Notes under the pieces: model-generated
Told to the model about the DNA's origin: nothing
The model's input: the letters and a program-made list of their open reading frames with translations, nothing else
Databases searched by the model: none
Program-made: the position numbers and the translations under genes
In this document: in pieces, positions 1-52,336 of the stretch
Position numbering within the stretch: the first letter of the stretch is position 1
Layout: each line of letters opens with the position of its first letter
Origin: Geobacteraceae bacterium GWC2_53_11
GTDB taxonomy: Bacteria > Desulfobacterota > Desulfuromonadia > Geobacterales > Pseudopelobacteraceae
NCBI GenBank assembly: GCA_001802645.1
Contig: MGZJ01000067.1
Coordinates: 32,265 to 84,600 of the forward strand
Length of the DNA: 52,336 bases
Reading direction: 5' to 3'

Positions 1-20
1 TATCAGGGGGGGAAGTGTTT

Positions 21-614
21 TTAAGCCTCCCCTGATAAGGGGAGGTTTGGAGGGGTTAGCTTTCGGTCACACATGAGTTCGTTGCGTTCGTCGTGGTAGA
101 GTCTGCACTGGCAGGTCATCGCTTCGCGCAGTTCGATGCGGCCGCGGTGGAGTCTGATCTTGACGGTGTTGATGCTGATGCCGAGGATGTCGGCAATCTC
201 CGCGTTGGGCAGCTCTTCGAACTCGCTCAGGAGGAGGACGGTGCGGTAGGTTTCGGGGAGCTGTTCGGCTACGCCCCGGATGCACGCGTTCATCTCCCGG
301 CGGATGTATTCCCTCTCCGTGCCCGGAGAAACATGGTCGGGAAAATCGTCCAGTGAACCGCATTCATCAACCAGCTGCTCATTCCCTCTTTGGCGCGACA
401 GTGACGAAACGGCGTGGTCGTGGGCGGTGTTGGTCGCTATCCGGTAAATCCAGGTGGCAAGGGATGATTCTTCCCGGAAGTCAGCCAATGCCTGGTTTAC
501 CTTGAGAAAAACAGCCTGGGTAAGGTCGGCGGCATCCGTCTCGCCGCACAGATTGCGCAGGTAGCGGTGAATCCTGGGGTGGAATTCCTGATAGATGTCG
601 TCAAAATTGTTCAT
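21..614 (-). CDS. ECF-type RNA polymerase sigma factor
   Basis: Sigma-70 family protein of about 197 residues, in the ECF size range. Region 2 is near the N-terminus (LTQAVFLKVNQAL followed by LATWIYRIATNTA). Region 4 with its helix-turn-helix follows (LPETYRTVLLLSEFEELPNAEIADILGISINTVKIRLHRGR). The start is the ATG at 614 because AGGAGG lies six bases upstream; a longer frame to 671 has no such site. After region 4 there is a Cys-rich tail (CQCRLYHDERNELMCDRK) resembling C-terminal extensions of some ECF groups. The last dozen residues are read from a palindromic repeat at 26-57. No anti-sigma gene is visible; one could lie beyond the left edge. Target promoters cannot be told from the sequence. 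Confidence 0.93.
   Translation of the reverse strand: MNNFDDIYQEFHPRIHRYLRNLCGETDAADLTQAVFLKVNQALADFREESSLATWIYRIATNTAHDHAVSSLSRQRGNEQLVDECGSLDDFPDHVSPGTEREYIRREMNACIRGVAEQLPETYRTVLLLSEFEELPNAEIADILGISINTVKIRLHRGRIELREAMTCQCRLYHDERNELMCDRKLTPPNLPLSGEA
26..57. repeat. palindromic GGGGAGG repeat, incomplete family-2 copy
   Basis: CCTCCCCT (26-33) pairs perfectly with AGGGGAGG (38-45) around a GATA loop, followed by TTTGGAGGGG. It resembles the family-2 palindromes at 43116, 46951 and 49331 but is cut by the window edge. It encodes the end of the sigma factor. Confidence 0.6.
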
Positions 615-906
615 GCGGTTCCTCCTGTCACGTGTGACTATAACCGTAAAATATATGGTTGCAATATGCAAATAAAAAAGTTAGCGTTGTCGAAAGGAGA
701 GGCGGACAGGGGTAGGAGATAATCTTCTCTGAATCTCTTTTTATCAAGAAAAAGTCTCTTGTTAAGGTCTTTTGGACGCTGCTCTGGCATGGGGAGCTGG
801 CTGATGACAAGAGATGATTGGTTGTGTTCGGCAAGTAATATAGTTGCATATATGATGGCGTAAGGTATGCTTAATCGAACAAATTGCTCGGTAACCGGGG
901 CCCCTG
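615..906. other. intergenic region between divergent sigma factor and permease genes
   Basis: About 290 bases, AT-rich near the sigma gene. GTCAC and GTGAC form a short inverted repeat at 627-638 just upstream of the sigma factor ribosome site. It must hold both divergent promoters, but I cannot assign -35/-10 boxes with confidence. Minus-strand open frames here show no family features or ribosome site. Confidence 0.4.
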
Positions 907-2181
907 ATGTCTGACGAACAAAATCCCGTACAATTGCACAAGACAATTACCCTCTGGAAGGGGGTGGCACTTGCGGTCAGCACCGTCATCGGTTCCGGAC
1001 TGCTCGGGCTGCCGGGTATGGCCCTAGATATCGGCAGCGTCCATACCGTGGCCGGTGGGTGGCTGATAATCTCCGTAATGCTCATGCCGTTGGTCTATAT
1101 TTTTGCCTATCTTGGGCAGACATTTGCTTCGTCAGCCGGCCTGTCAAAATATGCTCAGGTAAGTTTTGGAGATTGGGGGGGATATGCCGTTAGCGCCGTC
1201 CTCTGCGGAACTTTTGTGGTCGGCATTCCGGTCCTTGCCTTGATTGGCGGTGCTTACGCGAACAACATGTACGGCGGATCGGAAAAAGCTGTTTTCGGGT
1301 TGGCGATTGGCATTCTTGTTTTGGCGACCGGGTGCAATCTGTTGGGAATGGATGCGGTAAACTGGATAAATACGGCTTCAATGATTGCGCTGGCGGTGAT
1401 GACGACGGTAATCGTCCTGTCAAATACGGCCTTTTTTTTCGTAGGTGCACATACATTTGCCGAGACGATCTCAGGAAATGTGTATCTGGACTATACCGGC
1501 CTCTGGCGTACGGCGGCGCTGCTGTTCTGGGCGTTTATCGGATGGGAAAATCTGTCTTTCAGCATGGAGGAGTTCAAAAACCCATCCAGGACGATCCCGG
1601 CTGTCTACGGGATCAGTTTTGTCATTGTGATTGCGCTGTACATGGCGTTAACCATTACGAGCATCGGCGCGGAAGTTTCGGGAGTTTCTGTCAGGGGAGC
1701 ATCAGGGCTGGCATCGTTGGTCGGTCGAACGGTAATCGGTTCGCTGCAGACGGCCATAATGGTCGTCGTGATTACGGCAAATGCCTGCGCATGGATCATG
1801 GGAGCAAGCCGGCTCTATTATGCTTCAGGCAGGGACAGGATCTTGCCCTCGATGCTTGGCAAGCTGACGGGCAAAGGTATCCCTCTGAACAGTTTGGTGC
1901 TGTCGCTTGCCATGTATTCGGCGGTGATAGTTGTGGCGTACTATCTTGAACTTCCTCCGGCAAACCTTGTGCTGGTTGTCAGCCAGAACTTCCTGATTCT
2001 CTATGTGATAAGCATCGTTGCCTATTGGAAGACCGAACGGCGAAACCGGAGGTGGATTGTTACCTTACTCGGTGTACTGTCGTGCGGATTTCTTCTGTCC
2101 GGTTTCAGCTGGTGGGTAATATATCCCCTGTTTTTACTGGGAGTCGGCTACGGTAACTACCGCCTTACCCGCCCCCTGTAG
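907..2181 (+). CDS. APC-family amino acid permease (YjeH-like)
   Basis: Inner-membrane transporter of 424 residues with about 12 hydrophobic segments. The first segment carries the APC-superfamily signature TVIGSGLLGLPG. Segment 6 has the conserved WAFIGWENLSF followed by EEFKNPSRTIP, a pattern seen in YjeH-type amino acid exporters and related APC permeases. Substrate and direction cannot be read from sequence; efflux of hydrophobic amino acids is the family-based guess. The gene converges on the glycosyltransferase gene and their 3' ends overlap by 48 bases, so no terminator fits between them. Confidence 0.85.
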   Translation: MSDEQNPVQLHKTITLWKGVALAVSTVIGSGLLGLPGMALDIGSVHTVAGGWLIISVMLMPLVYIFAYLGQTFASSAGLSKYAQVSFGDWGGYAVSAVLCGTFVVGIPVLALIGGAYANNMYGGSEKAVFGLAIGILVLATGCNLLGMDAVNWINTASMIALAVMTTVIVLSNTAFFFVGAHTFAETISGNVYLDYTGLWRTAALLFWAFIGWENLSFSMEEFKNPSRTIPAVYGISFVIVIALYMALTITSIGAEVSGVSVRGASGLASLVGRTVIGSLQTAIMVVVITANACAWIMGASRLYYASGRDRILPSMLGKLTGKGIPLNSLVLSLAMYSAVIVVAYYLELPPANLVLVVSQNFLILYVISIVAYWKTERRNRRWIVTLLGVLSCGFLLSGFSWWVIYPLFLLGVGYGNYRLTRPL

Positions 2182-3444
2182 TTTCCGCAACAACTCCAAC
2201 TGATCACTGACGGCATCAGGACTGGCCAATCCGGCCTGTTCCAGCAGCGGCGCTATTGCCTGCTCCGGCGCGATACGGGGATAGGCGCGGTCGCTCAGTT
2301 CGTGGATGAGCCGCATGGTGCGGAAGGCATCGAACCAGCCGTGAAAAGCTGCGCTCAGTTTCGCTCTCTCCCGGTGATGCTTCCTGAAATTCTCCCAGGC
2401 GTCCCGGAATCCGGCTTCCTCCAGCACATCATGCAGGACCGGTGAAATCTTCGCAGCTCCCTCCAGCAGCGCGGCAGCATCAGCTTCAGACGCTACCGCC
2501 ACGCATTCCAACCACTTTCCCACAATCGAAAACACAACCGGCTGATAGAACGGAAGACGCTGCTCGCCGTCGGCCAGCATATCGCCGACGGAACGTCCGG
2601 TGCCGAACGGAACCCGGTGCGACGAGCGGGGGGAGGGGTGCACGATTGTTCCGGACAATGCGGCAACGCCGGATGTCTTATGTACGTGCTGGAGGAAATA
2701 AAAGTCTTCTCCGGCCAGACGCCGGTTCATGCCGCCGGCGGTCACGTATGCCGATGCCCGGCAGGCCATGGCGCTCCCCACGGTGTGAAAGGCGTAGGGG
2801 GAGCCGGCCAGCTCCAGCCCCAGCACATACGTCCGTAGGAACAGTTCATAGCGGTCGATGGCCGACTGACCTGCCGCGTCTGACGCGGGGCGGTGGCGGT
2901 AGGGGATGCTGGCGCCTCCTGCCGTGGAGCTGGAAAAATGGTTTGCAATGGCCGGGAGGTAGTCCGGCTGCACGACGGTATCGGCATCGAGGCAGATTAG
3001 GAGCGGATCGCTACCCTGGTACTCAAGCAGCGTCAGTGCCAGATCAAGGCCGATCTTGCGCGCCAGTCCGACACCCTGCTTGGCGGGGAGTTCGTTGCCG
3101 GGCGAAGCGGCATCAACCCAGAACAGATGGTTCAGGGCATACTGCTCTTTCCAGCGTGGCAGGTTCTCTAGAGTAGTCTGATTATCGGCTGTTTCCGCTT
3201 CTGATGCATCGGCGCGCTGATTGACGACGACAAGGATGGCAAACCGCTCCAGCAGATCGTGCGGGTTGCGGGAAAGCGATTCAAGGGTCAGGGGAAGATT
3301 GGCGGCTTCAGCCAGCGAGGGGATGACGATTGCGCCTGAGAATGTGCGGTGAGGAGCCTCGTTGATCGCCCAGGGGGCACCCGCCGCCCGTTTGTTCAGA
3401 TAGGACGTTATATTTGGGGGAACATATGTATCAGGCATGGTCAC
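2134..3444 (-). CDS. family-2-like glycosyltransferase
   Basis: 436-residue soluble protein with a GT-A fold. The N-terminal strand and helix read VIPSLAEAANLPLTLESL; a nucleotide-sugar/metal DxD motif lies in LICLDADTVVQPDYL; an ED-type acceptor motif lies in LAGEDFYFLQHVHK. The last 130 residues are helical and of no family I know. No membrane segments are seen. The start is GTG at 3444 or ATG at 3438; neither has a strong ribosome site, and the upstream region is repeat copy A. A transfer to a cell-surface or soluble glycan is likely; the sugar is unknown. It overlaps the convergent permease gene. Confidence 0.8.
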   Translation of the reverse strand: MTMPDTYVPPNITSYLNKRAAGAPWAINEAPHRTFSGAIVIPSLAEAANLPLTLESLSRNPHDLLERFAILVVVNQRADASEAETADNQTTLENLPRWKEQYALNHLFWVDAASPGNELPAKQGVGLARKIGLDLALTLLEYQGSDPLLICLDADTVVQPDYLPAIANHFSSSTAGGASIPYRHRPASDAAGQSAIDRYELFLRTYVLGLELAGSPYAFHTVGSAMACRASAYVTAGGMNRRLAGEDFYFLQHVHKTSGVAALSGTIVHPSPRSSHRVPFGTGRSVGDMLADGEQRLPFYQPVVFSIVGKWLECVAVASEADAAALLEGAAKISPVLHDVLEEAGFRDAWENFRKHHRERAKLSAAFHGWFDAFRTMRLIHELSDRAYPRIAPEQAIAPLLEQAGLASPDAVSDQLELLRKLQGAGKAVVTVADSQ

Positions 3445-3461
3445 TTTTCATGAAAAGCTTA

Positions 3462-3596
3462 CTCACGCGGCCAGAAGTAGGTGCCTCTAGGCAAGGCGCG
3501 GAGGACGCGGAGAAAATCAAAGATAAAGAATCATGGTTTGATCAGAAGCTTTAGCTTCTAAGGTTTCCTCTGCGTTCTCCGCGTCTCTGCGTGAAA
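3462..3596. repeat. family-1 palindromic repeat, copy A, with hairpin insert
   Basis: Long inverted repeat of the CACGC-AGAG-CGCGGAG type. The right arm (3562-3596) pairs with the left arm (3462-3516), but the left arm is interrupted at 3471-3496 by an unpaired 26-nt block. That block begins CCAGAAGTAGG and contains the hairpin TGCC-TCTA-GGCA (3482-3493). The left arm with insert (3462-3516) is identical over 55 bases to 52042-52096 near phoU. AGAAGCT-tt-AGCTTCT forms a further hairpin in the middle. It fills the gap between ubiX and the glycosyltransferase gene. Confidence 0.9.
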
Positions 3597-3621
3597 CGCT
3601 TTGCTTTTTGGCTGGTCTTGA

Positions 3622-4227
3622 TTATTCCGTGCCCCACCGTTTGTACAGGTCGTTCTCAATCCCCAGCTGATCAAGAATCTTTCCCACCACAAAATCAACC
3701 AGATCCAGCACCGTTTCCGGTCTGCCGTAGAAAGCGGGCATGGCCGGGATAATGTGTGCTCCGGCGCGGGAGAGTTTGAGCATGTTCTCCAGATGGATGT
3801 CAGAGAGCGGCGTTTCACGGGGCACCAGCAGGAGCTGGCGGCGCTCTTTGAGCATGACGTCGGCGCTCCGTTCGATCAGGTTGCCGGAGGTGCCGCAGGC
3901 GATGCGGGCCAGGGTGCCCATGCTGCAGGGGCAGACCACCAGCGCATCGGGAGCTGACGAGCCGCTGGCGGCGCCGCAGAACAGATCGTCGGGGTGCACG
4001 AGGCGGATACCGTCATCGATTTCAAGATGGGCGTAGAGGCGACCCAGTGCTTTGTCCAGATCGCCGGAAAGGTCAAGGCCGGTTTCCTCGCGGCAGACGA
4101 TCGTGCCGCTGCAGCTGGCCGTGAATGTCACCTGAACGCCGTTCAGGCAGAGCTGTTCGGCCAGGCGGAGGCCGTACATCGACCCGGAGGCGCCGGTCAG
4201 GGCGATGAAGACATGTTTGGGGGACAT
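3622..4227 (-). CDS. ubiX: flavin prenyltransferase UbiX (MqnM-like)
   Basis: 201 residues, the usual UbiX length. It makes prenylated FMN from FMN and dimethylallyl phosphate, the cofactor of UbiD-type decarboxylases. The FMN-binding loop LTGASGSMYGLRLAE is at the N-terminus. Further conserved stretches are CPCSMGTLARIACGTSGNLI and LVPRETPLSDIHLENM. The ribosome site GAGGTAA lies inside the end of ubiA. It is the last gene of the run ubiD - lipoprotein - ubiA - ubiX, so it probably supplies cofactor to the UbiD encoded upstream. In a futalosine-type menaquinone pathway this would be MqnM. Confidence 0.95.
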   Translation of the reverse strand: MSPKHVFIALTGASGSMYGLRLAEQLCLNGVQVTFTASCSGTIVCREETGLDLSGDLDKALGRLYAHLEIDDGIRLVHPDDLFCGAASGSSAPDALVVCPCSMGTLARIACGTSGNLIERSADVMLKERRQLLLVPRETPLSDIHLENMLKLSRAGAHIIPAMPAFYGRPETVLDLVDFVVGKILDQLGIENDLYKRWGTE

Positions 4228-4231
4228 TGAG

Positions 4232-5095
4232 TTACCTCGTCAGCAGTTCAGCGGCCGTAAAGAATACGATGGCAACGCTGATGTAGCCGTTCATGTTGAA
4301 GAAGGCCGCGTCCAGTTTGGTCAGGTCGCCATCCCTGAGCAGCCAGTGTTCGTACGCCAGCATGAGAATTGTTGTCAGAATGCCGACCAGGAAGATCGCT
4401 CCCAGATTCAGAAGTATGAGCAGGACGAACAACAGGACGATCATGATCAGGTGGAATAAGCGGGCGGCCCAGAGGGAACCGTTCACACCGAGCAGCACCG
4501 GAATGGAGTGCAGACCGGCATCCCGGTCGAAGTCCAGGTCCTGGAGCGCATAGAGAATATCGAACCCGGCGACCCAGAACAGTACCACGCTGCCGAGCAC
4601 CAGTGCCGGGGCATCAATCGCGCCGCGGATGGCAACCCAGGCGCCGATGGGGGCGGCAGCAAGGCAGATGCCGAGCACCACGTGGGCCAGCGAGGTAAAG
4701 CGCTTGCAGTAGGAGTAGAGCAGCAGGAAAAACAGGGCAATGGGGGACAGTTTGAGGCAGAGCGGGTTGAGCATGTAGGCCGAGAACAGCATCAGGGCCG
4801 TTGACAGGACGATAAAGATGAAGGTCAGCCCTTTGCCGATCAGTCCTGCCGGAATGGCCCTGACGGCGGTGCGGGGGTTGCGGGCGTCTATGTCGGCGTC
4901 GATCAGGCGGTTCATGGCCATTGCAGCCGTGCGTGCGCCGACCATGGCAAGGATAATCCAGGCGATCTGGCGGACGGAGGGCAACCCGTTTGCGGCCATG
5001 AGAGCGCCGGTCAGGGCAAAGGGCAGGGCAAAGATCGTGTGGGTAAACTTGATCATCTCCAGAAAAATGCCGATTTTAGTCATGATGCCGGTCAC
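4232..5095 (-). CDS. ubiA: UbiA-family prenyltransferase (4-hydroxybenzoate or MqnP type)
   Basis: Integral membrane prenyltransferase of about 287 residues with 8-9 hydrophobic segments. Both Asp-rich diphosphate-binding motifs are present: NRLIDADIDARNPRT and DLDFDRDAGLHSIP. It attaches a polyprenyl chain to an aromatic acid. With UbiD and UbiX alongside and no other ubiquinone genes, attachment to a menaquinone precursor (MqnP role) is likelier than ubiquinone synthesis in an anaerobe; this is inference. The start is GTG at 5095 (GGGAG about 12 bases upstream) or ATG at 5083. The gap to ubiX is four bases. Confidence 0.93.
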   Translation of the reverse strand: MTGIMTKIGIFLEMIKFTHTIFALPFALTGALMAANGLPSVRQIAWIILAMVGARTAAMAMNRLIDADIDARNPRTAVRAIPAGLIGKGLTFIFIVLSTALMLFSAYMLNPLCLKLSPIALFFLLLYSYCKRFTSLAHVVLGICLAAAPIGAWVAIRGAIDAPALVLGSVVLFWVAGFDILYALQDLDFDRDAGLHSIPVLLGVNGSLWAARLFHLIMIVLLFVLLILLNLGAIFLVGILTTILMLAYEHWLLRDGDLTKLDAAFFNMNGYISVAIVFFTAAELLTR

Positions 5096-5097
5096 GG

Positions 5098-5619
5098 TTA
5101 TTTGTACTCCCGAAATAATTTCTGAATTTCCGTTGAGACCCGGTCCATCTCGTGATTGATCAGGTCGAGATCAAACATGCCGGGGTATTCCTCGTAGGGG
5201 TAATGCTTGTACATCGTGCCGACACCCTGCTTGCTGTAATCGTTATAGGCATAGGAGGTGCGGATCTCGAAGTTGTAATGGGACAAATGCGCGGTTACCG
5301 TGCCGTTTGTTTGCTGGATTTCAATGCGTAACTGGGTGTAGTACTTGCGCCCTCCAGCCGGTTGGCCGACGCTGGTATCGGTTTTGAAGTGATAGGGGGC
5401 TGTTATGAGAACCGTTCCGGTGCTGTCAGTCTCAAGAATGCGGCAGTGCCACCCCTCTTCGATCAGGGTGCGGATTTTTCGTACGATATCCTGCGGCTGA
5501 CCCGGCAGGGTGATAACCCGGGGGGGGATCGGCTCGGCTTCTGCTCTCATATGATAGCATGCCGGAAGCAGTGCCAGGAGCAGTGCTATCAACAGCCATA
5601 CTATTTTATTCAATTCCAT
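5098..5619 (-). CDS. predicted lipoprotein in the ubiD-ubiA-ubiX operon
   Basis: About 172 residues. A hydrophobic signal (IVWLLIALLLALLPAC) ends in a lipobox-like LPAC, so export and lipidation at that Cys are likely. The mature part is hydrophilic and rich in Tyr near the end; I do not recognise a domain. The ATG at 5619 is only one base from its AGGAG, whereas a TTG at 5613 is seven bases away and gives the cleaner signal peptide MNKIVWLL, so 5613 is the likelier start. It overlaps the end of ubiD by up to 14 bases and stops two bases before ubiA, so it is translated within the quinone operon. Its role there is unknown. Confidence 0.8.
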   Translation of the reverse strand: MELNKIVWLLIALLLALLPACYHMRAEAEPIPPRVITLPGQPQDIVRKIRTLIEEGWHCRILETDSTGTVLITAPYHFKTDTSVGQPAGGRKYYTQLRIEIQQTNGTVTAHLSHYNFEIRTSYAYNDYSKQGVGTMYKHYPYEEYPGMFDLDLINHEMDRVSTEIQKLFREYK

Positions 5620-7006
5620 ACTCCTTCCAGCGACCAGCGACCAGATTCAAAGAGTCTGGAGAATTAATCACTTCTTGCCGTGGGGTGTGACAGCCGGTGG
5701 CATCAACGGCACAGCGTCCTGTTGCTTCGTCGTGATGGATGTCGTTGCCAAGGTTGGTTACATTGATGAATTTCCAGGCTGCGTGTGAAAGCCCGGCAGG
5801 TTTGGCCTCGGCAGTAACAAAGACCAGAATCCGTGACGAGGCAAACCAGGGCAGATCCCATAATCGGCGTGAGATGTTCCGTACCATGCCGGCCCGGGGA
5901 TTTTCAAGGGAAATGATGGCGCTTTGATGGAAAACCCATTCTGCCGGAAAGTGAATGTCCTTGATTGTCGGTAGCTCTTTTTGCAGAAAGGCCAGCAGCA
6001 GCCGTTCCCAGGCTAAAGCCATCCAGCAGTCCTCCATGGGGGGGCGGCCAACGACGGTTGCGGGGATGATGGCATCTGAACGAAGGCGTATGGCTGTGAT
6101 CCGCAGCAGGGCCGCCGGTGCGGCAGCGGAATAGAAACCGGTGTGGTTGCCGAACGGTCCTTCGGTGACGGTTTCACCCGGATGGACATATCCCTCGATG
6201 ACTACTTCGGCTCCGGACGGAACCCGCAACGGAATCGACTGACAAGGGGCCGTTGCAAGGGGGGCGCCGCGGAGAAACCCGGCAAAGGTCAGCTCGTCGA
6301 GGTCACCGGGGAGGGGAAACATGGCACTGAACAGCGTGGCCGGGTCGCCCCCCAGGACAATGGCCACCGGCATCGCCTTTCCGGCGCGATGGTGCTGTCC
6401 GGCATGGCGGGCTGCGCCGCTTCCCGCTTTCCACTGGATGGCCGCTTCCCGTTCACCGCGCAACTGCACCCGGTACACGCCGCAATTGGGTGTCCCGCCA
6501 TACGGATCGGCCGTTATAACCTGCGGCAGGGTGATGTAGCGCGGATGACCTTCGGCGGAACCGTCGCCCGGCCAGCTCTGCAGAAACGGGAAATGTGTCA
6601 GGTCCGGAGGGATCATGGGGATCAGATCTGGGTCGGAATTTGAAGCGACATGGGGAGCAAAGCGGCTGAATTCGTGTAAAGTGGCAAGTTGTTGATCGAG
6701 GTTTTTTATTTCATACCCGGGGATCAGGTCGAGCAGTGCGCGCAGGCGCTTCGTCAATTCATTGAGGTCGGAAACTCCCAGCGCGAGGCAGACGCGTTTT
6801 GCAGAACCGAACAGATTGGCGGCAACGGCATATTCGCTTTCAACCGGATGCTCAAAAAGGAGGGCTATGCCCCCCGCCGGTTTTTTACACACCTGGTCGG
6901 TGATGGCGGCGATTTCCAGGACGGGATCAACGGAGACTGGTACGCGGGTGAGTTCACCGTTGGATTCAAGGAGCGCAATGAAGTCGTGCAGGTTATTTAT
7001 CGGCAT
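5606..7006 (-). CDS. ubiD: UbiD-family decarboxylase (MqnL-like)
   Basis: 466 residues. It belongs to the prenyl-FMN-dependent UbiD family that decarboxylates aromatic or unsaturated acids. Conserved stretches are NCGVYRVQL, PVAIVLGGDPATLF, the catalytic-region EGPFGNHTGFY and the C-terminal DIHHDEATGRCAVDATGC. It is the first gene of the run ending in ubiX, whose product makes its cofactor. With the UbiA homologue this fits decarboxylation of a quinone precursor; whether that is 3-polyprenyl-4-hydroxybenzoate or the naphthoate of the futalosine route cannot be decided here. No strong ribosome site precedes the ATG. Confidence 0.93.
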   Translation of the reverse strand: MPINNLHDFIALLESNGELTRVPVSVDPVLEIAAITDQVCKKPAGGIALLFEHPVESEYAVAANLFGSAKRVCLALGVSDLNELTKRLRALLDLIPGYEIKNLDQQLATLHEFSRFAPHVASNSDPDLIPMIPPDLTHFPFLQSWPGDGSAEGHPRYITLPQVITADPYGGTPNCGVYRVQLRGEREAAIQWKAGSGAARHAGQHHRAGKAMPVAIVLGGDPATLFSAMFPLPGDLDELTFAGFLRGAPLATAPCQSIPLRVPSGAEVVIEGYVHPGETVTEGPFGNHTGFYSAAAPAALLRITAIRLRSDAIIPATVVGRPPMEDCWMALAWERLLLAFLQKELPTIKDIHFPAEWVFHQSAIISLENPRAGMVRNISRRLWDLPWFASSRILVFVTAEAKPAGLSHAAWKFINVTNLGNDIHHDEATGRCAVDATGCHTPRQEVINSPDSLNLVAGRWKEYGIE

Positions 7007-7214
7007 GGTGCGAATTCGGCATTTCTGTTCACTGGTTCAGCCTTTCAAGCGGTGCTTCCGTGTTGCGGGATGAAATTATGCAGTAGTATGAAGCGGGTGT
7101 GGGTGGCAATGCAATTGAAAAGTTCCTGCCGGGCACGGCATCGGATAATTTGAAGCGTTAAGCCGGCGCTTCGACATGAGTACAGCAGCTCTGTCAGTCA
7201 GTATGAAACCGGAT

Positions 7215-7243
7215 CGGCAGAGCCCTTATCGCGGGCTTTGCCG
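7215..7243 (-). terminator. hairpin downstream of the chemoreceptor gene
   Basis: CGGCAGAGCCC and GGGCTTTGCCG form an 11-bp stem with one mismatch around a 7-base loop. It lies just beyond the chemoreceptor stop. The T-tract on the minus strand is weak. Confidence 0.5.
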
Positions 7244-7266
7244 ATTCTTGCCGCCGCAGATGTGTT

Positions 7267-8859
7267 TCAGGCAAAACGGAACCTGCTGACCACACATTGT
7301 AACTCTTCGGCCAATCTGGACAAATCCGATGCTGCATGAGCCGATTCCTGGGAGCCGCGCGCCGTATCTTCTACTACCTGGCTCATTTGCAGGATGTTGT
7401 TGCTGATCTCGTGAGTGGTGGCGGTCTGCTCTTCAGCTGCTGTGGCGATTTGGTTGACATCTCTGGCCACATCTCCGATTTTCACAAGAATCTCCTGCAA
7501 TGCCGTTGCTGAGCGTGTGGCGTCCTCATTACCCTGTTCGACTTCGCGCACTCCTTCTTCCATTATTGCCACGGCCCCCCGTGTCTCGCTCTGGATCGCC
7601 TTGATCATATCGCCGATCTCCCGGGTGGCTTTTGTGGTGCGTTCGGCCAGGGCCCGCACTTCGTCGGCCACGACGGCAAATCCGCGCCCCTGCTCTCCAG
7701 CCCGCGCCGCTTCAATCGCTGCGTTGAGCGCCAGCAGGTTCGTCTGGTCGGCAATGTCTTCTATGGTCTCGACAATGGCTCCGATCTGGTCGGAACGCCG
7801 GCCGAGTCCTTCAACTGTGCGGGCTGATTCGGCAACCCTTTCGGCGATGCGGGTCATGCCGATGATGGTGGTTTCAACCACTGCAGCGCCATCCCGTGCC
7901 GAGGTATTGGCGAGGCCGGCACTGTCGGCCACCAAGACGCAATTGTGGGCGATATCGGCGCTGGTCGCCGCCATCTGCTCGCTGGCCGTACCGACCGTTT
8001 GCGCCTGTGCTGAAACCTCTTCGGCGCCGGTGGCGATCTGTACGGAGGTAGAAGATAGCTGGGACGAAGCAGCCGAGACCTGGGAGGCGGTATCATTCAT
8101 GGTGCGTACAATTTCGCACAGGCTGTGCAGCATGGCGTTCAGGCGCGTGCCCATGTATCCGATTTCGTCGTTGCTGCTCACATCTGCCCGGACCGTGAGG
8201 TCGTTGTCGGCCACCCGGTCGATGATGCCGGAAAAATGACTGATGCGGCTGCGAATACCTCGCCCGAGGATGGTGCCGAAGATCAACAGGAACAAGCCTG
8301 CTACGGCTGTTGCGGCAATCTCTATGTAGAGGCGTACGTCGGTCTGTTTCAGTATTTCCTGGCGGGCCTTGTCAATATTCAGGCGGCTGGTCTCAGCGAG
8401 CAATTCGAGCGCCTTGCGCATTGGTTTGTCAACGCCCTTGGCCAGGGTGAGATCAACGGAAGCGATGTCGTCGCTGGCGGCGCGTGCCTGGACCAGGGCG
8501 TCGATGCTTTTACGGTAGGTGGGGAGTAGCGCCTGTGTCTCTGTTGCCAGTTTGACTTCGTTGGGATCGGAAATAGTGGCGTACTCTTTCAGGCTGTTCT
8601 CGATTGCGGCAACATGCTGTTTGAACTCTTCAATATATTTGGTGTCTTTACGCATGAGATAGTCCTTGAAGGATTGAACCGCCAGGCCGAGATGGTTGAG
8701 TGCACCCTGGCTGAGTTCCACCTGGTGATAATCCGTGCGGAACATCTCTTGGTAGGCCGCCTCGTTTGAGTGGGCCGTAAACCAGGAAAAAGTCGTGACA
8801 AACAGCAATGCCGTCAGTCCTGTTGCAATCAACAGGATAAGTTTTTTTGCGATGCTCAT
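7267..8859 (-). CDS. methyl-accepting chemotaxis protein
   Basis: 530-residue transmembrane chemoreceptor. TM1 is about residues 8-27. A helical periplasmic domain of about 150 residues follows (four-helix-bundle sensor type) and TM2 is about 180-202. HAMP is about 203-258, then the long coiled-coil signalling domain. The signalling tip reads [20 protein letters not shown] followed by [18 protein letters not shown]. It signals to CheA/CheW. There is no C-terminal CheR-binding pentapeptide. AAGGAGG at 8864-8871 sets the ATG at 8859. A sigma-54-like promoter lies 67-83 bases upstream. No che genes are adjacent; ligand unknown. Confidence 0.95.
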
Positions 8860-8925
8860 ACTGCCTCCTTTACGCCGTAGGTGTCCGGTCCATGCGGTAC
8901 CGTGAGTCTTTACACGTCAGTATGA

Positions 8926-8942
8926 GGCATTAAATGTGCCAA
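8926..8942 (-). promoter_or_regulatory. sigma-54-type (-24/-12) promoter candidate for the chemoreceptor
   Basis: The minus strand reads TTGGCACATTTAATGCC, with the -24 GG and -12 GC separated by exactly ten bases as RpoN requires. The -24 box is a full match; the -12 box (ATGCC) is imperfect. It faces the gene starting at 8859. Confidence 0.6.
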
Positions 8943-9064
8943 ATATTTAATTGCAATAATGTCAATGTGATAAAGGAAAAAGGGCGTTGATCAACAGGAG
9001 GAGGTGTGACACAAATATTTACAGCATAGAAACATTCGTTGCTTGAGGGGTGAAAGAGGGGTTG

Positions 9065-9084
9065 AGCGGGCTATCGGGCCCGCT
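9065..9084 (-). terminator. hairpin at the end of glgA
   Basis: AGCGGGC (9065-9071) pairs with GCCCGCT (9078-9084), a perfect 7-bp GC-rich stem touching the glgA stop codon. The following T-tract is poor, so it may be a weak or Rho-assisted end. Confidence 0.45.
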
Positions 9085-10619
9085 TATACTCCGAAACGGT
9101 TGCGGTAGTACTCTCCGCCGCGTCGGCGCAGGATGGCCAGGTGGTAGAGTTCGTCGTATTTGTGTGCCGCCGCTTCCCAGGTGAAGCGTTTGCTCATGCC
9201 GTTCTTACGGAGTGCGGCCAGGCCTTTCGGGTTGTTGAAGAAGGTCCAGGCGGCCCAACCGACCGTATCGAACAGTGCCGTGGCGCTGTGGTTCCAGAAT
9301 TTGAAGCCGTCGCCGCTCATGACCGCTTCGTTGAAATTTTCGACGCTGTCGTCAAGGCCGCCGGTGGCGCGGACAATAGGTGGAGTACCGTAGGCGAGGG
9401 AATACATCTGGTTGAGGCCGCACGGTTCGAAGGCTGACGGCATGACGAAGAAGTCAGAGCCGGCCTCGACCTTGTGGGCCAGTGCCTCGTTGTAGCCGAT
9501 GTAGCAGGCAAATTTTTCCGGGTACAGTGCGGCAATGTCGCCGAAATAGAAATGTGCCCACGGTTCGCCGTTGCCGACCACCACAAACTGGCAATCCATG
9601 GTCATGATCCGGTGGATCGCTTCCGCCAGAATGTCGGTACCCTTCTGTTTGACCATACGCGACACAACGCCGAACAGCGGCACGTCGTCACGTTGCGGCA
9701 GTCCCATCGCTTTTTGCAGGTCACGCTTGCAGGCGGCCTTCCCTTTTTTTACGGTTTTGGCAGTGTAATTGGCTGCGATAAACGGATCGCTGGCGGGGTT
9801 CCACTCCTCATAGTCAACACCGTTCAGGATGCCGGAGAGATCGGCAGAACGGTCCCGCACCACACCTTCCAGTCCCCAGCCGAAGGCGGCGGTCTGGATT
9901 TCGCGGGAATACTCCTCGCTGACCGTGTTGAGCAGGGTAGCGTGATAGAGGCCCCCTTTCAGCAGGTTGACCTGATCGTCTTTTTCCAGTTCGAGGTAGT
10001 TGAAGTGCTTCCAGCCGATGCCGAGTACATCCATCAGGCCGGGGTAGAAATTGCCCTGGTGCTGCATATTGTGCAGCGTCAGCAGTGAAGCGGCGTTGCC
10101 CACATAGCGGTCATGCAGGTAGGAGGTGTTGAGCAGTACCGGAATGACGCCGGTGTGCCAGTCATGGGCATGAATGACATCCGGCGACCAATCGAGCATT
10201 TTGCAGAGTTCAAGCGAGGCTTTGGAGAGGAAGACGAAGCGGTTGTCGTTGTCCAGATACCCTTCGCCCCCCTGCTGGTACAAACCGGTCCGTCCGTAAT
10301 ACCCCTCGTGCTCCAGGAAGTACACCGGTACCTCACTTCCCGGCAGGCGTCCTTCCTGAACGCCGCAGTACTGGTGACCGCTGATACCCATTGGTACCAC
10401 CAGCGTGCCCGGCAGTAGTTTCAGTCCGAATTTTTCAGGGTTAACGCTGTAATAGCGCGGCAGCACCACCCGTACATCATGCCCCATGCGGGCAAGATAC
10501 TTGGGGAGCGCGCCGACAACATCGCCAAGCCCCCCCTCTTTGGCAAAAGGGGCGGCTTCGGATGCTGAAAACAGTATGGAGAGCGGCTTGAAGGGTTTCG
10601 CGGAATGGGCGGCTGACAT
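9084..10619 (-). CDS. glgA: glycogen synthase (ADP-glucose type)
   Basis: About 511 residues, GT5 family. It transfers glucose from ADP-glucose to the growing alpha-1,4-glucan. The N-terminal sugar-nucleotide motif is KEGGLGDVVGALPKYLA. The acidic C-terminal motif is FEPCGLNQMYSLAYGTPPIVRATGGLDD. Two start codons are possible. The ATG at 10619 overlaps the transaldolase stop as TAATG, which implies translational coupling and is preferred; a TTG at 10640 would add seven residues. It is the last gene of the folK - YHS protein - transaldolase - glgA operon and links carbon storage with sugar-phosphate metabolism. Confidence 0.97.
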   Translation of the reverse strand: MSAAHSAKPFKPLSILFSASEAAPFAKEGGLGDVVGALPKYLARMGHDVRVVLPRYYSVNPEKFGLKLLPGTLVVPMGISGHQYCGVQEGRLPGSEVPVYFLEHEGYYGRTGLYQQGGEGYLDNDNRFVFLSKASLELCKMLDWSPDVIHAHDWHTGVIPVLLNTSYLHDRYVGNAASLLTLHNMQHQGNFYPGLMDVLGIGWKHFNYLELEKDDQVNLLKGGLYHATLLNTVSEEYSREIQTAAFGWGLEGVVRDRSADLSGILNGVDYEEWNPASDPFIAANYTAKTVKKGKAACKRDLQKAMGLPQRDDVPLFGVVSRMVKQKGTDILAEAIHRIMTMDCQFVVVGNGEPWAHFYFGDIAALYPEKFACYIGYNEALAHKVEAGSDFFVMPSAFEPCGLNQMYSLAYGTPPIVRATGGLDDSVENFNEAVMSGDGFKFWNHSATALFDTVGWAAWTFFNNPKGLAALRKNGMSKRFTWEAAAHKYDELYHLAILRRRGGEYYRNRFGV

Positions 10620-11263
10620 TATTTCGGAACGCTCTCCCAATCCTTGAGGAACTTGTCGATACCGGCATCGGTGAGCGGGTGCTTGGCAAGCTGGATCATG
10701 ACCGAATAGGGGATGGTGGCGATGTCGGCGCCGATCAGGGCGGAGTCAAGGACATGGATCGGGTTGCGTACACTGGCCACGATGATTTCGGCCATGTAGC
10801 CGTAATTGTCAAAGATGGTGCGGATATCTTCGATGATGCCCATACCGTCCTGCGAAATGTCGTCAAGGCGGCCAACGAATGGGGAAACGTAGGAAGCACC
10901 CGCTTTGGCTGCCAGAAGTGCCTGCATGGCGGTAAAAATAAGGGTCACGTTGGTTTTTACACCCTTGTCGGTCAGAGCCTTGCAGGCTTTGAGCCCTTCG
11001 GGAGTCATCGGCAGCTTGATCACGATGTTCTTGTGGATCTTGACCAGCTCTTTGGCCTCTTTGATCATGCCGGGCGCATCCAGCGAAATTACTTCAGCTG
11101 AAATCGGACCGTCAACGATGGAGACGATCTCTTTGATGACATCCTTGAATTTGCGTCCCGATTTGGCAATCAGTGACGGGTTGGTGGTGACGCCATCAAC
11201 GAGGCCGAGTGCGTGAGCTTCACGAATTTCTTTTACATCTGCGGTGTCGATAAAAAATTTCAT
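10619..11263 (-). CDS. tal: transaldolase, small TalC/FSA type
   Basis: 214 residues, matching the short transaldolase / fructose-6-phosphate aldolase subfamily. The N-terminus [16 protein letters not shown] and the segment [14 protein letters not shown] are family hallmarks. The Schiff-base lysine lies in [35 protein letters not shown] follows. Whether it is transaldolase or fructose-6-phosphate aldolase depends on one active-site residue and cannot be decided by eye. GGAGG sits upstream of the ATG. Its stop overlaps the glgA start. Confidence 0.95.
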
Positions 11264-11277
11264 CTAATTCCTCCGGT

Positions 11278-11541
11278 TTATTGTGGTGAACTATGGTCAA
11301 GTTGTTCGCGGTATTTTTCAAGGCAATCCATGGAACAAAAGTAGTGCCGTTCTCCGTTATGCCTGCCGATAACGGCCGATTCCCCAGTTACGTAGACTCC
11401 GCAGACAGGGTCGCGAAACGTTTCCTCGCCGGAATCGTGTTTTCCTGTCCCGTTTGTCGGCGCTTTTTTCGCGGCGGTAAACGAAAGCAGTATGCGGTAG
11501 CCGATGTAGAGCAGCAGCCCTATCATCAAAAATCTGATCAC
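11278..11541 (-). CDS. small membrane-anchored YHS/TRASH-type metal-binding protein
   Basis: 87 residues. One N-terminal membrane segment (MIRFLMIGLLLYIGYRILLSF) is followed by a polar linker and a YHS/TRASH-like domain, DPVCGVYV then HYFCSMDCLEKY. The Cys residues are positioned as in metal-sensing or metal-delivery domains, so copper, iron or zinc binding facing one side of the membrane is likely. The GTG start is supported by GGAGGAACC. It lies 14 bases after folK and 14 before tal, so it is co-transcribed, though its link to folate or sugar metabolism is not obvious. Confidence 0.8.
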   Translation of the reverse strand: MIRFLMIGLLLYIGYRILLSFTAAKKAPTNGTGKHDSGEETFRDPVCGVYVTGESAVIGRHNGERHYFCSMDCLEKYREQLDHSSPQ

Positions 11542-11555
11542 GCTGGTTCCTCCGG

Positions 11556-12044
11556 TTATAATTTGACGACGGTTTCGTCGGATGCAAGCGTCGCCAGGGT
11601 TTCGCGTATCTTTGTGCCGGTCAGGGGATGCAGTAGCTCCGGGGCAATTTCGCAGAGCGGCTGTAACACAAAACGCCGCTCGGTCAGGCGAGGATGAGGA
11701 ACGATGAGGTTGTCTTCGCTGATGATCTCATTGCCGTAGAGCAACAGATCAAGATCCATTCTGCGTGGTCCCTGGTGAACCGTCCTGATTCGCTTGAAAC
11801 TTTCGTCTTCGATTCTCAGCAGGTGAGTCAGCAGGGAACGGGCATCAAGGTGTGTCGAAAGCCTGAGTACCGCGTTGTAGAATGCATCTTGAGGTACCGA
11901 ACCAACCGGAGATGTCTCGTAAAACGACGAAAGTGCCGTCACCTTGCAGCCGGGAAGTTTGCCGATCTCCGCGATGGCCCGTAACAGGTTGAGCTCACGG
12001 TCACCGATATTGGAACCAAGGGCTATGTACGCTTCAGTTTCCAC
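11556..12044 (-). CDS. folK: 2-amino-4-hydroxy-6-hydroxymethyldihydropteridine pyrophosphokinase
   Basis: 162 residues, the normal HPPK length. It transfers pyrophosphate from ATP to the pterin in folate synthesis. Signatures are AYIALGSNIGDRELNL at the N-terminus, FYETSPVG, GPRRMDLDLLLYGNE (Mg2+/ATP-binding Asp residues) and HPRLTERRFVLQPL. It starts with GTG and has no good Shine-Dalgarno. It is the first gene of a four-gene minus-strand operon running to glgA. Confidence 0.96.
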   Translation of the reverse strand: METEAYIALGSNIGDRELNLLRAIAEIGKLPGCKVTALSSFYETSPVGSVPQDAFYNAVLRLSTHLDARSLLTHLLRIEDESFKRIRTVHQGPRRMDLDLLLYGNEIISEDNLIVPHPRLTERRFVLQPLCEIAPELLHPLTGTKIRETLATLASDETVVKL

Positions 12045-12097
12045 GTTGTGATTAAAACATAACGCCTTCTGTGCGTCAACCGTAACCCCTGTTTTCT

Positions 12098-12138
12098 AAA
12101 AAAAACACCCTGGCAACTAGGAGGGGAAGTTACCAGGG
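12098..12138 (-). terminator. intrinsic terminator downstream of the epimerase gene
   Basis: On the minus strand an 11-bp stem (plus-strand arms 12108-12118 and 12128-12138, one G-U pair) is followed by a run of eight U (A-run 12098-12105). A second hairpin, GAGGATTC-gttg-GAATCCTC (12144-12163), lies just before it. Together they end the 13489-12289 operon before the folK promoter. Confidence 0.85.
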
Positions 12139-12288
12139 CAAATGAGGATTCGTTGGAATCCTCGCAAGATTTTCGTTGATTTAAATATATCAGTACCTTG
12201 ATATCTTGGCAAGTAATAAAAATGATAAGTAGCCGGCATTACATGTAAAAAAGTATTAACTTTACTCTTTTGGTAGGAGACGTTTCGG

Positions 12289-13212
12289 CTAACGCGTGTG
12301 TGAAAGCTCGTCGGTGCCCGTGGGAGCAGCATGAAGCGGGACCTGCGGGACTGACGCCGCCAGTCCTGCTTCCAGATTCTCATAACGCAGGGAAACCTTG
12401 AGTCGTTCCAGCATCCGGCTGTTGTCGATAATCCGTGATTGGCTGACATAGGAAAACATGAGTGGTGACATGACCTGGCGCGCCTCCGCCATGCTAACCT
12501 GCGGCTGGCGCGGCAGGCCGAGGGCGTCGGCACAGGCGTTGAAGTAGGAGGTCATGCTTGATGGCTGTCCGTCACTGATGTTAAATATTTCGCCGTCTCG
12601 TCCGCGTTCGGCAGCCGCGACACAGACCGTAGCGAGATCGTCGGCATGGATACGGTTGCTTGGCCCTGATTCGTCCTCATTTAAAAGCGGTTGTCCCAGG
12701 TTGATCTGCATCAAGGGGAGGCGACCGGGGCCGTAGATGCCGCTGACCCGCAGAATTACGACCGGAATGTTTCCGGCCGCGCCATAGTCCCGGAACGCGT
12801 TTTCGGCATCAAGGCGGCGTTTGCCCATTGCGGAGCCGGGGGCGGAGGGGGATTCCTCCGTGACCACCGTGCCCCCCGCCTCGCCGTACACTGACGTTGC
12901 ACTCATATAGATGACCCTGGCCGGTTTTCCTGTGCCGGAAATGTGCGAAATGAAGTTCCGGGCCCGGCTGTCCGTAATCCCCCCTCCTGGCGGTGGTACG
13001 AGGTAATACAGTACGGAATCAGCCAGATCGAACACCGGGACAGCGGTCGCATCGTCCAGCGCCGTGACCACCGTGTGAAAACCGGCTGTTTCAAGCCGCG
13101 AACAATGTTCGGGAGACCGGACCATACAGGTGACCTCTGCCCCGGATTCACGGGAAATGCGGGCGATGCGCTCGCCGATGTAGCCACATCCAGCAATAAA
13201 TATCTTTGGCAT
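12289..13212 (-). CDS. NAD(P)-dependent epimerase/reductase (extended SDR, YeeZ-like)
   Basis: About 307 residues. The N-terminal Rossmann loop KIFIAGCGYIGERIARI binds NAD(P). The SDR active-site region includes VIYMSATSVYGEAGG (Ser and Tyr) and a lysine in the GKRRLDAENAF segment. RIHADDLATVCVAAAERG is typical of sugar-nucleotide epimerase-like proteins. The Tyr-x-x-x-Lys spacing is not the textbook one, which agrees with the atypical YeeZ group. Substrate unknown. ATG 13212 is preferred over 13221 because AGGA is better spaced. It lies about ten bases after a small gene with which it forms an operon. Confidence 0.85.
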   Translation of the reverse strand: MPKIFIAGCGYIGERIARISRESGAEVTCMVRSPEHCSRLETAGFHTVVTALDDATAVPVFDLADSVLYYLVPPPGGGITDSRARNFISHISGTGKPARVIYMSATSVYGEAGGTVVTEESPSAPGSAMGKRRLDAENAFRDYGAAGNIPVVILRVSGIYGPGRLPLMQINLGQPLLNEDESGPSNRIHADDLATVCVAAAERGRDGEIFNISDGQPSSMTSYFNACADALGLPRQPQVSMAEARQVMSPLMFSYVSQSRIIDNSRMLERLKVSLRYENLEAGLAASVPQVPLHAAPTGTDELSHTR

Positions 13213-13222
13213 AATGTCCATC

Positions 13223-13489
13223 CTACGACAGATACGATTTTACCAGCGGGGTCATTGACTCGGATGCTGATGTAATCGCAGATTTGCGCTCAGCGGCGGT
13301 CATGAACTGTTTGAGGAACTTTTTGGCTTTCTTCTTGTCGCCGGCAACCGTATCGGACATTTTGAGGAGGATGCCGATCGGCACGCCGTTACGGAAGCCT
13401 TGCACCAGTTTTTCTATTTCGTCACTGCGTTGTTTTTCCGTCCATGTTTTGAACAGTGCTGCTCCCAGGTCATTGGTGTCGTTAAGCAT
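13223..13489 (-). CDS. conserved small soluble protein of unknown function
   Basis: 88 residues, rich in Lys, Thr and Ser, predicted helical, with no signal or membrane segment. A GGAGAG site precedes the ATG at a good distance. The central KKKAKKFLKQFMTAAERK is strongly basic and might contact nucleic acid, but no known DNA-binding fold is recognisable. It is upstream of and co-transcribed with the epimerase gene. Confidence 0.7.
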   Translation of the reverse strand: MLNDTNDLGAALFKTWTEKQRSDEIEKLVQGFRNGVPIGILLKMSDTVAGDKKKAKKFLKQFMTAAERKSAITSASESMTPLVKSYLS

Positions 13490-13511
13490 GTCTCTCTCCG
13501 GATCGTGAAAT

Positions 13512-13540
13512 AAGAAAACCCCGCAGATTGCTCTGCGGGG
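13512..13540 (-). terminator. intrinsic terminator of the pyruvate:ferredoxin oxidoreductase gene
   Basis: CCCCGCAGA (13519-13527) and TCTGCGGGG (13532-13540) form a perfect 9-bp stem with a 4-base loop. On the minus strand TTTTCTT follows. It lies about 30 bases past the stop codon. Confidence 0.9.
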
Positions 13541-13570
13541 CTGGATAGTACCATTTCAGAAAAGTGCTGA

Positions 13571-16500
13571 CTACTTTTTCTCGCAGGTCTCTTCGTAGCT
13601 GAGTGATGCCAGCTTCTGGTAGTAGGAGAAGTGGGCCTTGACTCCCTGACGGGCTTTTTCCATCAGTTCGGCTGCTGCTTCCGGGTTTGCTTTCTTCAGC
13701 ATGCGGTAGCGGTTTTGCCCATTGGTGTATTCGCTGAATTCGATAGTAGGTGCTTTACTATCAAGCTGCAGCGGGTTCTTGCACTCTGCTATCAGCGTGG
13801 GGTTGTAGCGGTAGAGCGGCCAGTATCCGGAGTTAACGGCCTTTTTCTGCTCGTCAACGGCAGTCGTCATGTTGATGCCGTGAGCGATGCAGTGGGAGTA
13901 CGCAACGATGATGGAAGGTCCATCAAACGCTTCGGCTTCCAGCATTGCCTTGATGCACTGTGCCGGGTTGGCCATGGAAACCTGTGCCACGTAGACCGTG
14001 CCGTAGGACATGGCGATCATGCCCAGATCCTTCTTGGAAACCGGTTTGCCGCCGGCGGCAAACAGTGCTACGGCACCCATCGGAGTTGATTTCGATGCCT
14101 GGCCGCCGGTGTTGGAATACACCTCGGTATCGAGAACGAAGAGGTTGATGTTCTTGCCGGAAGCAATAACATGGTCAAGACCGCCAAAACCGATATCGTA
14201 GGCCCAGCCGTCGCCGCCGATACACCAGACCGACTTGTTGACCAGGTAATCGGCAAACAGTGCCAACTGCTTGGCTGATGCATCCTTGCTTCCCTTGATC
14301 GCTTTCTTGAGCTCCTCTACACGGGCGCGCTGTGCTTCAATGCCGGTCTGGGTAGACTGATCGGCAGCGAGGATATCCTTGGCAAGTTTAGCTGCGGTGA
14401 AACCTTTGGTTGCTGCCAATGCCGACAGGTGTTCACGGGCGGACTTGGTGAACTGGTCCACGGTCAGGCGCATACCGAAGCCGAATTCCGCATTGTCCTC
14501 AAACAGCGAGTTGGACCAGGCAGGACCACGGCCATCAGCACGCTTGGCGTATGGAGTGGTCGGGAGGTTGCCGCCGTAGATCGAGGAACAGCCGGTTGCA
14601 TTGGCAACGAGCATCCGGTCACCGAACAGCTGGGTGAGCAGCTTCAGATACGGTGTTTCGCCGCATCCCTGGCAGGCACCGGAGTATTCGAACAGCGGGC
14701 GTACCAGCTGGTTGCTGCGCAGGGTCTCAAGCTTGAGCTTGCTGGCATCAACATCCGGAAGCGACAGGAAGAAGTCGTAGTTTTCCGCTTCAGCGGCACG
14801 CAGCGGCGGCTGGAAATGCATGTCCAGAGCCTTGTGTGCCGGATTCTGCTTGTCTTTCGCCGGGCAGTTGTATGCGCAGGCGCCGCAACCGGTGCAATCT
14901 TCCGGAGCTACCTGGACGGTCAGTTTTTTGCCGGCCATTTCGGTGATTTTGCAATCGGCTGATTTGAATGTTTTCGGTGCTTTCTTCAGGAGAGCAGCAT
15001 CATAAGCCTTGAGGCGAACCGATGCATGCGGGCAGACAAAGGAACAGATGCCGCACTGGATGCAGAGCTTCTCATCCCATACGGGGATATCGACGGCAAT
15101 GTTGCGCTTCTCGTACTGCGACGTTGCGGTCGGGAACGTGCCGTCGACCGGCATTTTGGAAACCGGCAGAGTGTCGCCAAGTCCGGCTACGATAACGCCG
15201 GTAACTTCTTTAACAAACTTTGGTGCCTTGCTGGAAACGGCGGCAGCCATTTTTAGTTTGCTGGTTGCTTTTGCAGGGACTTTTACTTCGTAGAAGTTGT
15301 TAAGTCCGGCATCCACAGCTTTGTAGTTCATATCCAGAACTTTTTCGCCGGCCTTGCCGTAGGATTTCTTGATAGCTCCCTTGATTGAGGACACGGCATC
15401 CTTCAGAGGAATGATGTTGGAAATTTTGAAGAACGCGGTCTGCATGATGACGTTGATACGGGGTCCGAGGCCGATTTCGTTGCCCAGTTTGACGCCGTCG
15501 ATAACGTAGAATTTCATTTTCTTGGCGATGATTTGCTGCTGCACTTCTTTCGGCATGGTGTCCCATACTTCATCGTGAGCAAACGGTGCGTTGAGCAGGA
15601 ACGTTGCGCCGGTTTTGGCACGAGCCAGCAGGTCGTACTTCTCAAGGAACGAGAAGTTGTGGCAGGCGACAAAGTCGGCTTCCTGAACCAGATAGGGAGC
15701 ACGGATCGGCTTTTTGCCGAAGCGCAGGTGCGATGTGGTCATGGAACCGGCCTTCTTGGAGTCATACACGAAGTAGGCCTGGGCGTTGTTGTTGGTTTCC
15801 TCGCCGATGATCTTGATGGAGTTCTTGTTGGCGCCAACAGTACCGTCAGAACCGAGACCGAAGAACATAGCTTCATAGGTCCCCGGCATCGGGTTCTTGA
15901 AGGAGTAATCGACCGGAAGGCTGCAGTTGGTAACGTCTTCTTCGATACCGACGACAAATTTGTTTTTCGGCTTTTTGGCTTTCAGGTTGTCGAGTACTGC
16001 TTTAGCCATAGCCGGGTTGAATTCTTTGGAGCCGAGACCGTAGCGGCCGCCGACGATAACGGGGTAACCGTCAAACTTGAATTTGCCATCGGCCATAGCT
16101 TCGCCGATTGCAGTACGGATATCAAGATAGAGCGGCTCGCCCAGCGAACCAGGCTCTTTGGTACGATCCAGCACAGCAATTTTCTTAACTGTTTTCGGCA
16201 GTGCCTTGATGAAGGAATCAAGCGGGAATGGACGGTACAGGTGGATCTTGATTACGCCGACCTTTTCACCCTGCTTCACCAGATTCTCAACCGTATCCTG
16301 AACTACGTCAGCTCCGGAACCCATGACCACAACCACGCGATCAGCGTCTTTTGCACCGGCATACTCAACCAGTTTGTACTTACGGCCGGTCAGTTTGCCG
16401 AACTTGTCCATCTCTTCCTGAACGATCTTTTCGCAGGCAGGGTAGAAGCTGTTGACCGTTTCACGCCCCTGGAAGTACACGTCGGGGTTTTGTGCCGTAC

Positions 16501-17149
16501 CGCGCATTTCGGGGCGATCCGGGGTAAGTCCGCGCAGTTTGTGTGCGGCAATCAGTTTGTCGTCCAGCATGAAGCGCATGTCGTCGTAGGAGATCTCTTC
16601 AACTTTCTGAACCTCGTGTGAGGTGCGGAAGCCGTCGAAATAGTGCAGGAACGGGATGCGGCTGCGCAGTGTCGAAGACTGGGCGATCAGGGCGAAGTCC
16701 ATGACTTCCTGGACGTTGTTGGAGCAGAGGAACGCCCAGCCGGTGGCGCGACATGACATGACGTCGGAGTGGTCACCAAAGATGGAGAGTGCCTGAGCGG
16801 CAATGGCACGAGCGGTTACGTGAAAAACCGTGGAGGTCAGCTCGCCGGCGATCTTGTACATGTTCGGGATCATCAGGAGCAGGCCCTGGCTGGCGGTAAA
16901 GGTTGTAGTCAGTGCTCCTGCCTGCAACGCACCGTGAACGGCTCCTGATGCGCCACCTTCGGACTGGAGTTCGGCAACAGTCGGTACGACTCCCCAAATG
17001 TTCTTCTCGCCTGCAGCGCTTTTGGCGTCAGATATTTCGCCCATTACCGATGACGGGGTAATCGGGTAAATGGCGATAACTTCGTTTGTGGCGTGAGCCA
17101 CGTGGGCGGCGGCGGTGTTGCCGTCAATGGTGACCATCTTTTTGCTCAT
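13571..17149 (-). CDS. por: pyruvate:ferredoxin (flavodoxin) oxidoreductase, single-chain
   Basis: 1192 residues, the usual size of homodimeric PFOR/NifJ. It interconverts pyruvate + CoA and acetyl-CoA + CO2 with ferredoxin. The N-terminal domain carries IYPITPSSVMGE. The gamma-type domain has GVIKIHLYRPFP and a glycine-rich segment GRYGLGSKEF. Two 4Fe-4S motifs lie around residues 690-760: CIQCGICSFVCP and CTGCGACAYNCP. The C-terminal TPP domain has GACQGCGETPY, GDGWAYDIGFGG and NTGGQASKSTP. GAGGAGG lies upstream of the ATG. It is monocistronic with its own terminator and is followed upstream by recR. In a Geobacter-like cell it links acetyl-CoA to pyruvate. Confidence 0.98.
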   Translation of the reverse strand: MSKKMVTIDGNTAAAHVAHATNEVIAIYPITPSSVMGEISDAKSAAGEKNIWGVVPTVAELQSEGGASGAVHGALQAGALTTTFTASQGLLLMIPNMYKIAGELTSTVFHVTARAIAAQALSIFGDHSDVMSCRATGWAFLCSNNVQEVMDFALIAQSSTLRSRIPFLHYFDGFRTSHEVQKVEEISYDDMRFMLDDKLIAAHKLRGLTPDRPEMRGTAQNPDVYFQGRETVNSFYPACEKIVQEEMDKFGKLTGRKYKLVEYAGAKDADRVVVVMGSGADVVQDTVENLVKQGEKVGVIKIHLYRPFPLDSFIKALPKTVKKIAVLDRTKEPGSLGEPLYLDIRTAIGEAMADGKFKFDGYPVIVGGRYGLGSKEFNPAMAKAVLDNLKAKKPKNKFVVGIEEDVTNCSLPVDYSFKNPMPGTYEAMFFGLGSDGTVGANKNSIKIIGEETNNNAQAYFVYDSKKAGSMTTSHLRFGKKPIRAPYLVQEADFVACHNFSFLEKYDLLARAKTGATFLLNAPFAHDEVWDTMPKEVQQQIIAKKMKFYVIDGVKLGNEIGLGPRINVIMQTAFFKISNIIPLKDAVSSIKGAIKKSYGKAGEKVLDMNYKAVDAGLNNFYEVKVPAKATSKLKMAAAVSSKAPKFVKEVTGVIVAGLGDTLPVSKMPVDGTFPTATSQYEKRNIAVDIPVWDEKLCIQCGICSFVCPHASVRLKAYDAALLKKAPKTFKSADCKITEMAGKKLTVQVAPEDCTGCGACAYNCPAKDKQNPAHKALDMHFQPPLRAAEAENYDFFLSLPDVDASKLKLETLRSNQLVRPLFEYSGACQGCGETPYLKLLTQLFGDRMLVANATGCSSIYGGNLPTTPYAKRADGRGPAWSNSLFEDNAEFGFGMRLTVDQFTKSAREHLSALAATKGFTAAKLAKDILAADQSTQTGIEAQRARVEELKKAIKGSKDASAKQLALFADYLVNKSVWCIGGDGWAYDIGFGGLDHVIASGKNINLFVLDTEVYSNTGGQASKSTPMGAVALFAAGGKPVSKKDLGMIAMSYGTVYVAQVSMANPAQCIKAMLEAEAFDGPSIIVAYSHCIAHGINMTTAVDEQKKAVNSGYWPLYRYNPTLIAECKNPLQLDSKAPTIEFSEYTNGQNRYRMLKKANPEAAAELMEKARQGVKAHFSYYQKLASLSYEETCEKK

Positions 17150-17238
17150 GTACTGCCTCCTCTGTGGGATGTATGCTGAAACTGCCTGTTTACAAAATCA
17201 CTGTCAACCATTCGTCGTTTGACAGACCTATACCGAGG

Positions 17239-17832
17239 TTACAATTCGTTTCTACCCTGCAATGCCCACTGAACCGTGGCTGCATCGACAAACTCGATAT
17301 CGCTTCCGAGCGGTATGCCATGCGCCAGACGGCTGATCTTGACTCCTGTGGGTTTCAGCAATCTGGTCAGGTAGAGCGCTGTTGCTTCGCCCTCTACGGT
17401 GAAGTTTGTGGCAATTACCACTTCGCGAACCGAACCGCCTTCGATGCGCTTTACCAGTTCCGAAATCCTGAGATCAGCCGGTCCGATCCCCGATAGTGGC
17501 GAAATCGCTCCTTCCAGAACATGGTAGACCCCCTGGTAGGCATTGCTCCGTTCGAGGGCCATCAGATCCTGAGAGTTCTCGACGACACAGATGGTGCCGG
17601 CGTCCCGGTTGCCGGAGCAGATAGAACAGGGGTCTGTCTCGGTTATGGCAAAGCAGGTCGAACAGGGGTGAACACGGTCCCGAACCTCACAGAGCGACTC
17701 CGACAACGCAGTCATATTGCGGGGAGATTTTAAAAGATGAAATGCCAAACGGAGTGCGGTACGTTCACCGATCCCCGGCAACTTCTTCAGTTCTCCTACC
17801 AAACGCATCAATGAGGATGATTTTGTTAACAT
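17239..17832 (-). CDS. recR: recombination mediator protein RecR
   Basis: About 197 residues. It acts with RecF/RecO to load RecA at gaps. The order is helix-hairpin-helix (LKKLPGIGERTALRLAFHLL), four-Cys zinc finger (CSTC and CSIC) and Toprim domain (ICVVENSQDLMALER to GVKISRLAHGIPLGSDIEFVD). The ATG at 17832 gives the family-typical start (MLTKSSSLMRLVGELKKLPG); a GTG at 17844 would add four residues. It lies in the dnaX-ybaB-recR order common in bacteria, but a strong hairpin with a U-run sits only about 45 bases upstream. Confidence 0.97.
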   Translation of the reverse strand: MLTKSSSLMRLVGELKKLPGIGERTALRLAFHLLKSPRNMTALSESLCEVRDRVHPCSTCFAITETDPCSICSGNRDAGTICVVENSQDLMALERSNAYQGVYHVLEGAISPLSGIGPADLRISELVKRIEGGSVREVVIATNFTVEGEATALYLTRLLKPTGVKISRLAHGIPLGSDIEFVDAATVQWALQGRNEL

Positions 17833-17878
17833 AAAATCCGACACAAATAAAACAATTTTTTAGTATTATAGCGAGGTT

Positions 17879-17940
17879 AAAAAAGATGCTCCCCCGCTCT
17901 GGACAGGTCGATGAATGACCGGAAACCATGGAGGAGCATT
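17879..17940 (-). terminator. terminator-like hairpin between ybaB and recR
   Basis: On the minus strand a 10-bp stem (one G-U) with an inner GGTC/GACC hairpin is followed by CTTTTTT (A-run 17879-17884). It is a good intrinsic terminator and lies just before recR, about 150 bases after ybaB. It either ends the dnaX-ybaB transcript or acts as an attenuator for recR. Confidence 0.75.
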
Positions 17941-18085
17941 AAAATCAGGAATTTTTGACTGCATTGGTACAGCATATGGCGACACCGTATACGCGAACAC
18001 TATTAGCCGAACTAAAACATTTAGTCAAATTAAAATGTGAGCTGCCGCAAAAACAGTACATACATGATACAACTATCTAAATTGC

Positions 18086-18400
18086 TTAGAAAAGTCCGGG
18101 AATACTCATGCCGCCGGTTATTTTAGACATTTCATCGCCCATTTCGGCATGAACCTTTTTCAAAGCCTCGTTAGCTGCGGTGATAACAAGGTCTTGCAGC
18201 ATTTCGACGTCATTCGGATCGACCGCCTCTTTTTTTATTTCCAGTGAAATTATTTCATTCTTGCCATTGACGGTAATTGTAACCGCACCGCCGCCGGAAG
18301 TTGCCGTGGCTGTTTTTTGGCTGGCCTCTTCCTGCAGTCTGGCCATTTTCTGTTGAATCATCTGGGCCTGCTTCATGATATTTGCTAATCCCTTTGACAT
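18086..18400 (-). CDS. ybaB: YbaB/EbfC nucleoid-associated protein
   Basis: About 104 residues. It is a small dimeric DNA-binding protein coating the nucleoid. Typical features are the helical N-terminus MSKGLANIMKQAQMIQQKMARLQEE, the strand region GGGAVTITVNGKNEIISLEI and the C-terminal KITGGMSIPGLF. GGAGGGGG about ten bases upstream fixes ATG 18400, five residues inside a longer frame. It lies between dnaX and recR as in most bacteria. Confidence 0.95.
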   Translation of the reverse strand: MSKGLANIMKQAQMIQQKMARLQEEASQKTATATSGGGAVTITVNGKNEIISLEIKKEAVDPNDVEMLQDLVITAANEALKKVHAEMGDEMSKITGGMSIPGLF

Positions 18401-18438
18401 CTTTTCCCCCTCCATTTTCTTGATACGGTACGGATTTG

Positions 18439-20139
18439 TTAGAGTTCCCGCACTTCAGTAACCGTGCTGCCAAACACCCGTTCTGCTTCCTTGACCACCG
18501 GATGGTTGGCGACCTCACGTTTCAGTTCGTTCAGGTGCTGTTCGTCGTCCCTCTTTTTTTTTTCTGCCAATGACAGTGGCGTATCGGCAAAACCGGCTTC
18601 TATCGGCTTTACCCGGATGGTTGTGCTTGTCCCCATAAAGGTTGCAGCCAGCGCCTGGACTTCGGCGATAAATTCGGCATCGGCAGCGTTCAGGTAGTAG
18701 CTGGCAACCGGAAAGCCGATTTCAATCAGTCCCTTTTCCTGCTTGAGCGGACTGCCATGTTCAAGGACCGATCCGAGCATGCGGTCCTGCTCGTTGACAA
18801 ATGCCACAAAGCGCCCCCAGTCAGTTTGTCCGCCGGTTGGGGCAGGTTGAGCTGTTGTCGTGGTGGAGGCGGCGGGTGGAGGCGGCGCCGGTCGGGCAGC
18901 GGGGGCTGTGCGCTGTTCCGCATGCTGAGTTGTTGAAGGTGCTGCCGTTCTGGCTGTTTCCCACGGCAATGTCGGCGTATGAACCGCCGCTGTTTCCAAT
19001 GCCTTAATTTTATCGATCAGTTCCTGTACCGGCACCATCGGAGCCAGCAGAGCTGCTTTCAGGAGAGCCATCTCCACAATAAGGCGAGGAAAGCTGGCAT
19101 AGGCCATTTCTGATTCAGCTTTTATCAGCAGCGTCAGGCGACGTTGGATGTCCAGGGCAGTGATGTGGAGTGACTGTTTGTTCAGCTCTTCAAGTTCGGC
19201 CGCAGCCAGGTCCAGAATTTCTTCCGGTTTTTTGACCGAGCGGATCACCAGCAGATTGCGGAAGTGCTCGATCAGTTCCTGGCAGAACTGGCGCATGTTG
19301 TAGCCGACAAGGTCAACCTGTTTGATCCCGGCAAGTACGCCCTGGGTATCGCCTCCGAAGACCGCAGCCGAAATATCTGCCAGCAGGCGGCGGTCGATCG
19401 CTCCCAGCAGGGTGCTGACATCTTCGTCGCTTACCGTGTTGCCGCAGAAGGCCAGCACCTGATCAAGCGCGGTCAGGGAGTCGCGCATGCTGCCGTCACC
19501 CTTGCGGGCAACAAGTGCCAGCGATGCGTCGGAGATGGTGACGGACTCTTTTCCGGCAATTTCCCGCAGGCGGGCGATGATTTTCGGTAGCGTTACCCGT
19601 TTGAAGTCAAAGCGCTGGCAGCGCGACAGGATCGTCACCGGCAGTTTATGCGGTTCAGTCGTGGCAAAAATGAATTTGACATGCTCCGGCGGCTCTTCAA
19701 GCGTTTTCAGCAGCGCATTGAAGGCATTGGTGGAAAGCATATGGACTTCGTCGATAATGATAATGCGGTAACGGCTGTGGGAGGGGAGGTACTTGATGTT
19801 GTCGCGCAGGTCGCGGACGTCGTCTACGCCGTTATTGGACGCACCGTCAATTTCGAATACATCGGTTGACGTGCCTTTGGTGATTTCGATGCACTGCGGG
19901 CAGACGTTGCACGGTTCGTGCGTGACACCTTTTTCGCAGTTGAGGGTCTTGGCCATGATGCGGGCCGTACTGGTTTTGCCGACGCCCCGGGCCCCGGTAA
20001 ACAGGAAGGCATGGGCAACGCGGCCTGAATCGATGGCATTTTGCAGAGTGCGGCTGACGTGTTCCTGGCCGGCCAGCTCGGCAAAGTTTTGGGGGCGGTA
20101 TTTCCTTGCCAGGACTTCATAGTGCGTGTCGTTGGACAA
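18439..20139 (-). CDS. dnaX: DNA polymerase III subunit gamma/tau
   Basis: About 566 residues. It is the clamp-loader ATPase of the replicase. Walker A is GARGVGKTSTARIM; the zinc-binding Cys cluster includes CNVCPQC; Walker B is IIIIDEVHML; the sensor/arginine-finger region is FIFATTEPHKLPVTILSRCQRFDF. A Pro/Ala-rich linker (ARPAPPPPAASTTTT) leads to the tau-like C-terminus. The start is taken as TTG 20139 with GAGGT upstream, because the family begins YEVLARKYRPQ; the longer frame to 20256 runs into SRP RNA. Near the 3' end the mRNA has a run of ten A (18554-18563); slippage there would end the protein within 7 or 13 codons. Confidence 0.96.
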   Translation of the reverse strand: MSNDTHYEVLARKYRPQNFAELAGQEHVSRTLQNAIDSGRVAHAFLFTGARGVGKTSTARIMAKTLNCEKGVTHEPCNVCPQCIEITKGTSTDVFEIDGASNNGVDDVRDLRDNIKYLPSHSRYRIIIIDEVHMLSTNAFNALLKTLEEPPEHVKFIFATTEPHKLPVTILSRCQRFDFKRVTLPKIIARLREIAGKESVTISDASLALVARKGDGSMRDSLTALDQVLAFCGNTVSDEDVSTLLGAIDRRLLADISAAVFGGDTQGVLAGIKQVDLVGYNMRQFCQELIEHFRNLLVIRSVKKPEEILDLAAAELEELNKQSLHITALDIQRRLTLLIKAESEMAYASFPRLIVEMALLKAALLAPMVPVQELIDKIKALETAAVHTPTLPWETARTAAPSTTQHAEQRTAPAARPAPPPPAASTTTTAQPAPTGGQTDWGRFVAFVNEQDRMLGSVLEHGSPLKQEKGLIEIGFPVASYYLNAADAEFIAEVQALAATFMGTSTTIRVKPIEAGFADTPLSLAEKKKRDDEQHLNELKREVANHPVVKEAERVFGSTVTEVREL

Positions 20140-20229
20140 GTGATCTGACCTCGCTGGGGAATCTGGCGCTTCTCGTGTAAACGGGAAGCAGTGTTCAGGG
20201 GGCTGTGGCAGGAAAAGCTTGCAGACGCA

Positions 20230-20337
20230 GATGATAGCCGGGTTTACCCGCGGCACACAGCAGGAGCCGCTGCCGTTGCTTCCTTCCGGACCTGGCGGAG
20301 TTCACGGCGTGCCGTTGCGCGAGGCCCGGCTATCATC
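20230..20337 (-). ncRNA. ffs: signal recognition particle RNA (4.5S type)
   Basis: On the minus strand the universally conserved SRP core CAGGTCCGGAAGGAAGCA occurs in the middle. The ends form a perfect 13-bp terminal stem (20230-20242 with 20325-20337). About 108 nt, the size of the small bacterial SRP RNA that binds Ffh. It lies between tRNA-Ser and dnaX, all in the same direction. Pairing extends imperfectly some ten bases further on each side. Confidence 0.96.
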
Positions 20338-20490
20338 TCCGCCTGCAAACAAGTAAGCTAACGATGTCAGATTTGAGATGATAACAAGGCGGCGAAGAGA
20401 AAGCGGCGAAGGCATAGGATGTATCTATGTCGAGGAGCTTTCGATGAGTCAACGCAGTTAGCGCTCAAAGTGGCATCGTAAAAACAAATA

Positions 20491-20581
20491 TGGCGGAGAG
20501 AGAGGGATTCGAACCCTCGGTACGCTATAAACGTACACACGCTTTCCAGGCGTGCTCCTTCAACCACTCGGACATCTCTCC
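20491..20581 (-). tRNA. tRNA-Ser (anticodon GGA)
   Basis: The minus strand folds as a class II tRNA. The acceptor GGAGAGA pairs with TCTCTCC; discriminator G and encoded CCA follow. The anticodon loop CTGGAAA gives GGA (codons UCC/UCU). A long variable arm of the GTACG..CGTAC type and the T-loop GGTTCGAATCC are present. 91 nt with CCA. Confidence 0.97.
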
Positions 20582-20597
20582 GCATAAGCGAACGCGA

Positions 20598-20626
20598 AAT
20601 ATAGTATATGATTTTCATTTTGTCCA
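20598..20626 (-). promoter_or_regulatory. promoter of tRNA-Ser (and possibly SRP RNA)
   Basis: On the minus strand TGGACA (20626-20621), a 17-base spacer and TATATT (20603-20598). The -10 box ends 16 bases before the tRNA 5' end. Confidence 0.75.
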
Positions 20627-20692
20627 GCTTTTCATAATAAGCTTTGAAAAGATGTTGCGATAATTGTACATTTCAGCCGGGAGCGCTATGTT

Positions 20693-21460
20693 ATGAAAAT
20701 CGGCATAATCGCCGCCATGCCGGATGAATTCCGTGCCGTGGCAGACAGCCTTGGTACCCTCACGCCTGTCTCGCTGGGAGAATTCCGTGCCGGGCGCTGT
20801 TCGTCCTTCGGGCATGAGTTTCTGCTGGTGGAATCCGGAATGGGGCTTGATAATGCCGCCGGGGCGGCGGACGCGCTTGTCAACCATGACCGCCCTGACC
20901 TGCTGATCTCGGCCGGTTTTTGCGGTGCCGTACAGGCGGGGATGCAGGCCGGTGATGTTGTGGTGGCGAAGCAGATCGTCATAGCCGGTGAATCAGACTT
21001 TGAGGAGATTCCCGTGCGGCTTTCCGGCAGCGGACAGAACTTTGTTGTCCGTCAGGCAGCTGAGGGTGAGCGGGTTGCTGGCGGCGTTTTTGTCACGACA
21101 TCGGCTATTGTCTCGAAAAAACGTCTGAGCGGGAGAATGCCGGGACATTACCGCAATCCGGTGGTGGAGATGGAGAGCGGTGCCATTGCTATTGTTGCTG
21201 TTGAACATGGCATTCCGCTGCTGGCGATACGGGTTGTCAGTGATGATGCCGCCGAGGAGCTCGGCTTTACGTTGCATGAACTCTGCGATGCCGATATGCG
21301 GCGCATCAGGTTGTATAAGGTGCTACTGACGATCCTGAAAAAACCTCGCATTATCCCGCAGCTCGTGCGGTTGGCCTTCAGCAGCCGCACCGCGGCCCGG
21401 AGCCTGACAGCCGCGTTATCCCGCCTATTTCCCGCCCTTGAGAACGCTTCCCGCCGGTGA
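20693..21460 (+). CDS. nucleoside phosphorylase / MTA-SAH nucleosidase family protein (HpnG- or MqnB-like)
   Basis: 255 residues. The first 200 match the PNP/UDP family: MKIGIIAAMPDEFRAVADSL, the glycine-rich SAGFCGAVQAGMQAGDVVVA and the ribose/base-site VVEMESGAIAIVAVEHGIPLLAIRVVSDDAAEE with catalytic Asp. A C-terminal helical extension of about 50 residues is unlike classical MTA/SAH nucleosidase. Members of this type include hopanoid-associated phosphorylase HpnG and futalosine hydrolase MqnB, and either could fit; the CruF-like neighbour favours an isoprenoid lipid context. It converges on that neighbour with a 36-base overlap. Confidence 0.75.
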   Translation: MKIGIIAAMPDEFRAVADSLGTLTPVSLGEFRAGRCSSFGHEFLLVESGMGLDNAAGAADALVNHDRPDLLISAGFCGAVQAGMQAGDVVVAKQIVIAGESDFEEIPVRLSGSGQNFVVRQAAEGERVAGGVFVTTSAIVSKKRLSGRMPGHYRNPVVEMESGAIAIVAVEHGIPLLAIRVVSDDAAEELGFTLHELCDADMRRIRLYKVLLTILKKPRIIPQLVRLAFSSRTAARSLTAALSRLFPALENASRR

Positions 21461-22294
21461 CCAGGGATAATCCCGCAGATGGTCCCCCAGTTCGTCTTTC
21501 GTAAAGCGGTTCACGCGACGCAGCGCCAGCAGAACAACCATCAGCAGTGGCAGTGCGTACATGAGGGCGCTGCACAGCGCCATGAATCGTTCGCCGATGA
21601 CAAGCGTGACGGCAATGTTGAAGATCAGCACCGACAGGTAGAGCAGCGGCCCGAACAGCGAATGAAAGGGGAAGGTGATGAGACCTGTTGCCGACTCATC
21701 GAGGCGCCGTGCATCGATCAGCTGAAACGCCGCAATCAGGAAGAGGCTGGTCAGCAGCCAGCCGCCGTAGTTGGAGAGCGGTACGCCGAAATGGATTCCC
21801 TGCTCGCGGTAGCCGTAAATCTGCCCCAGGAACCAGCGACTTCCCTGAAGAGCTACCGGATCGATAACAATATCGAGCATGGTCTGCAGAACAGCTCCCA
21901 GCATCAGTGCCGATAAGGAGCGGCGGATGCGCCGGGTTTCCAGCGTGACGACGTTCCAGCGCCAGGCTTTGAGCGGTGAGAGGATAAACAGTGCTGTCGA
22001 GTAGCTGCAATAGGCCAGAAACACGTAGGAGAGTGAGTCGAAGAACGGCACTCCGGCTACCCATAATTCACGGTTGCTGGTGGTGTCGATGTAATAGTAC
22101 CAGCCGTAGGGAAAGCCGGTGTTGATGGAGAGCCATTCGGAACCGAAGGCGATGATATAGCCGATCGAAGTGAACGTCAGAACCCTTCGCCAGCCGACAT
22201 GCGGTACGCAGGCCAGCAGAAATGCTCCGAAAAAGGCGAATACGTAGGGACGCATTGTTATGGTGCCGATGGCGATGTCGAAAGCCTGAAGCAT
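21425..22294 (-). CDS. CruF/DUF422-type membrane protein of carotenoid synthesis
   Basis: About 289 residues with seven or more hydrophobic segments. The family pattern is visible: SINTGFPYGWYYYID, VPFFDSLSYVFLAYCSY and a long VALQGSRWFLGQIYG...YGVPLSNYGGWLL-like stretch. Members of this family hydrate the end of acyclic carotenoids (CruF) or are otherwise tied to terpenoid lipids. No other carotenoid genes are visible, so the substrate is open. ATG 22294 with GGAGAG is preferred to ATG 22339, which lacks a ribosome site. It overlaps the convergent phosphorylase-like gene. Confidence 0.75.
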   Translation of the reverse strand: MLQAFDIAIGTITMRPYVFAFFGAFLLACVPHVGWRRVLTFTSIGYIIAFGSEWLSINTGFPYGWYYYIDTTSNRELWVAGVPFFDSLSYVFLAYCSYSTALFILSPLKAWRWNVVTLETRRIRRSLSALMLGAVLQTMLDIVIDPVALQGSRWFLGQIYGYREQGIHFGVPLSNYGGWLLTSLFLIAAFQLIDARRLDESATGLITFPFHSLFGPLLYLSVLIFNIAVTLVIGERFMALCSALMYALPLLMVVLLALRRVNRFTKDELGDHLRDYPWSPAGSVLKGGK

Positions 22295-22465
22295 GTGGAT
22301 GCTCTCCAAAGAAGTGTGCCCGGCAGAAGCCTCTGTCATATTTTATATGGAAACTTGTGAGGCTTGGCACTATAGTCAAAACTTCCGATGAGCGCAAGTG
22401 CGCCTCGAAGTGGGTGTGGCTGGTGCAACAACGTCTGGTTTGCCATAAAAAATGCATTGTACCGC

Positions 22466-22493
22466 TTGAAAAAAATAAGAATTGAACGATAAT
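22466..22493 (+). promoter_or_regulatory. sigma-70-like promoter for the LTXXQ protein
   Basis: TTGAAA (22466-22471), a 16-base spacer and GATAAT (22488-22493), about 50 bases before the ATG. Confidence 0.5.
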
Positions 22494-22543
22494 CAACGTT
22501 GTTGCACGAGAGTTCGTCACGTTACCAATAAAAAGGGGGGAGT

Positions 22544-23026
22544 ATGAAAAAGATTTTTACTGTTGTGCTGATTGCTGCACTGTCCTGTTCGGTAGCTTCT
22601 GTTGCCATGGCGGAAACCGATAGCCAGGTGGTCAAAGAAAAAAAAGTAGCAAAAACCGCCAAGAAGCGGAGTGCCACCGCGAAAATGATGCCGGAGCCTG
22701 ATGTGCAGTTGAAACGTCTTACCAAGGGGTTGAAGCTGACTGACGAGCAGCAGAAACAGATCAAGCCAATGCTTGTTGACGAGTATGCCAAGCTGAAAGG
22801 AATCAGGAAGGATGACAATCTCAGTCCGAAGCAGATTCAGGTGAAAGTGGAAGAGCTGAGAACGGAGACTATTGCCAAAATACAGACCGTTCTGACTCCG
22901 GAACAGAAGGAAAAGCATGATCTGGTCAGCAACGAAATAAAGGCGAACAAACAAAAACGGATGCAGGACAATCGCAAGGAGCGCATCGGTACCAAGGCAG
23001 ATCCACCTGCCCAGCAATCAAAGTAA
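22544..23026 (+). CDS. periplasmic Spy/CpxP-like (LTXXQ) protein
   Basis: 160 residues. A signal peptide (MKKIFTVVLIAALSCSVASVAMA, cleavage before ETD) is followed by a basic stretch (KKVAKTAKKRSATAK) and an all-helical domain with two LT-x-x-Q-type motifs: LKLTDEQQKQIKPM and VLTPEQKEKHD. This is the pattern of periplasmic chaperone-like Spy/CpxP proteins or related stress proteins. GGGGGG upstream of the ATG is a strong ribosome site. It is monocistronic with a terminator right after it. The role (envelope stress, metal response) is inferred from family only. Confidence 0.75.
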   Translation: MKKIFTVVLIAALSCSVASVAMAETDSQVVKEKKVAKTAKKRSATAKMMPEPDVQLKRLTKGLKLTDEQQKQIKPMLVDEYAKLKGIRKDDNLSPKQIQVKVEELRTETIAKIQTVLTPEQKEKHDLVSNEIKANKQKRMQDNRKERIGTKADPPAQQSK

Positions 23027-23042
23027 TAGTGTCACAACGAGA

Positions 23043-23074
23043 TAAAAAAAGGCGGCCAATCGGTCGCCTTTTTT
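23043..23074. terminator. bidirectional terminator between the LTXXQ gene and nadA
   Basis: A 7-bp GGCG(G)CC-type stem (23051-23057 with 23062-23068, one G-T) is flanked by an A-run on the left and TTTTTT on the right. It can serve both convergent genes. Confidence 0.85.
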
Positions 23075-23100
23075 CTTTGCCTCATAAACGGGGAAAACCG

Positions 23101-24015
23101 TCAGTCGCGGGGGATCGCCAGCATCCGGTCCAGTGCTCCTTTGGCCTTGAGACGGATATCCTCCGGAACGGTGACAACCGGCGACAGGGTCTGGAGCGAT
23201 AGCAGTACATCTTCCAGCGACGTCAATTTCATATTGGGGCAGAACAGGGCCGGTGATGCCAAGATGAATTCCTTGTCAGGGCTGTCCAGGCGCAGTTTGT
23301 AGAGAATCCCGGCTTCTGTGCCGATGATGAACTTTGTGGCCGGGCTGGTGCGGCAGTAGTCGTACATGCCGCTCGTGGAACAGACATGGTCGGCTAGTGC
23401 CGACACCTCAGGGGCGCTTTCCGGGTGGCAGATAAACAGCGCATCGGGATGTTCGGCTTTTTTATGCTGTACCGCCTCTACCGTCATCCGTTCGTGGGTC
23501 GGACAGAATCCTTCCCAGAATATGAACTTCTTCTCCGGAACAAATTTTGCGATCCAGCGTCCGAGGTTGCGATCCGGTACGAAGATCAGCTCATCTTCTT
23601 TCAATGACCGTACGACCTTGAGCGCATTGGCTGAGGTGCAGCAGATATCGGAATGTGCCTTGACCTCCGCCGATGAATTGACATAGGTCACCACCGGAAC
23701 GCCGGGGTGCCTTGTCCGCAGTTGCTCCAGTTCCTCCGCCGTAACCATGTCGGCCATCGGACAGCCGGCATCGGGACGGGGGAGCAGCACTTTCTTGTCC
23801 GGCGAAAGAATCGCCGCCGATTCGGCCATGAAATGCACACCGCAGAATACGATGACATCGGCGGATGTTTTGGACGCCTCAATGGACAGGGCCAGGGAAT
23901 CGCCGGTAATATCGGCGATCTCCTGCACCTCATCCCGCATATAATTGTGAGCCAGGAGCACGGCATTGTGCTTTTTGAGAAGGTCGCGTATCTGCTGTTT
24001 GATTGCTTCGCTCAT
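23101..24015 (-). CDS. nadA: quinolinate synthase
   Basis: 304 residues. It condenses iminoaspartate with dihydroxyacetone phosphate to quinolinate for NAD synthesis. The three Cys ligands of the 4Fe-4S cluster are visible in [17 protein letters not shown] and [13 protein letters not shown]. Other marks are [43 protein letters not shown] and [18 protein letters not shown] lies about ten bases upstream of the ATG. It lies 27 bases downstream of an OmpA-domain gene and may be read with it. Confidence 0.97.
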
Positions 24016-24042
24016 GCATTCAACTCCTGCTTCGGAATCAGA

Positions 24043-24567
24043 TTACATCTGTGTGACGGTAAAATCGACCCGCCGGTTTTTCGCCTGTCCCTTTTTACTC
24101 TTATTGTCGGCAATCGGCTTGCTGTCGCCGAAACCTTTTGCCGAAAGGCGCTTTACATCAACATTCTTCTTTTCGGCCAGGTATTTTACAACCGCATCGG
24201 CGCGTTCCTGGGATAATTTTTTGTTGGCTTCCGGGTTGCCGACATTGTCGGTATGTCCGTCAACCTGTACATGAAAGCCCGGATAATCGGACATGATGGA
24301 TGCGATGGCGGTCATGGTCTTGTCGCACGAAGGATCAATCTCGGCCTTGCCTGTCTTGAACTTGATCGGCCCCTTGTCGTTCTGAACTTTTTTCAGTTTT
24401 TTGGTTATGGCGCTCAATACCTTTTCATTGGCTCCGGCAGCAACTGATTTGCCCGCCTCTTTGCCCAGATCCTTGCCAATTCCTTTGAGAGCGTTTAATT
24501 CGGCAGAAGCAACACCGGCAGATAAAAGTGACAGTACCGCAACAACAGCAAGTGCAGATTTTTTCAT
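24043..24567 (-). CDS. OmpA-domain periplasmic/outer-membrane protein
   Basis: 174 residues. A signal peptide (MKKSALAVVAVLSLLSAGVASA) is followed by a helical linker rich in Lys and Gly, then an OmpA C-terminal peptidoglycan-binding domain. Its core reads FHVQVDGHTDNVGNPEANKKLSQERADAVVKYL and ends GQAKNRRVDFTV, with the Asp and Arg that contact diaminopimelate. There is no lipobox. It probably tethers the envelope to peptidoglycan. A second OmpA-domain gene lies upstream in the same direction. Confidence 0.9.
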   Translation of the reverse strand: MKKSALAVVAVLSLLSAGVASAELNALKGIGKDLGKEAGKSVAAGANEKVLSAITKKLKKVQNDKGPIKFKTGKAEIDPSCDKTMTAIASIMSDYPGFHVQVDGHTDNVGNPEANKKLSQERADAVVKYLAEKKNVDVKRLSAKGFGDSKPIADNKSKKGQAKNRRVDFTVTQM

Positions 24568-24594
24568 AAGCTTGATCCTCCGTGTTGAGAATAA

Positions 24595-24610
24595 CCCGGC
24601 AAACGCCGGG
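24595..24610 (-). terminator. hairpin between the two OmpA-domain genes
   Basis: CCCGGC-AAAC-GCCGGG, a perfect 6-bp stem. On the minus strand only a short T-rich stretch follows. It may give partial termination or protect the upstream message. Confidence 0.4.
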
Positions 24611-24619
24611 GTGCGCTGA

Positions 24620-25300
24620 TTAATTGTTACCGCTGTTCTGGGCCTTGAATTTTTCAGTCGGGCTGATTTCCAGCTGAACGCGTCTGTTCAGGGCGCGGTT
24701 GGCATCAGTGTCGTTCGCGGCGACCGGTTGGCTGGAACCATAGCCGACAGCCGACAGCCGGGAAGAAGGTACGCCGTTGGAGGCGAGGAAATCACGTACG
24801 TGACCGGCGCGCCGTTCACTGAGCGGCTGATTGACCGAGGCGGAGCCGGTTGAATCTGTATGCCCCTGAATGATGATATTGGTTTCCGAGGTCTTCAGCG
24901 TAATTGCCGCTTTGGCCAGGGATTCTTTTGCACTTGGTTTCAACGTGTCTTTGCCGATGTCGAACAGAATTCCGGAGGGGAGTGCAACGTACACTTTGTC
25001 CCCATCGCGAACTACTTCCGCTTCAGGCATACTCTTCTTCAGAGCTGCTGCCTGCCGGTCCATGTAATTGCCGATTGCGCCGCCGGCAACGGCTCCGGTC
25101 AGGCCGCCGATGGCAGCATTGCGGCCGCGATGCGTCTTGCCGCCTGCCAGCGCGCCGACTCCGGCCCCCAGCGCGGCTCCCGCCAGCGAACCGATGGCGG
25201 TTCGTTTGATTTCGTAGCTGCCATCAGGGTTTGTTGCGCATCCGCTTGCCAGCATCATAACGGCCAATGAACCTGCAATTATCTTTGAAATGTTTTTCAT
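24620..25300 (-). CDS. OmpA-family lipoprotein with glycine-zipper domain (YiaD-like)
   Basis: 226 residues. The signal peptide has lipobox LASGC. A glycine-zipper region of about 60 residues follows (AIGSLAGAALGAGVGALAGG and GGLTGAVAGGAIGNYM), which can insert in membranes. The C-terminal OmpA domain reads NIIIQGHTDSTGSASVNQPLSERRA to RALNRRVQLEI. This architecture is that of E. coli YiaD. It is an outer-membrane lipoprotein that binds peptidoglycan. It is first of three minus-strand genes (then the smaller OmpA-domain gene and nadA). Confidence 0.9.
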   Translation of the reverse strand: MKNISKIIAGSLAVMMLASGCATNPDGSYEIKRTAIGSLAGAALGAGVGALAGGKTHRGRNAAIGGLTGAVAGGAIGNYMDRQAAALKKSMPEAEVVRDGDKVYVALPSGILFDIGKDTLKPSAKESLAKAAITLKTSETNIIIQGHTDSTGSASVNQPLSERRAGHVRDFLASNGVPSSRLSAVGYGSSQPVAANDTDANRALNRRVQLEISPTEKFKAQNSGNN

Positions 25301-25343
25301 AAGGTACCAGTTTCTCCTTCAGTATTTTGAATTGAGCACGTAA

Positions 25344-25387
25344 CGGTCACACAGATGGCGCCCGATAGGATGCCATCTGTGTGACCG
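25344..25387. promoter_or_regulatory. perfect 16-bp inverted repeat upstream of the YiaD-like gene
   Basis: CGGTCACACAGATGGC (25344-25359) and its exact complement (25372-25387) enclose a 12-base loop. It lies 44 bases upstream of the lipoprotein start, between it and the divergent tRNA-Pro. No U-run follows on either strand, so an operator or mRNA-leader hairpin is likelier than a terminator. Confidence 0.6.
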
Positions 25388-25494
25388 GATACACTACCGG
25401 AAACTGCGCCAAATTACAAGAATTGACAGCATTGGCCTTGCGCGCGGACTGCTAAACCAGGGGGTGTCTCTGGTGAGATACGGTGAGTTTCCTA

Positions 25495-25523
25495 TTGACA
25501 AAAAAGCCGAGAAGCGCTAGAAA
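25495..25523 (+). promoter_or_regulatory. promoter of tRNA-Pro
   Basis: TTGACA (25495-25500), a 17-base spacer and TAGAAA (25518-25523), ten bases before the tRNA. Confidence 0.75.
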
Positions 25524-25533
25524 AAGCACTCTT

Positions 25534-25610
25534 CGGGATGTAGCGCAGCCTGGTAGCGCACCTGCTTCGGGAGCAGGGGGTCGCTAGTTCGAATCTAGTC
25601 ATCCCGACCA
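25534..25610 (+). tRNA. tRNA-Pro (anticodon CGG), integration target
   Basis: 77 nt with encoded CCA. The acceptor CGGGATG pairs with the 3' ATCCCG. The anticodon loop TTCGGGA gives CGG (codon CCG). The T-arm has GTTCGAATC. The 3' 46 bases (25565-25610) are repeated exactly at 29741-29786, marking it as the attachment site of the integrated element that follows. Confidence 0.97.
25565..25610 (+). repeat. attL (46-bp direct repeat in tRNA-Pro)
   Basis: Identical to 29741-29786. It spans from the anticodon loop to the CCA end of the tRNA. Confidence 0.95.
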
Positions 25611-25619
25611 TAAACACTG

Positions 25620-25650
25620 AGCTGGAGGGTTTTTGCCCTTCAGCTTTTTT
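25620..25650 (+). terminator. terminator after tRNA-Pro
   Basis: AGCTGGAGGG (25620-25629) pairs with CCCTTCAGCT (25636-25645, one G-U), followed by six T. It lies inside the element, so the element supplies the present tRNA terminator; a second one beyond attR at 29797 may be the original. Confidence 0.85.
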
Positions 25651-25656
25651 GTTTAA

Positions 25657-25681
25657 AATTCCAGACAATTCCAGACGTCTG
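25657..25681. repeat. tandem 10-bp direct repeat and palindrome beside attL
   Basis: AATTCCAGAC occurs twice in tandem (25657-25666 and 25667-25676). The second copy runs into the palindrome CAGACGTCTG (25672-25681). Short tandem repeats next to an att core are typical of integrase arm-binding sites; this is inference. Confidence 0.5.
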
Positions 25682-25716
25682 TTTTATGTAATACGCCGAG
25701 GTAAAATTTGGAAACT

Positions 25717-25863
25717 ATGCTCCAACAGCTTCAAGAGTCATTACTTAATCATGGGCGGCCTACTCTTATTGCATTTCATCTGTATGAAATTCTGAGGGAA
25801 GCAGGTTATAATGACGAGTCGATAGAAGAAATATCAGCAGCACTTACTGATATAGTTGCATGA
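25717..25863 (+). CDS. small ORF of 48 residues inside the element
   Basis: The frame opens with ATG and encodes a short acidic, helical peptide containing FHLYEILREAGYNDESIEEIS. No clear ribosome site is seen (GGA about seven bases upstream only). Composition looks protein-like, with amphipathic helices, but there is no recognisable family. It converges on hicA, with a strong terminator between. Real expression is uncertain. Confidence 0.4.
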   Translation: MLQQLQESLLNHGRPTLIAFHLYEILREAGYNDESIEEISAALTDIVA

Positions 25864-25880
25864 TTTTCAAAATGGCTCAC

Positions 25881-25914
25881 AAAAAAACCCAACCTTTGGT
25901 GCGAGGTTGGGTTT
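25881..25914 (-). terminator. terminator of the hicBA operon
   Basis: AAACCCAACCT (25885-25895) and AGGTTGGGTTT (25904-25914) form a perfect 11-bp stem with an 8-base loop. On the minus strand a run of seven T follows. It sits 24 bases past the hicA stop. Confidence 0.85.
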
Positions 25915-25937
25915 GAGCTTGATAGGTAGTGAATATG

Positions 25938-26180
25938 TCATTTTTTCCCGCAGGCTTTATAAAACTTTTCTTTACTTACTCCAGCTTGCGAGGCCATTGA
26001 TTTAATTAAATCATGTGTAAATGGCTCTTTTGGACAATCGACAGTGACTTTGTAAAGTGTGCCACCTTCGATTTTTACCCATTGTTCGTGAGAACCTTTT
26101 TGATTTCTAAAAGTAAATCCTAGCTGTTTTAATCCGTCTTTAACATCTTTGCAGCTAAGGGGCGGGTGCTTAGAGCTCAT
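25938..26180 (-). CDS. hicA: HicA-family toxin (mRNA interferase)
   Basis: 80 residues. It has a small double-stranded-RNA-binding-like fold with the HicA pattern: KDVKDGLKQLGFTFRNQKGSHEQWVKIEG, where the His of GSHEQW is the catalytic residue, then YKVTVDCPKEPFTHDLIKSMASQAGVSKEKF. The toxin cleaves mRNA when freed from HicB. Its ATG overlaps the antitoxin stop (ATGA), so the two are translationally coupled with antitoxin first. It is the likely stabilising cargo of the element. Confidence 0.9.
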   Translation of the reverse strand: MSSKHPPLSCKDVKDGLKQLGFTFRNQKGSHEQWVKIEGGTLYKVTVDCPKEPFTHDLIKSMASQAGVSKEKFYKACGKK

Positions 26181-26572
26181 GCATGGTGCAGATGTACAGA
26201 AACGGAAACGGGCATTACTTCATTGAACAGCTCTCTAATGCCGTCATGAGCTAATTTTACATGGTAAAGAGATTTATATAGATAATATTTCATCCAAAAG
26301 CCGATCGGGGCCTTACGATTCAGCAGTTGGTGAGCATATGCTTGATCTTCACCCTCTAAAGCTTCATATAGATAGAGACCAATTTGCTCATGTAGCTTTC
26401 TCTTAACTTCCTGGCGAGTACTACCTTGAACTGCAAGGTTCAGGTCTAAACAGAACGCTTGCCATGAAGCCCCTTTTTGCTCGGCGTAACAGCGCAGAAT
26501 AAGGTTCTGAGGCTTAATGTGGCTTCTCAATTTCTTTTCGCTTTTTGATTTTTGATGTTGCCGTTTATGCAT
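26177..26572 (-). CDS. hicB: HicB-like antitoxin, divergent
   Basis: 131 residues. The region from about 25 to 75 fits the HicB partial RNase-H fold: LRCYAEQKGASWQAFCLDLNLAVQGSTRQEVKRKLHEQI. The N-terminus is strongly basic (MHKRQHQKSKSEKKLRSH) and the C-terminal half (KAPIGFWMKYYLYKSLYHVKLAHD) is hydrophobic and unlike the usual HTH or ribbon-helix-helix tail. DNA binding for autoregulation is therefore not evident. The assignment rests largely on overlap with hicA. AAGGGGG upstream of the ATG is a good ribosome site. Confidence 0.7.
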   Translation of the reverse strand: MHKRQHQKSKSEKKLRSHIKPQNLILRCYAEQKGASWQAFCLDLNLAVQGSTRQEVKRKLHEQIGLYLYEALEGEDQAYAHQLLNRKAPIGFWMKYYLYKSLYHVKLAHDGIRELFNEVMPVSVSVHLHHA

Positions 26573-26737
26573 TTCATACCCCCTTACAAAAGGAAATCGC
26601 TAAGGATCCAAATTGCACGGTTTACAGTCACAGTTCATATTATACACATTTTTTTGAACTCTGCTTTTACTTCAACGCTTCACTGCTTGTCAACCGGATT
26701 GTATCACAATATCGCAATAAACTTCATATTATATAGT

Positions 26738-26842
26738 GATTACTGCACACAATACTGAGAGTGTGCAGTAATCAACCGCATATAATTACTGTTATGTGTG
26801 GTTGATTATCATTCGCATAGAATACTAATTCTATGCGGTTGA
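26738..26842. repeat. cluster of perfect inverted repeats in the element
   Basis: Three nested or adjacent palindromes: a 13-bp arm pair at 26738-26750 / 26761-26773; a 10-bp pair CGCATAGAAT / ATTCTATGCG at 26814-26823 / 26828-26837; and an 11-bp pair TCAACCGCATA / TATGCGGTTGA at 26772-26782 / 26832-26842 enclosing the second. They lie between hicB and the 147-residue gene. Possible roles are terminators, recombination or excision sites, or a single-strand origin. The rest of 26573-26854 shows no gene. Confidence 0.7.
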
Positions 26843-26854
26843 CGTGGCGCTCCA

Positions 26855-27298
26855 TTACTTCCTCTTTGGCTTGATCCATTGCTTAGATAACTTCGGTATC
26901 TGGTCCCATTGAGCAGGATCCTTTACCATTGCCAAAACAAGTAATTTCCTGCTGCGCGATTTGTACTGATCCGGATCTGGTCGGTATTCAGCAGGTATCT
27001 TCTGGCTGTATGCTTTTATCTCGGACATAATGAGATCATCTTCAGCCTTTGTCTTCTGATGTTCAGCCATACGCTCGTTGGCCAACTGCCTTATCAGAAA
27101 TATCTCCGTTTGTGAAACTGGTTTGGTTTTTTTATAAAATTGGTCAAGGCAGGCTTGCCTCCGAGCCGCAAAACTTCCCTTTGGTGCAGGGCTCTGTTCT
27201 GGTGTCAGCCTTCCGCCCAATCGGGCCTCAAGCCGCTCTAGCCTCCTATTAATCTCCGCCAGTTGCTCAAGAATCAATATTTCGGTGTCTGTCGGCAT
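26855..27298 (-). CDS. element protein of unknown function, 147 residues
   Basis: The N-terminal 30 residues form a predicted coiled coil (EILILEQLAEINRRLERLEARLGG). The remainder is basic and helical, ending KLSKQWIKPKRK. No signal or membrane segment. AAAGGTGA upstream of the ATG supports the start. The central PKGSFAARRQACLDQF resembles PGSFMARKAAALEL of the 66-residue neighbour, suggesting a shared motif or old duplication. A DNA- or RNA-binding accessory of the element is a guess. It is the fourth gene of the leftward run. Confidence 0.7.
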   Translation of the reverse strand: MPTDTEILILEQLAEINRRLERLEARLGGRLTPEQSPAPKGSFAARRQACLDQFYKKTKPVSQTEIFLIRQLANERMAEHQKTKAEDDLIMSEIKAYSQKIPAEYRPDPDQYKSRSRKLLVLAMVKDPAQWDQIPKLSKQWIKPKRK

Positions 27299-27346
27299 AA
27301 ATCACCTTTCTGTTGGATAGGGGGTTTTACTTGTTCATTAGAATCC

Positions 27347-27553
27347 TTATCCGTATAAATACATCTCGCCTGGATTAACTTTGAGCCAGCGGCGTATGAT
27401 CTCGATGCCAATTGACTCGGCTATACGTGCGGCCTCGTGGTCATCATTTGCGGCCGGATTAGCTTGTGACACATGCCAGAGGGTTGTCAGGTACTCGTCG
27501 GTGTAGTTACTCAACTTATCTGTGTCGATTTCTATCGTTACGTTGTGTTTCAT
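27347..27553 (-). CDS. element protein of unknown function, 68 residues
   Basis: Small soluble, acidic protein (MKHNVTIEIDTDKLSNYTDE to RRWLKVNPGEMYLYG). An internal ATG with AGGAAGGGG upstream sets the start at 27553; the longer frame to 27730 overlaps the next gene and is not favoured. The N-terminal alternating pattern could be a beta strand as in ribbon-helix-helix proteins, but the helices are not typical. No known family. Confidence 0.6.
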   Translation of the reverse strand: MKHNVTIEIDTDKLSNYTDEYLTTLWHVSQANPAANDDHEAARIAESIGIEIIRRWLKVNPGEMYLYG

Positions 27554-27593
27554 TGTTTTCCCCTTCCTGATGGGTATATGGGACTCCGAACTG

Positions 27594-27794
27594 TTATGCG
27601 GCCTGTGCTGACTTATGACGGGAATTCTTTTTTTCTCTGAGCTCAAGTGCTGCGGCTTTTCTTGCCATAAATGACCCTGGCTGAATTGGTGGGGTTGGTT
27701 GCTTGTCGGCATGCAAAGCAGCAGATACACCTACACGTACCGCATCAGCGATGAGCTGTTTCAACTCATCTATGCCAAGGGTTATTGTTGTCAC
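27594..27794 (-). CDS. element protein of unknown function, 66 residues
   Basis: It starts with GTG; GGTGG about ten bases upstream may serve. The N-terminal half is an amphipathic helix (ITLGIDELKQLIADAVRVGVSAAL) and the second half is basic (ARKAAALELREKKNSRHKSAQ). The PGSFMARKAA segment resembles PKGSFAARRQA in the 147-residue protein. It lies 16 bases after the ribbon-helix-helix gene in the same leftward run. Confidence 0.5.
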   Translation of the reverse strand: MTTITLGIDELKQLIADAVRVGVSAALHADKQPTPPIQPGSFMARKAAALELREKKNSRHKSAQAA

Positions 27795-27810
27795 AGGGCG
27801 GACGCCACCA

Positions 27811-27969
27811 TTACAGGCTAAACGTATTCGGACGGACGTAATTTGTTAGAACGGCACGCGTGAGTTTCGACAAGTCCATCCCTTTTGTCTTTGCTAAGTC
27901 ATCTAGTTCACTTTTTATGTCAGTCTCAATTTTTATGGATAGATAGCCTTTTTTGTTTGGTTGTTTCAT
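27811..27969 (-). CDS. small ribbon-helix-helix (Arc/MetJ-like) protein
   Basis: 52 residues, too short for most gene callers. The sequence starts MKQPNKKGYLSIKIETDIKS; YLSIKIE would be the DNA-contacting strand. Two helices follow (KSELDDLAKTKGM and LSKLTRAVLTNYV), exactly the ribbon-helix-helix plan. AAGGGG precedes the ATG at a good distance. It is first in the leftward run and divergent from the repressor gene, with operator-like repeats between them. It is likely a transcription regulator of the element or a directionality factor; which one is not decidable here. Confidence 0.75.
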   Translation of the reverse strand: MKQPNKKGYLSIKIETDIKSELDDLAKTKGMDLSKLTRAVLTNYVRPNTFSL

Positions 27970-28022
27970 GGTTTCCCCTTTCACTTGTAATGACGTCAGC
28001 AGTATGATAAATTCATATTAAG

Positions 28023-28047
28023 TGTGATGCTATATCACAAAATGTGA
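28023..28047. promoter_or_regulatory. operator-like repeats between divergent RHH and XRE genes
   Basis: TGTGAT-N5-ATCACA (28023-28039) overlaps TCACA-AAA-TGTGA (28035-28047), so three TGTGA-type half-sites alternate in direction. They lie just upstream of the XRE repressor start, as repressor operators usually do. Confidence 0.6.
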
Positions 28048-28080
28048 AGTGTCAATACATTTTTTGTGAAAAGGTGTGAA

Positions 28081-28572
28081 ATGGAATATTTTAGTAGTAA
28101 AGACTTGAATAATGAGAATGCGCAGTTCTTACTTCTTGATCGTCTCCAGGAAGCTTTGAAAGAAGTTGGAGTTGAACAGGGATCTAGAAATAGAACTGTT
28201 GCTGAAAAAACAGGTTATTCAGAAAAGACGGTTGGAAATCTTCTTTCTGGAAATTCAAAACTCACGAATAGATTTTTGCGCACTGTCTGTGAGGTGTTTA
28301 ATATCCGGCCAGAATGGCTTGCTAAAGGTGATTTGCCGATAATCAAATTGAAAATTACGGTCTCAAGGCTTTTGGAAAGTGATGAATTAGAAAAAATGCT
28401 GCCTGATGAAATAAGAGGAGCGCTGTCTGAATGGAAGGATAGAAATGAAGATGAGTGTAATAAGATACGGAGTGCAATTACTCAATTATTGATGCTGCCA
28501 CTATCACTTCAGCAGTATAGAAGCATCCTTAAATTTGTCAGCGATACTATTGGGTTAGATGACAAAAAATGA
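28081..28572 (+). CDS. XRE-type HTH repressor of the element
   Basis: About 163 residues. The N-terminal helix-turn-helix domain covers roughly 10-75: NRTVAEKTGYSEKTVGNLLSGNSKLTNRFLRTVCEVFNIRPEWLAKGD, the phage-repressor pattern. The C-terminal half is helical with no LexA-like protease site. AGGTG six bases upstream sets ATG 28081, five residues inside a longer GTG frame. It overlaps the integrase gene by ATGA, so repressor and integrase are coupled. It probably represses its own operon and the divergent run. Confidence 0.85.
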   Translation: MEYFSSKDLNNENAQFLLLDRLQEALKEVGVEQGSRNRTVAEKTGYSEKTVGNLLSGNSKLTNRFLRTVCEVFNIRPEWLAKGDLPIIKLKITVSRLLESDELEKMLPDEIRGALSEWKDRNEDECNKIRSAITQLLMLPLSLQQYRSILKFVSDTIGLDDKK

Positions 28573-29711
28573 GCGTTAAACCGCATCCGACAAAAGGGGC
28601 CGGCTGGTGGTACATCATCGTCAGTCATGGTCGCAAAGCCCCCGCAGAATACATCATATTCCAAGGCACTGAAGTTGAGGCCAAGGCATTTGAAAAAGAA
28701 ATACGTGGGATCGCTCCAGATAACAACAATCGGTTAAAGGTAATCGATCTACTTTCTCGCTTCCTTGAATGGCATAAAACAAACCTGGCAGAGAGCACTC
28801 ATGATGATTGCCAGGATGCATTCAAAAAACTGCTGCCATACCTGGGCAACAAATACATTGCTTACCTCCGCAACAGCGACTACGAACCATACAAAGCCGC
28901 CCGGCTTGCGACCAAGATTGTACCGAAGCGTCGTATGCACCGTCCTGACCGGAAACGTGACAAAAATGCTGAAACAGATGAAGAATATGCACTGCGTTGC
29001 GAAGTTGAAACTCGCAATGTCAGTAAGAGAACGATCCAGATTGAATTAAACCATTTCCGCACCTTTCTTCGCTGGTGTGAAAAGGAAGAAAAATACACTG
29101 TTGGTGATTATCCAAAAGGGTTCCCAAAAAGCCAGCAAAAACCCAAGGGTAAAGTAGTGCTTGCCTTGTCTGAGATTCCCGCGCTGATCAGCAATCAAAA
29201 AGAAGGTTTTCAGCGAACCATTACCATGTTGATGTTGCAGAACGGGCTACGCAAAACGGAAGCACTTACGCTGCGCAAACGTCACGTTGATTTTAAAAAC
29301 AATGCTCTGATTATCACCGGGAAAAATGATAAAACAGAAGTGATCCCGATTGTCACTCAGGAGCTGCGCCAGGCGCTTGAAAAGGCGGGAGAGGGAAAGA
29401 AACCGAACGACTATCTCTTCCTTAATCCGAAAACTGAACGGCCGTATACCAACATCAAGAAGAGCCTGAAATCTGCAGCAGAAAAAGCGGGTATCGATAA
29501 ACGGGTGTATAATCATCTCATGAGGCATAGTTTTGTAACTGGTGGACTGATGGCCGGCGTTCCGGTTTCTGCTATGAGAGAACTTGCGCGCCATGAGGAT
29601 ATTCGGACAACTCAGGGGTACACACACTTTTTGTCTGATTACTTGCAAGGAGAGGCCGGAAAGATATCGTCTGTAATGTCTGTAACAAAAGAAGATGATG
29701 AAACAGCATGA
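28569..29711 (+). CDS. int: tyrosine integrase of the element
   Basis: 380 residues. The N-terminal arm-binding domain is followed by a core-binding SAM-like domain (about 60-190), then the catalytic domain. The catalytic set is visible: Arg in NGLRKTEALTL, Lys in GKNDKTEVIP, His-x-x-Arg in NHLMRHSFVTGG, His in ARHEDIRTTQ and Tyr in GYTHFL. It starts by ATGA overlap with the repressor gene and ends 29 bases before attR, the usual layout for tRNA-targeting elements. It presumably recombines the 46-bp att sites. Confidence 0.95.
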   Translation: MSVKPHPTKGAGWWYIIVSHGRKAPAEYIIFQGTEVEAKAFEKEIRGIAPDNNNRLKVIDLLSRFLEWHKTNLAESTHDDCQDAFKKLLPYLGNKYIAYLRNSDYEPYKAARLATKIVPKRRMHRPDRKRDKNAETDEEYALRCEVETRNVSKRTIQIELNHFRTFLRWCEKEEKYTVGDYPKGFPKSQQKPKGKVVLALSEIPALISNQKEGFQRTITMLMLQNGLRKTEALTLRKRHVDFKNNALIITGKNDKTEVIPIVTQELRQALEKAGEGKKPNDYLFLNPKTERPYTNIKKSLKSAAEKAGIDKRVYNHLMRHSFVTGGLMAGVPVSAMRELARHEDIRTTQGYTHFLSDYLQGEAGKISSVMSVTKEDDETA

Positions 29712-29740
29712 ATAAAGGGTTTGCGCTATGCGACCTTGTA

Positions 29741-29786
29741 CTTCGGGAGCAGGGGGTCGCTAGTTCGAATCTAGTCATCCCGACCA
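29741..29786 (+). repeat. attR (46-bp direct repeat)
   Basis: Exact copy of 25565-25610, the 3' half of tRNA-Pro without its 5' half. Confidence 0.95.
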
Positions 29787-29796
29787 GCACATATCA

Positions 29797-29829
29797 GAGG
29801 GGACCGTTTTTTAACGGTCCCCTCCTTTT
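29797..29829 (+). terminator. terminator after attR
   Basis: GAGGGGACCGTT and AACGGTCCCCTC form a perfect 12-bp stem with TTTT loop, followed by CTTTT. It probably served tRNA-Pro before the element inserted. Confidence 0.85.
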
Positions 29830-29921
29830 GTTTCCGGAACATGAAAAAATTCCCCCGCCCTTGCTATCCACATAATGACGTCTATAGTTTCCATTATCAT
29901 ATATTACACGTGGAGGGAGCA

Positions 29922-30431
29922 ATGATCCTGTACATTATGCGGCACGCTGAAGCTGTGGAAGGAAGTGAGACCCTGCGGGACGAATGGCGCTATCTGACTG
30001 AAAAAGGAAGGACTGCGGCGAAAAGTATTGTTTCTTCGCTTGCCGACCACGGGCCGAAACCTCGCCTGACCGTTACCAGTCCCCTGACGCGCGCCGTGCA
30101 GACGGCGGAGATCGCGGCTGAAAAAGCCTGCCGGAAAAACGTGGTCGTGGCCAGTGAGCTGCTGCTGCCGGGAGGAGATGTGTCCGAATTGGTAACGTAT
30201 CTGAAAGGGTGCAAGGGCGCCAAACGCGTCCTGGTTGTCGGGCATGAGCCACAGCTTGGGTCTCTGGTCACCGCGTTGCTGGGGCGCGATGCAAAGTCGC
30301 TTTCGTTGAAAAAGGGCGCCTGCGTGGCGTTGAAGCTTGATCCCGCTCCGGACGGCAACCCGGCGGCTTTCCTCTGGTATCTGGCTCCCGGCAGGAAGCG
30401 GACGACGTCCTTCAAAAAAGCTTTCCCGTAA
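29922..30431 (+). CDS. sixA: phosphohistidine phosphatase SixA
   Basis: About 169 residues, histidine-phosphatase superfamily. The phosphate pocket is formed by YIMRHAEAVEG near the N-terminus and VLVVGHEPQLGSL later, with SPLTRAVQTAEI between. It removes phosphate from phosphohistidine in phosphotransfer proteins. GGAGGGAG supports ATG 29922; the upstream frame to 29841 is not needed. Monocistronic, with a GNRA-loop terminator downstream. It is the first host gene after the element. Confidence 0.9.
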   Translation: MILYIMRHAEAVEGSETLRDEWRYLTEKGRTAAKSIVSSLADHGPKPRLTVTSPLTRAVQTAEIAAEKACRKNVVVASELLLPGGDVSELVTYLKGCKGAKRVLVVGHEPQLGSLVTALLGRDAKSLSLKKGACVALKLDPAPDGNPAAFLWYLAPGRKRTTSFKKAFP

Positions 30432-30458
30432 GGATAGCCGGGGAAAATAAGAAACAAG

Positions 30459-30488
30459 AGAGAGCTGCAGCAATGCAGTTCTCTTTTT
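30459..30488 (+). terminator. terminator of sixA
   Basis: AGAGAGCTGCA and TGCAGTTCTCT (one G-U) enclose a GCAA tetraloop, followed by TTTTT. Confidence 0.9.
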
Positions 30489-30586
30489 GTATCACGGACT
30501 CTTCTTTCGCTTCTTTGTTGTGAAAAAATACGATAGAATCTTAAATTGCGTAAGAGCTGCCCACTTTGACTGAAGAGGTACCACAG

Positions 30587-31381
30587 ATGCGTAACTATCT
30601 GGACCTGATGCAGCACGTCCTCAGCAACGGCACGACAAAATCAGACCGCACCGGTACCGGCACGACCAGCGTGTTCGGTTACCAGTTGCGCTTCGACCTG
30701 GCACAGGGTTTTCCTCTGGTGACCACAAAAAAGTGCCACCTGAAATCAATTGTCCATGAGCTGCTCTGGTTCCTCAAGGGGAGCACCAATATCGCCTATC
30801 TCAAGGAACATGGCGTCAGCATCTGGAACGAATGGGCTGATGAGCAGGGCAACCTCGGTCCGGTGTACGGCAAACAGTGGCGCTCCTGGCAGGCGGTGGA
30901 TGGCCGCGTTATCGACCAGATTGCAATTGCCGTCGATCAGATCAGGAACAATCCGGACTCGCGCCGCATCATCGTTTCGGCCTGGAATGTCGGCGAGCTG
31001 GACCGGATGGCGCTGGCCCCCTGCCATGCCTTCTTCCAGTTTTATGTGGCTGACGGCAAACTCTCCTGCCAGCTCTACCAGCGGAGCGCCGATATCTTCC
31101 TCGGGGTGCCGTTCAACATCGCCAGCTATGCGCTGCTCACCCTGATGATGGCACAGGTGTGCGGCCTCAAGCCGGGCGATTTCGTGCATACCTTCGGCGA
31201 CGCCCACCTGTATTCGAATCACATGGAGCAGACCCGTGAACAGCTGGCGCGTGAACCGCGTCCGCTACCGGTCATGAAGATCAATCCGCTGGTAAACGAC
31301 ATCTTTGCCTTCACCTATGAGGACTTCACGCTGGAAGGGTACGACCCCCACCCTGCCATCAAGGCGCCGGTGGCGATATGA
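30587..31381 (+). CDS. thyA: thymidylate synthase
   Basis: 264 residues, exactly the common length. It methylates dUMP to dTMP using methylenetetrahydrofolate. The catalytic Cys is in [12 protein letters not shown]. Other marks are [46 protein letters not shown] and [21 protein letters not shown] precedes the ATG at 30587. It overlaps folA by ATGA, so thymidylate and dihydrofolate recycling are coupled. Confidence 0.98.
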
Positions 31382-31866
31382 GCACTCTTTCCCTCATCGT
31401 CGCCATGGCGCGCAACCGCACCATCGGTGCGAACAACACGCTCCCGTGGCGCTGCCCGGAAGACCTCAAACGGTTCAAATCCCTCACCATGGGGCATCAC
31501 ATGATCATGGGGCGCAAGACGTTCGACTCCATCGGCAGGCCGCTGCCGGGGCGTATCACGGTGGTGCTCTCCCGTGACCCGGATCTGGCTGTTGACGGGT
31601 GCCTGATGGCCCGCTCGCTGCCGGAGGCGCTTGACGCTTGTGCCGGGGACAGCGAAGTGTTTATTGTCGGCGGCGCCGAGATTTATGCGCAATCGTTGGC
31701 GTTGGCCGATACGCTCTACCTCACCGAGATTCAGCAGGATGTGGAAGGGGATGCGCACTTCCCTGAATTCGACATGAATGCCTGGCAGGAAACATCGCGC
31801 GAGGTTTGTTCGCAGGAAACCCCGCAGCCGCTGGAGTATCACTTTGTGACGTATCACAGAATATAG
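31378..31866 (+). CDS. folA: dihydrofolate reductase
   Basis: 162 residues. It reduces dihydrofolate to tetrahydrofolate with NADPH and so restores the cofactor used by ThyA. Signatures are [28 protein letters not shown] with the acidic active-site residue, [16 protein letters not shown] and [14 protein letters not shown]. Its start lies inside thyA (ATGA). Confidence 0.98.
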
Positions 31867-31897
31867 CCAAATCACAAATAGGTGCTATAAGCTAGAT

Positions 31898-33133
31898 ATG
31901 AAAGATCAGAACTGCCTGATAGGGCGGCAGCCCATTCTCACCAATAATGAGCACATTGTTGCCTATGAGCTCCTGTTTCGCTCTATCGGGTCGGCAAACA
32001 ACGCCGTCGTGCGCGACGCTACCTTTTCCTCCGCAAACGTCATCAACAATACCCTCACCAATTTCGGCATCCAGAGCCTGCTGGGCGAACATCGCGGTTT
32101 TATTAATCTTGATCATGAACTGCTGATGAGCGATGTCCTGGAAATTCTCCCCAAAGACCAGATCGTGCTTGAGCTGCTGGAATCGCTGGCGGTAACTGAC
32201 GAGCTGATCGAGCGCTGCCGTGACCTCAAGCAGATGGGTTTTACCCTGGCGCTTGACGACCATGAATACAGCCCCATCTATCATGAACTGTACTCGATTG
32301 CCGACATAGTCAAGGTGGATCTGATCCAGACCCCGCTTGAGCGGCTGCCGGAAATGGTGAGGCAGCTCCGCCCCTATCCGGTGAAGCTCCTGGCGGAAAA
32401 GGTCGAAACCCGCACCGAATACATGGCGTGCCGCAACATGCATTTCGACTATTTTCAGGGGTACTATTTTGCCAAGCCGTCGGTTCTGGAGAAAAAGGGA
32501 TTTACCGAGTCCGGCGTAACGCTGCTCCGGCTCATGCGTCTCCTGTCCGAAGATGCCGAAACCACGGTTATCGAGAAGCACATCAAGTCCGACTCCTCCC
32601 TTACTTTCAAACTGCTCGTGATGGCCAATTCCGTCGCCTTTGGTGTGCGCGAACGGGTGGACAGTGTCCACAAGGCGATATCGATTGTCGGCAGGAACCA
32701 GATCAAACGCTGGGTTCAGCTGGCGCTGTTCGCCTCCGAGGATACCCGGTCATCCGTAAACCCCCTTATCGACATGGCCGCCGTGCGTGCTGGTCTGATG
32801 GAACAGCTTGCCCGGCGCCTTCCCCTCCTGGCGCCAGATCAGGACGCTCCGGAAAAGGCCTTCCTGACCGGTATCCTGTCTCTTCTGGAGAGGATCTACA
32901 ACATCTCGGTAGAGGAGCTGACCTCCAAGCTGAATCTGGCCGACGAGGTCCGTGCGGCGCTCATTGCCCGGGAAGGGATCTATGGAACTCTGCTGGTCCT
33001 TGCGGAAAAGAGCGAAGCGCTCGATTTTGACGGTGTGGAGGCCATGCTGGGAGAGTTGGGGATCTCCGCTGAAGATGCCGAAGATTCACAGATGGAGTCA
33101 TTTTCCTGGAGCAATGATCTTACCAGAGAGTAA
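31898..33133 (+). CDS. degenerate EAL-HDOD signalling protein (YuxH-like)
   Basis: 411 residues. The N-terminal 200 residues follow the EAL fold (AYELLFRSIG, FINLDHELLMSDV, KMGFTLALDD, GYYFAKPS) but key metal residues are changed: DDHEY replaces DDFG and AEKVET replaces AEGVET. It is probably not an active phosphodiesterase. The C-terminal HDOD domain (about 205-390) has IKSDSSLTFKLLVMANSVAFG. Such proteins bind or sense rather than cleave c-di-GMP. The ribosome site is weak. A histidine kinase gene follows in the same direction 51 bases later. Confidence 0.88.
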   Translation: MKDQNCLIGRQPILTNNEHIVAYELLFRSIGSANNAVVRDATFSSANVINNTLTNFGIQSLLGEHRGFINLDHELLMSDVLEILPKDQIVLELLESLAVTDELIERCRDLKQMGFTLALDDHEYSPIYHELYSIADIVKVDLIQTPLERLPEMVRQLRPYPVKLLAEKVETRTEYMACRNMHFDYFQGYYFAKPSVLEKKGFTESGVTLLRLMRLLSEDAETTVIEKHIKSDSSLTFKLLVMANSVAFGVRERVDSVHKAISIVGRNQIKRWVQLALFASEDTRSSVNPLIDMAAVRAGLMEQLARRLPLLAPDQDAPEKAFLTGILSLLERIYNISVEELTSKLNLADEVRAALIAREGIYGTLLVLAEKSEALDFDGVEAMLGELGISAEDAEDSQMESFSWSNDLTRE

Positions 33134-33184
33134 CCGGATAGTATCCCCCCGCTTTGTCAAATCCGGAATGCGGGAAAAGGTGGG

Positions 33185-34945
33185 ATGGGGGTGGTGTCTG
33201 TATCCTGCGACAAAGAAGTCAGGGAGGACGTGACATTGCCACATGATTGCTTTCAAGAAACTGATGCCGTACCGCCTGATTTTGTGACTGTCGAACTGGC
33301 TGAGGTCATCGATGCGCCTGCCCTTCAGGAGATGATGGACGATTATTATGCCCTTACCGGCATTGGCGTCGGCATCATCGACCTTAATGGCAGGGTGCTG
33401 GTCGGCACCGGATGGCAGGATATCTGCGTCAGGTTCCACCGGGCAACTCCCGAGTCATGTGCATTCTGCCACGAAAGCGACACTTCCCTCTCCAGTGGCA
33501 TTCCTCCCGGGACTTTCAAAGAGTATCGCTGCAAAAACAACATGTGGGACATAGCCACTCCGATCATGCTTGGAAACCGGCACATCGGCAACATTTTCCT
33601 CGGTCAGTACTTCTACGACGACGAGAAGCCGGATTATGAGCTGTTTAGAGCCCAAGCCCGGCGTTTTGGCTATGACGAGGCGGAATATCTGGCGGCTCTT
33701 GACCGGGTTCCCCGCTGGAGCCGGGAGACTGTTCAGGCGGCCATGAGGTTCTATGCAAAACTGGCCCGGATGATCTCCAAGGCAAACTATAACAATGTCA
33801 TCCTTGCCGATACCTTGGCCAAACGGGATCAGGCGGAGGAAGCTCTTCGGTGGATGCGCATCAGTGTGGAGAACTCATCCGATGCGCTTTATTGGATTGC
33901 GCCCGATGCCCGCTTTGTGGAAGTTAACGAAGCAGCCTGCCGCTCTCTCGGTTATTCCCGTGAAGAGTTGCTGCAGCTGACCGTTCCCGACATCGATCCC
34001 AACTTCAACGCCATCACGTGGCCGAGACAGTTTGCCACACTTCGTCAGCGCGGTTCAATGACGTTTGAGTCCGAACAGCGAGCCAAGGACGGCAGGATGT
34101 TCCCGGTGGAAGTCGTCGCCAATCACGTTAAATTCGGCTCGGAAGAGCGTCACTGCGCTTTTGTGCGCGACATAACCGAGCGCAAGCGGATGGAACAGTC
34201 GCTCCGGGAGTCAGAGGAGAGCTATCGCAGGAAAGCTGCAGAGCTGGAAGAGGTCAATAGGGAGCTGGAGACGTTCAACTATACTGTTTCGCACGACCTC
34301 AGGGCTCCTCTCACCAGCATTTCCATGTGCAATCAGATTGTTCAGGCGCAGTGTGGCAACAGTTCCGACGAAGAGCTGCGGAATGTCGTCAGGCTTCTTG
34401 ATGAACAGATCCTGCGGATGAACCAGATTATCTCAACCCTGTTGGATTTCTCCCGTTTAACGAGCTGTAAGGTCAGGCGGCAAAAGGTCGATCTGTCCGT
34501 GCTGGCGCGTATCGTCGCTGCCCAGTTGCAGATAAGTGCCCCCCAACGGCGCGTATCCTTTGTTATTGCTGAAGGAGTGGAGGTTATGGGAGATGAGGGG
34601 CTCCTCAGGACTGTCCTGGAAAACCTCATAGGCAATGCCTGGAAATACAGCCGTAACCATGAGCCGTCGCTGATCGAATTCGGCGTAGCAGAGCAGGGGG
34701 ACGGTATTGCGGCCTGTTTCGTCAGAGACAATGGCTCCGGTTTTGATATGAAGTATGCGGACAAGCTCCTTCTTCCTTTTCAGCGTCTCCCCGGTGCCGA
34801 GGAGTGTGAAGGGTTCGGTATCGGTCTGGCTACCGTGGATCGGATCATCCGGAGGCACAGCGGGAAAATATGGGCTGAAGGTGAACCGGGAAAGGGCGCA
34901 ATCTTCTATTTTACCCTGAATGAACACGATGGAGCCTCCTGTTAA
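33185..34945 (+). CDS. PocR-PAS sensor histidine kinase
   Basis: 586 residues, no membrane segments. Order: PocR-type ligand domain (about 37-200) with conserved Cys (ICVRFHRATPESCAFCHESD and YRCKNNMWDIATPI); PAS domain (about 218-335); HisKA with NYTVSHDLRAPLTS; ATPase with VLENLIGNAWKYS, DNGSGFDM and GFGIGLATV. It senses a small soluble ligand, perhaps through a Cys-bound metal or cofactor; ligand unknown. No response regulator lies beside it, so it is an orphan kinase. It follows the EAL-HDOD gene closely. Confidence 0.92.
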   Translation: MGVVSVSCDKEVREDVTLPHDCFQETDAVPPDFVTVELAEVIDAPALQEMMDDYYALTGIGVGIIDLNGRVLVGTGWQDICVRFHRATPESCAFCHESDTSLSSGIPPGTFKEYRCKNNMWDIATPIMLGNRHIGNIFLGQYFYDDEKPDYELFRAQARRFGYDEAEYLAALDRVPRWSRETVQAAMRFYAKLARMISKANYNNVILADTLAKRDQAEEALRWMRISVENSSDALYWIAPDARFVEVNEAACRSLGYSREELLQLTVPDIDPNFNAITWPRQFATLRQRGSMTFESEQRAKDGRMFPVEVVANHVKFGSEERHCAFVRDITERKRMEQSLRESEESYRRKAAELEEVNRELETFNYTVSHDLRAPLTSISMCNQIVQAQCGNSSDEELRNVVRLLDEQILRMNQIISTLLDFSRLTSCKVRRQKVDLSVLARIVAAQLQISAPQRRVSFVIAEGVEVMGDEGLLRTVLENLIGNAWKYSRNHEPSLIEFGVAEQGDGIAACFVRDNGSGFDMKYADKLLLPFQRLPGAEECEGFGIGLATVDRIIRRHSGKIWAEGEPGKGAIFYFTLNEHDGASC

Positions 34946-35055
34946 AAGTTACAAAATTGCTGGAGAAAGAGGACAACCGCAGTTCCCGATTAGTACGGGT
35001 TTGTCATTGCCTGTGAAACCCTTAGCAGCGAATACCTCAAACAAATTACTGCATT

Positions 35056-35106
35056 GTAACGGTCTCGTAACATAACTGTAACATTCGTATGTTACCGTCG
35101 TGTCAC
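35056..35106 (+). promoter_or_regulatory. Pho-box-like repeats before the DUF47-pit pair
   Basis: GTAAC occurs at 35056, 35067 and 35078, exactly 11 bases apart, then inverted GTTAC at 35091 and TGTCAC at 35101. TATGTT at 35088-35093 is a possible -10 box. The 11-bp period matches PhoB direct repeats; the motif differs from the E. coli box. Confidence 0.65.
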
Positions 35107-35143
35107 ATTACAGATAAAAACAGGTGACGAGAGGAGTGAGTAC

Positions 35144-35761
35144 GTGTTCGGATTAATTCCCAAGGAAGAAAAGTTTTTTGCGATGTTTCAGGAGATGGGA
35201 CAGATCATTGTGTCCGGTGCAGAACGGTTGAAGTTGATGATGGATGACTACGATAATCCGGCAGAGGGACAGCGGGCAGTTAAGGATATCGAGCATCAGG
35301 GAGATGTCCTGAAGCATAAAATAATCAAAATGCTCAATACCACATTTATTACTCCCCTTGACCGGGAAGACATCTACGGTCTGGCCACGGCGCTGGATTC
35401 GATCCTGAACCTGATTGACGCTTCCGCGCAGCGTTTCGTCATGTACCGGGTGGAACAGCCGACCACGGAGGCGAAGGAGCTTGTGTTCATTATTGTTCGC
35501 TGCTGCCACACCCTCAGCAGTGCCCTGAATCATCTGGGCAAGTGCCATGATGATATCCATGAGCAATGTGTCGAACTGAATTCCCTGGAAAACGAGGCCG
35601 ATAACGTCTGTCGCGAAGCGATCAGCCGCCTGTTCGACGAGGAAACCGACCCTATCCAGCTGATCAAGTGGAAGGAAATTTACGAGATTCTGGAGCGGAC
35701 AACCGACAGGTGCGAGGATGCCGCTAATATTCTGGAAAGCGTGGTTGTGAAAAATGCTTGA
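35144..35761 (+). CDS. DUF47/PhoU-like accessory protein of the PiT transporter
   Basis: 205 residues, all-helical PhoU-like fold (FGLIPKEEKFFAMFQEMGQ, LDREDIYGLATALDSILNLIDASA, ERTTDRCEDAANILESVVVK). Members of this family are almost always encoded beside a low-affinity phosphate permease and are thought to control it. The start is GTG with GAGGAG upstream. It overlaps the pit gene by eight bases. A row of Pho-box-like repeats lies upstream. Confidence 0.92.
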   Translation: MFGLIPKEEKFFAMFQEMGQIIVSGAERLKLMMDDYDNPAEGQRAVKDIEHQGDVLKHKIIKMLNTTFITPLDREDIYGLATALDSILNLIDASAQRFVMYRVEQPTTEAKELVFIIVRCCHTLSSALNHLGKCHDDIHEQCVELNSLENEADNVCREAISRLFDEETDPIQLIKWKEIYEILERTTDRCEDAANILESVVVKNA

Positions 35762-36755
35762 TATGACAATGCTCCTGTTGATTCTGGTCATCGCAGCTGC
35801 ACTGATCTTCGACTACGTCAACGGCTTCCATGACACCGCCAACGCCATTGCCACCTGCGTTTCCACCAGGGCGATCTCGGTCAGGGGGGCAATTTTCATG
35901 GCCGCGTTCCTCAATTTTGCCGGGGCGATGGTTTCGACAAAAGTCGCCGGAACCATCGGCAAGGGGATCGTGGACAAGGACAACGTCACCCAACTGGTGG
36001 TGCTGGCCGGCGTGCTGGGAGCGATCGTCTGGGATATTATTACCTGGTACTACGGCATGCCGTCCTCGTCTTCCCACGCCATTATCGGCGGTCTGGTCGG
36101 CGCCGTGCTGGCCCATGCGGGTATGAGTGCCCTGCACTGGGCGGGATTGAAAAAAATTGTCCTGGCGCTGGTCATCTCGCCGGTTATCGGCACCATTATC
36201 GGCTTTATCTTCATGCTGATCATCATGCAGCTGTTCCGCAACAAGTCGCCCGGCCCGCTTAACAAGGGGTTCCGCCGCTTGCAGGTCGGTTCGGCCGCTT
36301 TTATGGCCTTTTCCCACGGCACTGCCGACGCCCAGAAATCCATGGGGGTCATCACCATGGCGCTGCTCTCCTACGGTGCTATTCCATCGTTCGAGGTGCC
36401 GATGTGGGTCAAGCTGGCCTGCGCTGTTTCAATGGGATTGGGAACGGCTGCGGGGGGATGGCGCATTATCAAGACCATCGGCAGCGATTTCGTCAAATTG
36501 CAGCCGGTGCACGGTTTCTGCGTCGAGACAGCTTCGGCGGGGGTTATTCTGGGGGCATCGTCAATGGGCATGCCGGTGAGCACTACTCACGTCATTACGT
36601 CAGCCATTCTCGGCGTCGGCCTCTCCAAACGGATGTCGGCGGTCAACTGGAACGTGGCCAAGCGCATCCTCATCGCCTGGGTTCTGACGATCCCGGCGTC
36701 GGCGCTGGTCGCCTACTGCACGTATCAGGTTCTGTTGCCGGTGTTCAAGCCCTAA
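35754..36755 (+). CDS. pit: PiT-family inorganic phosphate permease
   Basis: 333 residues with about ten membrane segments. The PiT signature occurs twice: DYVNGFHDTANAIATCVSTRAIS near the N-terminus and the related MAFSHGTADAQKSMGVI in the second half, plus GWRIIKTIGSD and GMPVSTTHVITSAILGVG. It takes up metal-phosphate with protons or sodium. The size matches the shorter bacterial PiT proteins. It is coupled to the DUF47 gene. Together with the Pst system later in the window it gives the cell low- and high-affinity phosphate uptake. Confidence 0.97.
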   Translation: MLDMTMLLLILVIAAALIFDYVNGFHDTANAIATCVSTRAISVRGAIFMAAFLNFAGAMVSTKVAGTIGKGIVDKDNVTQLVVLAGVLGAIVWDIITWYYGMPSSSSHAIIGGLVGAVLAHAGMSALHWAGLKKIVLALVISPVIGTIIGFIFMLIIMQLFRNKSPGPLNKGFRRLQVGSAAFMAFSHGTADAQKSMGVITMALLSYGAIPSFEVPMWVKLACAVSMGLGTAAGGWRIIKTIGSDFVKLQPVHGFCVETASAGVILGASSMGMPVSTTHVITSAILGVGLSKRMSAVNWNVAKRILIAWVLTIPASALVAYCTYQVLLPVFKP

Positions 36756-36791
36756 CTGTTCAACAAAGTGTAACATCTGCTCCCTTCACAA

Positions 36792-36835
36792 TTACCCGCC
36801 TCTCACTCCCCTCCAGCCAACGGAGGGGAGCCAAA
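36792..36835. repeat. family-3 palindrome, upstream copy
   Basis: CTCCCCTCC (36806-36814) pairs with GGAGGGGAG (36822-36830) around a CCAAC-containing loop. It is preceded by CCGCCTCTC. A near-identical copy lies at 39723-39766, so the two flank the GGDEF-EAL gene. Confidence 0.85.
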
Positions 36836-36888
36836 TTTCCTTCAACAGTCATCTGCTGAATTGTTTCCGAAAACCTATGCCACCAAAC

Positions 36889-36916
36889 TGTCACAATCTC
36901 TTTGCCTACATGTAAC
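36889..36916 (+). promoter_or_regulatory. degenerate Pho-box-like site before the GGDEF-EAL gene
   Basis: TGTCAC (36889-36894) and TGTAAC (36911-36916) are 22 bases apart, two helical 11-bp steps, with no good middle repeat. Weak evidence of PhoB control. Confidence 0.3.
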
Positions 36917-36989
36917 GCAACCACCCTTCAAATCGGTGTACCATCCCTTCTGTCTCAACTGTTTCGCTACACCAGAAGGGGGTTTCCAT

Positions 36990-39677
36990 ATGTTTGTGAC
37001 AACTGTCGGTGACTATTTCCTGTCTGACAAAAAACTTTCGCCGGTCAGGATCGCGCTGTTGTATGCGGTTGTCGGGTTTGTGTGGATTCTGCTTTCCGAT
37101 GCAACGACGGTCTGGCTGGCGCAGGATCTGCGCCAGTTTGAATACATAGCCGTCGTCAAGGGAATCCTGTTTGTCGTCGCCACCTCCGGTCTGCTTCATC
37201 TGTTAATCCATCATTATGCACGGCAGCTCCGCTCATCACAGGAGACCTTCCATCTTGCCGAGCAGGAGATCAAAAAACTCGCCTATTACGACCGGGAAAC
37301 CGGCCTTCCTAACCACAACCTGCTGCTGGATCGTCTTAATCAGGTCATCGCCTTCAATAGCCGCAAACAGAAAAACACGGCGGTTATCTACATCAGCCTG
37401 ACCGGTTTCAAGGCTGTTGTCGATGCACGGGGGCATAGCGGCGGCAGCGAAGTAGTGCGCGGCATTGCCGAACGGCTGGCTGCCACGCTGCGCCACTACG
37501 ATACGGTCGCCCGCATCCATCGCGATGAATTTGTATTGGTACTTGGTGGAACCGTGCTGGAAGGTGACGTGGTCATGATCCTGAACAAGCTGCAAACGAT
37601 ATTTTCCGAACCGCTCACGCTGGGAGCTGAAGAAACGATGGTTCCCGCCTGTTTCGGAGTGGCCTGTTTTCCGGCTGATGGCGTGACCAGCGAGCTGTTG
37701 CTGCAGCATGCTCATATTGCCATGAACCAGGCGCGCCAGAACGGGGTGGCGTTCCAGTATTATTCCGAAGAGCTTAATCAGAAAGCTGTCGAGCGGCATC
37801 GTATCGAGATCGGACTGTTGCATGCAATTGACGATGGCGAGTTTTTCCTCTGCTATCAACCCAAGATGGCGATTAACGGCACAGACATCGTCGGCATGGA
37901 GGCGCTGGTGCGCTGGCAACGCCCCGGCGTGGGGATCGTCCCGCCGGATAAATTTATACCTGTGGCCGAAGACAATGGCCTGATCGTGCGGCTGGGGACA
38001 TGGGTGCTGCGTGAGGCGTGCCGCCAGAACAGAGCCTGGCATGATTCCGGGTTGCCGAAACTCAAAGTCGCCGTCAATCTCTCTGCCCGCCAACTGCGCG
38101 AGAGCGAGTTTGTACCGCTGGTCATGCAGATACTCGCAGAAACCGGCCTGGAGCCGCACTATCTCGAACTGGAACTGACCGAGAGTGCGCTGATGGGGGA
38201 TGCGGGCGATACGGTGTGCAAGCTTCTGCGCCTGAAAGAGCTGGGGATCAGCATTTCGGTCGATGATTTCGGCACCGGTTACTCTTCGCTTTCGTACCTC
38301 AAACACCTGCCGATCGATACGATCAAGGTGGATCGTTCCTTTGTTCGCGATATCGTTAACGACCCGGATGATGCGGCAATTGTCGATGCCATTGTCGCCA
38401 TGGCTCATGCGCTGAAACTGAATGTTATTGCGGAGGGGGTGGAAACCCGCGAGCAGCTTGAGTTTCTCCGTCTGCGTAACTGTCAGCAGGTTCAGGGGTA
38501 CTATTTTGCCCGTCCGCTTGACAGCCACCAGTTTGAAGCCTTTATGGCGCATGGTGTATCGATTGGCGACATGTCGGTTTCAACGCCGGATGTTACGTCA
38601 AACACTGCCGCCATGGAGGCCCTTTCCAGCAGGCGCGCGGCTGCTCAGGCTGATTTAGGGGGTGCTCCGGCTATTTCAGACGCTACGACGGAGTATATTG
38701 GCGACATCTCCATTCCGGTTGCTCCGGCTCACCCCGGTGACAATTTGGCCGCCGTGCTCAAGCGCTTTCAGAGCGACCTGACACTGCTGGTGCTGCCGGT
38801 GGTTGATGATGGCGGAATCGTCGGCATCATCAACCGCTCCACCTTTCTGGAAGAGCATGTTATCGGTATGAACGGTTTTGCCTTCCATATCAACCACTCC
38901 AAAAAAATGCGCGATCTGATGGTTCCGGTCAATCTGGAGTTTGAGGCAAAGGTTACGATCCGGGATGCCGCCCAGGTGATCCAGGCGCAACAGAAGGATG
39001 TGCGGGTGGATAATATCTGCGTTACCCACAGCGGCATCTATTACGGTGTGGTGGATGTCAACCGCTTCATCGGCGCGATTACCGATATCAACCTTACCCT
39101 GGCCAAAGGCGCCAATCCGCTGACCGGCCTGCCGGGCAACGAGAGCATCCAGCGTGAAATCAACGAGCGGCTCCGGACAGACGAAGGTTTCGATATAGCA
39201 TACATCGATATCGACAACTTCAAACCGTTCAATGATTATTACGGATTTCAGCGGGGCGACGTGGTCATCAAGGCCATCGGAGAAATAATCGCCGGCGTGA
39301 CACGTTCCTCGGATGCTGACTTTGCCTGTTTTTGCGGACATATCGGCGGTGACGACTTTATCATCATCACCGGCGCGCACCATGCCGAGTACCTCTCGTC
39401 ACAGGTCATTACGGCGCTCGAACAGCAGTTGACGCTGTTCCATGGCGAGGACGATTACTCCGCAGGGTGCTACAGCGCCGTAAACCGCAAGGGTGAACAG
39501 GAAACCTTTGGTCTGCTCTCTCTTTCCATCGGCATCGTTAACACCCGACTAACACCGGTCAGCTCTTATGCACAACTGGCATCTATCTCCACCGAGGTCA
39601 AGAAAGCCGCCAAGAAACTGCCGGGGTCGTCAGTGGTTATCAATCGCCGGATGGGGGAAGAATGTGGTGTAATGTAA
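36990..39677 (+). CDS. membrane GGDEF-EAL-CBS-GGDEF cyclic-di-GMP protein
   Basis: About 895 residues. Two membrane segments lie near residues 20-75. GGDEF-1 (about 95-255) has a degraded active site, HRDEF. EAL (about 270-515) is intact: EALVRW, NLSARQL, ELTES, DDFGTGYSS, DTIKVDRSF, AEGVET, QGYYFARPL. A CBS-like pair (about 555-690; LLVLPVVDDGGIVGIINRSTFLE and ICVTHSGIYYGVVDV) and GGDEF-2 (about 700-890; HIGGDDFIII) follow. It probably hydrolyses c-di-GMP, with the two cyclase-like domains regulating. AGAAGGGGG supports ATG 36990. It is flanked by family-3 palindromes and lies in the phosphate region. Confidence 0.9.
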   Translation: MFVTTVGDYFLSDKKLSPVRIALLYAVVGFVWILLSDATTVWLAQDLRQFEYIAVVKGILFVVATSGLLHLLIHHYARQLRSSQETFHLAEQEIKKLAYYDRETGLPNHNLLLDRLNQVIAFNSRKQKNTAVIYISLTGFKAVVDARGHSGGSEVVRGIAERLAATLRHYDTVARIHRDEFVLVLGGTVLEGDVVMILNKLQTIFSEPLTLGAEETMVPACFGVACFPADGVTSELLLQHAHIAMNQARQNGVAFQYYSEELNQKAVERHRIEIGLLHAIDDGEFFLCYQPKMAINGTDIVGMEALVRWQRPGVGIVPPDKFIPVAEDNGLIVRLGTWVLREACRQNRAWHDSGLPKLKVAVNLSARQLRESEFVPLVMQILAETGLEPHYLELELTESALMGDAGDTVCKLLRLKELGISISVDDFGTGYSSLSYLKHLPIDTIKVDRSFVRDIVNDPDDAAIVDAIVAMAHALKLNVIAEGVETREQLEFLRLRNCQQVQGYYFARPLDSHQFEAFMAHGVSIGDMSVSTPDVTSNTAAMEALSSRRAAAQADLGGAPAISDATTEYIGDISIPVAPAHPGDNLAAVLKRFQSDLTLLVLPVVDDGGIVGIINRSTFLEEHVIGMNGFAFHINHSKKMRDLMVPVNLEFEAKVTIRDAAQVIQAQQKDVRVDNICVTHSGIYYGVVDVNRFIGAITDINLTLAKGANPLTGLPGNESIQREINERLRTDEGFDIAYIDIDNFKPFNDYYGFQRGDVVIKAIGEIIAGVTRSSDADFACFCGHIGGDDFIIITGAHHAEYLSSQVITALEQQLTLFHGEDDYSAGCYSAVNRKGEQETFGLLSLSIGIVNTRLTPVSSYAQLASISTEVKKAAKKLPGSSVVINRRMGEECGVM

Positions 39678-39712
39678 TTAGAAACTGACATGTTCGATTT
39701 TCATGGTAATTG
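39674..39712 (+). repeat. 39-bp direct repeat, left copy
   Basis: 33 of 39 bases match 41112-41150, including the shared stretch ATTTTCATGGTAAT. The two copies bracket the ATPase gene. Confidence 0.7.
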
Positions 39713-39722
39713 TGCGCCATGA

Positions 39723-39766
39723 TAACTCGCCTCTCGCTCCCCTCCATCCAACGGAGGGGAGGTAAA
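39723..39766. repeat. family-3 palindrome, downstream copy
   Basis: CTCCCCTCC (39737-39745) pairs with GGAGGGGAG (39753-39761). It is close to identical to 36792-36835, with the same CGCCTCTC lead and CCAAC loop. Confidence 0.85.
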
Positions 39767-39853
39767 TCTCAATAAGCTCGTCCCAATCGCACGGCAATTT
39801 ATTCCCAAATATATGTTGCTGTATTCCCAATTACACGATACAGTGCCCAGACT

Positions 39854-41098
39854 ATGAGCATTCCTTTAACCGTATATCCTCGGCATATTGAACCAAGGGT
39901 TGTTGAAGCATTGGCGGATACACCTGCAGTCATGATTGCCGGGCCGCGTCAGGCCGGAAAAACGACATTGGTGCGGCGAATAGCAGCCAGCCATGACATG
40001 CGCTATCTTACCCTTGATGATGAGATGACCCGTCTGGCTGCGACGGAAGACCCGGTGGGGATGATTCGTGCTCAGGACAGGGCTGTCATTGATGAAATTC
40101 AACGCGCTCCGCAGTTGCTGCTGGCCATCAAGAAGACAATTGATGAAGACCGACGGCCGGGCCGTTTTCTTTTAACCGGGTCGGCGAACCTTATGACACT
40201 TCCAGCGGTAGCAGATTCTCTTGCAGGTAGAATGGAGACACTGTCGCTGCTTCCGTTGTCGCAAAGCGAGATGCTGGGCGGCACCGCTAACTGGCTGGAT
40301 TCGGTCTTCAGTGGCGGCATTCCCGAACCGGGTGTTGTGCTGACAGGCAATGACCTTGTTGAGGCAGTACTTCGCGGCGGTTATCCGGAATCTGCCTCTC
40401 GTGCAACAGCACGTCGCCGCATAACATGGGCCCGGCAGTACATTGATGCGCTTATTCAGCGAGATGTGCGCGACCTGGCCAGTGTAGACCGCCTTGATAT
40501 GCTCCCACGCTTTCTGCGGGCATTGGCGCAAGTCTCGGGAAAGCTCTGCAACTACAGCCAGCTGGGTGGTCAGTTGCTGCTGGATCACAAAACGGCAGCC
40601 CGCTACGTTGGCCTGTTTGAACAGATGTTTTTGCTCAGGAGGATTGAGGTATATGCGGCCAACCGCCTGAGCCGGGTTGTGAAAACTCCCAAGCTTCAGT
40701 TTATGGACTCGGGGCTGCTTGCCGCCCTGCTTGATTTCTCGCCGACTGCCGCTGGACAGGATCGCAGCCGTTTCGGTAATCTGCTGGAAACTTTTGTTTA
40801 TGCCGAGCTGCGCAAACATGCGTCAACCGCCGACGGTGATTATCGGCTGCTCTATTACCGGGATCATGATCAATATGAAGTTGATCTGGTTGTTGAAGAT
40901 GCCGGTGGCCAGTTGATCGGGGTGGAAGTCAAGGCTGCCGCTTCAATAAAGCAAAGTGATTTAAAGGGGCTCAAACGGCTGGCCTCCACAACCGGTGACA
41001 GATTCAAGCTGGGGGTCGTTCTGTACGACGGCACGGAAACCATCCCTCTGGGAAATCGGCTCCAGGCAGTCCCGATATCAACCTTGTGGGGCCTGTGA
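39854..41098 (+). CDS. AAA_14/DUF4143 ATPase
   Basis: 414 residues. N-terminal AAA+ domain: Walker A AGPRQAGKTTLVRRI, Walker B AVIDEIQRAP, sensor FLLTGSANL. The C-terminal DUF4143 half includes RDVRDLASVDRLD and LQFMDSGLLAALL. Near the end YEVDLVVEDAGGQLIGVEVKAA has the spacing of a PD-(D/E)xK nuclease core. The family is common and often on accessory DNA; proposed roles (DNA-related, toxin-antitoxin-like) are not settled. No clear ribosome site precedes the ATG. It is bracketed by a 39-bp direct repeat. Confidence 0.9.
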   Translation: MSIPLTVYPRHIEPRVVEALADTPAVMIAGPRQAGKTTLVRRIAASHDMRYLTLDDEMTRLAATEDPVGMIRAQDRAVIDEIQRAPQLLLAIKKTIDEDRRPGRFLLTGSANLMTLPAVADSLAGRMETLSLLPLSQSEMLGGTANWLDSVFSGGIPEPGVVLTGNDLVEAVLRGGYPESASRATARRRITWARQYIDALIQRDVRDLASVDRLDMLPRFLRALAQVSGKLCNYSQLGGQLLLDHKTAARYVGLFEQMFLLRRIEVYAANRLSRVVKTPKLQFMDSGLLAALLDFSPTAAGQDRSRFGNLLETFVYAELRKHASTADGDYRLLYYRDHDQYEVDLVVEDAGGQLIGVEVKAAASIKQSDLKGLKRLASTTGDRFKLGVVLYDGTETIPLGNRLQAVPISTLWGL

Positions 41099-41111
41099 CG
41101 GCTGGGGGCAA

Positions 41112-41150
41112 GTAATTGGAAAGTTAAATGTTCTATTTTCATGGTAATCG
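41112..41150 (+). repeat. 39-bp direct repeat, right copy
   Basis: Partner of 39674-39712 on the other side of the ATPase gene. The rest of 41099-41313 shows no gene or clear signal. Confidence 0.7.
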
Positions 41151-41313
41151 GAAGGTCGGAAAAGTAAGGATACTTCCCGTATTTTGCGGCAAGAGCCGGG
41201 GAATAACGGCATAAAACCGGAAGAGTCCTAGCTATTCAGAGTGTTAGATGAAGTGTTCCGTTTGGGTGGATAACATGTTGGATAAGAAAACAGGAAAAGG
41301 AAATTAAAGGCAA

Positions 41314-41694
41314 ATGTCCTATAACATGCTCGACAACTACCCAATATTGAAATTTGCGGCAACGGCGTTAGTCACTGTTTGTGCTGGCATTTGGGTTTCT
41401 GGAGACGTGCGAGCGCTCCGAGGTGCAAGCAGGATCAGGCGAGAAAAAGTAAATTTCGAACCATGCTGGGCAACTAACGTCGAAACTTTCCTTGGGCCAG
41501 TGAAGTCAGTCACAGTCAGCATTTCAGATGGAACAAAATTGACATTCAGGCCAATGGATAAACAACACGCCCTAGGACTATTAGGCGTTACGAATACTAC
41601 ACTCCTGAGTATTGCGAGAGACCCCAAAGGAGGGCCTGCCGCATTACTAAAAACGCCTGAAACGGAAGTAATCGGATTAGCAAGAGTGGAGTAA
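41314..41694 (+). CDS. membrane-anchored protein of unknown function
   Basis: 126 residues. One N-terminal membrane segment (ILKFAATALVTVCAGIWVSG, about 10-30) precedes a soluble domain with a beta-rich pattern (VKSVTVSISDGTKLTFRPM). I do not recognise a family. AAAGGC is a weak ribosome site. A strong palindrome follows its stop. It is part of the accessory patch between the phosphate blocks. Confidence 0.55.
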   Translation: MSYNMLDNYPILKFAATALVTVCAGIWVSGDVRALRGASRIRREKVNFEPCWATNVETFLGPVKSVTVSISDGTKLTFRPMDKQHALGLLGVTNTTLLSIARDPKGGPAALLKTPETEVIGLARVE

Positions 41695-41709
41695 TCAGCA
41701 TCCAACCAG

Positions 41710-41743
41710 CCGGTTGCACTCGGCCTTGAGGCCGGTGAACCGG
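41710..41743. repeat. nested hairpin before the 22-bp inverted repeat
   Basis: CCGGTT (41710-41715) pairs with AACCGG (41738-41743); inside, CGGCCT-tg-AGGCCG (41721-41734) forms a second stem. Confidence 0.65.
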
Positions 41744-41749
41744 AAGGCA

Positions 41750-41814
41750 ATAAGGGGACAGGCTGATTATTGAGTTAAGTGAGCGGGGTGCTAATAATCA
41801 GCCTGTCCCCTTAT
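41750..41814. repeat. MITE/REP-like element with perfect 22-bp inverted repeats
   Basis: Positions 41750-41771 and 41793-41814 are perfect inverted repeats that begin ATAAGGGGACAGGCT; the loop is 21 bases. I associate GGGGACAGGCT ends with DNA beside IS200-like REP-associated (Y1) transposases, from memory. No transposase gene is here, so it may be a non-autonomous copy. Confidence 0.75.
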
Positions 41815-41925
41815 AGCTCTCCTGAATATTGAGGGCAAGCAAGAAGGAATATCAGCCTTGCGCTGTCTCCTGATTGCGCCCTAGGGGCAATTGCCTACAA
41901 AATCGACACAGCGAAAAGTAATTTT

Positions 41926-42534
41926 ATGAAAACTTTTGTTGAACAAATTGTTGAGCGTTGCCAAGAACATGTTGATGCGAGACTTCAGGAATTAGGAGGC
42001 GCTGAAAGTTTAGGTGTTGAAAACTCCCCACATCTTTTCCATGGCCTCACCAGCTTCATAATTCGGCAAAGTGATGCTCCAGGGGATATCGAGTCAAACA
42101 TTAAAGAAGCCATCAAGTTCTCAATGTGGAAACTTTATAATGAAGCGGTGATCGCTTACTTGATGAACTTGGAGAGAGTCACAATTATTGCATGTCGCGG
42201 AGTAACTGAAAGAGCGCTTCGTATTGTCTTCCAAAATTCAACTGGATTAGTAGCTAATGACAAGTGGACGCTTGGCCTGCTAATAAATCATTGTGAAGAG
42301 AAAGCAGTAAGCATGACAATTCTTGATATTGCTAGAAAAATCAAAACAAAAGGTGACAACCTGTCTCATGCGAAACATGAACTTGAGCACCACTGGAGTG
42401 GCATTGTCATGGAAATAAATCCGAAAAATCCCGATGGCCCGCCGGTCGCAAACTATACAACTGATGATGCCAAGGCCTGCCTGCTTCTTACAAGAGATCT
42501 GATCGCTTTAGTTTTCGGAGTGGAAGGAAACTGA
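41926..42534 (+). CDS. uncharacterised protein with DUF4145-like features
   Basis: 202 residues, helical and soluble. The stretch RGVTERALRIVFQNSTG, then LGLLINHCEEKAVSM and ARKIKTKGDNLSHAKHE, resembles the DUF4145/abortive-infection-type pattern in which a conserved Arg and a late 'N-x-x-H' motif are kept. This is a weak resemblance. No clear ribosome site. Its stop overlaps the next start (TGATG), so the two are coupled. Lower GC than the neighbouring pho genes suggests acquisition. Confidence 0.6.
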   Translation: MKTFVEQIVERCQEHVDARLQELGGAESLGVENSPHLFHGLTSFIIRQSDAPGDIESNIKEAIKFSMWKLYNEAVIAYLMNLERVTIIACRGVTERALRIVFQNSTGLVANDKWTLGLLINHCEEKAVSMTILDIARKIKTKGDNLSHAKHELEHHWSGIVMEINPKNPDGPPVANYTTDDAKACLLLTRDLIALVFGVEGN

Positions 42535-42863
42535 TGTGCGCCTCTTTGATCAAAACCCTTTTTGCCGAAGCACCGTCACAGTTAACGATATTGTGGCGTT
42601 CCGGCAAGCAGACCAAAGTTAATGTTGCCGAATACCTTGATACGCCTGGGTATGAAAAACTGAGGGAAGCGGCGTTCTTTGTCTCTGCCGTAGTCGAGGA
42701 GTGGGGGCATGGGGTCGAATGGGCTGATGATGGAATTGGTATTGATGCGGATTCTCTCTATAGACTCGGCAAAGAGCAGAGCGGCGCTGCTGATACAAAT
42801 ACCAGAGTTACCAGCCAACCGAGCTTAACTAACACAACCCCGCGGCAATCGAGCTGTCAATGA
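42534..42863 (+). CDS. DUF2442-family protein
   Basis: 109 residues. The C-terminal part of the core, VVEEWGHGVEWADDGIGIDADSLYRL, is the DUF2442 signature; such proteins often accompany DUF4160 or toxin-antitoxin-like modules. The last 25 residues, rich in Thr, Ser and Gln, look like read-through past the family end. It is translationally coupled to the previous gene. It overlaps the convergent zinc-ribbon gene by 35 bases. Confidence 0.75.
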   Translation: MCASLIKTLFAEAPSQLTILWRSGKQTKVNVAEYLDTPGYEKLREAAFFVSAVVEEWGHGVEWADDGIGIDADSLYRLGKEQSGAADTNTRVTSQPSLTNTTPRQSSCQ

Positions 42864-43011
42864 CTACGCCATTCATATTCTGCAGATTCATGGGGCGGTG
42901 GCAGGCGCCGCAGGTTGTTCCCTCCTGCATTTTGGTCCAGAGCACCATGTTTTCCGAATCGCACCAGTCGCAGCACCAGAAGTAGTAATCCTCATTGAGT
43001 CTGATTTTCAT
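42829..43011 (-). CDS. small zinc-ribbon protein
   Basis: 60 residues. Two Cys pairs, CCDWC and CGAC-H, about 15 residues apart, form a likely zinc ribbon; the N-terminus is MKIRLNEDYYFW. AGGAG upstream of the ATG supports expression. No family name is offered. It is encoded opposite to and overlapping the DUF2442 gene. Confidence 0.65.
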   Translation of the reverse strand: MKIRLNEDYYFWCCDWCDSENMVLWTKMQEGTTCGACHRPMNLQNMNGVVIDSSIAAGLC

Positions 43012-43115
43012 GTCCGTTTCTCCTCTCTTTTATTTACTCCAGCATACACGACCAGTATTACAATCATGTTGAGATCGGATAAAATCTTTGTGAAATATAG
43101 GGTAATCTGCAAGTG

Positions 43116-43235
43116 TAACCCCACCTGTCCTCCCCTTAACTAAGGGGAGGTACGCTTCGATGTGCTCGTAATAGAGTACCGACGAGATTGCTAATGCGTC
43201 TCCCCTCTTAAGATAAGAGGGGGACAGGGGGAGTT
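43116..43235. repeat. family-2 palindromic repeat without insert
   Basis: Two hairpins (CTCCCCTTA..TAAGGGGAG and TCCCCTCTTA..TAAGAGGGG) lie between outer arms ACCTGTCC and GGACAGGGGG, giving a cruciform-like unit. It occupies most of the 43012-43366 gap upstream of phoB; no gene is seen there. Unlike the copies in the pst operon it lacks the GTAGG hairpin block. Confidence 0.8.
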
Positions 43236-43301
43236 ATGACGTGAATTTATATTGACGTTCGTTTCGTCCGGAGGCACTTTCTACACAATCTTTATACGTC
43301 T

Positions 43302-43328
43302 GCAACATCGTTGTAACAATTGTATGGT
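43302..43328 (+). promoter_or_regulatory. Pho-box-like repeats before phoB
   Basis: GCAAC (43302) and GTAAC (43313) are 11 bases apart, followed at 43323 by TATGGT as a possible -10 box. The arrangement fits autoregulation of phoB-phoR. Confidence 0.55.
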
Positions 43329-43366
43329 ACGTTTAACTCTGTTTAAACCACGGGCAGGAGCATGAC

Positions 43367-44050
43367 ATGAAAAAAGTGCTGATTATCGAGGACGAAAAAG
43401 ACCTGGCGGAATTACTGGCCTTCAATCTGGAAAAGGACGGCTTTGCCGCCACCTGCGTTCATGACGGCAAGCAGGGGCTTGAACGTGCCATGACGGATCT
43501 TCCCGACCTGATCCTGCTCGACCTGATGCTTCCCGGTATGCTCGGCACCGAAGTGTGCAAGGCGCTACGCAAGGAGCCGCGTACCGCCCGCATCCCGATC
43601 ATCATGATCACCGCCAAGGGGGACGAGATCGACCGGGTGGTCGGCTTCGAGGTCGGCGCCGACGATTATATCGTCAAGCCGTTCTCCATGCGCGAGGTGG
43701 CGCTGCGGGTAAAGGCGCTTATGCGGCGCGTCGGCCAGGAGGCGCCGGTTCCGTCGGCAGACCTGCTCACCTTGGGCGATATCGCCATCGACAAGCAGCG
43801 CCACACCGTGACCAGTGCCGGGAGCGAGATCGAATTGACCAGCACCGAGTACAAGCTGCTGCTCCACCTGGTGGAGAAAAAAGGTTTTGTCCAGAGCCGC
43901 GAGCAGCTTCTGCAGCGGGTGTGGGGCTACAATAATACGGCGGACACCAGAACGGTTGATACCCATGTGACGCGGCTGCGCGGCAAGCTGGGCGAGCCGG
44001 GCGAAATCATCAAGACCGTGCGTGGCTTCGGCTACAAGATCGAGGAGTAA
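43367..44050 (+). CDS. phoB: phosphate regulon response regulator PhoB
   Basis: 227 residues. The receiver domain has IIEDEKDLAELL, the phosphorylated Asp in DLILLDLMLPGM, and IVKPFSM. The C-terminal winged helix (about 130-225) has LLQRVWGYNNTADTRTVDTHVTRLRGKLG, the OmpR/PhoB type. It activates phosphate-uptake genes when phosphorylated by PhoR. It sits four bases before phoR and shortly before pstS, which gives confidence in the name. Pho-box-like repeats upstream suggest self-control. Confidence 0.95.
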   Translation: MKKVLIIEDEKDLAELLAFNLEKDGFAATCVHDGKQGLERAMTDLPDLILLDLMLPGMLGTEVCKALRKEPRTARIPIIMITAKGDEIDRVVGFEVGADDYIVKPFSMREVALRVKALMRRVGQEAPVPSADLLTLGDIAIDKQRHTVTSAGSEIELTSTEYKLLLHLVEKKGFVQSREQLLQRVWGYNNTADTRTVDTHVTRLRGKLGEPGEIIKTVRGFGYKIEE

Positions 44051-44053
44051 CCC

Positions 44054-45811
44054 ATGGGTTTCAGAACCAAGCTGGTGCTTTCCTATATCATTCTGATCGT
44101 GCTGATTACCGGCAGTTTCTACCTCTATTTCGATCATTCCCTGCAACGGGAGATGATCGCCGAGAGCCGCGGCAATCTGGCCAGCCAGACCCAGCTGTCG
44201 CGCCTGCTGGTGATGAGCAACCCGAGGGTTGCTTCGCCGCAGCAGCTGGCCGAATCGATCGGCACCGTCATCAAGGCCAGGGTTACCCTGATCGCCCCGG
44301 ACGGCACAGTTATCGGCGATTCGGATGTGGGGCAGTCACGTCTCGCACAACTTGAGAATCATCTGAAACGCCCCGAAGTGCAGGAGGCGCTGAAAAGCGG
44401 CAGTGGCAGTGCCGTGCGCTATTCCGAAACCCTGCGTACCTCGATGCTCTATTCGGCGGCGACCTATGGCCGGGAAACAACCGGCGGCGTTATCCGCCTG
44501 GCCATGCCGCTGGAATACCTGGCCTCCGCCAAAAGCTCCCTGCATGGCGTGGTCGGCGGGGCAACCGCCGTAACGATCCTGATCGCGCTGCTGTTCAGCT
44601 ATCTCCTTTCCAACCTCACCTCCAAACCGCTACGCGACATGGCTGCCGCCGCCGCTCGCATCGGGCATGGCGGGAGCAAGGCCCGCATACCGGTGCTGTC
44701 GAACGATGAGATCGGTTCGCTGGCCACGGTGCTCAACGACATGTCGGAGCGGATCGAAGACCAGGTGCAGCATCTCTCCGCTGAAAAGCAGCGTCTCGAC
44801 ACCATTCTGCGCAGCATGGGGGAAGGGATTATGGTGACCGCCCCCGATGGTGTCATCACCCTGGTAAATCCCGCGTTCCGCCGGCTCTTCTCCATTACCG
44901 GCGAGGTCGAAGGGAAAAAGCTGGTGGAGATATCGCGCCATCCCGACCTGCTGGAATCCTACAATGAACTTGCTGCGCCGGGTGTGGACGAACTGGTGCG
45001 GGAGATCGCCATTCAGCCGAACGATATCACCCTCCTGACCCACTGGGTGCCGCTCAATGTCGATGGTGTCAGGCAGGGGATCGTTGCCGTGTTCCACGAC
45101 ATCAGCGACCTGAAGAAGGCGGAAAACATGCGGCGCGATTTTGTCGCCAACGTGTCCCACGAACTGCGCACCCCCGTGACGATCATCAAGGGGTACGCGG
45201 AAACCCTGCTGGACGGCGCTCTGCAAGCCGATCCGGCCCGTGCCGTCCGCTTTGTCGAGATTATCTCCAGCCACTCGGAACGGCTCACCAACCTGATCAA
45301 CGATATTTTGACCCTGTCGAGCCTGGAAACCAAAGAGGCGCTCATCGAACTCAACCCGCTGGATGTGTCGGGAACGATAGCCAAAGCCTGCACGCTGCTT
45401 CAGGAGCGGGCGATGCAGAAGAATATTGCGATACATAATGAAACGACCGGCGGAGCATTGGCGCGGGTAATGGCTGATCAGGGACGTTTGGAACAGGTGG
45501 TGGTCAATCTGCTGGAAAACGCCATCAAGTACACTCCCGACGGCGGTTCGGTGCGGATGTTCGCCGAGGAAGACGGTGAGTTTGCCAGGGTGTCGGTTGC
45601 AGATACCGGCATCGGCATCCCTTTCAAGGATCTGCCGCGCATTTTCGAACGCTTTTACCGGGTTGATGAAGCCCGCACCCGCGAGCAGGGAGGAACCGGA
45701 CTCGGCCTGGCGATTGTGAAGCATATCGTGCAGCTGCATGGCGGGAGTGTTGCGGTAACCAGCGAACCGGGGCAGGGGTCAGTGTTTTCATTTACGTTGA
45801 AAAAGGCGTAA
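44054..45811 (+). CDS. phoR: phosphate regulon sensor histidine kinase PhoR
   Basis: 585 residues. TM1 is about 7-27, followed by an external domain, TM2 (about 165-190), HAMP (about 190-242) and PAS (about 255-345). HisKA has FVANVSHELRTPVTIIKGYAETLL. The ATPase has QVVVNLLENAIKYTPDGG, DTGIGIPF, RIFERFYRVDEAR and GGTGLGLAIVKHIV. It is larger than E. coli PhoR because of the external sensor domain. It is read with phoB and ends in a terminator before pstS. It presumably senses Pst/PhoU status rather than phosphate itself. Confidence 0.95.
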   Translation: MGFRTKLVLSYIILIVLITGSFYLYFDHSLQREMIAESRGNLASQTQLSRLLVMSNPRVASPQQLAESIGTVIKARVTLIAPDGTVIGDSDVGQSRLAQLENHLKRPEVQEALKSGSGSAVRYSETLRTSMLYSAATYGRETTGGVIRLAMPLEYLASAKSSLHGVVGGATAVTILIALLFSYLLSNLTSKPLRDMAAAAARIGHGGSKARIPVLSNDEIGSLATVLNDMSERIEDQVQHLSAEKQRLDTILRSMGEGIMVTAPDGVITLVNPAFRRLFSITGEVEGKKLVEISRHPDLLESYNELAAPGVDELVREIAIQPNDITLLTHWVPLNVDGVRQGIVAVFHDISDLKKAENMRRDFVANVSHELRTPVTIIKGYAETLLDGALQADPARAVRFVEIISSHSERLTNLINDILTLSSLETKEALIELNPLDVSGTIAKACTLLQERAMQKNIAIHNETTGGALARVMADQGRLEQVVVNLLENAIKYTPDGGSVRMFAEEDGEFARVSVADTGIGIPFKDLPRIFERFYRVDEARTREQGGTGLGLAIVKHIVQLHGGSVAVTSEPGQGSVFSFTLKKA

Positions 45812-45826
45812 TCATATCCGGCTTTG

Positions 45827-45856
45827 AGGGCTTACCCATGCCGGGAAGCCCTTTTT
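45827..45856 (+). terminator. terminator of phoB-phoR
   Basis: AGGGCTT (45827-45833) pairs with AAGCCCT (45846-45852), followed by TTTTT. Confidence 0.8.
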
Positions 45857-45872
45857 ATTCAGCGCCTTCCCC

Positions 45873-45933
45873 GTAACATGTAACCCACCATTTTCCTCCC
45901 CGTAACACGGCTGTAACATTGATCTGGTATGGT
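45873..45933 (+). promoter_or_regulatory. Pho-box-like repeats before pstS
   Basis: GTAAC occurs at 45873, 45880, 45902 and 45913; the last three are spaced 22 and 11 bases, in register with the 11-bp period. TATGGT at 45928-45933 is a possible -10 box, the same hexamer as before phoB. Confidence 0.65.
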
Positions 45934-45972
45934 AATCACAGATTCGTTACAAACCAAAGGGAGGAACATTCA

Positions 45973-46938
45973 ATGTTCAAGAAATCAATCCTGACCGCAG
46001 CACTTCTGACAATCACCGCAATGTCGGCCCAGGCTGCTCCAACCCACGTTGATGCCAAAATCGCCAAGTACAAATCCGCACCCGGTGTTGCCGGCAATCT
46101 CGGCAGTATCGGTTCCGATTCCCTCAACAACTTGATGACTTACTGGGCCGAAGGGTTCAAGAAAAAGTACCCCAACGTCAACATCCAGATCGAAGGAAAA
46201 GGCTCCAGCACCGCTCCTCCCGCACTGATTGCCGGTACCGCGCAGCTCGGTCCCATGTCCCGCGAAATGAAGAGCTCCGAAATCGAAGCTTTTGAAAAGA
46301 AGTACGGCTACAAGCCGACCAAGATCGGTGTGGCGCTCGATTCGCTTGCGGTTTTCGTCAACAAGGACAACCCGATCAAGAGCCTGTCGCTGGATAAGGT
46401 TGATGCCATCTTCTCCAAGACCCACAAACGTGGCGGCGCGGATGTCACTACCTGGGGGCAGCTGGGGGTAACCGGCAAGCTGGCCAAGATGCCGATCAGC
46501 ATCTATGGCCGTAACTCAGCTTCCGGCACCTACGGCTACTTCAAGGAACACGCGCTGAGCAAGGGCGACTTCAAGAACAGTGTCAAGGAACAGCCAGGTT
46601 CCGCTTCAGTTGTGGAAGGTGTTGCCAAGGATATCGGCGCCATCGGCTACTCCGGTATCGGTTATACCACTTCCGGTGTTCGTGCCGTACCTCTTTCCGC
46701 CAAGGAAGGGGGCAAGGTTGCCGAAGCCAACTACGGCAACGTGCTGAACGGTTCTTACCCGATGAGCCGCATGCTCTACATCTATGTTGCCAAAAAGCCG
46801 GGTCAGCCGTTGCCCAAGGTTGTTGAAGAATTCCTGCGCTATGCACTCTCCAAGGAAGGGCAGGAAGTTGTCGTGAAGGATGGCTATGATCCGCTGCCGG
46901 CCAAGATGGTTGATGCTCAGTTGAAGGCTCTTAAGTAA
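45973..46938 (+). CDS. pstS: periplasmic phosphate-binding protein PstS
   Basis: 321 residues. The signal peptide is MFKKSILTAALLTITAMSAQA with cleavage after AQA; no lipobox. The mature part has phosphate-binding loops GSIGSDSLNNLM, GKGSSTAPPALIAGTAQLGPMSRE and YGRNSASGTYGYFKEHAL, the usual PstS pattern. AGGGAGGAA lies upstream of the ATG; the longer frame to 45919 is not needed. It is first in the pst operon and presumably the most abundantly expressed. A family-2 repeat follows it. Confidence 0.97.
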   Translation: MFKKSILTAALLTITAMSAQAAPTHVDAKIAKYKSAPGVAGNLGSIGSDSLNNLMTYWAEGFKKKYPNVNIQIEGKGSSTAPPALIAGTAQLGPMSREMKSSEIEAFEKKYGYKPTKIGVALDSLAVFVNKDNPIKSLSLDKVDAIFSKTHKRGGADVTTWGQLGVTGKLAKMPISIYGRNSASGTYGYFKEHALSKGDFKNSVKEQPGSASVVEGVAKDIGAIGYSGIGYTTSGVRAVPLSAKEGGKVAEANYGNVLNGSYPMSRMLYIYVAKKPGQPLPKVVEEFLRYALSKEGQEVVVKDGYDPLPAKMVDAQLKALK

Positions 46939-46950
46939 CGTAAGAAAAAC

Positions 46951-47091
46951 CTTACCACCCCCAACCCCTCCTACCAAAAGTAGGCGCTTCTAAGCGAATT
47001 AGGAGGGGGGCTTTTTGAACCTCACTATTAACAGTCGGGGGGCATTTAGCTCCCCCTCCTTCCTCTAAGGAGGGGGTTGGGGGGTGGTTGG
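46951..47091. repeat. family-2 palindromic repeat, copy C, with hairpin insert (pstS-pstC junction)
   Basis: Outer arms are CCACCCCCAACCCCTCCT-like at the left and the matching AGGGGGTTGGGGGGTGG-like at the right (ends 47091). A block at 46973-47000, starting ACCAAAAGTAGG, with hairpin CGCT-TCTA-AGCG (46985-46996), sits in the left hairpin loop. The repeat ends ten bases before pstC. Confidence 0.9.
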
Positions 47092-47100
47092 AATGAATCC

Positions 47101-49329
47101 ATGGCAAAAAACTTTATTGATAAATCCCGCCGCAACGACCGTCTTGCCGAACTGCTGATCCGCATCGGCGGGGTTCTGGTCATCGTTTCGGTTGTGTGGA
47201 TTCTGGTCATGATCTCGCGGGTCGCACTGCCGCTCTTTTACCCCCCCTCTGCTAAAATTGCCGCCACCGTGAAGCTGTCTGCCGCCGTTTTGGCCGGTAA
47301 GGTGCTGGCGGTCGGCGCTGAAGAAAGCCAGCAGGGAGCCTTTGTCCTTGATGACAGCGGCACGTTCCATTTTGTGAAGGTTGCCGATGGCTCCCTCTCT
47401 GCCAGCATCAAAGTGCCTGCTGCTCCTCAAGGCGCTCTGCGCGTTGTCTCCGCTGAAGCTCTCGGCAAGTCGGCGTACACTCTGCTCTGGGATAACGGGG
47501 CGATTTCTGCGGTCACGGTTTCACTAGCGGCTGCCAAAGCTGCGGATGGTGTGGTTTCTCTCTCACATGATGTGGCACCGGTGGATGACCTCGCGTTTGC
47601 CGCCTCTCCTGGCGTCATGCAGTCGTTTGCCCGCGTGATCGAAGGTAAAGGGACGGTACGGATCGACCGCCTGACCAACGGGCGGCTACGGGTAACCCAT
47701 CAGCTGGTGGAAAAGGATCTGCTCGAAAATATCAAAAAGAGCAGCGCCACCGCCGAACTTACGGACCCGCTGCCGGGACGTCTGACGGTTGTTACGGTCG
47801 ATTCGAAGGGGCACTATCTCTATGGCGGCACCGACAACGGCTGGCTGCTGCGCTGGGATATCTCCGAACCGGGGCAGATTCACCTGCTGGAGAGTGTTTC
47901 GGCATCAGAGAAGCGTCAAGGTATCACCTCGCTGGCGCTGGTGCTGGGTGATGTTTCCGTGGCGGTTGGCGATGCGGGCGGCTCACTGACGACCTGGTTT
48001 CCGATCAAGGTGGCAGGAAGCGGCGATGACCGGCGCCTGACCCGCATTCATACCTTGCGCTCCACTGACGGCAAGGTGGCGCTCATCATTCCGTCTCCCC
48101 GCGACAAGACCCTGTTCTCTGGGGGGAACGGTGAAATCCACGCCGATCATATGACCTCGGAACGAAACCTGCTGACTATCAAAGTCTCCGCTCCGCTCAG
48201 TTTTGCCGCGCTTTCGCCTAAAGGCAACAGCCTGGCGGTTCTGGACAGCAGCAACGCCCTGACGGTGTGGAAGCTGGATATCCCGCACCCGGAAATATCG
48301 CTGGGCACCCTGTTCGGCAAGGTCTGGTACGAAGGATATGACAAGCCTGAATACGCCTGGCAGTCCTCGGCGTCCAATGACGATTTCGAGCCGAAGCTGA
48401 GTCTGGTACCGCTGGTGTTCGGCACGATCAAGGCGACTCTGTTTGCCATGCTGTTTGCCGTGCCGCTGGCGCTGCTGGCCGCCCTCTACACCAGTCAGTT
48501 CATGTCGCCGAAACTGAAGGGGCGCGTCAAGCCGGTGGTGGAAATCATGGCCGCCATCCCTTCCGTTGTCATCGGTTTTCTGGCCGGACTCTGGCTGGCG
48601 CCGCTGATCGACAAGAGCATCCTGACGATCTTTTTGAGCATTGTTATCGTGCCGTTCATGCTGCTGGTCACCATCTTTTTTTGGAAACGGATCAGGAACG
48701 CGTCACTGCTGCAAAGAACAACTCGTGGCCATGAATTCATCGCCATGGTGCCGGTGGTCGTGCTCGGCATCTATCTGGCTTTCCTGCTGAGCGGTCTGGC
48801 GGAAGTGAACCTCTTTGCCGGCGACTTCAAGCAATGGCTGTTCAGCACGCTGGGGATTCGCTATGACCAGCGCAACAGTATCATCATCGCCATCGCCCTC
48901 GGCTTTGCGGTCATCCCGATCATCTTTACCATTGCCGAAGATGCCATCTCCAATGTGCCGCGCAACCTGACTGCCGCTTCGCTGGCCTTGGGCGCCAGCC
49001 GCTGGCAGACCGCCTGGCGGGTGGTGCTTCCTTCGGCGCTGCCGGGTGTTTTTTCGGCGGTCATGATCGGCTTCGGCCGTGCCATCGGCGAGACCATGAT
49101 CGTGTTGATGGCGACCGGCAATACGCCGATCATGAGCTGGAGCCTCTTTAACGGTCTCCGCTCCCTGTCGGCCAACATTGCCGTGGAGATCCCGGAAGCG
49201 CCGTTTAACAGCTCACTTTACCGGGTGCTGTTCCTCTCGGCGGTGTTGCTGTTTGTGTTCACCTTTGTCATTAACACGGTAGCCGAGGCGTTGCGCCAGC
49301 GGTTCCGGAAGAAGTACGGAAGGTATTAA
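47101..49329 (+). CDS. pstC: phosphate ABC transporter permease PstC, enlarged with propeller-like domain
   Basis: About 742 residues, over twice the E. coli size of 319. TM1 (about 20-45) is followed by a 370-residue soluble insertion with repeated WD40/beta-propeller-like segments (for example VDSKGHYLYGGTDNGWLLRWD and SPKGNSLAVLDSSNALTVWKLD). The permease core follows with about five membrane segments and the EAA loop AASLALGASRWQTAWRVVLPSALPG. The insertion would face the periplasm or cytoplasm depending on topology. ATG 47101 is favoured because upstream codons lie in the repeat. It partners PstA in the phosphate importer. Confidence 0.93.
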   Translation: MAKNFIDKSRRNDRLAELLIRIGGVLVIVSVVWILVMISRVALPLFYPPSAKIAATVKLSAAVLAGKVLAVGAEESQQGAFVLDDSGTFHFVKVADGSLSASIKVPAAPQGALRVVSAEALGKSAYTLLWDNGAISAVTVSLAAAKAADGVVSLSHDVAPVDDLAFAASPGVMQSFARVIEGKGTVRIDRLTNGRLRVTHQLVEKDLLENIKKSSATAELTDPLPGRLTVVTVDSKGHYLYGGTDNGWLLRWDISEPGQIHLLESVSASEKRQGITSLALVLGDVSVAVGDAGGSLTTWFPIKVAGSGDDRRLTRIHTLRSTDGKVALIIPSPRDKTLFSGGNGEIHADHMTSERNLLTIKVSAPLSFAALSPKGNSLAVLDSSNALTVWKLDIPHPEISLGTLFGKVWYEGYDKPEYAWQSSASNDDFEPKLSLVPLVFGTIKATLFAMLFAVPLALLAALYTSQFMSPKLKGRVKPVVEIMAAIPSVVIGFLAGLWLAPLIDKSILTIFLSIVIVPFMLLVTIFFWKRIRNASLLQRTTRGHEFIAMVPVVVLGIYLAFLLSGLAEVNLFAGDFKQWLFSTLGIRYDQRNSIIIAIALGFAVIPIIFTIAEDAISNVPRNLTAASLALGASRWQTAWRVVLPSALPGVFSAVMIGFGRAIGETMIVLMATGNTPIMSWSLFNGLRSLSANIAVEIPEAPFNSSLYRVLFLSAVLLFVFTFVINTVAEALRQRFRKKYGRY

Positions 49330-49330
49330 A

Positions 49331-49438
49331 ACCTTACCACCCCTAGCCCCTCCTACCAGAAGTAGGCGCTTCTAAGCGAAATAGGAGGGGGATTTTAAGC
49401 TCCCCTCCTTACATAAGGAGGGGTTGGGGGTGGTTGGG
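49331..49438. repeat. family-2 palindromic repeat, copy D, with hairpin insert (pstC-pstA junction)
   Basis: The same architecture as copy C. The insert block is at 49355-49382, starting ACCAGAAGTAGG, with hairpin CGCT-TCTA-AGCG (49367-49378). The right half holds an intact apex CTCCT-TACATA-AGGAG without insert, showing the uninterrupted form. Confidence 0.9.
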
Positions 49439-49466
49439 TTTAGATTTACAAGCAAGAGGTTCTTCA

Positions 49467-51062
49467 ATGAATAAATTCTGGAAAACAGGCGAACCGTACG
49501 TGCTGGCTACCGGGGCGGCCCTGGCGATCATCCTGGTCATGAGCCTGTCGCTGGTCGGCGTCGTCATGACCAACGGGCTCGGCTATTTCTGGCCGCGGGC
49601 GCTGGTCAAATTCGAGCTGAAGGACGGCACCTCCGCACTCGGCCAGATTATGGAGCAGGAGAATAACCCGATCAGCGGTGCCCGGCGCCTGCAGCTGAAA
49701 GTCGCCAACCGTGACGTGTTCGGTCAGGATTTTCGCTGGATTGACGAGAAGGATATCGCCTCGCGCACCCTGCCCGGTGATGCGGTGCTGCTGGAACGGC
49801 GCGAGAACGGCAACTATTTCGGTTTCCTGCAGGGCATTACCACGGAAGGGCTTGTCCTGACCGGTGTCACGCCGTATGAACAGTTGTTGCAGGCACGGAA
49901 GCTGGTAGCAGGCAAGCTGGAGAACACCCGAACGATCAGGAAACAGATGTCGAATCTGAACAGCAATGCCGAGCGGATCCGCCTGAAACTGCTGAAGCTT
50001 GAGTATGGCGGGCAAGAGAAGAATGCGTCGGCTATTACTGAGCTGACCGCTGCCCGTGAAAAGGAGATGGCCGAATTCAGCCGCCTGAACGAACAGGCCA
50101 GTGCCACCATGGCCGATATAGGCAAAATCACCGCCCAGTTCAGTGATGCTACGGGGGGCAGCAAAGATATCTCCCTGACGGAAATCGTTGCCCTGCAGCG
50201 CCCCAACAGCATGTCGTTTGTTGCCAAGTGCGGCGCCTATCTGGAGCGGGTCCGCGAACTGCTGTTGGATGATCCGCGTGAATCCAACACCGAGGGGGGG
50301 CTCTTTCCGGCCATCTTCGGTACGGTCATGATGGTGCTGCTGATGAGTGTCTTCTCGCTCCCCTTTGGGGTGATCGCCGCCATCTACCTGCGGGAATACG
50401 CCAAGGATGGCCTGATGACACGCATGGTGCGCATCGCCGTCAACAATCTGGCCGGTGTTCCCTCCATCGTCTACGGAGTGTTCGGACTCGGCTTCTTCGT
50501 CTACGGCATCGGCGGCAGCATCGACTCCCTCTTCTTCCCGGAACGGCTGCCTACCCCGACCTTCGGCACCGGCGGCATCCTCTGGTCGAGCCTGACCCTG
50601 GCGCTCCTGACCGTACCGGTGGTGATCGTCGCCACCGAGGAATCGCTTGCCTCAATTCCGAAAGGGGTGCGTGAAGGTTCACTGGCGCTGGGGGCTACCA
50701 AGTTCCAGACCCTGATGAAGATCCTGCTTCCCATGGCAACCCCCGGCATCATGACCGGTCTGATCCTCTCCATGGCGCGCGCTGCCGGTGAGGTTGCACC
50801 GCTGATGATCGTCGGTGTGGTCAAGCTGGCGCCGACGCTTCCCTTTGATACGAATTTCCCGTTTTTCCACATGGACCGGAAATTCATGCACCTCGGCTTT
50901 CATATCTACGACGTCGGCTTTCAGTCCCCCAACGTGGAAGCGGCTAAGCCGATGGTATTTGTAACGACGATGCTGCTGCTGGCAATTGTCATCCTGGCCA
51001 GCAGTGTGGCCATATATCTGCGCAACCGGATGCGCAGCAAGTATACGACTTCGACGTTTTAA
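49467..51062 (+). CDS. pstA: phosphate ABC transporter permease PstA, enlarged
   Basis: About 531 residues. TM1 (about 15-37), then a soluble region of about 240 residues including a predicted coiled coil (RKQMSNLNSNAERIRLKLLKLEYGG to MAEFSRLNEQASATMADIG), then the permease core with EAA loop GSLALGATKFQTLMKILLPMATPG. E. coli PstA is about 300 residues, so this chain is extended like its partner PstC. AAGAGG lies upstream of the ATG at 49467. A dyad repeat separates it from pstB. Confidence 0.93.
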   Translation: MNKFWKTGEPYVLATGAALAIILVMSLSLVGVVMTNGLGYFWPRALVKFELKDGTSALGQIMEQENNPISGARRLQLKVANRDVFGQDFRWIDEKDIASRTLPGDAVLLERRENGNYFGFLQGITTEGLVLTGVTPYEQLLQARKLVAGKLENTRTIRKQMSNLNSNAERIRLKLLKLEYGGQEKNASAITELTAAREKEMAEFSRLNEQASATMADIGKITAQFSDATGGSKDISLTEIVALQRPNSMSFVAKCGAYLERVRELLLDDPRESNTEGGLFPAIFGTVMMVLLMSVFSLPFGVIAAIYLREYAKDGLMTRMVRIAVNNLAGVPSIVYGVFGLGFFVYGIGGSIDSLFFPERLPTPTFGTGGILWSSLTLALLTVPVVIVATEESLASIPKGVREGSLALGATKFQTLMKILLPMATPGIMTGLILSMARAAGEVAPLMIVGVVKLAPTLPFDTNFPFFHMDRKFMHLGFHIYDVGFQSPNVEAAKPMVFVTTMLLLAIVILASSVAIYLRNRMRSKYTTSTF

Positions 51063-51077
51063 CCGGGAACCCTTTTC

Positions 51078-51208
51078 TTTGCCACAGAGACACAGAGACT
51101 CAGAGGAGAACATCAACTGATGATGAAAATGAATACATTCGTATTTGACGATTAGTATGTTTTTCCTTGGTATGACTTTCTCAGTGACTCTGTGTCTCTG
51201 TGGCTATA
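51078..51208. repeat. family-4 palindromic repeat (pstA-pstB junction)
   Basis: The left arm (51078-51110) of the GCCACAGAGACACAGAG type pairs with the right arm (51177-51208) of the CTCTGTGTCTCTGTGGC type, around about 65 bases of AT-rich DNA. No hairpin insert is present. It separates pstA from pstB. Confidence 0.85.
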
Positions 51209-51240
51209 TTTTCAGTTTAAGCACTAAATAAGGAACTAAC

Positions 51241-52017
51241 ATGTCACAACCCCTGGAACACACCACACCGATTCTCTCGGTTTCCGATCTGAACCTACAT
51301 TATGGCGCGGCCCATGCCCTCAAGAACATCAATCTTGAGATGGCCCGCAACCAGGTGACCGCTTTCATCGGACCGTCCGGCTGCGGCAAGTCAACGCTGC
51401 TGCGCTGCTTCAACCGGATGAACGACCTGGTGGAGAGCGCCCGGATCGACGGCAGCATCCGCTTCGACGGCGCCGAGATCAATGAGCCCTCTACCGACGT
51501 CATCTCGCTCCGGCGCCGGATCGGCATGGTCTTTCAGCAGTCCAACCCGTTCCCCAAGTCGATCTACGAGAACATCGTCTACGGCCTGCGCATTTCCGGA
51601 GTAAACGACAAGGCGACTCTCGATGAAGCGGTAGAGCGGAGCCTGAAAAACGCCGCCATCTGGAATGAAGTAAAGGATCGCTTGCATGAGTCGGCGCTGG
51701 GACTTTCCGGCGGTCAGGCCCAGCGCATCTGCATCGCCCGGGCCATTGCGGTCAATCCGGAGATCATCCTGATGGACGAGCCCTGTTCGGCGCTCGACCC
51801 GATTTCGACCCTCAAGATTGAGGAGTTGATCGAAGAGTTGAAAAGCAAGTACACTATTGTCATCGTCACCCACAACATGCAGCAGGCGGCGCGGGTGTCG
51901 GATGTGACGGCGTTCTTTTATCTGGGAGAGTTGATTGAGGCGGGCGGGACACGCAAAATTTTCACCAACCCGGAGAAGAAACAGACGGAAGATTACATTA
52001 CCGGTCGGTTCGGGTAA
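51241..52017 (+). CDS. pstB: phosphate ABC transporter ATPase PstB
   Basis: 258 residues. Walker [15 protein letters not shown]-loop [16 protein letters not shown] (typical PstB), signature [15 protein letters not shown], Walker [15 protein letters not shown] and the H-loop [13 protein letters not shown]. It drives phosphate import through PstC/PstA. The ribosome site is weak. It is followed by repeat copy B and phoU. Confidence 0.97.
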
Positions 52018-52041
52018 CCCAAAAAACAAGGCAAAACCGGT

Positions 52042-52183
52042 CTCACGCGGCCAGAAGTAGGTGCCTCTAGGCAAGGCGCGGAGGACGCGGAGAAAACCAG
52101 GATTAAAGGCTTAAGTCTTTAGGGGTAATACATAAATCTTTGTTTTTGACTTTCTCCGTGGTCTCCGCGTCTCCGCGTGAAAA
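52042..52183. repeat. family-1 palindromic repeat, copy B, with hairpin insert (pstB-phoU junction)
   Basis: The left arm with insert (52042-52096) is identical over 55 bases to 3462-3516. The insert block is 52051-52076, with hairpin TGCC-TCTA-GGCA (52062-52073). The right arm 52151-52183 pairs with the left arm outside the insert. The middle differs from copy A. Confidence 0.92.
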
Positions 52184-52223
52184 TAACAGGTTTAATTCCG
52201 GCGTGACCGGATGAGGAGAACAT

Positions 52224-52336
52224 ATGCAGCAGGAACATATCAGCAAAGCTTTTGATAATGAATTGAACGACCTCCGCCAAAGTATTCTGGTCATGGGGGG
52301 CAAGGTGGAGTTGATGATCGCCAACTCGGTCAAGTC
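52224..52336 (+). CDS. phoU: PhoU, phosphate regulon regulator (cut by window end)
   Basis: The first 37 codons are visible: MQQEHISKAFDNELNDLRQS then ILVMGGKVELMIANSV. This matches the PhoU N-terminal helix pattern. GAGGAG seven bases upstream supports the ATG. PhoU links Pst activity to PhoR signalling. The rest lies beyond the edge. Confidence 0.85.
   Translation, partial: MQQEHISKAFDNELNDLRQSILVMGGKVELMIANSVK

Follow-up and report, generated by a model that had tools for sequence, protein, structure and literature searches.

The window analyzed here, meaning the whole stretch of 52,336 nucleotides, contains four copies of a short hairpin-bearing sequence, each lying within a larger palindrome (Table 1). 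The copy at 3471 lies between two minus-strand open reading frames (ORFs), and the other three are in or at the end of an operon that resembles a phosphate uptake operon. By Pfam, the proteins of this operon are one PBP_like_2, two BPD_transp_1, and one ABC_tran protein, and from these domains and the gene order we infer pstS-, pstC-, pstA-, and pstB-like genes. Searching the window with a 19-nt R/Y pattern at up to 3 mismatches returned exactly four matches; dinucleotide shuffles are expected to give 0.08, and none of 100 reached four. At 25534-25607 and 29741-29786, a 46-nt stretch from the 3' end of a tRNA gene (25565-25610) recurs unchanged 4.2 kb further downstream. The second copy directly follows the gene of a tyrosine integrase (28569-29711, PF00589), the mark of a small element integrated at a tRNA gene. 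Another palindromic repeat, CCCGCCTCTCACTCCCCTCC..GGAGGGGAG, occurs at 36791-36839 and 39722-39770, both copies being without the element.

Table 1. Element copies, host palindromes, and RNA features in the window.
Feature	Position	Strand	Context
23-nt element, TGCC/GGCA subtype	3471..3493	+	5' arm of host palindrome 1
Host palindrome 1, ACGCGGAG-type tandem units	3462..3596		Inverted partner at ~3565-3596; broken after CTCACGCGG
atoC RNA (Rfam match)	12101-12191	-	
Small SRP RNA (Rfam match)	20233-20331	-	
Host palindrome 2, ACCACCCC..CCCCTCCT / AGGAGGGG..GGGGTGGT	46947..47091		Between pstS-like and pstC-like genes
23-nt element, CGCT/AGCG subtype	46974..46996	+	Apex of the first sub-hairpin of host 2
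Host palindrome, family 2	49329..49441		Between pstC-like and pstA-like genes
23-nt element, CGCT/AGCG subtype	49356..49378	+	Host family 2
Related host palindrome, CCACAGAG units, without element	51081..51204		Between pstA-like and pstB-like genes
Host palindrome, family 1	52042..52182		Downstream of pstB-like gene
23-nt element, TGCC/GGCA subtype	52051..52073	+	5' arm of host palindrome

A preliminary description had placed a 25-nt hairpin block at these four places, with the stem halves TGCC/GGCA in two copies and CGCT/AGCG in the other two. All four blocks are present with these pairs, so that the hairpin and its places stand, while the length and the ends had to be revised: the insert is 23 nt long, has the limits given in Table 1, and the extra bases belong to the hosts. 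It reads CCARAAGTAGG-YGCY-TYYA-RGCR, that is, CCARAAGTAGG followed by a 4-bp stem closed by the loop TYYA; CCARAA opens the insert, and GTAG occupies positions 7 to 10 of 23. Taken by itself, the stem has little stability (−2.6 to −3.5 kcal/mol as DNA; shuffle z of −0.8 to −1.6), and Rfam has no family at the block in the window.

By sequence comparison, the 3' half of the 23-mer is a hairpin kept through compensatory changes. We collected 124 copies with a pattern that had N at the paired positions 12, 15, 20, and 23; the inner two stem pairs were fixed by this pattern and are therefore uninformative on covariation. At the two variable pairs, standard pairing was found in 122 and 121 of the 124 copies, values that none of 10,000 permutations reached for either pair, bearing out the earlier claim that two base pairs covary and the stem is kept. 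Among 26 distinct variants, double-sided changes filled 14 cells, versus 5.3 in shuffles (0 of 500 reached 14), while the number of pairs with a double-sided change (two) was not above that in shuffles. The covariation score was 0.39 at the true partner and between 0 and 0.27 when the partner was slid. Read on the element strand, pair 15-20 included 11 T-G and 2 C-A combinations, and pair 12-23 included 1 and 2, respectively; the excess of T-G at 15-20 suggests that the element strand is the strand that folds.

The source genome (4.28 Mb in 91 contigs) holds 24 copies, on both strands and in several unrelated host palindromes. With up to 2 mismatches, 24 matches were obtained and none with the control; with up to 3, there were 26 matches and 8 with the reversed control pattern, and 24 were kept. 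The two that were dropped as chance matches (L025 and L026) had 3 mismatches and no CCARA start. Judged by eye, the hosts in this genome are of at least seven kinds.

In the genus, 35 of 39 genomes had at least one match to a looser 19-mer, a stringency at which control matches were common. In the family, 36 of 76 genomes carried the 24-mer with at most 1 mismatch, against one control match in total. An even draw across the phylum gave exact matches in 6 of 395 genomes (the source genome, one congener, and four genomes from two other families), with no control match shown, and the distribution is thus very patchy. With one genome taken per species, at least 117 stretches carry the block. Among the stretches listed, the record names include Geobacteraceae, Geobacter, Pelobacter, Desulfuromonadales, Methylobacter, Crenothrix, Sulfuricella, Sulfurimicrobium, Solimonas, Ectothiorhodospiraceae, Hydrogenophilales, and Nitrospirae/Nitrospiria, along with one bin each of Bacillales and Enterobacterales; no cyanobacterium was among the 117. 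A near-identical 23-mer is found in records of Desulfobacterota, Pseudomonadota, and Nitrospirota, at 1 to 85 copies per genome in the 20 genomes examined. Records not labelled as metagenome bins include Methylobacter tundripaludum SV96 (18 copies), Solimonas sp. SE-A11 (7), Solimonas fluminis HR-BB (6), and Geotalea toluenoxydans (1), and so contamination of bins alone is insufficient to explain the spread. Nitrospirota are represented by bin assemblies only, yet two of these have 51 and 85 copies across many contigs. A viral contig collection gave no exact match. Altogether, 174 nonredundant sites fell into 104, 79, or 46 junction clusters, depending on the threshold.

Four independent tests, namely the scoring of cuts in host stems, the comparison of loops, the pstC-pstA gap, and an interrupted gene, agree on an exact insertion of 23 nt, in which flanking bases are neither duplicated nor lost. 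Across 57 host stems that span the junction, 81 cut variants were compared, and the mean pairing score was highest (37.1) when precisely the 23-mer was removed. This cut was among the best at 38 of these sites and not at 19, and it was the single best at 8 of the 21 sites that have one best; removal of 23 nt in any register was among the best at 44 of the 57, and 23 nt was the sole best length at 40. In the source genome, loops of the CCCCTCCT type measure 44 nt when occupied and 21 nt when empty (CCCCTCCTAAAATAGGAGGGG). Among 50 of the 76 places listed, there were 5 occupied loops and 12 empty copies that read exactly CCCCTCCTAAAATAGGAGGGG. Taking the element out of the copies examined left A^AAAT in 6 of 14, the same loop as in empty CCCCTCCTAAAATAGGAGGGG, and the window copy at 49356, once removed, leaves CCCCTCCTA^AAATAGGAGGGG, the sequence that empty copies have at other places in the genome.

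The gap between pstC and pstA was readable in 29 of 30 loci of the genus; 4 of the 29 hold the element, which in one case reads ATAG in place of GTAG, and in the others there is either a different palindrome or no palindrome. An alignment of six of these loci, selected for similar palindromes, has a 23-column gap that separates the occupied genomes G010 and G003 from the empty G028, G015, G023, and G030. Because the pst-like region is about 70 to 88% alike between species of the genus, polymorphism at the strain level was not seen. The interrupted gene is a Y2_Tnp transposase gene, broken by the element in a contig from Sulfuricellaceae (L135). The left piece matches profile positions 98 to 155 over the cut-off, and the right piece matches positions 159 to 181 under it (E of 0.0029; 18.1 bits against 20.9). 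Compared with two plasmid homologues, the gap is exactly 23 columns, and removal of the element closes the gene. Another copy (L131:7447-7469) lies in the 3' tail of a reading frame that we take to be HepT-like and alters the end of its protein.

Many unrelated hosts, exact empty sites in the same genome as well as in other species, and an insertion into coding sequence sustain the earlier suggestion of an independent short element; copies are not confined to one position of a single larger repeat. On these comparisons, the 23-mer is very probably an independent and precisely inserted element.

The host palindromes are built from units such as ACGCGGAG, CGCAGAG, CACAGAG, ACACGGAT, CACGGGG, ACGACGCA, and CCCCTCCT/AGGAGGGG. 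As described before, the block interrupts a stem, in its 5' arm, at 3471 and 52051 and sits at an apex or in a loop at 46974 and 49356. We classified 172 sites in this respect, 2 of the 174 having been dropped for short flanks. A strong inverted partner was present downstream of the element, placing it in the 5' arm, at 95 sites and upstream, placing it in the 3' arm, at 9; pairing across the junction (apex) was found at 19, and the classes overlap. At 66 sites there was no palindrome above the threshold, which the best of 30 shuffles reached at 7 sites. With respect to the target strand, the element always points the same way, and most often it occupies either a loop or the 5' arm of a palindromic repeat.

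The junction was R^A at 162 of 169 sites (96 A^A and 66 G^A), although the search patterns ended in A and the 3' flanking A is partly built in; this A was present in all 24 source-genome copies, which came from a search allowing mismatches. Among the loci examined, pairs of elements at most 300 nt apart were plus-minus in three cases, minus-plus in one, and tandem in two, and there were at least four more plus-minus pairs (genome G001, contig C167; G084, C57 and C16; G217, C154). The plus-minus order is the one to expect if each copy lies in the 5' arm of its own strand. The sole close minus-plus pair (L117), with its members 184 nt apart, is contrary to this rule. In the pst-like region (window positions 46939-52200 and loci L231 to L260), operon gaps hold differing palindromic repeats at the same places across species of the genus and form a hotspot of host palindromes. 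In Geobacter metallireducens, paired tandem octanucleotide repeats have been called putative sites of the global regulators IHF/HU (PMC2700814, excerpts). These octamers (e.g., TCTCCGTS, on opposite strands and at variable distance) resemble the hosts described here and are unlike the inserted block; no such block is mentioned in the excerpts of that source, and GTAGG occurs at no word start in its main text.

GTAG at the 5' foot of the hairpin had been read as recalling REP/RAYT sites; the GTAG at the foot of a covarying hairpin holds, whereas it is not terminal, lying 6 nt inside the insert, and the stem has 4 bp. That the 23-mer is a true member of the GTAG REP family, mobilized by a TnpA_REP (RAYT) whose gene lies at another place in the genome, appears unlikely to us. 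There is a precedent for GTAG REPs inside palindromes (PMC3733652, excerpts), and Y1 is present in 34 of 36 element-bearing genomes of the family (the two exceptions being 66% and 78% complete) and in 20 of 20 further genomes that carry the element; it is, however, also present in 34 of 40 element-free family genomes. Y1 and element numbers correlate weakly (Spearman 0.33, P = 0.0035, 76 genomes; 0.29 in the 59 genomes at least 90% complete; 0.17, P = 0.31, within the genus). When 32 Y1 proteins were grouped, no group at 45% identity or more was common to the element-rich genomes, and single linkage at 40% or below gave one loose group spanning 10 of 11 such genomes. A REPtron arrangement was not seen in the Y1 loci read: 1 of 62 had a copy of the element within about 1.5 kb, this copy being about 0.7 kb away, and the earlier idea of a Y1/RAYT gene flanked by the same hairpin was thus not borne out. 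The 62 loci comprise 2 of 2 in the source genome, 30 of 64 listed in ten rich relatives, and 30 of 126 in twenty other genomes (192 matches listed in all). In the source genome, the Y1 gene in L027 is flanked by a different, GGGGACAG hairpin. A palindrome with a AAGGGGACAGGCTG arm at 41742-41822 in the window is like the GGGGACAGG hairpin beside this Y1 gene, and palindromes of this type are perhaps REP-like repeats belonging to the L027 RAYT. At L079:630-652, an inverted pair of blocks of the 23-mer type lies inside what looks, on inspection by eye, to be a broken RAYT-like gene. A Y1 protein may still act in trans as the mover of the 23-mer.

A route through RNA, with a hairpin transcript copied or joined into DNA, seems to us quite improbable. 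A weak excess of copies lies on the coding strand of flanking codirectional genes (71 of 117, P = 0.026; 60 of 98, P = 0.033, and 48 of 78, P = 0.054, with stricter gene calls), and the T-G excess at pair 15-20 described above would fit folding of the element strand with wobble tolerated. The strand bias is, however, small and borderline and could reflect selection, and reverse transcriptase as defined by PF00078, the one family sought, is missing from five element-rich genomes at least 98% complete (G001, G005, G022, G025, and G054, with 30, 26, 16, 22, and 16 copies). We regard it as highly improbable that the 23-mer is an internal module of composite palindromes whose spread depends entirely on theirs or on recombination between them. 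Matches of about 110 to 119 nt to the host-plus-element unit of the window, 93 to 96% identical and of equal length, do recur in other genomes and elsewhere in the source genome, so that copies outnumber insertion events; moreover, element subtypes mostly track host types in the source genome, as judged by eye. Against such a module stand the different hosts, the empty hosts of the same sequence, locus L119, in which both arms of a palindrome are occupied on opposite strands, and the insertion into the transposase gene in L135, which contradicts it.

To look for a gene linked to the element, 861 ORFs from loci L058 to L174 were clustered, and no family stood out beside the copies; the largest cluster had 27 ORFs from 19 loci, 7 of them at most 400 bp from a copy, and we took it for a generic family. 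An unsystematic look for a master locus with a longer conserved copy found none.

The explanation toward which we lean is that the 23-mer is a nonautonomous mobile element inserted via a folded single strand by a trans-acting enzyme. An enzyme of this kind would recognize GTAG and the hairpin on one folded strand, cut at two exact points, one at the 3' foot of the hairpin and the other 11 nt ahead of the hairpin, and join the excised piece into single-stranded DNA exposed at extruded palindromes, in a single-strand reaction of an IS200/IS605-like or REP-like type. The recurrent units indicate that whole host-plus-element palindromes have also been multiplied. A single-strand reaction by a trans-acting enzyme was proposed because it fits the ends, the absence of a duplication, the strand rule, and the GTAG-plus-hairpin design. 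For the single-strand chemistry itself, we see an even balance, a point against it being the lack of a GC-skew bias. Against the explanation as a whole stand the lack of a cognate Y1 in the 62 loci read and of a strong Y1 correlation, the weak 4-bp stem, the 19 of 57 sites at which the exact cut was not among the best, and the 66 of 172 sites with no palindrome above the threshold; the evidence is comparative throughout. More tentatively, the 23-mer, which has no gene of its own, could be a parasite that is mobile and active in at least three bacterial phyla and relies on a widespread cellular activity, not encoded by the element, for the precise insertion of short hairpin DNA at extruded palindromes. 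If true, this would reveal a new pathway of insertion and make the 23-mer the smallest mobile element that phyla have in common. As a mobile element, the 23-mer would rank among the smallest known. REP dissemination mechanisms are poorly understood (PMC8266576, excerpts), and the spread of REP-like and SDR-like repeats in general still awaits an explanation. The tiny unit, with its exact ends, simple target rule, empty sites in the same genome, and copies in records other than bins, makes a search for the enzyme directly testable.

No description of the 23-mer was found in the literature covered, main texts outside most subscription journals, in which five 18-mers had no match. The small dispersed repeat (SDR) elements of Nostoc and Anabaena, which Elhai et al. 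are said to have described in Genome Res. in 2008, reportedly measure 21 to 27 nt and are nested in tandem heptamers and other small repeats; some reportedly share a structure backed by compensatory changes. They are also said to be confined to one cyanobacterial subgroup, and an RNA intermediate was reportedly suggested for their movement; we know of no enzyme for them. By these properties, the 23-mer falls inside the size range, has compensatory changes in its stem, and is nested in tandem 7- to 8-mers and small repeats, and it differs in occurring in noncyanobacterial phyla; the likening is by description. Its exact insertion also resembles that of SDR5, which is inserted precisely in HIP1 (PMC4390886, excerpts).

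With GTAG REPs and REPINs, the 23-mer shares an unpaired GTAG at the 5' foot of a hairpin, a mostly intergenic position, and multiple copies (PMC3733652, PMC3116915, and PMC8266576, all in excerpt), and some GTAG families likewise lie inside palindromes (PMC3733652). It differs from them in the 6 nt of insert that precede GTAG, in its exact 23-nt limits, in occurring mostly as singlets in the loci examined, in the lack of a RAYT beside the copies read and of a RAYT flanked by the repeat (a REPtron) in the Y1 loci read, and in its 4-bp stem, whereas the stems of GTAG REPs mostly have 6 to 9 bp, and 5 bp in one family (PMC3733652, excerpts). The absence of a target-site duplication, the fixed short target R^A, and the use of one strand are IS200/IS605-like. 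As for the lagging-strand bias of IS200/IS605-like transposition, local GC skew, a crude proxy for replication strand, was positive at 82 of 167 and by that measure gave no bias. Taken by analogy, the 23-mer appears closest in behavior to the cyanobacterial SDRs and closest in looks to the GTAG-tagged REPs.
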